Below are positions 1 to 34,958 of a stretch of 34,958 nt of DNA, piece by piece. Both the position numbers and the translations under genes were made by a program. The DNA is from a virus, in IMG/VR virus record IMGVR_UViG_3300032665_000113, positions 1-34,958 of that record; one strand, written 5' to 3'. The notes under the pieces were generated by a model, which worked only from the letters and a program-made list of their open reading frames with translations, had not been told where the DNA came from and did no database searches. The stretch's first letter is position 1. The number at the start of each line of letters is the position of its first letter.

Positions 1-168
1 ACATCCACATTTGGCGGAGGTCAATCTTCTGGAAGTTGGCAAACTCTAATTACTGCAAATGTTGGCGATACGGTAATTGCTACCATTTACCCATATGCCG
101 GATCTTCTGTTCTAACGCCTGCTAATAATAGCTCTACATGCCAACTTAATTTCTCGCTCGTCGGTTAA
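1..168 (+). CDS. 3' end of a virion structural protein (partial)
   Basis: Frame 1 is open from the window edge to TAA at 166-168 and gives 55 residues with no start inside the window. The peptide is rich in Gly, Ser, Thr and Asn and is beta-prone, with a segment reading ANVGDTVIATIYPYAG, like the C-terminal beta-sandwich of a fibre, adhesin or decoration protein. The next gene begins nine bases after the stop, and the stop region (TTAAGGAACGTAAATG) supplies that gene's AAGGA ribosome-binding site, so the two are co-transcribed. Its place just before a head-completion gene fits a virion role. I do not recognise the family. Confidence 0.6.
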   Translation, partial: TSTFGGGQSSGSWQTLITANVGDTVIATIYPYAGSSVLTPANNSSTCQLNFSLVG

Positions 169-177
169 GGAACGTAA

Positions 178-879
178 ATGAGCACCGATATGGTCTTCTA
201 CGTTTACGAGCATTGGCGATTAGATCGCGATGAATGCTTTTACGTAGGTAAGGGCCATGGTAAGCGCGCTTATTCTATTAAAAACAGAAATCAGCATTGG
301 AACAATATTGTTTTAAAGCTGGAGCGCATCGGATCGGGATACGAAATTAGGTTAGTTGCTACAGGGCTTTCCGAACAAGACGCCTTTTCGCTTGAAAAGG
401 AAAGAATTTCTTTTTGGCGAGATCTTGTAGATTTAGCTAATATCTGCGATGGCGGAGAAGGCGTATCTGGATTAAAGCATTCTGAAGAAACTAAAAAACT
501 TTGGAGTGAAAAAAGAAAAGGGTGTCCTGTTTCTATTGAGGGGCGAATTAAACGTAGCAAAACTATGAAGGGTGTTCCAAAATCTAAGGAACATGCGGCC
601 AAAGCTGGAGCGGCCGGTGGTTTTGCCCGAAAAGGTATGAAACATAGCGAAGAACACAAAAAAGCAATTGGTTCTTCTTTGTTAAACAGTGAAAAATTTA
701 AATCAGCCAATAAAGCTAGAAGAAAAACAATTATATGTTTAAATTCAGGACAGATATTTAGTGGGTTAGATGAAGCAGCAATAGCAAATAATGTTTCAAG
801 ATATGCCGTCCATGATTGTTGCTCTGGAAGAACAAAGCATACAAAAGATGGCTTAGTCTTTAAATACGAGGACGCATAA
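178..879 (+). CDS. GIY-YIG homing endonuclease with NUMOD repeats
   Basis: A probable free-standing homing endonuclease of 233 aa that would nick or cut DNA to spread its own gene. The N-terminal GIY-YIG nuclease is seen as FYVYE (7-11) and FYVGKG (21-26), the YVG form common in phages, followed by Arg30 and the ERISFW segment (75-80) with the expected acidic residue. Residues about 96-170 carry repeated NUMOD3-like DNA-binding elements (GLKHSEETKK, then GVPKSKEHA, then GMKHSEEHKK). Residues about 183-230 (IICLNSGQIFSGLDEAA..) look like a NUMOD1 helix-turn-helix. It sits between structural genes. Its TAA overlaps the next ATG by one base (TAATG), and a GAGGA ribosome site for that gene lies inside its 3' end. 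The domain order is read by eye, but the motifs are distinctive. Confidence 0.88.
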   Translation: MSTDMVFYVYEHWRLDRDECFYVGKGHGKRAYSIKNRNQHWNNIVLKLERIGSGYEIRLVATGLSEQDAFSLEKERISFWRDLVDLANICDGGEGVSGLKHSEETKKLWSEKRKGCPVSIEGRIKRSKTMKGVPKSKEHAAKAGAAGGFARKGMKHSEEHKKAIGSSLLNSEKFKSANKARRKTIICLNSGQIFSGLDEAAIANNVSRYAVHDCCSGRTKHTKDGLVFKYEDA

Positions 880-1565
880 TGGCAACCTCAAACACTTACT
901 CTTTCAACCCTGATCTTGGCAGCATTACCTTATATGCTTTTAATTTAGTAGGCATCCGAAATACTGCTTTATTGCAAGAACATCTCGACTCTGCTCGCAT
1001 GGCGACAAACATGATTTTGTCGCGCTGGAGCTCTGAAGGCGTTAACACATGGGCTGTTGATCTTGTGACTGTGCCTCTTGTTCAAGGGCAGTCAACCTAC
1101 CCTGTAGATAGCAATACGATCGTGATGCTGGATACTTATATCACCGTCGTCAATGGCGGCGTGTCGACTGATCGTATCATCCTTCCGATCTCAAGGACGG
1201 AATATGCGTCATATCCAAATAAGCAGCAGCAAGGCTTCCCGACGACGTTCTGGATGGACCGCTTGCTTAATCCGACGGTTACAATCTGGCCTGTCCCAGA
1301 TGGTAATGAAGCTTATCTGAAGTATTACCGCCTGATACAATTGCAGGACGCCAATCTTGCCGGTAATCAGCAATTAGATATTCCGTATTACTTTTTGGAC
1401 GCTATGGCCTATGCTTTGGCGCTCCGTTTGGCTCAGATATGGGCCCCTGATAAGGTGGCGATGCTGAAGCCATTTGCTGACGAAAGCTACCAGATTGCTG
1501 TTGCGCAGAATATCGAAACTTCTGCTTTCTATGTGTCGCCTACGATCTCTAGCTATTTCAGATAA
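879..1565 (+). CDS. P22 gp4-like packaged-DNA stabilisation / head-completion protein
   Basis: A 228-aa protein resembling the gp4 (tail accessory factor) family of podoviruses, which binds below the portal, seals the packaged DNA and connects the head to the tail. The helical N-terminus has the family pattern of a short loop, an LYAFNLVGI stretch, a long helix with ARMATNMILSRWSSEG, then a Trp-containing turn before beta strands with LVQGQSTYPVD. The C-terminal half has a helical block (YFLDAMAYALALRLA) typical of adaptor folds. It is longer than P22 gp4 (about 166 aa), as in many environmental phages. The start overlaps the endonuclease stop as TAATG, with GAGGA just upstream. A second adaptor-type protein lies at 16443. 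Assignment is by remembered family resemblance, not by search. Confidence 0.75.
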   Translation: MATSNTYSFNPDLGSITLYAFNLVGIRNTALLQEHLDSARMATNMILSRWSSEGVNTWAVDLVTVPLVQGQSTYPVDSNTIVMLDTYITVVNGGVSTDRIILPISRTEYASYPNKQQQGFPTTFWMDRLLNPTVTIWPVPDGNEAYLKYYRLIQLQDANLAGNQQLDIPYYFLDAMAYALALRLAQIWAPDKVAMLKPFADESYQIAVAQNIETSAFYVSPTISSYFR

Positions 1566-1575
1566 GGAGGCGTAA

Positions 1576-2205
1576 GTGGGATACGCTTCTAAATCGGGAC
1601 GGGCGAGGACATCTGCCAGTAACCCGCAGGCGTTTGGCGTTTGCGATCGCTGCGGCATTTGGACAAACCATAATAGATTATCCTGGCAATATGACTGGCG
1701 TGGCGCTAGTCTGATGAATATTCGCGTTCTTGTCTGTGACCGATGCCTTGATACGCCACAGCAACAGCTTCGAGCAATTATCGTCCCAGCCGATCCTACA
1801 GCTATTGAGCAGCCAAGAACTGAGCCATTTGTCTACGACGAGACCAATAACCGTTACACAAGCGGCCAGAATACGATAGACCCCAATACGGGTATTCCTA
1901 TTATTGGCGGCGATAATCGTATTACGCAAGACAGCCAAGATCGCGTTACTCAACAGACTGGCGAAGCTCCAGGCGGATTAAATCAGCTACCTGGCACCGA
2001 TTGGGCTGTTCCTGCTGTTATCTATAATAATACTGAGATAGGTTTGCCCTATAATACAGGCGTTGTCCCGTTTACTGGCCCTCTTTCTCCGCCGTATAAT
2101 TTTGTCGATCAGTGGAACAACCAATGGCAATTTGGTATGAGAACTGGATCATACTGGTCTAATACCACAAGTGCTTTTGTGACATGGACGTCGAACATTC
2201 TGTAA
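1576..2205 (+). CDS. Zinc-ribbon virion-region protein of unknown function
   Basis: A 209-aa protein with two CxxC knuckles, C23-x2-C26 (VCDRCGIW) and C54-x2-C57 (VCDRCLDTPQ), separated by 27 residues, which should bind one zinc ion. The WQYDW..GASLMNIRVLVC segment between them and the PQQQLR stretch after the second knuckle recur in phage proteins found near tail-fibre genes; no function is established that I know of. The C-terminal two thirds is Asn-, Gly- and Pro-rich with tandem aromatic residues and looks structural. Translation starts at GTG 1576, chosen because an excellent AAGGAGG lies six bases upstream and overlaps the preceding gene's stop. It lies between an adaptor and fibre genes, so it is probably a minor virion component or assembly factor. 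Confidence 0.65.
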   Translation: MGYASKSGRARTSASNPQAFGVCDRCGIWTNHNRLSWQYDWRGASLMNIRVLVCDRCLDTPQQQLRAIIVPADPTAIEQPRTEPFVYDETNNRYTSGQNTIDPNTGIPIIGGDNRITQDSQDRVTQQTGEAPGGLNQLPGTDWAVPAVIYNNTEIGLPYNTGVVPFTGPLSPPYNFVDQWNNQWQFGMRTGSYWSNTTSAFVTWTSNIL

Positions 2206-2265
2206 CCTATGAATAGTCGAAGAAATAGGGTAAAATTACACTCAAATATGTGGTAAGAGGAATAT

Positions 2266-3135
2266 ATGGCAACCGTCCCCTATACATTCGCAAATACCCC
2301 AGGCGGCGCGTCAATTCCACTTGCTGAGTTGGATGCCAACTTTGCGGCCATTGGCGTTCAAACAGGACCCACAGGGCCTACAGGACCAGTTGGGCCGCAA
2401 GGTGCTCCTTCTAATGTTACGGGGCCTACGGGATACACTGGGGCTATAGGGGCTACAGGCGCAACTGGACCAACTGGCCCAAATGGCACATCTAGTGTTT
2501 TATTTAATTATAATTCAAATACATCAAACACAAATGTAAGTATTTATCCTGGTGACGGTAATATTTGTTGGAATAATTCTGCCCAAATATCTTCGACGGC
2601 ATTAACCATCTCTAGCAGAGATACCAATGGTGCCGATATTGACTTATTTTTATCAAGTTTAGCTTCAGGTCAACAAATTGTAATCCAACAACAAACCAGC
2701 AGTTCAAATTATCAAACATTTCAAATTACATCTGCGCCAACAGAGGTAAACCCAGGAACATTAACATCGTATTGGGCATTTCCTGTTTCTCTGGTTAATA
2801 GTGGTGGAACAGGGACGTCTAATTTTGCTAATGCTTTACCAATATTTATCGCTATTACCACGTTGCAACCCGGCCCAACCGGGCCAACCGGGCCCGCCGG
2901 GGCTGCTGGGTTAAGCTCTTACATGGAGCAATTAAATATATCGACTACAAATATATTGCCGCCATTAACTAATTCATATGTGACGGGGTCGTTTATTATG
3001 TTTGTAAATGGCCAAGGGTTTGTTCCCACAGGAGCAACTCCCCCGTTTTCTGTATCTGGAACGGCGATTACTTGGCTTTCGACGGTATGGAGTGTTAATC
3101 CTGGCGACTTAGTCGTCGTTATCTATACATATTAG
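2266..3135 (+). CDS. Short collagen-like tail fibre protein
   Basis: A 289-aa fibre protein. Residues 1-32 ([20 protein letters not shown]) match the common N-terminal attachment segment of phage fibres. Residues about 34-75 are a collagen-like Gly-X-Y run ([20 protein letters not shown]) broken once by APSNVTG. Residues about 76-200 form a beta-rich globular module (CWNNSAQIS.., [13 protein letters not shown]) that is clearly related to one inside the giant fibre at 4801. A second short Gly-Pro-Thr run follows near residue 205, then an 80-residue C-terminal domain ending [13 protein letters not shown]. Collagen runs typically trimerise. The ribosome site is AGAGGAA. It probably works with the giant fibre in host attachment. 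Confidence 0.8.
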
Positions 3136-3146
3136 TAAGGTGGGCT

Positions 3147-4754
3147 ATGCGGATAATTGTTTTTTTTAGTTCTCTGTTACTTTCTCTTCCTGCTTTAGCT
3201 CAAAGCTACAGCACGATGGCTTGGGGAATTGATAAATCTGTCAGTCCGTATGGGTTTGGATATAACATCAATGGAACTTGGTATAATTTGGGGACTATAT
3301 CTTCTACCGGAACGTGGGTCATTCCTGTTGGAAATATAACCAACGGAGGACTTCCTATTTTATCTTCTGCTAATATATGGGCTGGCGCGCAAACTTTTTC
3401 TGTGGCTCCAAAATTCTCATCTATGACGGGTTACATGTATTGTAACGGGGCTGCTCCATGCACGGCTTCCACAAGCGTCCCTGCGGCTAATGTGTCGTTT
3501 ACTCAGTCTGGCACTGGAGCTGTGAGCACCAATATTAATGCCTTATTGCAAGCTGGCGCTCTTACGGGAGAGCAATTTGGTGTTGTTTGCGATGGCGTAA
3601 CTAATAATACCACCTCATTGAATAATTTAATTAGCGCTGCGCGAGCTGCTGGAAAACCCGCGATTATTCCTCCTGGCATATGTAAAACAGATATGATTGA
3701 TTTGGGTCTTTCCGCAGGTCAGCAAGTATCTATTTACGGATATGGCACAAATGCGGCAGGGACGACTTTAGATAAAATTACTTCGGATGGAAATCCAATT
3801 ATTAAAGCTAACACATCTACTACAACGACGTTTTTCCCTTATTTAACAATATCTGGAATTAAGCTTGATGGTATTTCCGGAAACACGCCTGATGCTTTGC
3901 AATTGTATAATGTTGTTTTTGGTAACTTTCAAAATATAACTGTTGTGAACTCCATTCATGGCGTAGGCGTGTATGGAGGTAATACAAATTCATTTAATAA
4001 TCTTACAGCAACCAGTAACACAATAGGATTTTATGCCACACAATATGTTAGTCCGGCACCTTTTACTTACCCTCCTAATTTAATAACCCTTAATAATCCA
4101 ATATTATCTAATAACTCATACAGAGGATGTTATTATGAGTTGGGGTCTGGGTTTTTCATAAATAACGCTGATATAGAAGGAAACGGAAATGCTGGAAATG
4201 CTAATACAGGCGGATGTTATATAAATGGTGTAGCTTCAACTATTGGGGGGCTTGGAGGTATTGGTGCTATTATTAAAGGTTCTTGGTTTGAAACTAACGC
4301 AGGGGGCAATTCTGTGTGGTTGAATGGTGGGCACAATGAAATAGACGGAACTCTTTTTATCGCTAATGGCTCATCTACAGATGACATTAAAATTAGTCTA
4401 GGAACTTACACTATTTCAAATTCAAACTTTGTTGGGATCAAAAGTGGTTACAGCATTAATGAGACGGTAGCTGCCAGTTATGGTAATTTCATTTATAATA
4501 CCTCTTATGTTTCTGCTACTTATGATCCAAAGAAAACATCGTTCTTTTCTGGGTCAAAATCAACCATATCAGCATTTCAGTTGACTCCTTATACTGTCGG
4601 CGCATTGCCAACGTGTAACGTAGGAACAACGAACTCCCTATATGCTGTCTCAGATTCAGCCATTGTTCCGACATATAACGGAGCTTTGGGGGCTGGCGGC
4701 GGAACAAATGTTAGCCCTGTTTTTTGCGATGGAACGGGATGGAAATTCCATTAA
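3147..4754 (+). CDS. Tail spike-like beta-helix protein with Sec signal peptide
   Basis: A 535-aa protein beginning with a near-ideal signal peptide: R2, a hydrophobic core at 3-14, and a predicted cleavage after PALA (A18). This is odd for a virion protein made in the cytoplasm. Residues 19-140 carry a repeated WNLG/WVI-type N-terminal domain. From about residue 143 the QFGVVCDGVTNNTTSL segment is the classic entry of pectate-lyase-like right-handed beta-helix proteins, followed by many short Asn/Gly-rich rungs up to about residue 450. A separate C-terminal domain ends VFCDGTGWKFH. Beta-helix spikes bind or depolymerise surface polysaccharide; no catalytic residues can be named here. It has its own AAGGTG ribosome site and lies between the two collagen-like fibre genes. 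Confidence 0.75.
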   Translation: MRIIVFFSSLLLSLPALAQSYSTMAWGIDKSVSPYGFGYNINGTWYNLGTISSTGTWVIPVGNITNGGLPILSSANIWAGAQTFSVAPKFSSMTGYMYCNGAAPCTASTSVPAANVSFTQSGTGAVSTNINALLQAGALTGEQFGVVCDGVTNNTTSLNNLISAARAAGKPAIIPPGICKTDMIDLGLSAGQQVSIYGYGTNAAGTTLDKITSDGNPIIKANTSTTTTFFPYLTISGIKLDGISGNTPDALQLYNVVFGNFQNITVVNSIHGVGVYGGNTNSFNNLTATSNTIGFYATQYVSPAPFTYPPNLITLNNPILSNNSYRGCYYELGSGFFINNADIEGNGNAGNANTGGCYINGVASTIGGLGGIGAIIKGSWFETNAGGNSVWLNGGHNEIDGTLFIANGSSTDDIKISLGTYTISNSNFVGIKSGYSINETVAASYGNFIYNTSYVSATYDPKKTSFFSGSKSTISAFQLTPYTVGALPTCNVGTTNSLYAVSDSAIVPTYNGALGAGGGTNVSPVFCDGTGWKFH

Positions 4755-4800
4755 GTAAAATATAGTGATATGGTAAAAAAACTTTAATAGGAAAGATTGT

Positions 4801-7800
4801 ATGTCTAACGTCCAGATCCCAAATCTTCCTGTTGCTATTTCTCTTAATGGCACAGAAGAACTTGAAGCAGTTCAGGCTGGGACGTCTGTTCGCGTTACTT
4901 CTTTGCAAATTGCTGGGTTGGCACCAGGCCCAACTGGCGCTCCTGGTCCATTTGGACCAACCGGACCTACTGGATATACGGGGTATACAGGGCCAGGAAT
5001 AACAGGTCCTCAAGGCCCAACAGGCCGAACTGGTCCAACAGGATATACAGGTTATACGGGCTATACCGGTGATACAGGTGCGCCATCTTTTGTAACTGGC
5101 CCGACTGGGTATACCGGTTATACTGGTCCCACAGGATATACTGGTTCACCTGGAACTAGCATAATTTATCAAGGCACAGTTGCAAACTCGACATTATTGC
5201 CACCTCAACCGCAGCCTGTTGGTTACGCTTATGTTGCGCAAGATACGGGTCATCTTTGGATATCTACTGGTAGTGTATGGTCTGATGCTGGCCCTGTTGT
5301 AACCAACTATACCGGTGCCACTGGCTATACAGGTTATACGGGATATACTGGACCCACTGGGTATACCGGCTATACAGGAAGCATTGGCGCAACTGGCTAT
5401 ACTGGTCCAACAGGTTATACAGGCCCAACTGGCTATACAGGTCCCACCGGATTTACTGGTTATACAGGATTTACCGGTCCAACTGGGTATACTGGAGATA
5501 CAGGTCCTACTGGTTACACAGGTTATACAGGCGCAGCTTCGACTGTAACAGGTCCAACTGGTTATACTGGATATACTGGATATACAGGATACACTGGTGA
5601 TACTGGGCCAACTGGATATACCGGATATACGGGATATACAGGATATACTGGTGATACCGGTCCGACTGGTTATACTGGGTATACGGGTGAAACTGGTCCA
5701 ACAGGTTATACTGGGTATACAGGAGAAACCGGTCCCGCTTCTGACGTTACGGGCCCAACAGGTTATACGGGTTACACTGGTTATACTGGCTACACAGGCG
5801 CTGCTTCTGATGTAACTGGTCCGACTGGTTACACAGGATATACTGGATACACCGGAGACTTCGGTCCCACTGGTTATACTGGTTATACTGGGGAAACCGG
5901 CCCAACGGGTTATACTGGATATACAGGTGAAACTGGCCCTACTGGTTACACAGGATATACGGGATACACTGGGGACACAGGCGCTCCGTCTGATGTCACA
6001 GGACCAACTGGTTATACTGGTTATACTGGCCCAACAGGCTACACAGGCGATACAGGCGCTCCTTCTGATGTTACAGGGCCAACTGGCTATACTGGCTATA
6101 CAGGTATGGCTGGTAGTGGGATTCAATATCTTGGCACTGTTAATGGATTCACAAACTTACCTGGATATCCTAGTTCATATCTAGGGGCTCAAGGCGATGC
6201 TTATGTAGATACTGTTACTCAAGATCTTTGGGTTTGGAACGGACTTACTTGGGTAAATAACGGTCCTTTTGCTTCAATTACAGGACCCACTGGCCAAACT
6301 GGCCCAACAGGGTATACGGGCGATATCGGACCTACTGGCTATACTGGATACACTGGAGATATCGGACCAACTGGTTATACCGGTTATACGGGTGACACAG
6401 GTCCAACAGGATATACTGGATATACAGGCGATATTGGTCCAACAGGTTATACTGGTTATACCGGGGCAACCGGCCCAACTGGATATACAGGATCAATTGG
6501 ACCAGCCGGTTCTTCTGCTACATCTTTTGGCTATATTGCTAATACGACTATCCAGTCTGGAGATCCTGGGACTGGTGACGTTCTATGGAACAACACAGCT
6601 CAGATTTCTGCTACATCTATTAATGTAAGCACAACTGATGGGGCGAGCGCGGATATTAGCGTTTATCTGTCTCTCTTGCAGCAAGGGCAGACGCTTGTCC
6701 TTCAAGATTCAGCCGTTGCAACATCTTGGCAAGCATTTACTGTTTCTGCTGCTACGACGGATAATACGACATATTGGACGATTCCGGTTACTTATGTAAG
6801 TAGCAGCGGGGCCGCAACAACTAACTTTGCCAATGCTACATCTTTAATTTTTGCTGTCGCTAGTGGCGCAATTGGCCCTCAAGGACCGCAGGGTGTAACT
6901 GGTGCAACCGGAGATACTGGCCCAACTGGCTATACTGGTTATACAGGTATTCAAGGCATTCAGGGTAATGTTGGCCCAACTGGTTATACGGGATATACGG
7001 GCCCGCAAGGAAATGCTGGCACTGTTGGAGATACCGGACCTACTGGATATACAGGTTATACTGGGTATACTGGAGATACAGGTCCTACTGGTTACACAGG
7101 TTATACAGGCGCAGCTTCTACTGTAACTGGCCCAACTGGCTATACAGGCTATACAGGTGCGCAAGGTGCAACTGGCTATACAGGCTACACAGGCGTAGGC
7201 GACACTGGTCCAACTGGTTACACTGGCCCACAAGGAGCCACTGGCTATACCGGGTATACTGGCGATCAAGGCGCTACTGGTTATACAGGCTACACTGGTC
7301 CAACTGGGTATACTGGCTATACGGGTTATACGGGCGATACAGGACCGCAAGGTGCTACAGGTTATACTGGTTATACGGGAGCTGCGTCTAACGTAACCGG
7401 CCCAACAGGCTACACGGGCTACACTGGCCCTCAAGGTGGCGGCATTGTTTATAAAGGCACTGTAACTGATTCCACTCAGTTAACAGTTGTTGACCCAACG
7501 CCTTCTGTTGGCGATGCTTATATCACGCTTGATAACCAGCATCTTTGGGTATGGAATGGCGTTAGCTGGGTAGATAACGGCGCAATTACAACAACTGGCC
7601 CAACTGGCGCTACTGGTTATACGGGGCCAACTGGTTATACGGGATATACAGGTTATACGGGCTACACAGGATACACTGGTGCTGCTTCTACTGTAACAGG
7701 CCCAACAGGCTACACTGGTTATACAGGGCCAATTGGTGCAACAGGTTATACCGGTTATACGGGCGATACAGGTTATACGGGCCCTCAAGGGGCCACTGGC

Positions 7801-10569
7801 TATACTGGTTACACGGGACCTCAAGGGGCGACTGGTTATACTGGTTACACAGGCCCGGTTGGCCCAACAGGATACACAGGCTATACTGGGTATACAGGTT
7901 ACACAGGCACAACTGGTTATACAGGTTATACGGGCTATACCGGTTACACAGGTATCCAAGGACCAACTGGACCAGGTGGCGCTGTCGCTTATTGGGGTTC
8001 GTTCTGGGATACAACAACCCAGACAATCGCTAGCACGACAACTGCTTATCCGATTACGTTCAATTCTTTTGATCCTAACAGTAACCAAGTTACTATTGTA
8101 TCAGGAAGCCAAATCACATTTGCGCAGGCTGGAACATATAATATTCAATTTTCGATACAGTTTGCCAATACTGATAGCGCTCAGATTTGGAATGCCAATA
8201 CATGGCTGCGCAAAAACGGCGTAAATATTCCAGATTCAAACAGCTACTGGACGATAACGAGCAAGCATGGCGGCACAAATGGTCAGATAGTTGGCGCTGC
8301 TAACTTCATTGTTGAGGTCACAGCTGGTCAATATATTGAACTTTACTGGCAGGCAGAAAGCACATCTGTCATCTTGGAAACTGTCCCTGCTGGAACGACC
8401 CCAACAACGCCAGTAAGCCCTAGCGTTATTTTGACAGCTACGCCAATCGTTTCAACGATTATTGGGCCAACTGGTTATACGGGCTATACGGGATACACTG
8501 GCTATACAGGCGCAGCATCTACTGTAACCGGTCCAACTGGTTATACAGGGTTCACCGGCCCTCAAGGCCCAACTGGATACACTGGTTATACAGGACCTCA
8601 AGGCGCTACTGGTTACACTGGTTACACAGGTCCTCAAGGAGCTACTGGTTATACGGGTTATACTGGGGCCATAGGCCCAACAGGATATACTGGGTATACA
8701 GGCCCACAGGGCCCAACTGGTTACACTGGGTATACGGGGCCAATTGGTGCGACAGGCTATACAGGCTACACAGGCTACACAGGCCCAACTGGCTATACGG
8801 GCTATACAGGCGATATTGGTCCGACTGGATACACAGGATATACTGGGCCCGGTATTACAGGTCCAACTGGCTATACTGGCTACACAGGTCCAGGCATTAC
8901 TGGACCGACTGGTTATACTGGCTACACTGGTTATACGGGACCAGGTGTAACGGGCCCAACTGGTTATACTGGTTATACTGGCTACACTGGGCCTCAAGGC
9001 GCTACTGGCTATACTGGATATACCGGCGCTACTGGCCCAACTGGCTACACTGGTTATACGGGACCAGGTGTAACTGGACCAACTGGTTATACTGGTTACA
9101 CCGGGTATACTGGTTACACAGGCCCGGGCGTAACGGGACCAACCGGATATACTGGCTATACTGGTTACACAGGATACACTGGTTACACAGGCCCACAGTT
9201 AATAACGATTAATTCAACGCCAATTGGAAGTGGCACGTCTGGTCGTATTCTTTATGACAATGCTGGCACTGTAGGCGAGCTTGTTATACCGCTTTCTATC
9301 TCAAATGGCGGAACAAATAACTCATCTGCTTATACTGCTGGATCTGTTATATTTTCTAATGGCACTTCATTAACCCAGGATAATGCAACTTTCTTTTGGG
9401 ATGACACGAATACGCAATTGTCAGTTGGAACTAATGTAACAGCTACTACGCCAGCGAATATTCAGCTGCAAATATTTAAAGACGCATTAATTAATGGCAT
9501 GACTGTCGGTCTTGGAACTGCGCAGCTAACGACAAATACCGCAGTTGGCTATCAAACACTTTTAGGTGTGACAACAGGAGCTTCCAACACAGCTGTTGGT
9601 TATCAGGTTCTTAAAGTAAATACTATTGGAACTCAGAATACGGGTGTTGGAAACCTTGTTCTATCTGCCAATACGACAGGAAACTACAACGCTGCTGTCG
9701 GTCAGGCTTGTCTGTTTAAGAATACGACCGGATCTCAAAATTCAGCATTAGGTCAAGGTTGTCTTTTCAATAATACCACAGGTGCCAGTAATTCTGCGAT
9801 TGGTGGGTCTGCGTTATTCAACAATTCTACAGGCTCTAACAACACAGCCCTTGGCCAAGCGGCTATGAACACTAATACCACGGGGGCCACAAATACAGCT
9901 GTTGGCACGTCGTCTCTCTATTCTAATACAATTGGAACAAACAACTGCGCCGTTGGTTATCAGGCTCTTTATTTTAACACTACCGGAACACCCAACACAG
10001 GCGTTGGAACGTTAGCCCTTAGAGCAAACCAGACTGGAACAAATAACGTCGCTGTTGGTGATAGTGCATTAACAGCATGCACTGGAAATCAAAATACATC
10101 TCTTGGTTCCAGCGCTGGTTCTTCGGTTACGAGTGGTTCAAATTTAACAATAATTGGCTATAATGCCCAAGCAACATCTGCGACTGCTACTAACGAAATC
10201 ACTCTTGGAAATTCGTCAGTTGCAACTCTACGTTGTCAAACTACAACTATTACATCTCTTTCTGACGCAAGGGATAAAACTGAAATAAGAGTTTTACTGG
10301 CTGGAATTAATTTTATAAAAACACTTAAGCCTGTGTCGTTTATATGGTCAATGCGCGATGGAGGTAAGGTTGGTATAGAAGATTCTGGTTTTATTGCTCA
10401 AGATTTACTTGAGTCCCAAAATATTACTGGAATTAAAATTCCTGGTCTTGTTTACGATGTAAATCCAGATAGACTCGAGGCTTCTTACGGCAAGCTTATA
10501 CCTGTATTAGTAAAGGCAGTTAAAGAGCTGATCGAAGAAATTGATGCCTTAAAAGGGAAAGTTGGCTGA
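4801..10569 (+). CDS. Giant collagen-like tail fibre with YadA-like repeats and S74 autoprocessing domain
   Basis: A 1922-aa mosaic fibre. Order: a fibre N-terminal domain (1-40, [19 protein letters not shown]); collagen-like Gly-Pro-Thr/Gly-Tyr-Thr runs totalling about half the protein; globular inserts at about 119-170, 437-494 and 880-930 (three copies of a GDAYV..LWVWNG..W module), 571-690 (related to the 2266 product) and 1061-1221 (C1q-like beta sandwich); a linker with [12 protein letters not shown] (about 1475); about twelve 17-residue NTAVG-type YadA-head repeats (1579-1790); and an S74 intramolecular chaperone (1821-1922). The S74 Ser/Lys dyad is visible as S1821-D-A-R-D-K1826, plus GFIAQDLL. 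In this family the chaperone trimerises the fibre and then cuts itself off at the Ser, so cleavage is expected at 1820/1821. It is presumably the long receptor-binding fibre. Confidence 0.9.
4927..9195 (+). repeat. Collagen-like Gly-X-Y coding repeats ([10 protein letters not shown])
   Basis: Degenerate 9-base units encoding Gly-Tyr-Thr and Gly-Pro-Thr, mostly of form GGN TAY ACN and GGN CCN ACN, in six runs separated by globular inserts. Third bases vary freely between copies while the peptide hardly changes, which indicates selection on the protein and not recent slippage alone. The composition also opens long spurious reading frames on the other strand and in other frames. Confidence 0.95.
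9535..10150 (+). repeat. Tandem 51-bp repeats encoding YadA-head-like 17-mers
   Basis: About twelve successive units with the consensus N-T-A-V-G-x-x-x-L-x-x-N-T-T-G-x-x, starting at Asn1579 of the giant fibre. The NxxVG signature is that of the left-handed beta-roll of YadA/Hia trimeric adhesin heads, here with 17-residue units (trimeric autotransporter heads usually use 14-15). The last units degenerate ([10 protein letters not shown]) before the S74 domain. Confidence 0.8.
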
Positions 10570-10570
10570 T

Positions 10571-10864
10571 ATGTCTATTAAAAAAACAATAAAAGCAGCG
10601 CGCCCGACCGTCAACTCTGTTTCCGGATATGTTTTAAGTTGGGATGTTGATATTACTTTAAGAGAAGGTAGCTTTGAATATAATTACAACTATTCAAAAG
10701 ATGTTGCTAATTTAAATAAAATACCATCTGATTTCTCTGAACCAGAAGTTTTAGGATATATGCCAGAAGGTCTGGAAGATGTATTTAAACACCACAAAGA
10801 ATTTTTGGGTGGAAATAATTCTTCTGAAACAATTATTGTCGATGATTTTACGTTTAGCAATTAA
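10571..10864 (+). CDS. Small hypothetical protein after the giant fibre
   Basis: About 97 aa, starting MSIKKTIKAARPTVNSVSGYVLSWDVD. The ATG at 10571 lies one base after the fibre's TGA, so the pair is probably coupled; a TTG at 10562 in the same frame would add three residues and is less likely. GGGAAAG just upstream can serve as ribosome site. The sequence is mixed alpha/beta with a Tyr/Asn-rich centre and an acidic C-terminal half (GLEDVFKHHKEF). I see no membrane segment or known motif. Position directly behind a tail fibre is where fibre-assembly chaperones often lie, but nothing in the sequence proves that role. Confidence 0.6.
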   Translation: MSIKKTIKAARPTVNSVSGYVLSWDVDITLREGSFEYNYNYSKDVANLNKIPSDFSEPEVLGYMPEGLEDVFKHHKEFLGGNNSSETIIVDDFTFSN

Positions 10865-10873
10865 TAGGAGTAA

Positions 10874-11545
10874 ATTGAAATTCGCACCGTTCTTCTTTCA
10901 GCGCCATCTTATGACGGCAAAGTAAACGTATGGCACTGCACGTCTTTAACTGAAACGGTAAAAATAGGTATATCAAAAAATATTAACATTGTGGCTGTTT
11001 ATATGTCTTACGATGCCTTAGTTCAAAGGGCTCGTAACGATATATTTAAACTAGCATATGATAATGATGTTGATGATCTGGTTTTTATCGATTGCGATCA
11101 AGATTGGCAACCGGAAGATTTTTTTAAGCTTCTTTCACATGATGTCCCAATTGTTGCCGCACCAGTCATAAAAAAATCTGACGACCCTCAATATAATGTA
11201 AAATTATTAGGAAATTATATTATAAATGAAAAAGGGTTGGTTGAGGTAGACGGAGTTGGCACTGGATTTATGAGAATAAGAAAAGATGCTATTAAAAAAA
11301 TGTGGTCTGCCTCAAGTGAATATCGTGAAAGACATAAGGAAGATTCGTCTCGTATGGTATTTGAAGTAAAAGTTATGAATGGGGAAATCTGGGCAGAAGA
11401 CATTGTTTTTTGTGATAAATGGATTAAATTGGGCGGTAAGGTATATATTGACCCATCCATTAATTGCGGCCATTCAGGTGAAAAAAGATGGGTAGGGAAT
11501 TTTTCGTCTTGGATCAAGACCTTAAACTTAAAAGGAGGGGTGTAA
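10874..11545 (+). CDS. GT-A-type glycosyltransferase-like protein, probable ATT start
   Basis: A probable nucleotide-sugar glycosyltransferase of 223 aa. The core is recognisable: YDALVQRARND (46-56), then LVFIDCDQDW with the DxD pair D73/D75 that would bind metal and sugar nucleotide, then PIVAAPVIKK. The first beta strand expected in this family (IRTVLLSAPSYDGKVNVWHCTSL) lies upstream of the first ordinary start, GTG 10991. Going back in frame, a TAA stands at 10871-10873, so the conserved N-terminus can only be reached from ATT 10874, three bases after AGGAG (10866-10870). A TTG at 10875 is out of frame and stops after 16 codons. Either ATT is used, or a small frame error has removed an ATG. 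It begins a cluster of transferases. Confidence 0.72.
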   Translation: MEIRTVLLSAPSYDGKVNVWHCTSLTETVKIGISKNINIVAVYMSYDALVQRARNDIFKLAYDNDVDDLVFIDCDQDWQPEDFFKLLSHDVPIVAAPVIKKSDDPQYNVKLLGNYIINEKGLVEVDGVGTGFMRIRKDAIKKMWSASSEYRERHKEDSSRMVFEVKVMNGEIWAEDIVFCDKWIKLGGKVYIDPSINCGHSGEKRWVGNFSSWIKTLNLKGGV

Positions 11546-11546
11546 A

Positions 11547-11735
11547 ATGGAAAACGAAATTATCAAGCTGGAGTTAACACTAGGTCAGGTTAACCACATT
11601 TTGGCTGTGTTAGGTGAGGCATCTTTTGTAAAAGCCGCAGACCCCGTAAACTGGATACGCGAGCAGGCGATTCCGCAGCATGCGGAAATAGCTAAGAAAT
11701 ATCCTGCTGAAGAAATAGCGCAAGCAGCAGAATAA
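11547..11735 (+). CDS. Small conserved phage protein of unknown function
   Basis: 62 aa, MENEIIKLELTLGQVNHILAVLGE at the start. The pattern of a short beta strand (KLELTLGQ), then a helix with ILAVLGE and a second amphipathic helix rich in Glu and Lys, recurs in many small phage proteins in late regions, none with a known job that I can name. It sits one base after the preceding stop with a strong AAAAGGAGG, and its product is acidic and soluble. Neighbours on both sides are sugar or methyl transferases, so it could be an accessory to that island; that is inference from position only. Confidence 0.65.
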   Translation: MENEIIKLELTLGQVNHILAVLGEASFVKAADPVNWIREQAIPQHAEIAKKYPAEEIAQAAE

Positions 11736-11769
11736 ATATAAATTCGCATAAGAGAGGAAGGGTCTCGTT

Positions 11770-12405
11770 ATGCATACATCGGCGTATAATCATGCGCAGC
11801 GTTTTTACGACTGCTATAACGGGGCTTTCCCTGATGGGTTTAAGGTAATTGAAATTGGTTCTCAAGACGTCAATGGCTCTTTGCGGCCTATTTTTGAAAG
11901 AGACTGCGACTATACGGGCGTAGACTTTGTGGCTGGTAAGGGCGTAGATCTTGTCTTAACCGACCCATACAAACTGCCTCTTCCAGACAAATGCGCAGAT
12001 ATCGTTGTTTCAAGCTCATGTTTTGAACATTCAGAAATGTTTTGGCTGACGTTCCTAGAGATCATGCGCATATTAAAGCCGCATGGTTTGTTTTATCTAA
12101 ATGTTCCATCCAACGGTATTTATCATACTTACCCCGTTGACTGCTGGCGGTTCTTTCCAGACAGCGGAAAGGCGCTCGTAACATGGGCCAAGCGCAATGG
12201 AATAAACGCAGCTCTTCTTGAATCCTATATTGGCTTCAAAGAAGGTGAAATGATTTGGAACGATTTTACGGCTATTTTTCTTAAAGACGAAAAGAATATA
12301 GAAAAACATAAAAAGCGCATTCTTAGCGTCCTGAAAGATTTCCATAACGGATATGTTTATGAAAATCCTGAGATTATGAACCGCGTTTATTGGCACGATA
12401 AATGA
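11770..12405 (+). CDS. Class I SAM-dependent methyltransferase
   Basis: 211 aa. Motif I reads KVIEIGSQDVNGS (25-35), the Gly-rich SAM-binding loop after the first strand. CDYTGVDFVAGKGVD is the acidic second strand, ADIVVSSSCFEHS (about 78-90) is motif IV of the type found in sugar or small-molecule methyltransferases, and GLFYLNVPSNG is the post-motif strand. There is no DNA-methylase NPPY/DPPY motif, so DNA methylation is unlikely. The gene shares ATGA with the next one, a glycosyltransferase-like gene, suggesting that the substrate is a glycan or a nucleotide sugar. A GAGGAAG ribosome site lies upstream of ATG 11770. Confidence 0.8.
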   Translation: MHTSAYNHAQRFYDCYNGAFPDGFKVIEIGSQDVNGSLRPIFERDCDYTGVDFVAGKGVDLVLTDPYKLPLPDKCADIVVSSSCFEHSEMFWLTFLEIMRILKPHGLFYLNVPSNGIYHTYPVDCWRFFPDSGKALVTWAKRNGINAALLESYIGFKEGEMIWNDFTAIFLKDEKNIEKHKKRILSVLKDFHNGYVYENPEIMNRVYWHDK

Positions 12406-13010
12406 CTCCGATACTCGTATGCACGGTTACGGGGCGTAGCCTTCCAGTTCTTGAAGCGAGCGTTAAAGCTTATTGCTCGGACGTTTCGTTGATCGCGCAT
12501 CACGTTGATCGGTCAACTTTTGGTCAATCGTATAACACCGCATTAGATGAGGCCTTTAAACAATACGATGAAGTTATTATCGCAAATGACGATGTTGTTT
12601 TGACGCCATCTACATATACGACTTTACTTGAAGATGTGGCCGCGTTAAAATCAGAGCATGGCGATAAGGTAGGTATAGTTGGCGCTAGGTCTGATTGCGT
12701 TCGAGAAGCGCAAAATATTAAAGAGAATCTGCCAGAAGAAGTTTTCTCAACGCTGTATGTATCCCCATTATTCGCTTGGATTCCAAAGATCGTTTTTGAT
12801 ATTACGCGCTTCCCGCATACAAACTGGTTTAGCGACGATATGATTTGTATGGATTTGAATTATGCTGGCTTTACCAATTGGGTGTCTCGGGCGTATGTCC
12901 ATCATGCCGGATCTCAGACGGTCGGCAATAATACATGGGAAATGTATTTACAGGCCATAGACTGGATAGAAAAGAATAGACCAGAACGTCTACATAGGTT
13001 TAAACGATGA
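12402..13010 (+). CDS. Glycosyltransferase family 2-like protein
   Basis: 202 aa with a GT-A-like layout: an N-terminal strand PILVCTVTGRSL, GQSYNTALDEAF where family 2 enzymes place the N-x-G/A substrate helix, then EVIIANDDVVLTPS (57-70) with Asp63-Asp64 as the metal/sugar-nucleotide site. A second block, TNWFSDDMICMDLNYAGF, supplies the acidic ED/DD acceptor-side residues. It is short for a full GT2 enzyme, so it may be minimal. It overlaps both neighbours by four bases (ATGA), which indicates translational coupling inside the transferase island. The product is cytoplasmic with no membrane segment. Confidence 0.75.
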   Translation: MTPILVCTVTGRSLPVLEASVKAYCSDVSLIAHHVDRSTFGQSYNTALDEAFKQYDEVIIANDDVVLTPSTYTTLLEDVAALKSEHGDKVGIVGARSDCVREAQNIKENLPEEVFSTLYVSPLFAWIPKIVFDITRFPHTNWFSDDMICMDLNYAGFTNWVSRAYVHHAGSQTVGNNTWEMYLQAIDWIEKNRPERLHRFKR

Positions 13011-13861
13011 AAATTATAGATGCTTTTACGTTTTATAATAATGTAGACATATTAAAAATGAGGCTCCAGCTTCATTTTGATCATGTGGACGAATTTTATA
13101 TTTGCGAATCTGACCATACATATTCCGGCAGACCAAAAGAATTTATTTTAGAGCAGCATTTGCATGAGATAAATCCCTGGATAGATAAGGTTCGATATAT
13201 AAAATATCATGCCGACCCAAGTGGATTAGATTTTTCTCAGGAATTTAAAGACGAAATTCTCAATCTTAGCAATCCCGGCTGGATTATGGAGTTCAGGCAA
13301 CGCAACCAACTAAAAGAACATATCCAAGATTTTGGCGATAATGATGTTATTGCAATTTGCGATATTGATGAATTTATTAGCCATGATGTTTTTAACTATA
13401 TTAGGCAAAATGGTCTCGGGCCAGATGAGTTACGTTTAAATCTCGTCATGCATCACTATTACATGAATTGCATACAACCTGGAAGGATATGGACACAACC
13501 ATTTATGTGCAAGGGGTCCAGATTTCGGCAGATAGATGACGTATCCTTTCACCGGCACTGCGTAGGTATGTATCATTGGTGGCCTAATGCTGGCTGGCAT
13601 TTTTCCAACCTTGGCGGCTATGAAGCCATAATGGATAAGATGCTTGCCACTTGTCATACAGAGTTTATTACCAATGGCGTAAATGACCCTGAATATATAA
13701 AAAATTGTATGAAATATGGGATCTTACCTAACATAAAAAAACCAACGCCATCTCTGGCTACATGTGAATTGGCTTTTGTGAAATTAGACGCATATCCCCC
13801 CTATTTGCGTAAAATTATGCTAGATAATCCAAAATATATTGTTACCGATTTGACGGTTTAA
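13007..13861 (+). CDS. GT17-like (N-acetylglucosaminyltransferase-type) glycosyltransferase
   Basis: 284 aa. The N-terminus IIDAFTFYNNVDILKMRL, then VDEFYICESDHTYSGRPK, the GWIMEFRQRN segment (91-100), and VIAICDIDEFI with D119/D121 match the run of motifs in family GT17, whose eukaryotic member MGAT3 adds the bisecting GlcNAc. Related sequences occur in bacteria and phages. NAGWHFSNLGG near residue 200 fits the GWHxS motif of the family. Donor and acceptor here are unknown. The gene overlaps the preceding one by four bases and is followed after 13 bases by another transferase, so it belongs to the same operon-like island. Confidence 0.8.
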   Translation: MKIIDAFTFYNNVDILKMRLQLHFDHVDEFYICESDHTYSGRPKEFILEQHLHEINPWIDKVRYIKYHADPSGLDFSQEFKDEILNLSNPGWIMEFRQRNQLKEHIQDFGDNDVIAICDIDEFISHDVFNYIRQNGLGPDELRLNLVMHHYYMNCIQPGRIWTQPFMCKGSRFRQIDDVSFHRHCVGMYHWWPNAGWHFSNLGGYEAIMDKMLATCHTEFITNGVNDPEYIKNCMKYGILPNIKKPTPSLATCELAFVKLDAYPPYLRKIMLDNPKYIVTDLTV

Positions 13862-13874
13862 GGAAGGGAAAACA

Positions 13875-14984
13875 ATGGAAACTATAGAATTAACGGCGAC
13901 GGAAATTATCCCGGAAAAGAAAAAGCTGAAGATATGCGTCTACGGTATCTCAAAAAACGAAGAAATGTTTATTCAGCGATGGGCTGATTCTGCTAGGCAG
14001 GCAGACCTTATTCTCCTTGCTGATACAGGCAGCGACGACGATACCGTCAAGCTGGCAAAGGAAAGCGGCGTCCAAGTCCATCATATCCACATCAAGCCGT
14101 GGCGCTTTGACCATGCCAGAAACGCCGCTCTTTGCCTGATCCCAGGCGACTTTGATGTCTGCGTCAGCCTAGACATTGACGAAATCTTGGAGCCCGGTTG
14201 GCGCGAAGAAATTGAGCGCCTATGGGAACCAGATACGACCCGTATGCGCTATATCTTTGACTGGGGGATGGGTAAGAAATTTTACCATGTCAAAATTCAT
14301 AGCCGCCATAGCCACTTCTGGAAACATGCCTGCCACGAAGTTCCTGTCACAGACATGCGGACTCCAGAAAAGTTCTGTTTTACCGAGAAGCAGATGGTGA
14401 CGCATTACCCAGATCATACCAAAAGCCGGGCGCAATATTTTGGCATCCTAAAGGTTGCTGTGGACGAAGACCCAAGCTGCCCCCGCAACGCTTTTTACTG
14501 GGCCCGTGAGCTTTCCTACTACAGCAAATGGGAAGAGGCGCTAGTAGCGCTTAAAAAATACCTTGATATGCCTAGCGCAACATGGAACTGCGAGCGATGC
14601 TACGCTTACATAACCATGGCAAAATGTTATGGAGCGCTTGGAAATCCTGTTGAAGAAGAAAAATCGCTCCTCAAGGCGGCTATGGAAGCAGGCGAAACGC
14701 GGGAACCGTGGGTGGCAATGGCGGACTTAATGTATCGACAAAACCGCTGGGCTGAATGCTTTGCTTACGCCATGCGGGCGGTAAATATTACCTACCGGGC
14801 CAACAATTATACGGAAGATCCAAATTGCTGGGGATGGCGTCCGCATGACTTTGCCGCTATCGCAGCTTTCCGGTTGGGATTGAAGGAAATAAGTATCCAA
14901 CAGGGGCAGATTGCGGTAGAATTGGAGCCGGAAGATCAACGCCTAAAAGATAATCTTTTGTGGTATATTGGTGAAAAGTCATGA
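13875..14984 (+). CDS. Glycosyltransferase family 2 with C-terminal TPR-like repeats
   Basis: 369 aa. The N-terminal 20-200 region is a GT2 catalytic domain: KICVYGISKNEEMFIQRW, LLADTGSDDDTV (48-58) and VCVSLDIDEIL with D100-I-D102. From about residue 205 helical pairs follow (RNAFYWARELSYYSKWEEALVAL and similar), consistent with TPR repeats, as in bacterial GT2-TPR enzymes where the repeats hold a protein or glycan acceptor. A TPR part makes a protein acceptor plausible. AAGGAAGGG precedes ATG 13875. It is the last gene of the transferase island, and the lysis cassette follows at once. Confidence 0.85.
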   Translation: METIELTATEIIPEKKKLKICVYGISKNEEMFIQRWADSARQADLILLADTGSDDDTVKLAKESGVQVHHIHIKPWRFDHARNAALCLIPGDFDVCVSLDIDEILEPGWREEIERLWEPDTTRMRYIFDWGMGKKFYHVKIHSRHSHFWKHACHEVPVTDMRTPEKFCFTEKQMVTHYPDHTKSRAQYFGILKVAVDEDPSCPRNAFYWARELSYYSKWEEALVALKKYLDMPSATWNCERCYAYITMAKCYGALGNPVEEEKSLLKAAMEAGETREPWVAMADLMYRQNRWAECFAYAMRAVNITYRANNYTEDPNCWGWRPHDFAAIAAFRLGLKEISIQQGQIAVELEPEDQRLKDNLLWYIGEKS

Positions 14985-14995
14985 TGGAGACAGGG

Positions 14996-15244
14996 ATGGA
15001 GCCGCAAACAGTTATTAATATTGTGGCAGGCACCGTCCTGATGGTAGCCGGGTGGCTTTTTAGGGAGCTTTGGCAAGCTGTCAAAGCTCTCCAAGCCGAC
15101 CTTCGTAAGATAGAAGTAGACTTGCCATCGAATTATATCCGAAAAGACGAATTTGGCGAGGGGATGCGTGAAATAAAAGAAATGCTCGCTAAGATATTCG
15201 ACAAATTAGACGGTAAAGTAGACAAACATTGGGGCGATAAATGA
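14996..15244 (+). CDS. Small membrane protein with coiled-coil tail, lysis region
   Basis: About 82 aa from ATG 14996, chosen for the GGAG five to six bases upstream; in-frame ATGs at 14981 and 14984 are alternatives, the first overlapping the previous stop. Residues about 5-22 (VINIVAGTVLMVAGWLF) form one membrane helix. The rest is a heptad-rich charged helix (LWQAVKALQADLRKIEVDL, EGMREIKEMLAKIFDKLDGKV). One N-terminal membrane anchor plus a coiled coil could be a holin partner, an inner-membrane spanin-like protein or an antiholin. A better spanin pair lies at 16079/16215. It shares ATGA with the peptidase gene that follows. Confidence 0.65.
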   Translation: MEPQTVINIVAGTVLMVAGWLFRELWQAVKALQADLRKIEVDLPSNYIRKDEFGEGMREIKEMLAKIFDKLDGKVDKHWGDK

Positions 15245-15711
15245 CCTGGCCCCTTCAGTCCGAATGTTTAAAAATGTTTGGCAACCCCTATGCGCCCGGC
15301 TGGGGGAATACGCACATTGTCCATATTAATTGCCCGTGGCAGCTCTATATGGGGCCGCTGCATATTCCGTATATTAAAATAAATAAGATTGCCGCCGAGT
15401 CTTTAACTCGTGTCTTAAACCATGTCTGGGATGAATGCGGAAAGGACCCAGACAAAATACACGCCATCCATGCCGACCAGTTCTCAGGGGACTGGGTCAT
15501 CCGTCAGGCGCGCGGCCTGAAGATGATATCAATGCATAGCTATGGCCTAGCAATAGATTGGGACGCTCCCCACAACCAGCTAGGTTCAAGAACGCATTTT
15601 TTTACGGCTGATAACCCACTCATTAAGGCTTTTCTTGATGAGGGATGGATTTGGGGAGGCCAATGGAGCAGACCGGACGCAATGCACGTTCAAGCGGCGA
15701 GGGTTGGTTAA
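15241..15711 (+). CDS. M15-family peptidase endolysin
   Basis: 156 aa. A probable lysis peptidase of the VanY/L-alanyl-D-glutamate type (M15). The zinc site is complete: H99 and D106 in SMHSYGLAIDWD, and H149 in RPDAMHVQAARVG. The preceding block QFSGDWVIRQARG and the late WIWGGQWSRPD are typical of phage M15 enzymes. There is no signal peptide or membrane anchor, so release needs a holin; a candidate lies 200 bases downstream. The start overlaps the preceding gene as ATGA. A lipoprotein gene begins inside its 3' end in another frame. Confidence 0.88.
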   Translation: MTWPLQSECLKMFGNPYAPGWGNTHIVHINCPWQLYMGPLHIPYIKINKIAAESLTRVLNHVWDECGKDPDKIHAIHADQFSGDWVIRQARGLKMISMHSYGLAIDWDAPHNQLGSRTHFFTADNPLIKAFLDEGWIWGGQWSRPDAMHVQAARVG

Positions 15712-15896
15712 ATAGGCAAACGGTAGGGGCGCTTGTGGCGGCCATATCATACAGTATCGTATTAATAAGTTTGGCAGCCCTTGCAGGCTGCACTCAGATA
15801 GAAGGTGATGGATTTTCTAACAATGGCCATGAGTATGGTCCTGTTAGATGCGTTAAGGCGAAAGATAACGTTCTTCGTTGTTATACGATTAAATAG
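15663..15896 (+). CDS. Small lipoprotein, lysis cassette
   Basis: 77 aa from ATG 15663, chosen because GGGGAGG ends three bases upstream inside the peptidase gene; 49 bases overlap that gene out of frame. A long n-region with R6, R9 and R18 is followed by a hydrophobic stretch (20-41) and a lipobox L40-A-G-C43, so Cys43 should be lipidated. The mature part is only 35 residues with two more Cys. A shorter start at GTG 15735 (AGGGGCG upstream) would give an ordinary 18-residue signal without the overlap. It could be an extra outer-membrane spanin or a surface-exclusion lipoprotein; the cassette already has a better o-spanin at 16215. Confidence 0.65.
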   Translation: MEQTGRNARSSGEGWLNRQTVGALVAAISYSIVLISLAALAGCTQIEGDGFSNNGHEYGPVRCVKAKDNVLRCYTIK

Positions 15897-15905
15897 GAGA
15901 CAGAC

Positions 15906-16079
15906 ATGGGTTCAATTGGTTCTTTTGTAGTTGCCAAACTGCGTGAAGGCTCAACCTGGGCCGGTATCGCTACGCTGATTGCTGGCGCAAGCTTTATTCC
16001 TCATGCTCAAGAGATCGGTGCTTTGGTTCCAACTGTTGGCACGCTGGTAGCTGGCGTTTTGGCGATCTGGTTTAAATAA
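15906..16079 (+). CDS. Candidate holin, two membrane helices
   Basis: 57 aa, short and easily missed. It begins MGSIGSFVVAKLREGSTWAG and has two hydrophobic helices, about 18-32 (TWAGIATLIAGASF) and 40-55 (GALVPTVGTLVAGVLAIW), joined by a short polar turn with His and Glu, and ends in a single Lys. This hairpin layout and size fit small class II-like holins. AGGAG lies six bases before ATG 15906. It stands between the peptidase and the spanin pair, and its TAA overlaps the i-spanin ATG as TAATG, so it is part of the lysis operon. Holin identity is inferred from topology and place. Confidence 0.7.
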   Translation: MGSIGSFVVAKLREGSTWAGIATLIAGASFIPHAQEIGALVPTVGTLVAGVLAIWFK

Positions 16080-16318
16080 TGGTCGCTACAATCTTATCTC
16101 TTATCGGCGCGCTATTTACGCTTGCCGGTAAGATATTTGATTGGTTAAACGCACAACAATTAATTGATGTCGGCAAGACGGCGCAGCAGGTTCAGGATTT
16201 AAAGGGGCAAGTAGATGCTGCACATGAGGCGCTTCAAGCCCGTCTGGATATTGAGCGCGATAGCATTGACAAGCCTGACAGCGTGTCAGTCGACGACGGG
16301 TTCAAGCGCCCTGACTGA
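16079..16318 (+). CDS. Inner-membrane spanin-like protein (Rz type)
   Basis: 79 aa. One N-terminal membrane helix (3-20, ATILSLIGALFTLAGKIF) is followed by a periplasmic coiled coil (DVGKTAQQVQDLKGQVDAAHEALQARLDIERD) and a charged tail. This is the shape of an i-spanin, which pairs with an outer-membrane lipoprotein to fuse the membranes at the end of lysis. The partner gene (16215-16439) begins inside it in another frame, the classical Rz/Rz1 overlap. The start overlaps the holin stop by one base. The tail is shorter than in lambda Rz, and the family is not recognised by sequence. Confidence 0.75.
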   Translation: MVATILSLIGALFTLAGKIFDWLNAQQLIDVGKTAQQVQDLKGQVDAAHEALQARLDIERDSIDKPDSVSVDDGFKRPD

Positions 16319-16439
16319 TAGGCTGGCTTTTTGTGATGGGGCAAAACCTATTTATTGGTCAAAAAAAGATACGGACAAAACAATTTGGCAGGTGAAGGCG
16401 CATAACAATGTAGGCAAGGAAGCCTGCAACTGGAGATAG
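16215..16439 (+). CDS. Outer-membrane spanin lipoprotein (Rz1 type)
   Basis: 74 aa. Positive n-region (R5, R6, K8), hydrophobic core 10-20, lipobox L21-T-A-C24, so a lipoprotein with a 51-residue mature part. The mature part carries CDGAKPIYWSKKDTDKTIWQ and VKAHNNVG, a pattern seen in Rz1-like proteins of many proteobacterial phages (PIxWSxxDT..T..QVKxHN). It overlaps the i-spanin gene by 104 bases out of frame. ATG 16215 is favoured over ATG 16224 because AGGGG lies eight bases before it. The stop is three bases before the next ATG. Confidence 0.85.
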   Translation: MLHMRRFKPVWILSAIALTSLTACQSTTGSSALTDRLAFCDGAKPIYWSKKDTDKTIWQVKAHNNVGKEACNWR

Positions 16440-16442
16440 GTA

Positions 16443-17183
16443 ATGACTACTGGCCTTAGTTATGATGGATCTGTAGCAGGGACGACTTCGTATGTCGCTC
16501 AGATATCAACTATGGCCGTCGTTGATCCGACAGATCCAGCGTTTTTGACCATTTTACCACAAATGATAACTTATGCTGAAAATAGAATATATCGTGAAGT
16601 CGACTTTTTATTTACATCAATTTCTACAACTTCTTATGGATTAACTGTTGGTAGTCGTATTATTTCTGTTCCAGCAGGAACGCTAGTAGTCCCAGAGCAA
16701 ATAAACGTCCTAACGCCAGCAGGGACAACTAATCCCGATGCGGCAACAAGAAACCCATTGCTGCCAACAACCAAAGAATATCTGGATGCGGTGTGGGGCA
16801 ATTACGCCAATACTGGTTTGCCCGTCTATTGGTGCCCCTTTGACGACTATACCTTCTTGGTAGGGCCCTATCCAGATCAAAATTATACAGTAGAAATAGT
16901 AGGAACATATCGCCCTAATAGCTTGTCGGCTTCTAATTTAACAACATTTATTAGCCTATATCTCCCCGATCTATTTATTATGGCATCAATGATATACGTC
17001 TCAGCATACCAAAGAAATTTTTCAAGCGCTGCTGGCAACGATCCGCAAATGCCTGTTACTTATGAAACGCAATATCAGACGCTTCTCAAATCTGCCCTTA
17101 GCGAAGAGAATCGCAAAAAATTTGAGGCAGCAGCGTGGTCGTCTCAAGGTGTTTCTACTTCAGCTACGCCGACTAGAGGTTAA
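16443..17183 (+). CDS. SU10-type phage adaptor (head-tail connector) protein
   Basis: 246 aa. The run DPTDPAFLTILPQMITYAENRIYREVDFLF is the signature of the adaptor family named after phage SU10: an N-terminal helix carrying PxxxxxAExRIxRE. It is followed by beta strands (RIISVPAGTLVVPEQINVLTPAG) and a region with GLPVYWCPFDDYTFLVGPYPDQNYTVEIVGTYRP, also typical. The C-terminal helices end in a flexible Ser/Thr tail. The adaptor ring sits under the portal and receives the tail. GGAGATAGG precedes the ATG. The next gene is the tail hub, as expected. A gp4-like protein at 879 could occupy the same or an adjacent ring. Confidence 0.8.
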   Translation: MTTGLSYDGSVAGTTSYVAQISTMAVVDPTDPAFLTILPQMITYAENRIYREVDFLFTSISTTSYGLTVGSRIISVPAGTLVVPEQINVLTPAGTTNPDAATRNPLLPTTKEYLDAVWGNYANTGLPVYWCPFDDYTFLVGPYPDQNYTVEIVGTYRPNSLSASNLTTFISLYLPDLFIMASMIYVSAYQRNFSSAAGNDPQMPVTYETQYQTLLKSALSEENRKKFEAAAWSSQGVSTSATPTRG

Positions 17184-17188
17184 GTATA

Positions 17189-19804
17189 ATGCCGCACGCC
17201 ACATTAAAGCTAACAGGCGGCGTCGACCAAAACCGCACACCCGCCTTAAACGAGGCGGCAATTTCTGCTACAAATCTTGTTCGGTTCGTTCCAGATAAGC
17301 AGGGTTTGACGCTTGTTCAAAAGCTTGGCGGCTGGACAAAATATCCTAATGCAGCAGACGCAAAATTTCCTAGTGTTATACGCGCACTTTGGGCATGGGA
17401 AGATCTTAACGCTAAATCTTATCTTGCTGTTGGGTGCGCAACAGATCCGTTAAGTTTAGAAAGTCTTTACGTTATACCGATTGGTTCTAGCGCTGCAACA
17501 ATACCTATTACACCTAAAACAAGCACATTAAATGTTCCTTTTGCGTCTACTTGGACATACTCAATAACGACTGCGACGACTACCGGCACAACTGCAAGCG
17601 TCAATTTTACAGGTTATCATTATTTTTCTGCAACTGAATCAATTTATATATCTGGCAATACAGTCTCAGGATATGATGGTTTTCAGCCGCAAGTTGCTTT
17701 AGATACCCTCGTTTCTCCAACATATGCCCAAGTTCAGTTCCAAATAACAGCAGGAACAGGCGCAGGCACAGGCGGAACAATTGCACCCCCTAATGGCTGC
17801 ATAACAAACGCTGGCGACCCTACTGTTACAATTAACGTATATGGATCTAATGTTAATAGTTATGATGCTGTAGACATAAGGACTCAAATTAGCGTCGGCG
17901 GTCTTATATTATTTGGAACATATCCTTGTATTTTTTATGATATTAATGGCTTCCAAATTATAGCAAGAGACGCTTTAGGCGCTCCCCTTTCAGCTACAAC
18001 TACAATCCCGGGCCCAATAGGCGGCGGCGTATTACCTACGTTTGATATGACAGTTAATCAGGCAACGATTACTGTCACTCTTCCAGATCATGGATATGCA
18101 GTAGGAGACACGTTCCCAGTTCTTATACCTATTAATTCTGGAACAGTAATTATATATGGTAATTATGTTATTCAAAACGTTTTATCATCAAGCCAGTTTA
18201 CAATAAGCAACAACACCAGCGCCACCGCTGTCACACCTCTGTCCTTTAGTGGTGACGGAACATACGCAACAGTTGAATACCCATTAAGTTATACCTTTAA
18301 TATTGGCGATCAGATAGATATTACAAATTCCGGATCAGGATATGATACAACAGCGGCAATAATTGTTAAAGTAACTACTGGCGTAAATTCAAGTTTTGCG
18401 ACATATGCCAATACAACAACAGGATCAATTGTTGTCCCAGCAAACTGCACGCTATTCAATACTTTAACATTATTAAACGGTGGAAAGGCGCAATTTGTTA
18501 TTTACAGAACCCCCGCTCCGCTTCCTACCGGCGTAGGATATGGAATTGGGGGATATGGCGATGGTGGTTATGGGACAGGCGTTATTCCGCCTTATGGCGG
18601 TGGTGGAACTCAGATAACCGTAACAGATTGGACGTTGGATAACTGGGGTGAGATATTAATTTCTTGCCCTGTTAATGGGGCAACTGGCGGACCTATTTAT
18701 CAGTGGGGGCCAAATATTGGCTCAACGATCGCATCTGTCATCCCACAAGCTCCGCCCATAAATGATGGCGTGTTTGTCGCAATGCCACAGCGTCAGCTTG
18801 TTGCATGGGGTAGCACTTTTACCGGTATTCAAGATCCGCTGCTTATTCTTTGGAGCGATGTTGCAGATTTTAATTCTTGGATTCCGACGCTTACAAATCA
18901 AGCTGGTTCTTACAGAATCCCGCGCGGCTCTCGTATTGTCTCTGCTGGTCAGGGCCCACAACAGGGTATTGTATGGACTGACATTGGCGTATGGGCCATG
19001 CAATATTCTGGTCCTCCTTACGTCTATCAATTTAACGAGATAGGAACAGGTTGCGGATTAATTTCTCGCAAAGCCGCATGTTCAATGAATGGTGTAATCT
19101 ATTGGATGGGGCAGTCTCAGTTCTTTCAGATGGGTGGAACATCAATTCAACCTATTACCTGTCCGGTTTGGGACGTTATATTCCAGGATCTAGATACAAC
19201 TCATTTAGATAAAATCCGCACAGCCCCAAACTCAAATTTTGGTGAGATTGCTTGGTATTATCCGTCTAAGAATAATGGCGGAGAAGTAAATAAGTATGTC
19301 AAATACAATATACTTCTAAATCAATGGGACTTTGGCACGTTGTCACGCACAGCGTGGATTAATCAGTCCGTTCTAGGACCTCCTGTTGGCGCAGGTATTA
19401 CAAGCGATAATAGCTATTACGTTTATCAGCATGAAACATCTCCCGATGCTGATGGCACTGTTATGGATTCATGGTTCCAGACTGGATACTTCATTATATC
19501 TGAAGCGGAATATAAGGTTTTTGTGGACCAGGTATGGCCAGATATGAAGTGGGGACTCTACGATGGTATTCAGAACGCGCATGTAAATATGACGTTCTAT
19601 TATACAGACTATCCTGCGCCATTTAATGATCCCAAAGTTAGACAAACACAACCTTATAATATTTCTTTAAGCACGGATTACGTTACACCTCGTTTTAGAG
19701 GTAGGTTAATGTCTATCCGTCTTGAGAGTGATCCAAATGAAATTGGAACTTTCTGGCGTCTAGGTGCGATGCGCTATCGCTGGGAACAGGATGGTAAGTT
19801 CTAA
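17189..19804 (+). CDS. P22 gp10-like tail hub / packaged-DNA stabilisation protein
   Basis: 871 aa, nearly twice P22 gp10 (472 aa). The N-terminal part (GGVDQNRTPALNEAAISATNLVRF, then LVQKLGGWTKYPN and ALWAWEDLNAKSYLAVG) is typical of podoviral tail-hub proteins. The second half has propeller-like repeats: PQRQLVAWGS, RIPRGSRIVSAGQGPQQGIVWTDIGVWAMQY, and GCGLISRKAACSMNGVIYWMGQSQFFQMGG. The end, FWRLGAMRYRWEQDGKF, resembles the gp10 C-terminus. Residues about 110-440 are Thr/Gly/Asn-rich inserted beta domains that explain the extra length. It would form the tail hub below the adaptor and bear fibres. Its stop overlaps the next start (TAATG). Confidence 0.75.
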   Translation: MPHATLKLTGGVDQNRTPALNEAAISATNLVRFVPDKQGLTLVQKLGGWTKYPNAADAKFPSVIRALWAWEDLNAKSYLAVGCATDPLSLESLYVIPIGSSAATIPITPKTSTLNVPFASTWTYSITTATTTGTTASVNFTGYHYFSATESIYISGNTVSGYDGFQPQVALDTLVSPTYAQVQFQITAGTGAGTGGTIAPPNGCITNAGDPTVTINVYGSNVNSYDAVDIRTQISVGGLILFGTYPCIFYDINGFQIIARDALGAPLSATTTIPGPIGGGVLPTFDMTVNQATITVTLPDHGYAVGDTFPVLIPINSGTVIIYGNYVIQNVLSSSQFTISNNTSATAVTPLSFSGDGTYATVEYPLSYTFNIGDQIDITNSGSGYDTTAAIIVKVTTGVNSSFATYANTTTGSIVVPANCTLFNTLTLLNGGKAQFVIYRTPAPLPTGVGYGIGGYGDGGYGTGVIPPYGGGGTQITVTDWTLDNWGEILISCPVNGATGGPIYQWGPNIGSTIASVIPQAPPINDGVFVAMPQRQLVAWGSTFTGIQDPLLILWSDVADFNSWIPTLTNQAGSYRIPRGSRIVSAGQGPQQGIVWTDIGVWAMQYSGPPYVYQFNEIGTGCGLISRKAACSMNGVIYWMGQSQFFQMGGTSIQPITCPVWDVIFQDLDTTHLDKIRTAPNSNFGEIAWYYPSKNNGGEVNKYVKYNILLNQWDFGTLSRTAWINQSVLGPPVGAGITSDNSYYVYQHETSPDADGTVMDSWFQTGYFIISEAEYKVFVDQVWPDMKWGLYDGIQNAHVNMTFYYTDYPAPFNDPKVRQTQPYNISLSTDYVTPRFRGRLMSIRLESDPNEIGTFWRLGAMRYRWEQDGKF

Positions 19805-20379
19805 TGGCTACTCTTGACGATATCCTCACATGCCAAAAGAACGGCGTTGTTGCGATCAATAACTTATCTCAATCGCTTACGTCCTTTTACAATTCGTATA
19901 CGTATTTATCTGGCAAGACGACATCACCAACTGTTGCTGTTCCTACAATACTTACTCAAGGCGCTGGCAGGCTAGTCAGCTATAATACAATCGTTGCCGG
20001 TTCAGCGGGAACAATTGTCGATACTGTTGCCTATAATATCAAAAGCGCCTCGTTTGCAGCAGGCGTAGCAACAATTACCTATGCAGGTCTGAAAGCCTAT
20101 GCTTTAGGTGACACCATAACAATTGCGGGTTGTGGCGGATATGATGGAACGTTTGTTGTGACATCTCAAACGCCTCCAGCGACTATCACATATGCTATAG
20201 CTGGTCCCCTTTCGACCATTACAAACCAGGGCGTAATATATGTTAAAAGCGCCTCTCAGGTTCTAACAGGTCTTTCTACGACAGTAGATACACATTTGGT
20301 CGGGTGCAATTTTACAAATGGACTATTGGCGCTTCCTGGAGCTGGCCAGTCAGTCAACGTCACTTATAGCTTGAGTTAA
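19804..20379 (+). CDS. Virion-associated protein, tail region
   Basis: 191 aa. It starts MATLDDILTCQKNGVVAINNLSQSL, a helix seen at the head of small proteins that follow tail-hub genes in related phages. A Gly/Thr-rich beta part follows (residues 50-191), including IKSASFAAGVATITYAGLKAYALGDTITIAGCGGYDG, which looks like a duplicated strand motif also present in the tail hub (ITVTLPDHGYAVGDTF). The shared GDT/GYDG features suggest that both carry the same small beta domain. ATG overlaps the previous stop by one base. The function is unknown; a tail decoration or fibre-attachment role is the simplest guess. Confidence 0.65.
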   Translation: MATLDDILTCQKNGVVAINNLSQSLTSFYNSYTYLSGKTTSPTVAVPTILTQGAGRLVSYNTIVAGSAGTIVDTVAYNIKSASFAAGVATITYAGLKAYALGDTITIAGCGGYDGTFVVTSQTPPATITYAIAGPLSTITNQGVIYVKSASQVLTGLSTTVDTHLVGCNFTNGLLALPGAGQSVNVTYSLS

Positions 20380-20387
20380 GGTGCGAT

Positions 20388-20765
20388 ATGGATGATCAAG
20401 CAAAGATGTTTGTGGGGCCCATCCATAGTGATGTGGCGGGACGGACAGACCATTTACCCTGCAATGTGCCCTCCGGTTCTTACGTCATTCCTGCGGATAT
20501 AATTTCCGGTATGGGCGAGGGGAATACGATGAATGGCTTTAAAATAGCCAATCGTCTATGGGGTAAACAGAAACTTTATGGAGATGAAACGCCTACGGAA
20601 GTTGTCGTTGCTGGTGGTGAATATGTGATTTGCCCACATTCTGTTAGAGATATCGGTGGCGGAGATATAAACGAAGGCCATAATCAGCTAGATAGATTTG
20701 TTAAGTTGGCTAGGGAAGATTTAATTAAAACTCTGAAAAATCTTCCAGGGCCGCGTCGGGACTAA
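20388..20765 (+). CDS. Conserved phage protein of unknown function
   Basis: 125 aa. The core FVGPIHSDVAGRTDHLPCNVPSGSYVIPADIISGMGEGNT recurs in phages and prophages of alphaproteobacteria next to tail and ejection genes; I know of no assigned function. The C-terminal part, VVVAGGEYVICPHSVRDIGGGDINEGHNQLDRFV, ends in a helix and a basic tail. No membrane segment or catalytic motif is visible. AAGGTG precedes ATG 20388. It lies between a tail protein and a GNAT enzyme, all spaced by about ten bases, so it is part of the late operon. Confidence 0.7.
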   Translation: MDDQAKMFVGPIHSDVAGRTDHLPCNVPSGSYVIPADIISGMGEGNTMNGFKIANRLWGKQKLYGDETPTEVVVAGGEYVICPHSVRDIGGGDINEGHNQLDRFVKLAREDLIKTLKNLPGPRRD

Positions 20766-20775
20766 GGGGAAGAAC

Positions 20776-21273
20776 ATGAGTGAGGAAGTTCATGTTAGGG
20801 TAGGGACGCCACAAGATATGGATGCTCTTATGGTGCTTTCTGATGAGGTTGCTAAAGAAAATGGCATATCTCAACCTGATTTTAATAGAGTAGCGGCTGA
20901 AATGTGGGCCGCTCTAAATCACGATCATGGTATTGTTGGGGTTGTTGGAGAAGTTGGTAAGCCATTGGAAGCCTTCGTGCTTCTAAGAATTGGCCAAACG
21001 TGGTATTCTGAGGGAAATATCATTGAAGAGCGGACGGTATTTGTCAGCAAAAAGTATCGTAGCGCCAAGGGCGGCAGGGCTAGAAAATTATGTGAGTTTT
21101 CCAAAAAAGTGGCCGAGGAATTAGGGATGCCGCTTTTGATCGGAGTTTTAAGCCATCAGCAAACAGAAGCCAAAATGAGATTATACAGAAGATTATTTGG
21201 CGAACCTTCTGGGGCTTTTTGGTTATGGGGCGCTGAAACTGGTGAGTGGAGTAATCGGCTGGCTGCCGAATAA
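20776..21273 (+). CDS. GNAT-family N-acetyltransferase
   Basis: 165 aa. It starts VHVRVGTPQDMDALMVLSDE, the first strand and helix of GNAT enzymes. Strand 4 and motif A follow as ERTVFVSKKYRSAKGGRARKLCEFSKKVAEELG, where KKYRSAKGGR is the acetyl-CoA pyrophosphate loop. PLLIGVLSHQQTEAKMRLYRRLFG is motif B with the Tyr near the usual catalytic place, and the end GAFWLWGAE is a closing strand. The acceptor is unknown; in phages such enzymes near virion genes could modify a virion or host protein. AAGGGGAAG lies seven bases before ATG. Confidence 0.8.
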   Translation: MSEEVHVRVGTPQDMDALMVLSDEVAKENGISQPDFNRVAAEMWAALNHDHGIVGVVGEVGKPLEAFVLLRIGQTWYSEGNIIEERTVFVSKKYRSAKGGRARKLCEFSKKVAEELGMPLLIGVLSHQQTEAKMRLYRRLFGEPSGAFWLWGAETGEWSNRLAAE

Positions 21274-21298
21274 TCCTTAAGGTTTTTGGAGAAGCAAT

Positions 21299-24200
21299 AT
21301 GTGTGGTGGCGGCGGCAAAGGAACTGGTGGATATAACCCAATGGGTGGCCAGTGGGGCAATTTAACGCCTCAACAGCAGCAAACCACCACAGCATCTCCG
21401 CAGGCTATTGGTTGGTATCAAGATGCTATGGCCAAGGCTCAACAGGCCGCTGCTACTCCTTGGCAAAATTATAGCACCGATCCTGCTGCGTTTGTTGCTC
21501 AACTAAATTCGCAGCAGCAAGCTGCACAGCAAGGAATAGCCGGTCAAGCTGCCGCTACTGCCCCGTTTGCACAAATGGGTGCAGGTATGCAGGCCGCAGC
21601 TGGTTTGGGCAATGCCGCTCAGATGGCTGGCTCTTATATGAGCCCTTTTATGCAGCAGGTTGTTTCACCTGTGCAGCAGGCTCTTCAACAACAGCAGGGA
21701 CAACAACTAGCTCAACAGCAAGCAGACGCTATTAGCGGCGGAGCATTTGGCGGCGAGCGCGCTGGTTTGCAACGTGCAACCCTTCAGGGCCAGCAGGAGC
21801 TGGCTATGGGTCAGGCGTTAAGCCCTCTATATCAAACTGGCTATGGTCAAGCTCTAGGCGCGGCTCAAACAGACCTGGAGCGTCAATTACAAGCTGGTCA
21901 AGGATTATCTCAAGCTGGCCTTGCGGCACAACAAGCATCGTTAGGGGCTGGCACGCTTGGGCAGCAGACTCAGCAAGCTGGCCTATCCGCTTTATATAAT
22001 CAGTGGCAGCAAGCACGTATGTATCCGTATCAGCAAGCTCAATTCCTTGCTGGTATCGCTGGCGGTCTTGGTCCTCTTATGGGCCAGCAGTCATATCAGT
22101 CTCAGGCAACAAATCCTTTCGGCATGTTCCTAGCTGATGGCGGAGCTGTTGACGAAAACCGCATGGGCGGCGCTGTTACCAATGGCGGAGACTTTGCGCG
22201 TGGTGGGTATGCAACCAGAGGCGGCGTAGATGAAGATCCTCTGGCCATCCAAGAACAAATGTATAAAGATATTGAGAAACCGGTAGAAACTTCTCTTCCT
22301 ACTGGCCAGGTTCAAGCTGCTCAAGGATTAAAGCCAGCAGATTTTGCTCCTACTCCAAAACAGGAATCTGCTCTTGATAAAGCCAGCAAAGTCGCTGGTT
22401 TGGCTAAAGAAGGCATTGGCGGCCTAAAAAATGCTTATGATTGGCTTACAGGTCCTACTAAAGTTACTGGAGCGGCAGGTAGCTTGGCTGTCCCAACATA
22501 CGGCGGTGGCATTCTCGGAGGACTTGGGAGCACTCTTTCAGAAATAGGCAGTGGTATTGCGTCTTTTCTTCCGTTTGCTTTGAATGAAGGCGGTGTTGTT
22601 CCACGCGATGGTTATGCCGATCGTGGCGCTGTTGAACCAGATGACAGATCCGCCGATTATATGGCGCGCACCATGCTCAAAGAAGCAGGTGGAGAAGGTC
22701 CAGAAGGAATGGAGGCTGTAGGCCATGTGATCAGCAATAGGCTTGAAGCAGGGCGTTACGGCAAAGACATACCTTCGGTTGTAACAGCTCCTAAACAATT
22801 TTCTCCTTGGAATACTGAGGCGCGTGGCACTTCAGCAGATCCTCGTTTAGTTGATACTTCAAGTAAATCATATCAAAATGCACTTGGTCTTGCTCGCAAA
22901 GTGTTGGCAGGTGAAACTGAAGACCCAACGGGCGGAGCGACTCATTTTTATAATCCTAAACTTGCCAGTCCAAAATGGGGCGCAGGTATGGAAAACGCAA
23001 TTCAACTTGGTCAACATAGGTTTGGTCGTGCTGATGCTGGTGCAGATCAAGCAGGTGTAGCTGCGGCTTTAAAGAGAGCTACTCCAGAGCAGCGCAAGAT
23101 GATGGCGCTTGATACGTCTGATCGTAGCGGTGTAGCCGCAGCAGCGCCAGAAAATGATAGCATATTTAAAGAGGAAAACGTTCTTCCCGCTATTTCCGGT
23201 CTTGGCGCAGCGCTTGAAGGAATGGTTACGTCTCCAACTGTTGGTCTTGGGGGAGCTCTTCTTAGAGGCGCTGGCGCTGGCATGAAAGAAGGTGTGCGGT
23301 CTGCTCTTGAGGTTCCAAAAGTTAGAGCTGAAACTCTTGAGCGTCAACATCTGGCTCAAAAGGCCCTCGAAGAGGCCAGATACAGGGCGGCTGAAATACC
23401 TAAAGTTGGCGCTGAAATTGGCGAGATTGGTGCAAGAACAGATCAAATCAAAGGCGCAACTGAAAAACTTGCTTCTGAAACGGTTGATAGCTCGATTCAG
23501 GTTAAGGATGGCAGAACGTTTATTCGTTACGTTGATCCTAATACTGGAACATATAACTGGATGCCATTCCAGGATTATTATGCGCTTGATCCTAGCAAAC
23601 GGCCAATTGTCGATCCACGAGCCGTTCAAAAAATTATTGTATCCGATCCGTCAAGTATTGTTACAAAGCCATCTCCCACAACAGCTGAAGGGAAACCTCA
23701 AACAGAAATATCTTCTGGGGCGGCTGGTTCTGGAGTAGGTTCTGGAGCAAAGCCTCAAACTTCAATTTCTACCAATCCAGAACAAGCAACTACAGCTTTT
23801 GAAATAACCAAAAACAAGGCTGGCTGGCCTTCTGAGCGTAGAAATTCTGAACCTGACTATTTCACGCCACAAGATGAAATAGCAAAAGGCATTCAGAACC
23901 AGAAACAATTAATTGTCCCATTGGCGGGAGCTTTGGCTGCTTTGCCACAGGATAAAAGTATTCTTGCTTCCGGTAAGGCACAGGAAATATTGAGTCCGGT
24001 TGCTGGTATTTTAAATAACATAGCTGCTGTTGCTGGCTATCCTGGTCTTATCGTTGACCCTAAATCTCTTACAAGCCAAGAAGAGGTTAACAAGCTTGTT
24101 AATCAACTTCAGCAAGCCGCTACTACAGCTTCTCAGCAACATGCTTTTGCGGCTTTTAAAGAAATGGCTCAAGGAATACCAGGAATTACCAATTCTCCTG

Positions 24201-24574
24201 GTGGCCAAGCAAAGCTTATTGCGCAGATTCTGACAAACAATCAAAGAGAGATCGATAAAAATCATTTCTTTGCTGATTGGGCAGATAAGGCGTCTGGACC
24301 AAATAAACGATTTAGTGAATTTGCACGTCTTTCAAGCCGTGAGGCTAATAGAGCTTTTGATGATAAATATACAAATGCCTATTACGCTGGCGATAGAGCT
24401 GAATTAGAAAAAATGTTTAATAAGAAAATACGATATAAAGAAGATGGTAAGACTGAAGAGATGAGCTACCTAACCGCCCTTGCTCAACATCCATCAATGT
24501 TCAAGCCAGAACAGCTTGATAGAATTGAAAAAGAGCATCCAGGCGTTCTTCGTTATTTTGGCATTAACCGTTGA
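21299..24574 (+). CDS. Large ejection (internal virion) protein with SleB-type cell-wall hydrolase domain
   Basis: 1091 aa. The N-terminus MCGGGGKG is followed by a Gln/Ala-rich helical domain (residues 10-265) with SPVQQALQQQQGQQLAQQQADA. Two similar GG-V/A motifs (ADGGAVDENR, NEGGVVPRDGYADRG) flank a variable region. Residues about 452-575 form a SleB/Hydrolase_2-like domain: DYMARTMLKEAGGEGPEGMEAVGHVISNRL, with the probable catalytic Glu in LKEAGGE, then KQFSPWN and GATHFYNP. The rest is helical with a Thr/Ser linker. It should enter the cell with the DNA and open the peptidoglycan, as gp16 does in T7 and gp4 in P22. The next gene is a second ejection protein. Confidence 0.8.
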   Translation: MCGGGGKGTGGYNPMGGQWGNLTPQQQQTTTASPQAIGWYQDAMAKAQQAAATPWQNYSTDPAAFVAQLNSQQQAAQQGIAGQAAATAPFAQMGAGMQAAAGLGNAAQMAGSYMSPFMQQVVSPVQQALQQQQGQQLAQQQADAISGGAFGGERAGLQRATLQGQQELAMGQALSPLYQTGYGQALGAAQTDLERQLQAGQGLSQAGLAAQQASLGAGTLGQQTQQAGLSALYNQWQQARMYPYQQAQFLAGIAGGLGPLMGQQSYQSQATNPFGMFLADGGAVDENRMGGAVTNGGDFARGGYATRGGVDEDPLAIQEQMYKDIEKPVETSLPTGQVQAAQGLKPADFAPTPKQESALDKASKVAGLAKEGIGGLKNAYDWLTGPTKVTGAAGSLAVPTYGGGILGGLGSTLSEIGSGIASFLPFALNEGGVVPRDGYADRGAVEPDDRSADYMARTMLKEAGGEGPEGMEAVGHVISNRLEAGRYGKDIPSVVTAPKQFSPWNTEARGTSADPRLVDTSSKSYQNALGLARKVLAGETEDPTGGATHFYNPKLASPKWGAGMENAIQLGQHRFGRADAGADQAGVAAALKRATPEQRKMMALDTSDRSGVAAAAPENDSIFKEENVLPAISGLGAALEGMVTSPTVGLGGALLRGAGAGMKEGVRSALEVPKVRAETLERQHLAQKALEEARYRAAEIPKVGAEIGEIGARTDQIKGATEKLASETVDSSIQVKDGRTFIRYVDPNTGTYNWMPFQDYYALDPSKRPIVDPRAVQKIIVSDPSSIVTKPSPTTAEGKPQTEISSGAAGSGVGSGAKPQTSISTNPEQATTAFEITKNKAGWPSERRNSEPDYFTPQDEIAKGIQNQKQLIVPLAGALAALPQDKSILASGKAQEILSPVAGILNNIAAVAGYPGLIVDPKSLTSQEEVNKLVNQLQQAATTASQQHAFAAFKEMAQGIPGITNSPGGQAKLIAQILTNNQREIDKNHFFADWADKASGPNKRFSEFARLSSREANRAFDDKYTNAYYAGDRAELEKMFNKKIRYKEDGKTEEMSYLTALAQHPSMFKPEQLDRIEKEHPGVLRYFGINR

Positions 24575-24583
24575 GACTAAACA

Positions 24584-26971
24584 ATGGCTGGTGAATTTGA
24601 GTTTGTTGAAGAACAACCAGCAGCCGCTCCAAGCGGAGGCGGTGCTTTTGAATTTATTGAAGAGCCAGCACGCGTTCAAAGGCTTCCTGGCATAGATGTT
24701 GGGAAGACGCCTGAACAAATTCGTATGATGCGAGGTAGAACGCCTGAACAGCAACGCGCTGTTGATGAGGCTCAGGCTAAAGAAACATACGAAAAGATGT
24801 TATTAAGCGGTAGGTCTCCAGCAGAAAAAGGCGCTTTATCTTTCCTTGGCTCTTATGGTCAAGCATTTGCACCAGGTGTATTTGAATGGGCTCCAGCCGC
24901 TGGCGCTAAATTGCTTGGTAAGGTTGGCGTTCCTGGATATGAAAGCTATGCAGAGCAGCCTGTAGAAGACATTAGGCAGAAAGCTAAAGGGATAATAGGC
25001 GGCGCTCAGGCAGAATATCCAAAGACTTCTGCCGCTGGAACGGTCACAGGCCTGGGGGCTGGCGTAGCAGCTTTACCAGCCGTAACCAAATTGCCCGTAG
25101 TAGGAGAACTTGGAACTGTTGGTTCTGGAGCTGCTACTGGCGCTCTTTATGATGGCCTATCTGAAGGAGCCGAAAAAGGCGACTTAGGTAGTGCGCTTAG
25201 GGCGTCTATAATGGGCGGCGGATTGGGTGCAACATTAGCCCCAGTTGCCGAAAAAGCTATTTCTGGTTTGACCACTTTAGTTAAAGGCGGTCGTCCTGTC
25301 GTTGACGCTCAAGGAAACTTGACGCAAGAAGCAATAGACATTGCGCAAAAAGCTGGCCTAACTCCAGAGCAAATAAATTATTTTGCACCTTCATTAGTTC
25401 AAACATTTGAGAAGCGCGGGTTAACTGAAGCTGCGGCGAGAGAAGCTCCATTTGCAGAATTTGGTATTGAGCCAAAACGCGGAATGGTTAGCCTTGAGCC
25501 TAAACAATTGGCGAGAGAAGAAAAATTTGGTGAATATGAACCAATCGCGGCTCAAGCAACAGCAGAGGCTGAAAGGGCGTTTGGAGCACCTGTTCCGTTA
25601 AGAGACGCCGTAGAGCAAGCTGTGGCCAAGGGGCAATCTGAGGCGGCTAAGTTAAAGTCTGATTATGAGCAGGCTTATAAAACGGCTGCAAGTGTTCCTG
25701 GTAAATTTAGCCGGGAGACACTAACGAGCGTTGGCGATAAGCTTTTAGGTAATTTGGCAAAAGATGAAAAAGCTCTTGCTTTCCGTAATAGCGATGTCGT
25801 CCAAAGCGCCGCTAAAAAGCTTAACGAAACTCTTGGCCAAGCCTTACCGACTGGCCCAGAAGTTGGCGCTCCACGTATTGTTCATCAAACTTTTGGCGCT
25901 GTTGAAGAAGCTAGAAAGACACTTAACCAAGCTTTTGGCGCGGCTAAAGATAAAACAGATCGTGCTGGTGTCCGTCGATTGATCAACGATTTTGACCAAT
26001 ATGTTGAAGACTCCATTAGCAACGGCGCTTTTTCTGGCGATAAAAATGTTGTCCAACAATGGCGTGATGCTCGTAAATTGTTTTCTAAGTATCAAGACAA
26101 ATACGGCGTAAAGAAAACAGGCGAAGAGTCTGGTATGCTTTTAAAGCAAATTATGGACGGAACAAAAAGCCCTGAAGACGTCGGCAATATGATGTTTAAC
26201 TTTGCCAGCACAGGTGAGGCAAAAGCAAAAGCATCTGCTCTTAAAACATATTTTCAACTGCAAAGAGCGCTTGGACCTAATGCTCCAGAATTGCAACAGG
26301 TCACAAGATCTTTTTTACAGCAGCTTGTAACGCCAACTATTAAGGCTGGAGAGGCAGTATCTCCAAAAACATTTACTGCTACAGCTAATCAAATAGATAA
26401 TTTTCTTAGCGGCAATCAAGCCAGCTTTGCCAGAAGACTTTTAGCCCCAGATGATATTAAATATTTAAAAGAATACGCCAATGTGATGAGGGCAGCTGGA
26501 ACTAAGGCTCCTAAAGATGTTCAGCCAACATTAGGTGCTTTTGGCCAAGCGGCAGCGGCTTCAGCTCCGTTGGTTTTAGAAGCTACTGCTGCCGCTTTAG
26601 GCCATATACATCCAGGTTGGGCCGCATTAATTGCTGCTCCCACTGCTCTTTCATCAAGGTTTAGCGCCGTTAAAGGTAGCGAATGGCTGGCCCGAAGAGC
26701 TGCAAATCTTGCTCCTGAATCAGTTGGCAGACCTTATGAGACACCTGGTATCAGAACTGGAATACCTCTTTTGGAACAGGCGGCGTTAAGAGATCAAGAG
26801 AGACAACCAAGGGCCACAGGCGGCAAAACCGGTCGCGTCTACACCGCAGAGCAAATGCTTTCAAGATCAAAGGTTGCTAGAAAAGCGATTGGCGATCAGA
26901 CTAAATCAATCTTAGAACAGCCAGATGAGCGCGTTGTTAGTGCTCTTAAAGCTGTAAGTGATCACATATAA
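24584..26971 (+). CDS. Large ejection (DNA-transfer) protein
   Basis: 795 aa. The N-terminus has two copies of a FEFVEE/FEFIEE motif (residues 4-9 and about 22-27), a tag seen in ejection or internal virion proteins of similar phages. Several Ala/Gly-rich hydrophobic stretches follow (AAGTVTGLGAGVAALPAV; GSGAATGALYDGLS), long enough to contact membrane, then extended Ala/Lys/Glu helices (AVEQAVAKGQSEAAKLKSDYEQAYKTA) to residue 650. The C-terminal part is hydrophobic again and ends in a charged helix. No enzyme motif is visible. Composition and place after the SleB protein fit the P22 gp7/gp20/gp16 class that forms a trans-envelope channel. The ribosome site is weak (GAGACTAAACA). Confidence 0.72.
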   Translation: MAGEFEFVEEQPAAAPSGGGAFEFIEEPARVQRLPGIDVGKTPEQIRMMRGRTPEQQRAVDEAQAKETYEKMLLSGRSPAEKGALSFLGSYGQAFAPGVFEWAPAAGAKLLGKVGVPGYESYAEQPVEDIRQKAKGIIGGAQAEYPKTSAAGTVTGLGAGVAALPAVTKLPVVGELGTVGSGAATGALYDGLSEGAEKGDLGSALRASIMGGGLGATLAPVAEKAISGLTTLVKGGRPVVDAQGNLTQEAIDIAQKAGLTPEQINYFAPSLVQTFEKRGLTEAAAREAPFAEFGIEPKRGMVSLEPKQLAREEKFGEYEPIAAQATAEAERAFGAPVPLRDAVEQAVAKGQSEAAKLKSDYEQAYKTAASVPGKFSRETLTSVGDKLLGNLAKDEKALAFRNSDVVQSAAKKLNETLGQALPTGPEVGAPRIVHQTFGAVEEARKTLNQAFGAAKDKTDRAGVRRLINDFDQYVEDSISNGAFSGDKNVVQQWRDARKLFSKYQDKYGVKKTGEESGMLLKQIMDGTKSPEDVGNMMFNFASTGEAKAKASALKTYFQLQRALGPNAPELQQVTRSFLQQLVTPTIKAGEAVSPKTFTATANQIDNFLSGNQASFARRLLAPDDIKYLKEYANVMRAAGTKAPKDVQPTLGAFGQAAAASAPLVLEATAAALGHIHPGWAALIAAPTALSSRFSAVKGSEWLARRAANLAPESVGRPYETPGIRTGIPLLEQAALRDQERQPRATGGKTGRVYTAEQMLSRSKVARKAIGDQTKSILEQPDERVVSALKAVSDHI

Positions 26972-26983
26972 GAGGACGTTTTA

Positions 26984-27805
26984 ATGGCTAACAATCCATC
27001 ACCAAATAAGCTTCTTGATCGTCCAGACAAAGGTGATTTGGATTGGTCAACGCCGCTTAATTATAACTTTACGGATCTTGATAGCATCCTTGGCGCGACA
27101 GTCCAGCCAGTTAACGTCGCCAATGTTTATACGTTGAGTAGCACGGACATACAAAACTCACGCATTAACGTAACTGGCACAATTACGGCTGATGCTAATG
27201 TTACAATTCCAGCTACATTTGGCGGTTATTGGATTGTTTCAAATAACACGACTGGCGCTTTTAATGTTCGCGTTAAAGTATTGACTGGCGCAAATCTCGT
27301 TACGGTTCCTCAAGGATTTTCAACGATCGTCTTTAGCAACGGCACAGAGGCATACGACGCTTTAAGTAGCAAGCTAAATGTCACGGGTGGAACGGTATCG
27401 GGCAATCTTTCTCTTGGCGGCGTCCTGAATGTTGGAACAGGTAAGTTGGTATTTGATCCTACATCAACTTCTCCTGTTTTAAACGTTTCTGGTAATATCG
27501 TAGCTTCTGGAAATGTTACAGCTTTTGGAACAATCCCTTCCGACGAAAGATTAAAAGAAGACGTCAGAACGCTTGAAGATTCTCTGGATATTATTAAGCG
27601 ATTGCGTGGGGTTAGCTTTATCTTAAAAAATACCAAGAAGCCATCTCTTGGTCTTATCGCGCAAGAAGTTCAAGAAGTTTTGCCATCTCTTGTATATCAG
27701 GGCCCAGATGAGATGTTGAGTGTTGCATACGCCAACATGGTCGGTGTTCTCATTGAAGCTGTTAAAGAGTTGTCCGATCGTGTCGAACAATTAGAGAAGA
27801 AATAA
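26984..27805 (+). CDS. Short tail fibre with S74 autoprocessing chaperone domain
   Basis: 273 aa. The N-terminal 30 residues (LLDRPDKGDLDWSTPLNYNFTDLDS) look like a tail-attachment segment. A beta-rich middle (residues 35-180) follows with Asn/Thr-rich strands. The C-terminal 88 residues are an S74 intramolecular chaperone with the catalytic pair S186-D-E-R-L-K191, then LGLIAQEVQEVLPSLV and YANMVGVLIEAVKEL. Self-cleavage before Ser186 is expected, leaving a short trimeric spike. This is the second S74 protein of the window; the other ends the giant fibre. GAGGA precedes the ATG, and its stop overlaps the next start (TAATG). Confidence 0.88.
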   Translation: MANNPSPNKLLDRPDKGDLDWSTPLNYNFTDLDSILGATVQPVNVANVYTLSSTDIQNSRINVTGTITADANVTIPATFGGYWIVSNNTTGAFNVRVKVLTGANLVTVPQGFSTIVFSNGTEAYDALSSKLNVTGGTVSGNLSLGGVLNVGTGKLVFDPTSTSPVLNVSGNIVASGNVTAFGTIPSDERLKEDVRTLEDSLDIIKRLRGVSFILKNTKKPSLGLIAQEVQEVLPSLVYQGPDEMLSVAYANMVGVLIEAVKELSDRVEQLEKK

Positions 27806-28488
27806 TGACTCTTCCTGCAAGCGGTCCTCTTGTTCTTGGGTTGGCTAGTGGAGGCAACTCCATCAATAGCGAATTTGGCTACGGGAATGATTTAGGGTCG
27901 TATCGTGGCGTTTATTATGGTTTAGGAGGTCAAGAATTTAGATTTCCTGTTTCTCCTAATTCTATTGCAATGAATTTATTTTATAGCACATATAAAATTG
28001 TTGGCGGGTCTCGGACTTTTAATAGCACACAATCTTTTGTTATTCCTGTTTATAATACAATTACGATTACTGTCCAAGGAGGACAGGGAGGCGCATCTGG
28101 CGCTCCTGGATATATTAGTTCTCCTTGTACGGGAGCCGGCAAATTCACTTCAGGTTCTTCCGGAGGATACGGTTCCGGATCTTCTTTTGGCGGCTATTTA
28201 TCTGCGGCAGGCGGAGCTGGTGGAGCAGGTTCTGCTTCATCAAGCAATCCAGGACAGTCTGGTCAGGTTATTTCAACAACTTATACTAATCCAGTTCAAG
28301 GAGGATCAGGCCCTCCATCTGGAACAACCGTTACTGTTTCAATTGGCGGGGGCGGTTCTGGTGGCGGTGGTGGCTGTCTTGTTTATCAACTTATAGTTGG
28401 AACAACTAATTTTGGTTGCGCATGTTGGAACAATGCCGCTTCTGGCAGTGGAGGCGCAGCAGGCGTTGTCACTGTAACGTGGGCATAA
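27805..28488 (+). CDS. Glycine-rich adhesin-like virion protein
   Basis: 227 aa. The N-terminal 70 residues (PASGPLVLGLASGGNSINSEFGYG) resemble the start of phage proteins with an 'SLxxIxxEFG' opening. Strands follow (QSFVIPVYNTITITVQGGQGG), then a glycine-rich part (residues 90-190) with GGxGG and SGGGGG runs, and a closing strand GVVTVTWA. Glycine-rich sandwiches of this type occur in phage adhesins such as T4-like gp38, where the glycine loops set host range. It is translationally coupled to the preceding S74 fibre, so it may be its tip adhesin. Three Cys near the end may pair or bind metal. It is the last gene of the late block. Confidence 0.7.
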   Translation: MTLPASGPLVLGLASGGNSINSEFGYGNDLGSYRGVYYGLGGQEFRFPVSPNSIAMNLFYSTYKIVGGSRTFNSTQSFVIPVYNTITITVQGGQGGASGAPGYISSPCTGAGKFTSGSSGGYGSGSSFGGYLSAAGGAGGAGSASSSNPGQSGQVISTTYTNPVQGGSGPPSGTTVTVSIGGGGSGGGGGCLVYQLIVGTTNFGCACWNNAASGSGGAAGVVTVTWA

Positions 28489-28513
28489 ATATTTGCATCC
28501 CGACCACGAACAA

Positions 28514-28618
28514 ATGTTAATGGCGATTATAAAAGCAGCTTTGCTTATCTTAATCGCCATTTATAGTTTTAAGTTAGGTCGCGTGTTTTATGACTTTATG
28601 CAATTAACGCTTGAGTAG
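28514..28618 (+). CDS. Possible 34-aa membrane peptide (overlaps a hairpin)
   Basis: ATG 28514 to TAG 28616 gives 34 aa with one hydrophobic helix (MAIIKAALLILIAIYSF) and a short tail; an in-frame TTG at 28493 would add seven residues. No convincing ribosome site is present. Much of the peptide is dictated by an 11-bp inverted repeat that looks like a terminator, so the open frame may be accidental. It is recorded because small membrane peptides at operon ends are common. Confidence 0.25.
   Translation: MLMAIIKAALLILIAIYSFKLGRVFYDFMQLTLE
28519..28570 (+). terminator. Probable late-operon terminator (long hairpin)
   Basis: Perfect 11-bp arms AATGGCGATTA (28519-28529) and TAATCGCCATT (28551-28561) enclose 21 bases that themselves fold as AAGCA-GCTT-TGCTT (28533-28546). 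A T-rich stretch (TTATAGTTTT) follows on the plus strand. It stands between the last late gene and the convergent gcrA gene, so it could stop transcription from both sides. Confidence 0.55.
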
Positions 28619-28620
28619 AT

Positions 28621-29100
28621 TTACATATTTTTGCGAAGCATTTTTTCCAAATTACCGCGTGCAGGGTAGTAGCATATCGAGTAATGCTCGGCGCAATAAG
28701 AACCACGCGTCTGCATCTCACCACAGTATTTAACAGGCGTTTCGTCACCTGAAATAATAAATCTACATGAGTTCAGTTTAAGATCCAGTAATTCTATGCC
28801 ACCTGAACGCGTTGGCAGTGAAGGAACATTTTCTATTTGTAAATCTTTAGGTATTATATTTATTGCTTTTGGGTTATGTCTTTTGGCGTAATCTTCTTCT
28901 CTAACTTTTCTTGCTTCAACAACTCTTTTCTTATGCTGTTCTTTTTCATCACGCGCAAAAACGTGACCCTTGCGTCTTAGTCTATTAACCATGCCAATAA
29001 CGGCATTGCGCGTCATATTAAGCTTCTCGCCAATTTGGCTGCCGCTTAACCCCTCTTCCCAATATTTAATAAGTTGGTCTCTTTGCTTTGAACTGATCAT
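28621..29100 (-). CDS. gcrA: GcrA-family cell-cycle regulator
   Basis: About 159 aa from ATG 29100, where AAGGA lies seven bases upstream and the product opens as GcrA proteins do; a farther ATG at 29166 would add 22 unrelated residues. The N-terminal DNA-binding part (2-45) contains YWEEGLSGSQIGEKLN and MTRNAVIGMVNRL, the near-invariant GcrA helix-turn-helix. The C-terminal part has LNSCRFIISGD, KYCGE and SYCAEHYS, matching the Cys/His-containing sigma-factor-binding domain. In Caulobacter GcrA joins RNA polymerase holoenzyme and activates promoters with methylated GANTC. A phage copy may steer host or phage transcription. It is transcribed away from the metallophosphoesterase gene. Confidence 0.88.
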   Translation of the reverse strand: MISSKQRDQLIKYWEEGLSGSQIGEKLNMTRNAVIGMVNRLRRKGHVFARDEKEQHKKRVVEARKVREEDYAKRHNPKAINIIPKDLQIENVPSLPTRSGGIELLDLKLNSCRFIISGDETPVKYCGEMQTRGSYCAEHYSICYYPARGNLEKMLRKNM

Positions 29101-29149
29101 GTCGATTTCCTTGCTATATTTCGATATTAAATGTAAAATACATAACCCA

Positions 29150-29180
29150 TTGACATAAAACGACAATAATTAACGTCTAT
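29150..29180 (+). promoter_or_regulatory. Possible sigma-70-type promoter for the metallophosphoesterase gene
   Basis: An exact TTGACA (29150-29155) lies in the 113-bp divergent region, but the best -10 (GTCTAT, 29175-29180) is 19 bases away and poor. The region holds no GANTC site, so GcrA control through methylation is not indicated. Low confidence. Confidence 0.28.
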
Positions 29181-29213
29181 AGGGTTAGTGCCCCGATATT
29201 ACAGGGAACGCCA

Positions 29214-30506
29214 ATGATTGCAAGAGAAGAAGCTGAAGAACTAATCAGCTTAATTGAACAGGCGCTCCGTAACGGGGATTATCCAGACGGACATAAATGC
29301 GTTAACCATCAAAGGCTGGCAACAGCAACTATCGCAAAAAAATTAGGTGTTCACAGATCGGTTATTGCCAGAAAGCTGGGAGAGTCAAAGAGAGAACATG
29401 GGTTAGAACCAAATTGGAAAATATTTACTGGTATCAAAGAAGAAAACGCCGACCACATCATTGTCCGACGCCTTAAAGATAAATTGGCAATAGCAGAGAC
29501 AAGAGCGGCCAAGGCTGAACGCACCAACATTAGCTCAGAGGCGATTAGGGAAGGCATTTTAGGTCTTGCCGCCACGCCACTAGAGCCGCAGCCCTGGAAG
29601 CCATCTAAAGGCGATAAGAAGGGACAGAAAGAGGCGCTGGTTCTTATGGTATCGGACGTCCATATGGGCGAGACGATCGACAAGAATCAGATGGGCGGCA
29701 GGAATACATTTGATAAAAAGATTTGCGGTAAACGTCTTGAGCGTCTATTCCAAGGCGTCGTCAAAATGGGGACTGTCCACTGGTCTGGTCCTCCGCCTGG
29801 CGTGATATATGTTATACTTGGCGGCGATCTTATCAGCGGTGAAATCCACGAAGAATTAGCGAAGTCTAATGATCTACTTGCTATCCCCGCTGTCAGAGAA
29901 CTTGCAACGCATATCATATCTGGGCTTGAACTCCTTCTCGAATCCTTTGACTGCGAAATTCGAGTCGTCTCCGTTCCGGGCAACCATGGACGGACAACCC
30001 GTAAGCCAGAATCAAAGGGATTTGTCCTCAACTCCTACGACACCCTCGTCGCCTGGCTCGTCGAAAGCTGGTTCATGGCAAAAGGGACCAAGCGGATATC
30101 ATTTGCAGCCCCGGCGTCGGGTGATGCGTTAATCAATATCTGCGGCTGGAATTTCCTTTTCACTCATGGCGATAGGATAGGGTCGCGGGGTGGCATGGGT
30201 ATGGTTGGTCCGGTTGCAACAATTGCTCGTGGTATGCAACGCGTTATTCAGGACTATGCGGCAGAGCAAATCGTGGTAGACTATGTGGTTGTTGGCCATT
30301 TCCACACCAGCGTCGAGCTGGAGCAAGGATTTTGTAATGGCTCAGTCTCAGGTCCCAGTGAGTATAGCCGCTCTGGTCGTATGCGTAGCAGCCCTTGCAG
30401 CCAGTGGCTCCTTAGTGTTCATCCTAATCACGGCGTTGCTAGACGCTGGAAACTCATACTCGGCGCGCCCGATGAAGGCAGTATATATAAGGGAAGGGCG
30501 GCGTAA
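29214..30506 (+). CDS. HTH-containing calcineurin-like metallophosphoesterase
   Basis: 430 aa. Residues about 34-58 (ATATIAKKLGVHRSVIARKLGE) are a helix-turn-helix, followed by a charged helix (80-104). The phosphoesterase domain fills the rest with all metal motifs: D148-V-H150 (SDVHMGE), G203-x2 with D205 (GGDLISGE), GNHGR (N257, H258), H318-G-D320 (THGDR) and G361-H-F-H364 (VGHFHTS). A complete site indicates an active phosphatase or nuclease; joining it to a DNA-binding element favours DNA as substrate. Related phage proteins are common but not characterised as far as I know. The ribosome site is AGGGAA. It diverges from gcrA and is followed by a small acidic protein gene. Confidence 0.85.
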   Translation: MIAREEAEELISLIEQALRNGDYPDGHKCVNHQRLATATIAKKLGVHRSVIARKLGESKREHGLEPNWKIFTGIKEENADHIIVRRLKDKLAIAETRAAKAERTNISSEAIREGILGLAATPLEPQPWKPSKGDKKGQKEALVLMVSDVHMGETIDKNQMGGRNTFDKKICGKRLERLFQGVVKMGTVHWSGPPPGVIYVILGGDLISGEIHEELAKSNDLLAIPAVRELATHIISGLELLLESFDCEIRVVSVPGNHGRTTRKPESKGFVLNSYDTLVAWLVESWFMAKGTKRISFAAPASGDALINICGWNFLFTHGDRIGSRGGMGMVGPVATIARGMQRVIQDYAAEQIVVDYVVVGHFHTSVELEQGFCNGSVSGPSEYSRSGRMRSSPCSQWLLSVHPNHGVARRWKLILGAPDEGSIYKGRAA

Positions 30507-30519
30507 GCGTCCGTTCTGA
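30337..30519 (+). CDS. Possible overlapping membrane protein in the 3' end of the phosphoesterase gene
   Basis: ATG 30337 with AAGGA seven bases upstream opens a 60-aa frame that overlaps the phosphoesterase gene and ends 13 bases beyond it. The product has one long hydrophobic helix (VSIAALVVCVAALAASGSLVFILITALL) and a basic tail (REGRRKRPF). The reading frame below it encodes the conserved C-terminus of the phosphoesterase, so the hydrophobicity may be a by-product of codon phase. Reported as a candidate only. Confidence 0.25.
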   Translation: MAQSQVPVSIAALVVCVAALAASGSLVFILITALLDAGNSYSARPMKAVYIREGRRKRPF

Positions 30520-30530
30520 GGGAGACTGAT

Positions 30531-30758
30531 ATGATTGACGACGAAGACGACATCGTTGAAATCGATACGTCTGATGGAGACGAGTTTCCGTTAGATAGCG
30601 TGGCAGCTAGGGTCGTGGCATTTACGAAGTTAATTGCTCTTGTCGATCATTTGAAGAACGAGGACGCAAAGAAAGAAGCCATTATGATGCTTGGAGCTGT
30701 CAGGCGTTCGTTTAAGACGATTCCAACGGCTGAAGGGGTTACGCCGATAAAGTCATAG
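30531..30758 (+). CDS. Small acidic hypothetical protein
   Basis: 75 aa. A strongly acidic start (MIDDEDDIVEIDTSDGDEF) is followed by two helices (VVAFTKLIALVDHLKNEDAKKEAIMMLGAVRRSF). The acidic head and helical body could bind a basic partner or mimic DNA, but no family is recognised. GAGGGAGA lies seven bases before ATG 30531. It is the last plus-strand gene before the convergent minus operon, and a hairpin overlaps its stop codon. Confidence 0.65.
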   Translation: MIDDEDDIVEIDTSDGDEFPLDSVAARVVAFTKLIALVDHLKNEDAKKEAIMMLGAVRRSFKTIPTAEGVTPIKS

Positions 30759-30775
30759 TCTGACTATGTATTTTT
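30754..30775 (+). terminator. Weak terminator-like hairpin
   Basis: CATAG-TCTGA-CTATG (30754-30768; the dyad extends to seven bases per arm) is followed at once by TATTTTT. It spans the stop codon of the small acidic gene. The stem is AT-rich and short, so it would be a weak intrinsic terminator for the plus-strand pair. Confidence 0.4.
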
Positions 30776-30864
30776 GATGCTTTGTAAACTTCGTGCGTCA
30801 TATTTGGATCATATGAAGGCTTTGTGAGCCATATATGGATTACGGCATTATACCGTATCTGAAA

Positions 30865-30933
30865 TATTTACTGTTCAGTAAAATTTTTACCTTTTTTTAT
30901 TTGAGAACTATTATATTTACCGTTCGGTAAAAT
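30865..30933. repeat. Two covarying palindromes at the end of the minus operon
   Basis: Two 16-bp dyads, TTTACTGTTCAGTAAA (30867-30882) and TTTACCGTTCGGTAAA (30916-30931), lie 49 bp apart. Each sits in a shared frame of TAT before and AT after. The only two differences between copies are T-to-C on the left arm and A-to-G on the right arm, so pairing is kept. Copy 1 contains the stop codon of the 30868 gene, and copy 2 lies in its coding end. An inverted repeat TACGG..CCGTA (30841-30857) stands beside them. They could be operators or hairpins. Confidence 0.7.
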
Positions 30934-31086
30934 CTGCCAAAAGTGTTCACACGGGCCTTTGTAATCATCAGGCCAAATGAAATACGATTGCCAATATTCA
31001 CTGGCCTTTGTGCCGCTATCTTTGTGTCGGTAACACTCGTTCGACTTTGGGCAAATGGTTACGGCGCACATGCTGATGTCAGGCAC
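30868..31086 (-). CDS. Cys-rich small phage protein
   Basis: About 72 aa from GTG 31086, chosen because GGAG and AAGG lie just before it and because the conserved body starts PDISMCAVTICPKSNECYRH; an ATG at 31110 would overlap the upstream gene by 32 bases. Four Cys (CAVTICPKSNEC plus GPCEHF) and a His suggest a zinc knuckle. A pattern of PDISMC..CP...CYR...... followed by QSYF is met in small phage and prophage proteins of unknown function. The last 20 residues are encoded across two copies of a palindrome and may be a late addition. It overlaps the previous gene by eight bases. Confidence 0.7.
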   Translation of the reverse strand: MPDISMCAVTICPKSNECYRHKDSGTKASEYWQSYFIWPDDYKGPCEHFWQILPNGKYNSSQIKKGKNFTEQ

Positions 31087-31315
31087 TGTCCTTCTCTCCC
31101 AAAATAGCATGTTCTATTTCAGTATCTATTTCCTCATGCGACATATAAGGAAAACAACGCAGCATATTGACACGAAATGCCGCTTTTAGCAGCATATTCT
31201 CAGTGCAGAGGTGTTCAATAGCGTCAGCTGCTGTTTTAGCTGCTGGGTTTATTTGCCAAGGATCAGTCCCGTGTTCGCCACGCAAACGCTCTAAGAGGGA
31301 TGTATAGTCAGTCAT
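31079..31315 (-). CDS. Small hypothetical protein, early operon
   Basis: 78 aa, MTDYTSLLERLRGEHGTDPWQINPAAKTAADAIEHLC at the start. The first half (LLERLR...AADAIEHL..EN) matches a pattern common in short phage proteins (a Leu-rich helix, then a second helix ADAIExLxxEN). The second half, LLKAAFRVNMLRCFPYMSHEEIDTEIEHAIL, is helical and specific. No catalytic motif is seen. GGAGAAGG lies before ATG 31315, and the start overlaps the preceding stop as ATGA. Confidence 0.65.
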   Translation of the reverse strand: MTDYTSLLERLRGEHGTDPWQINPAAKTAADAIEHLCTENMLLKAAFRVNMLRCFPYMSHEEIDTEIEHAILGEKDSA

Positions 31316-31683
31316 TCTGCCTTCTCCAAATCTGATCTTTCCTCAAGATGATGCAAAATATCCTCGCCCTCTCGTATCAAAGAGTCAGGTATTTCTGTCG
31401 TCATTGTCAGCTCATTGCGTCTTGCTTCCGGCAAACTGCCGTATTTAAACAACTTTTCCATCCAATATTCTAAAAGCGCAATACGTCTCGACATTCGTTT
31501 ACGGTGCCAAAGATAGGTGTCACACTCGAATTTCAGTCGATGTTCTAGTTCAGCGGTGCGCTTATCTTTTCTATCTAAATCATACAGCGACTTCACGCAT
31601 ATCTTGGCGTCATCATATCTGCTTTCAAATTGCAGCTTTGATATAAGCTCAACAAGCTCAGGGTATGACTTTTTGTCGGTCAT
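31312..31683 (-). CDS. Hypothetical helical protein, early operon
   Basis: 123 aa, almost wholly helical and charged: YPELVELISKLQFESRYDDAKICVKSLYDLDRKDKRTAELEHRLKFECDTYLWHRKRM. The central heptads suggest a coiled coil. A short Ser/Thr stretch near residue 95 links to a final acidic helix (REGEDILHHLEERSDLEKAE). It is not recognised. Both ends overlap their neighbours as ATGA, and GAGGGC lies upstream of ATG 31683. Confidence 0.6.
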   Translation of the reverse strand: MTDKKSYPELVELISKLQFESRYDDAKICVKSLYDLDRKDKRTAELEHRLKFECDTYLWHRKRMSRRIALLEYWMEKLFKYGSLPEARRNELTMTTEIPDSLIREGEDILHHLEERSDLEKAE

Positions 31684-31814
31684 TTTGATGCCCTCACCGA
31701 ACGTCTCAATTTCTTAAACTTCTTCTTTAATTTCTTTAACTCCTTGGCAAGACCGCTAATAGGATCTTTCTTCTCTTCTTCAGAATACGGAACTTTTGAA
31801 TCATCTTTTTTCAT
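31680..31814 (-). CDS. Very small Lys-rich protein
   Basis: 44 aa from ATG 31814: an acidic start (MKKDDSKVPYSEEEKKD) and a strongly basic helix (ELKKLKKKFKKLRRSVRASK). ATG 31814 is chosen because it forms the ATGA overlap with the upstream gene that is used all along this operon; a longer frame back to 31949 would cover most of that gene out of frame. A basic amphipathic helix of this type may bind nucleic acid or a host protein. The function is not known. Confidence 0.55.
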   Translation of the reverse strand: MKKDDSKVPYSEEEKKDPISGLAKELKKLKKKFKKLRRSVRASK

Positions 31815-31999
31815 GGTTTCCCCGACCGTATTTCTTCTTGAATGCTTTTCACGACTTTTAGTAAAACCAGCAAGGAATGAGCGTCTATATCGCCATAATG
31901 CGTTGCTATGTAACTCGACCTTTGCCATTCTTCCGTAATTGCAATGCATCTTGCACGTTCGTTTTTGATCCCATCTGCGTATGTTGGATCGTCATTCAT
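31811..31999 (-). CDS. Small conserved phage protein
   Basis: 62 aa. The core YADGIKNERARCIAITEEW is a helix met in many small phage proteins (GxxxERARCxxI), followed by YIATHYGDIDAHSLLVLLKVVKSIQEEI. No function is established that I can name. The start overlaps the upstream gene by eight bases and the stop overlaps the downstream ATG (ATGA). It is soluble, with a single Cys. Confidence 0.65.
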   Translation of the reverse strand: MNDDPTYADGIKNERARCIAITEEWQRSSYIATHYGDIDAHSLLVLLKVVKSIQEEIRSGKP

Positions 32000-32192
32000 C
32001 TGTCTTTTCCTTTTTAACTGGGTAAACCGTTATCTCTATTTCTGGATCTACAGGTTCACCTTCTCCCCGCCAAACATACAGGCTGGCGTAGCAGGCGTGT
32101 GGAAGCGGTAGATAAGACTCAAACTCCCATCCTAATCTCTCAAAGTCTTTTTCCTTCGAGAAAGGCACATACCTGTAAAACTTCTCTGTCAT
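31992..32192 (-). CDS. Small hypothetical protein, early operon
   Basis: 66 aa: MTEKFYRYVPFSKEKDFERLGWEFESYLPLPHACYASLYVWRGEGEPVDP. The opening (RYVP-segment, then an ERLGWEF strand, then LPHACYASLYVWRGEG) reads as a small beta domain found in short phage proteins annotated only as hypothetical. It ends in a Lys/Glu-rich tail. The start overlaps the preceding TAA by one base (TAATG). Confidence 0.62.
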   Translation of the reverse strand: MTEKFYRYVPFSKEKDFERLGWEFESYLPLPHACYASLYVWRGEGEPVDPEIEITVYPVKKEKTDE

Positions 32193-32548
32193 TACGCCAC
32201 CTTGTAAATCGGCTGTATTGGGAAGATCGTTTTCGGTGGCATCATATCATCATTTTTATCGTAATTTGGAATTTTCATTTTAACTTTAGGAGGGTCCCAA
32301 CGGCGCTCTTCGATAGGCATGGACTCAATGCGCTTAACGCCATGCAATACGCTGGTATGATCTCTGTTCCCAAAATATCTGCCTATGGCGGGGTAAGAAA
32401 AACCCGTCTCAATCTTTGCTCGCCACATACAGTAATGACGCAAGTGGCATAATTCATGTGTTCTTTTTTCACCAGTAATGTCTGACGCAGGAACGCCGGT
32501 TCTTTCAGACTCTTGGCGGATTATGTCCATAACTTTTACTTTTCGCAT
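32192..32548 (-). CDS. Stand-alone DnaA domain IV-like DNA-binding protein
   Basis: 118 aa from ATG 32548, with GAGG five bases upstream; an ATG at 32587 lies inside a terminator-like palindrome and is rejected. Residues 1-75 resemble the C-terminal DnaA-box-binding domain of DnaA: MDIIRQESERTGVPASDITG, then LCHLRHYCMWRAKIETGFSYPAIGRYFG, then the signature GNRDHTSVLHGV (60-71) with the Arg, Asp, His and Thr that contact the box. There is no AAA+ domain. The C-terminal 40 residues are Pro/Lys-rich. It could bind DnaA boxes in the phage origin or block host DnaA. It is coupled to the next gene by TAATG. Confidence 0.85.
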   Translation of the reverse strand: MRKVKVMDIIRQESERTGVPASDITGEKRTHELCHLRHYCMWRAKIETGFSYPAIGRYFGNRDHTSVLHGVKRIESMPIEERRWDPPKVKMKIPNYDKNDDMMPPKTIFPIQPIYKVA

Positions 32549-32554
32549 CTCAAC

Positions 32555-32585
32555 CTCAATAAAATAAGGGGGAGATATCTCCCCC
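32555..32585 (-). terminator. Intrinsic terminator or attenuator, 18-bp palindrome
   Basis: GGGGGAGATATCTCCCCC (32568-32585) is a perfect palindrome. Read on the minus strand it follows the stop of the DUF6378 gene by eight bases and is followed by TTATTTTATT, the form of a rho-independent terminator. It separates the upstream genes from the DnaA-like gene in the same direction, so partial termination may lower downstream expression. Binding of a dimeric regulator is the alternative. Confidence 0.6.
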
Positions 32586-32593
32586 ATAAAGTA

Positions 32594-33019
32594 TTAAACC
32601 GGCGTCACAATCTCGTCTTCAAGAGCATCAAGATTGATCGCAATCTTAGGAGGCATTTTTGTTTTTAGCGTCGTAATGTTTGCAGGCTTACGATCGGCTT
32701 TGCGCTGATAGCCAAGCTCAACTTCTGGCGTCTCACTGCGCTGCTTAACATAATCAGGCGCAAATACTGCTGCAAAAGCCTCGTAGTTGATGCTATCCAG
32801 ATGGCTGTCCATGTGATCAGGCGTCGCAAATGAACGTGCGTTTTTAACGCAAGCCATAATGACTGCAATCTCATATGGGTGGAAATCGCGGCCAAGACGT
32901 AATGAAGACAGATCGGCAATAAGCTGGAAGTTGTCTTCAATCTGGCCGTAGTTCTGGCCTCTCTGACCTATAATTTCACTTGCTTGCTGTAATAAAGTAT
33001 GTGGATCTTGCTTAGTCAT
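32594..33019 (-). CDS. DUF6378-like phage protein
   Basis: 141 aa. LLQQASEIIGQRGQNYGQIEDNFQLIADL followed by HPYEIAVIMACVKNARSFATPDHMDSHLDSINYEAFAAV matches the DUF6378 pattern (a helical domain with RxxxYG..xxNF, a central IMxxxKxxR and a D-S-xx-D-x-x-x-Y motif). The fold resembles all-alpha nucleotide pyrophosphohydrolases, and the acidic residues are compatible with metal binding, but the activity of the family is not known to me. AAGGA lies seven bases before ATG. The C-terminal tail (KPANITTLKTKMPPK) is disordered. Confidence 0.75.
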   Translation of the reverse strand: MTKQDPHTLLQQASEIIGQRGQNYGQIEDNFQLIADLSSLRLGRDFHPYEIAVIMACVKNARSFATPDHMDSHLDSINYEAFAAVFAPDYVKQRSETPEVELGYQRKADRKPANITTLKTKMPPKIAINLDALEDEIVTPV

Positions 33020-33020
33020 T

Positions 33021-33278
33021 TTATTCCTTTCTGAAGCTGGCGGGATCGTTGTTCATAACCTTAACTTTCCCAACATATCGATAGTTAATTGCCATATGCC
33101 CTCTACTATAATCCTCCTTCGTATTTTGATCTCGATAAAATTCTTGCACTATAACGAAATCATTTTCCGTTAATGCATCTACAAATTCTTCCAAACTATT
33201 AACTGGATACTCAGCTTGGATCTGGTGAACTAGATTGCCGCTATAGGACGGCATAGACATGGTAATTAAAAACCTCAT
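33021..33278 (-). CDS. Small conserved phage protein next to HNH gene
   Basis: 85 aa: SYSGNLVHQIQAEYPVNSLEEFVDALTENDFVIVQEFYR, then DYSRGHMAINYRYVGKVKVM. The pattern of NxxHQ, SLEEFVDAL, DFVxVxEFY and INxRxIGKxK is met in small phage proteins without a known function. ATG 33278 abuts the stop of the HNH gene, and its ribosome site (GAGGCGG) lies inside the last HNH codons. The direct repeat around that site suggests that the HNH gene was put in just upstream of this gene. Confidence 0.7.
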   Translation of the reverse strand: MRFLITMSMPSYSGNLVHQIQAEYPVNSLEEFVDALTENDFVIVQEFYRDQNTKEDYSRGHMAINYRYVGKVKVMNNDPASFRKE

Positions 33279-33761
33279 TTACGCCGCCTCTTGTGTAAGA
33301 TGTGACCATCTTTTGTTGTTTCTAATTAAAGAAACCAGCGCAATGCTAATGTTAAACATTTTAGCTATTTCTTCATGAGTTATAACACCGCATAATTCTT
33401 TAATTTTATAAATATCTTCGTCAGATAATTTATGTTTAGAATGTTTTTCGCCTCTATTATGAGTTCCATGACGCAATTTATCTGCCATATTACCTTTTCT
33501 TATGTCCCATCTTAAATGATTAGGATTAACGCATAATCTATTTCCACAATCGTGTGCAGCCTCGTGCTTATCTGTAGGCTTTGGCCCATGCAACATTTCG
33601 CATGAAATCCAAAAAGCCAAAACTCTTGACCCATTTAAAGTCATGCGGCCATATCCATGGCCATTGGTCCCAAATGGCCAGTTTATACAATCTTCTTTTG
33701 CAGAAGAGATATTTTCATAAAACCATTCAAGCATTTGCTTATTTTTTGCTTGATTACTCAT
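33279..33761 (-). CDS. HNH homing endonuclease
   Basis: 160 aa from ATG 33761 (AAGGA six bases upstream; an ATG at 33818 would add 19 residues without such a site). The HNH core is AAHDCGNRLCVNPNHLRW (68-85), with the catalytic His70 and the N79/H82 metal positions; the earlier segment CINWPFGTNGHGYGRM and the CEMLHGP stretch are those of free-standing phage HNH enzymes. The C-terminal part (LSDEDIYKIKELCGVITHEEIAKMFNIS) is a helix-turn-helix DNA-binding tail. The gene lies in the early operon, framed by a direct repeat, which suggests recent entry. Confidence 0.85.
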   Translation of the reverse strand: MSNQAKNKQMLEWFYENISSAKEDCINWPFGTNGHGYGRMTLNGSRVLAFWISCEMLHGPKPTDKHEAAHDCGNRLCVNPNHLRWDIRKGNMADKLRHGTHNRGEKHSKHKLSDEDIYKIKELCGVITHEEIAKMFNISIALVSLIRNNKRWSHLTQEAA

Positions 33762-33789
33762 ATCTGTTCCTTGTGTAAGAGGGTGTGAC
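33290..33789. repeat. Direct repeats flanking the HNH gene
   Basis: CTTGTGTAAGA followed by TGTGAC occurs at 33290-33306, and the same with three extra G bases between the two parts occurs at 33770-33789. The copies are 480 bp apart, one at each end of the HNH gene. On the minus strand each copy lies just upstream of a ribosome site and start codon, the right copy for the HNH gene and the left for the 33278 gene. Both are translated as SH(P)LTQ in the same frame. Confidence 0.65.
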
Positions 33790-33853
33790 GCGGCTTTGCA
33801 AAGTAACGCCACACCCAATATCAGACGAAGTTAGGGCTCCGTCTAATGGTCAA

Positions 33854-34510
33854 TTAACCGAAATCATCCTCATCTTCCGAAACAGGGGCTGACACTTTTG
33901 TCGAACCAGTTGACGGAGGAGCTGATGGCGCAGAAGAAGCTGCCGACGAATTACGCGGCTTATATGTAAGATCAGAAGGACGAGCAACCCATCCAGTAAT
34001 CTCCCATACAGGAACGTAATTCGTCGACTTTCTGGCCCCTTCACCAGAGGTTTTTGCCACTGCGTCCTTAAGGACAACAACTGGCAATTTATCAGGGTTA
34101 GACTTAACACCTTCGTTATAGGCGTCAGCTAATTTCTTAGCGCCATCAAGGAACGCAGCTGCATTGCTGGCGAACTCTCTGACGTCACCACCACATTCCT
34201 TGGATAACTTGATAACGAAGCGGACTCCGCGCTTGTAACCATCACCAGGATTATCGACAGAAACACCGTCGGAGAGACGAACCATACGAAAGTCTGGAGC
34301 GCCGCCGGTAGCGAAATTGATGAAACCAACTTCCACGTTCGGGAAGTCGATGATCGCTTTAAAGTTCTTCGTGATATCAACTTCTGTTGTCTCCCCGTTA
34401 TTTCGATCACGGCGCGAAATACGTCCGCTACGCGAGTCAAATTTAACGATAGGCAAAAAGTCTGCACCACCTGTGCCGACACCATCAAAAAAACCACCAA
34501 ATGCTGACAT
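33854..34510 (-). CDS. Conserved phage protein with SSB-like acidic tail
   Basis: 218 aa. The body (FGGFFDGVGTGGADFLPIVKFDSRSGRISRRDR, IDFPNVEVGFINF, APDFRMVRL, YKRGVRFVIKLSKECGGDVREFASNA and STNYVPVWEITGWVARPSDL) is a pattern shared by many phage early proteins. The C-terminal 40 residues are Ser/Ala/Pro-rich and end in SEDEDDFG, the kind of acidic aromatic tip that lets single-stranded DNA-binding proteins recruit replication partners. I infer a phage SSB or recombination helper; the body does not show an OB-fold signature that I can call. AAGGAG lies seven bases before ATG. Confidence 0.7.
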   Translation of the reverse strand: MSAFGGFFDGVGTGGADFLPIVKFDSRSGRISRRDRNNGETTEVDITKNFKAIIDFPNVEVGFINFATGGAPDFRMVRLSDGVSVDNPGDGYKRGVRFVIKLSKECGGDVREFASNAAAFLDGAKKLADAYNEGVKSNPDKLPVVVLKDAVAKTSGEGARKSTNYVPVWEITGWVARPSDLTYKPRNSSAASSAPSAPPSTGSTKVSAPVSEDEDDFG

Positions 34511-34526
34511 AGTCTTTCTCCTTTGC

Positions 34527-34568
34527 GCGACAGTCTGGCCTGTCGCAAGCCTCTTCCCGTTTCGGGAA
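34527..34568 (-). promoter_or_regulatory. Two hairpins in the leader of the SSB-like gene
   Basis: On the plus strand, GCGACAG-TCTGGC-CTGTCGC (34527-34546) and TTCCCG-TTT-CGGGAA (34554-34568) are perfect stems. They fill most of the 65 bases between the preceding stop and the ATG. No T-run follows either on the minus strand, so they look more like a leader structure controlling translation or processing than a terminator. Confidence 0.45.
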
Positions 34569-34575
34569 ATTCCGT

Positions 34576-34821
34576 TTAACGCATGTGAGGATGTATTGAC
34601 TCTAGTTGATCAAGGATCTGTTCAAGCGTTTCTTTAACGTAGAAATCAACTTCGTCGGCTATCCTAATGATAGTGAAACTATATTCATTATCATCTTCGT
34701 CTGTAGATACGCGATTATGAATTCCAGCGATCTTATCAGCCTTAACTAAAATCCGACCTTCATCATCAGCATCCGTTAAAGCCAAATATCCAAATTGCTG
34801 TGCTGGTGTTGTATGCGCCAT
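34576..34821 (-). CDS. Small FlbD-like hypothetical protein
   Basis: 81 aa from ATG 34821, which overlaps the upstream stop as TAATG; an ATG at 34833 in frame would add four residues. FGYLALTDADDEGRILVKADKIAGIHNRV, followed by SFTIIRIADEVDFYVKETLEQILDQL, has the beta-rich pattern of short phage proteins resembling FlbD (strand, turn, VxxxxIxxI, TxI, V.E....I). The function in phages is unknown. It lies between two early genes with a structured leader downstream. Confidence 0.62.
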   Translation of the reverse strand: MAHTTPAQQFGYLALTDADDEGRILVKADKIAGIHNRVSTDEDDNEYSFTIIRIADEVDFYVKETLEQILDQLESIHPHMR

Positions 34822-34955
34822 TATACGCCCCAAATCTCAAACGCGGCTTGTCTTGCCTCGTCATCGTTAAAGTAAAAAGAGCTCGTGTCTGGAACAACGT
34901 AAGACGCAAGCTCCTGCGGATCTGTCGATAAAGACAGGAATCTTTGAATCGTCAT
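34821..34955 (-). CDS. Small hypothetical protein at the window edge
   Basis: 44 aa from ATG 34955 (MTIQRFLSLSTDPQELASYVV) to TAA 34821. One further codon (GGA) is open to the window edge, so the true start may lie outside. It ends DEARQAAFEIWGV. Its stop overlaps the next start by one base, as elsewhere in this operon. I do not recognise the family. Confidence 0.5.
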   Translation of the reverse strand: MTIQRFLSLSTDPQELASYVVPDTSSFYFNDDEARQAAFEIWGV

Positions 34956-34958
34956 TCC

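What the first reader, a model, noticed from the sequence alone, without database searches (positions are those of the whole stretch)
10874..14984. Transferase island beside Gly-X-Thr collagen-like fibres: possible self-glycosylation of the virion
Seen: three GT-A-type glycosyltransferases, a GT17-like enzyme and a SAM methyltransferase sit in one chain of mostly coupled genes, directly after fibres with hundreds of Thr residues in Gly-Pro-Thr and Gly-Tyr-Thr triplets. One enzyme carries TPR-like repeats, a layout that suits a protein acceptor. Known: Gly-Pro-Thr collagens such as Bacillus BclA are O-glycosylated on Thr, and the sugar is methylated in anthrose. Inference: the phage may decorate its own fibres, for stability, host binding or escape from receptor mimics.
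Basis: inference. Interest (0 to 1): 0.72.

Follow-up and report, generated by a model that had tools for sequence, protein, structure and literature searches.

The report
Phage enzymes that sugar-coat its fibre
A phage carries, right after its giant collagen-like fibre gene, a set of sugar-attaching enzymes whose key member is found beside threonine-rich collagen genes in many other phages and in bacteria, so the phage probably decorates its own fibre with sugars.

Summary
Window 10874-14984 encodes four glycosyltransferase-like proteins and a SAM methyltransferase on one strand, directly after a 1922-aa collagen fibre in which 257 of 309 Gly-X-Y triplets (in runs) end in Thr. The last enzyme (13875-14984) is a GT-A domain plus TPR superhelix. 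Its nearest solved folds are the peptide glycosyltransferases SunS and ThuS. In 90%-identity clusters with at least 3 kb on both sides, this GT-TPR has a Gly-X-Thr collagen within 10 kb in 27/30 phage and 18/25 bacterial cases, against 0/20 control regions around other GT2 genes. In relatives not chosen for the enzyme, 7/8 records with it carry collagen and 2/25 without it do. Nearby bacterial collagens are Thr-rich at Y (medians 0.76 vs 0.115; imperfect control). In 34 of 91 loci the GT-TPR is fused to a methyltransferase-type domain or to the neighbouring small GT, which suggests one pathway. Precedent: C. difficile SgtA (GT-A+TPR, beside bclA3) O-GlcNAcylates Thr in Gly-Pro-Thr-region peptides. 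Best reading: phage-encoded O-glycosylation of its own fibre. Acceptor, sugar, linkage and benefit are untested. New variant of a known kind.

The parts
2266..3135 (+). small collagen-like fibre, 289 aa, Thr in 9 of 18 Y positions
   Evidence: (collagen-like minor tail PHROGs)
4801..10569 (+). giant Gly-X-Thr collagen fibre, 1922 aa; N-terminal about 40-aa block found in relatives; C-terminal S74 chaperone; proposed acceptor
10562..10864 (+). 100-aa ORF of unknown function between fibre and island
   Evidence: no families
10874..11545 (+). GT-like protein (PHROG 1574); start codon unusual (ATT)
11547..11735 (+). 62-aa ORF with relatives near the island in L006 (87%) and L014 (39%)
11770..12405 (+). 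class I SAM methyltransferase (PF08241), proposed sugar methyltransferase
   Evidence: methyltransferase-type domains fused to GT-TPR in relatives
12402..13010 (+). small GT-A-fold glycosyltransferase; fused to the N-terminal side of GT-TPR in 9 loci (e.g. L030, L032, L038)
13007..13861 (+). GT17-family glycosyltransferase (PF04724)
13875..14984 (+). GT-A + TPR glycosyltransferase, proposed enzyme that attaches the first sugar to fibre Thr

Best explanation
The island is a phage-encoded O-glycosylation pathway for the phage's own collagen fibre. The GT-TPR at 13875-14984 probably attaches the first sugar (by analogy with SgtA, a GlcNAc) to Thr in the Y position of Gly-X-Thr triplets, in the cytoplasm before the fibre trimerises, holding the repetitive chain in its TPR groove. 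The small GT (12402), the GT17-like enzyme and perhaps the PHROG 1574 enzyme extend the glycan, and the methyltransferase caps or modifies it. Shown here: gene content, predicted folds, fusions in relatives, and linkage of the GT-TPR to Thr-collagen across phages and bacteria. Inferred: the acceptor, donor, order of steps, and benefit (triple-helix stability without hydroxyproline, and a coat on the fibre that alters binding or recognition).
For: (1) 27/30 phage and 18/25 bacterial GT-TPR clusters with at least 3 kb context have a Gly-X-Thr collagen within 10 kb. Controls around other GT2 genes of genomes that carry it: 0/20 regions of 10.8-19.5 kb and 0/29 regions of 1.7-3.5 kb (a 30th, L298, turned out to be the GT-TPR itself). 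(2) Relatives anchored on a different tail-region gene: with GT-TPR 7/8 records have Collagen, without it 2/25 (Fisher 6e-5). (3) Y-position Thr: median 0.76 in 27 bacterial collagens near a GT-TPR, 0.115 in 28 clostridial collagens without one within 1.5 kb (p=2e-7). (4) 391 genomes of one class: Collagen Pfam match in 23/24 with GT-TPR and 144/367 without (p=2e-8). (5) Model pLDDT 88.8; best folds SunS and ThuS, Z 19.9-21.1. (6) N-terminal fusions: 25 to a methyltransferase-type domain (4 scanned with Pfam), 9 to the GT12402 type, of 91 loci. (7) SgtA precedent (abstract and passages).
Against: No biochemical or proteomic data. Some phage records have a GT-TPR and no Collagen match (L073, L237, L228, L196, L082, L110); all may be fragments, and some carry Gly-rich fibre-like proteins instead, so the acceptor may be wider. 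With shorter upstream context the rate drops: 22/24 at 5 kb or more, 32/39 at 3 kb, 37/56 at 2 kb. Seven of 25 bacterial clusters lack a collagen within reach. Many phage Gly-X-Thr collagens lack a GT-TPR: 14 of 67 stretches had one (11 strong), and 10 of 40 further records had some match, 6 of them strong. L134 and L137 have collagen without the enzyme. Distant jumbo-phage GT-TPRs sit without collagen nearby (0/5). Within the phage lineage only 2-3 supported independent changes exist, too few for significance.
Confidence: 0.76

Rival explanations
1. The enzymes modify the host surface polysaccharide (O-antigen or capsule) to block superinfection and travel with the fibre genes as a host-recognition cassette.
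For: Published readings of phage GTs near fibres take this view or name it as an option (passages of PMC7029224 and PMC10202952). PHROG 13126 is named beta-1,4-glycosyltransferase; a PaBG relative is annotated as a LOS glucosyltransferase.
Against: No strongly hydrophobic stretch in the five enzymes. Linkage is to Thr-collagen, including in bacteria. Fold closest to peptide GTs.
Confidence: 0.1
2. The enzymes act on the virion, but mainly on another protein (capsid, Gly-rich fibres, other tail parts), and the collagen link is indirect.
For: Exceptions with Gly-rich fibre-like proteins and no collagen in view; four of five jumbo-phage relatives sit near head genes; capsid and tail-tube glycosylation is reported for mycobacteriophages (as cited in PMC12619734).
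Against: Close neighbourhood with collagen in phages and bacteria, and Y-position Thr enrichment.
Confidence: 0.09
3. The enzymes glycosylate phage DNA against host nucleases.
For: Proposed for phage GTs in general (passages of PMC10202952 and PMC12619734).
Against: Position next to fibre and tail genes, collagen linkage in bacteria, TPR module, fold closest to peptide GTs. A search for base-modification genes was not made.
Confidence: 0.03

Closest known systems
Clostridioides difficile SgtA / BclA3 (PMC7157674, abstract and passages)
   Same: GT-A domain plus C-terminal TPRs, 358 aa against 369; gene next to a Gly-Pro-Thr collagen; SgtA adds beta-O-GlcNAc to Thr of collagen-region peptides in vitro
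   Different: Spore protein, not a virus. Sequence kinship to SgtA was not tested (no SgtA sequence compared). The phage enzyme has partner or fused methyltransferase-type and GT domains.
SunS / ThuS peptide S-glycosyltransferases (7msn, 7msp, 7msk)
   Same: GT-A + TPR layout, best fold match, peptide acceptor
   Different: 15-18% identity; far below the SunS model cut-off (21 of 350 bits); their acceptor is a short bacteriocin cysteine (recalled)
Virion glycosylation of mycobacteriophages (Freeman 2023; paper not held; seen only as cited in PMC12619734 and PMC13313380)
   Same: Phage-encoded enzymes decorate virion proteins
   Different: Capsid and tail tube C-termini, not collagen fibres
Mimivirus collagen hydroxylation and glycosylation (seen as cited in PMC8968730)
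   Same: A virus modifies its own collagen with sugar
   Different: Hydroxylysine chemistry (recalled), virus of amoebae; enzymes were not compared here

Membership tests
SgtA-type collagen Thr O-GlcNAc transferase | GT-A N-terminal domain with C-terminal TPRs | tested here: met
SgtA-type collagen Thr O-GlcNAc transferase | gene beside a Gly-X-Thr collagen gene | tested here: met
   window: same gene cluster, 3.3 kb after the fibre; relatives
SgtA-type collagen Thr O-GlcNAc transferase | sequence homology to SgtA | not tested
SgtA-type collagen Thr O-GlcNAc transferase | UDP-GlcNAc donor and Thr acceptor activity | not testable with these tools
   needs an enzyme assay
SunS family peptide S-glycosyltransferase (TIGR04195) | curated model cut-off (350 bits) | tested here: not met
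   21 bits
SunS family peptide S-glycosyltransferase (TIGR04195) | shared GT-A+TPR fold | tested here: met
   Z 19.9-21.1, 275-321 residues aligned, rmsd 5.5-8.2
PHROG 13126 beta-1,4-glycosyltransferase | profile match over most of its length | tested here: met
   E 2.8e-98, profile 2-357 of 394; the name is an annotation, not a tested function
Glycosyltransferase family 17 (PF04724) | score above the gathering cut-off | tested here: met
   56.4 vs 26 bits for 13007-13861
Collagen triple helix repeat (PF01391), fibre 4801-10569 | score above the gathering cut-off | tested here: met
   356.7 vs 27.2 bits, 12 stretches
Membrane-bound serotype-converting glycosyltransferase systems | transmembrane glycosyltransferase or flippase in the cassette | tested here: not met
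   maximum 19-residue hydropathy 0.88-1.46 in the five enzymes; a simple hydropathy scan only

The most novel reading that the evidence does not exclude
The GT-TPR is the core of a dedicated, mobile collagen-glycosylation module shared by phages and bacteria. Phages evolve it into single polypeptides (methyltransferase + GT + GT-TPR) that build a methylated glycan on each Gly-X-Thr triplet, a bacterial-virus substitute for the hydroxyproline chemistry that stabilises animal collagen.
Probability: 0.45. Interest if true: 0.75.

Novelty: new variant of a known kind. Interest (0 to 1): 0.62.

Why it matters
It gives a widespread set of phage glycosyltransferases a concrete, testable target. Three papers whose passages I saw discuss phage GTs mainly as DNA or host cell-wall modifiers (PMC10202952, PMC7029224, PMC12619734; the last also names the virion). 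If true, sugar-coated collagen fibres occur in many phages. That would bear on how phages bind hosts, how fibres stay stable without hydroxyproline, and how fibre proteins should be produced for study. A toolkit of Thr-collagen glycosyltransferases would also follow. In four full-text searches of the held library (listings of 2 of 2, 15 of 25, 15 of 26 and 12 of 17 papers) no listed title or abstract start reports phage-encoded glycosylation of phage collagen fibres.

Tried and rejected
Calling the island an LPS-modifying cassette: no strongly hydrophobic segments, and the link persists in bacteria. Treating PHROG 13126's name as a function: set aside. Counting the distant GT-TPRs as part of the same group: rejected, because under 250 bits the collagen link is 0/5 in phages and 1/7 in bacteria. 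Yet the seven clostridial genomes with weak matches do carry collagen matches elsewhere, so a role there is not excluded. Counts mended: one search included loci chosen for collagen (L462, L472), so one search replaces it; the table is biased toward 'yes' and is not used; the Thr comparison counted one gene twice and left two GT-TPR-bearing loci (L517, L518) in the background, and the short control held one GT-TPR (L298); one search gives the mended numbers, with the same conclusion. A phylogenetically controlled test inside the phage lineage was too small (2-3 supported pairs); in it the 12 rows beyond the 33 complete contigs were labelled by hand. The clostridial background for the Thr comparison was drawn from the best Pfam Collagen loci, a profile that may favour non-Thr repeats. 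The class sample was centred on a genome chosen for having the enzyme. A fold search of the viral library was not run. Families that do not appear in the VIA-align or Foldseek lists are not excluded.
Full report
What is there. The window is a 34,958-base virus record. Most genes run on the + strand from 178 to about 28.5 kb. The tail protein at 17189 resembles proteins annotated as phage stabilization proteins, and two proteins end in S74 chaperones. The fibre at 4801-10569 is 1922 aa with 411 Thr. In runs of at least four triplets, 257 of 309 have Thr at Y, with Tyr (152) and Pro (79) commonest at X. Pfam Collagen matches in 12 stretches. After a 100-aa ORF comes the island: a PHROG 1574 GT-like protein (10874-11545), a 62-aa ORF, a SAM methyltransferase (11770), a small GT (12402), a GT17-like enzyme (13007) and a GT-A+TPR enzyme (13875-14984). 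It is followed by an 87-aa ORF matching a 'lipoprotein' PHROG and by an M15-type endolysin. Genes 12402 and 13007, and the gene after the GT-TPR, overlap their predecessor by four bases.

What the key enzyme looks like. The AlphaFold model of the GT-TPR has mean pLDDT 88.8. Foldseek ranks SunS and ThuS first (E 1e-15 to 3e-13), and VIA-align gives Z 21.1 and 19.9 for SunS and 19.9 for ThuS. A sequence profile also reaches SunS, a chain that names ThuS (7msk), and GmaR (flagellin-related, recalled), besides TPR proteins including O-GlcNAc transferase. Alignment of 14 phage relatives keeps the DxD (D100, D102), W76-R77-F78-D79 and H154-E155 invariant. The small GT 12402 had no family, but its model (pLDDT 89.4) matches GT-A enzymes, first N-acetylglucosaminyltransferase I (E 8e-9); the human collagen galactosyltransferase is among the first 50 rows. 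That last match is only a shared fold.

Where else it occurs. In many phage relatives the GT-TPR lies between the fibre and the small gene before the endolysin. Of 24 GT-anchored loci with at least 5 kb upstream, 22 have at least 8 Gly-X-Thr triplets (exceptions L228 and L196); with at least 3 kb it is 32 of 39 and with 2 kb 37 of 56. After clustering at 90% identity and requiring 3 kb on both sides, 27 of 30 phage clusters and 18 of 25 bacterial clusters have a Gly-X-Thr collagen within 10 kb. Distant family members under 250 bits give 0 of 5 (phage) and 1 of 7 (bacterial). Within 2.5 kb, 16 of the 31 bacterial loci have one. Controls around other GT2 genes in genomes that carry the enzyme: 0 of 29 short regions and 0 of 20 long regions, 350 kb in all. 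DSL-LC01 and an unverified human faecal phage clone show the same pair at about 40% identity.

The unselected test. Loci were fetched with a different tail-region gene (879-1565), so they were not chosen for either partner (80 loci). Thirty-three are complete across the region. GT-TPR lies inside the interval in 6, each with 30-67 Gly-X-Thr triplets; the other 27 have at most 2. Whole-record searches then moved two (L110, L129) to GT-positive and found a collagen elsewhere in L134 and L137, which lack the enzyme. Final table: GT-positive 7 of 8 with collagen, GT-negative 2 of 25; Fisher 6e-5. These contigs are related, and supported independent pairs are only 2-3, too few for significance. Breadth across groups therefore carries more weight: the tree holds phage, clostridial, alphaproteobacterial and other rows, with the window beside a Verrucomicrobiota MAG contig that could itself be viral.

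Specificity for threonine. Twenty-seven bacterial collagens near a GT-TPR have Thr at Y in 24-100% of triplets (median 0.76). Twenty-eight clostridial collagens without a GT-TPR within 1.5 kb range from 0 to 85% (median 0.115; Mann-Whitney 2e-7, mending); that background was picked by Pfam score. In 391 genomes of one class, a Collagen match occurs in 23 of 24 genomes with a GT-TPR and 144 of 367 without. The reverse is looser: 14 of 67 viral Gly-Pro-Thr collagen stretches had a GT-TPR (11 strong), and 10 of 40 further records had a match elsewhere, 6 of them strong. Other enzymes, or none, may serve those.

One pathway. Thirty-seven of 91 loci have an N-terminal extension of at least 80 aa on the GT-TPR. 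Twenty-five form one cluster; the four representatives scanned with Pfam (L021, L029, L186, L222) gave methyltransferase matches there, two of them with an additional Gly_transf_sug domain. Nine contain a GT12402-type domain, one of them (L229) behind a further 174 residues. Three are neither. L017 has a stand-alone Methyltransf_24/TylF-type protein beside the GT-TPR, L006 has a similar one in the same blast cluster, and L006 also has an NDP-sugar dehydratase/epimerase. Fusion of activities that are separate genes in the window is the best evidence that they work on one product. The fused methyltransferase domains are not shown to be orthologous to the window's methyltransferase. The PHROG 1574 protein is the weakest member: its relative in L047 is in a contig with no visible collagen.

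Mechanism and precedent. C. difficile SgtA is a 358-aa GT-A + TPR protein encoded next to bclA3; it uses UDP-GlcNAc to glycosylate Thr in peptides from the Gly-Pro-Thr region (PMC7157674, abstract and passages). The phage enzyme shares layout and gene neighbourhood; kinship by sequence to SgtA was not tested. I therefore infer that the GT-TPR starts the glycan on fibre Thr, that the small GT and the GT17 enzyme extend it, and that the methyltransferase caps it. A review states that bacterial collagens mostly lack hydroxyproline, often use Thr at Y, and that BclA glycosylation is believed to aid hydration networks (PMC8968730, passages). That makes stability the most likely benefit; altered binding or recognition is possible.

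Verdict. It works like SgtA/BclA3, moved into a phage and elaborated by partner and fused enzymes. It is a new variant of a known kind rather than a new category. In the four library searches made no listed paper reported it for phage collagen fibres.

Noticed in passing
window 10874-11545: The first island gene has no ATG, GTG or TTG start at its conserved N-terminus, only ATT after an AGGAG motif; the bases are the same in two other contigs. Either a rare start codon or a frameshift.
   Followed up: partly
window 28621-29166, - strand: Encodes a GcrA-type cell cycle regulator (PF07750, 3e-20), which by recall points to an alphaproteobacterial host.
   Followed up: partly
L228 5899-6636; L195 1789-3546; L032 737-2446 and 4421-6154; L180 515-1396; L237 2233-2982: Some relatives whose stretch shows little or no Gly-X-Thr collagen have a very Gly-rich (24-33%) fibre-like protein upstream of the GT-TPR; perhaps an alternative acceptor.
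   Followed up: partly
L352 6457-8028 (phage DSL-LC01): A gene annotated tryptophan halogenase lies between the collagen genes and the GT-TPR.
   Followed up: no
L353, L355-L358 (jumbo phages PaBG, SNUABM_30, HRDY3, Lu11, NCTB): A diverged GT-TPR sits near a DNA ligase gene in all five and close to the head maturation protease in four, without collagen within 8 kb; its acceptor is unknown.
   Followed up: partly
window 178-879: Looks by eye like a GIY-YIG/NUMOD-type endonuclease; Pfam gave no hit at 0.001.
   Followed up: partly
L134 7485-9456 and L137 5104-7075: Two closely similar relatives with a 657-aa collagen (27 of 67 triplets Gly-X-Thr) but no GT-TPR in the record.
   Followed up: partly
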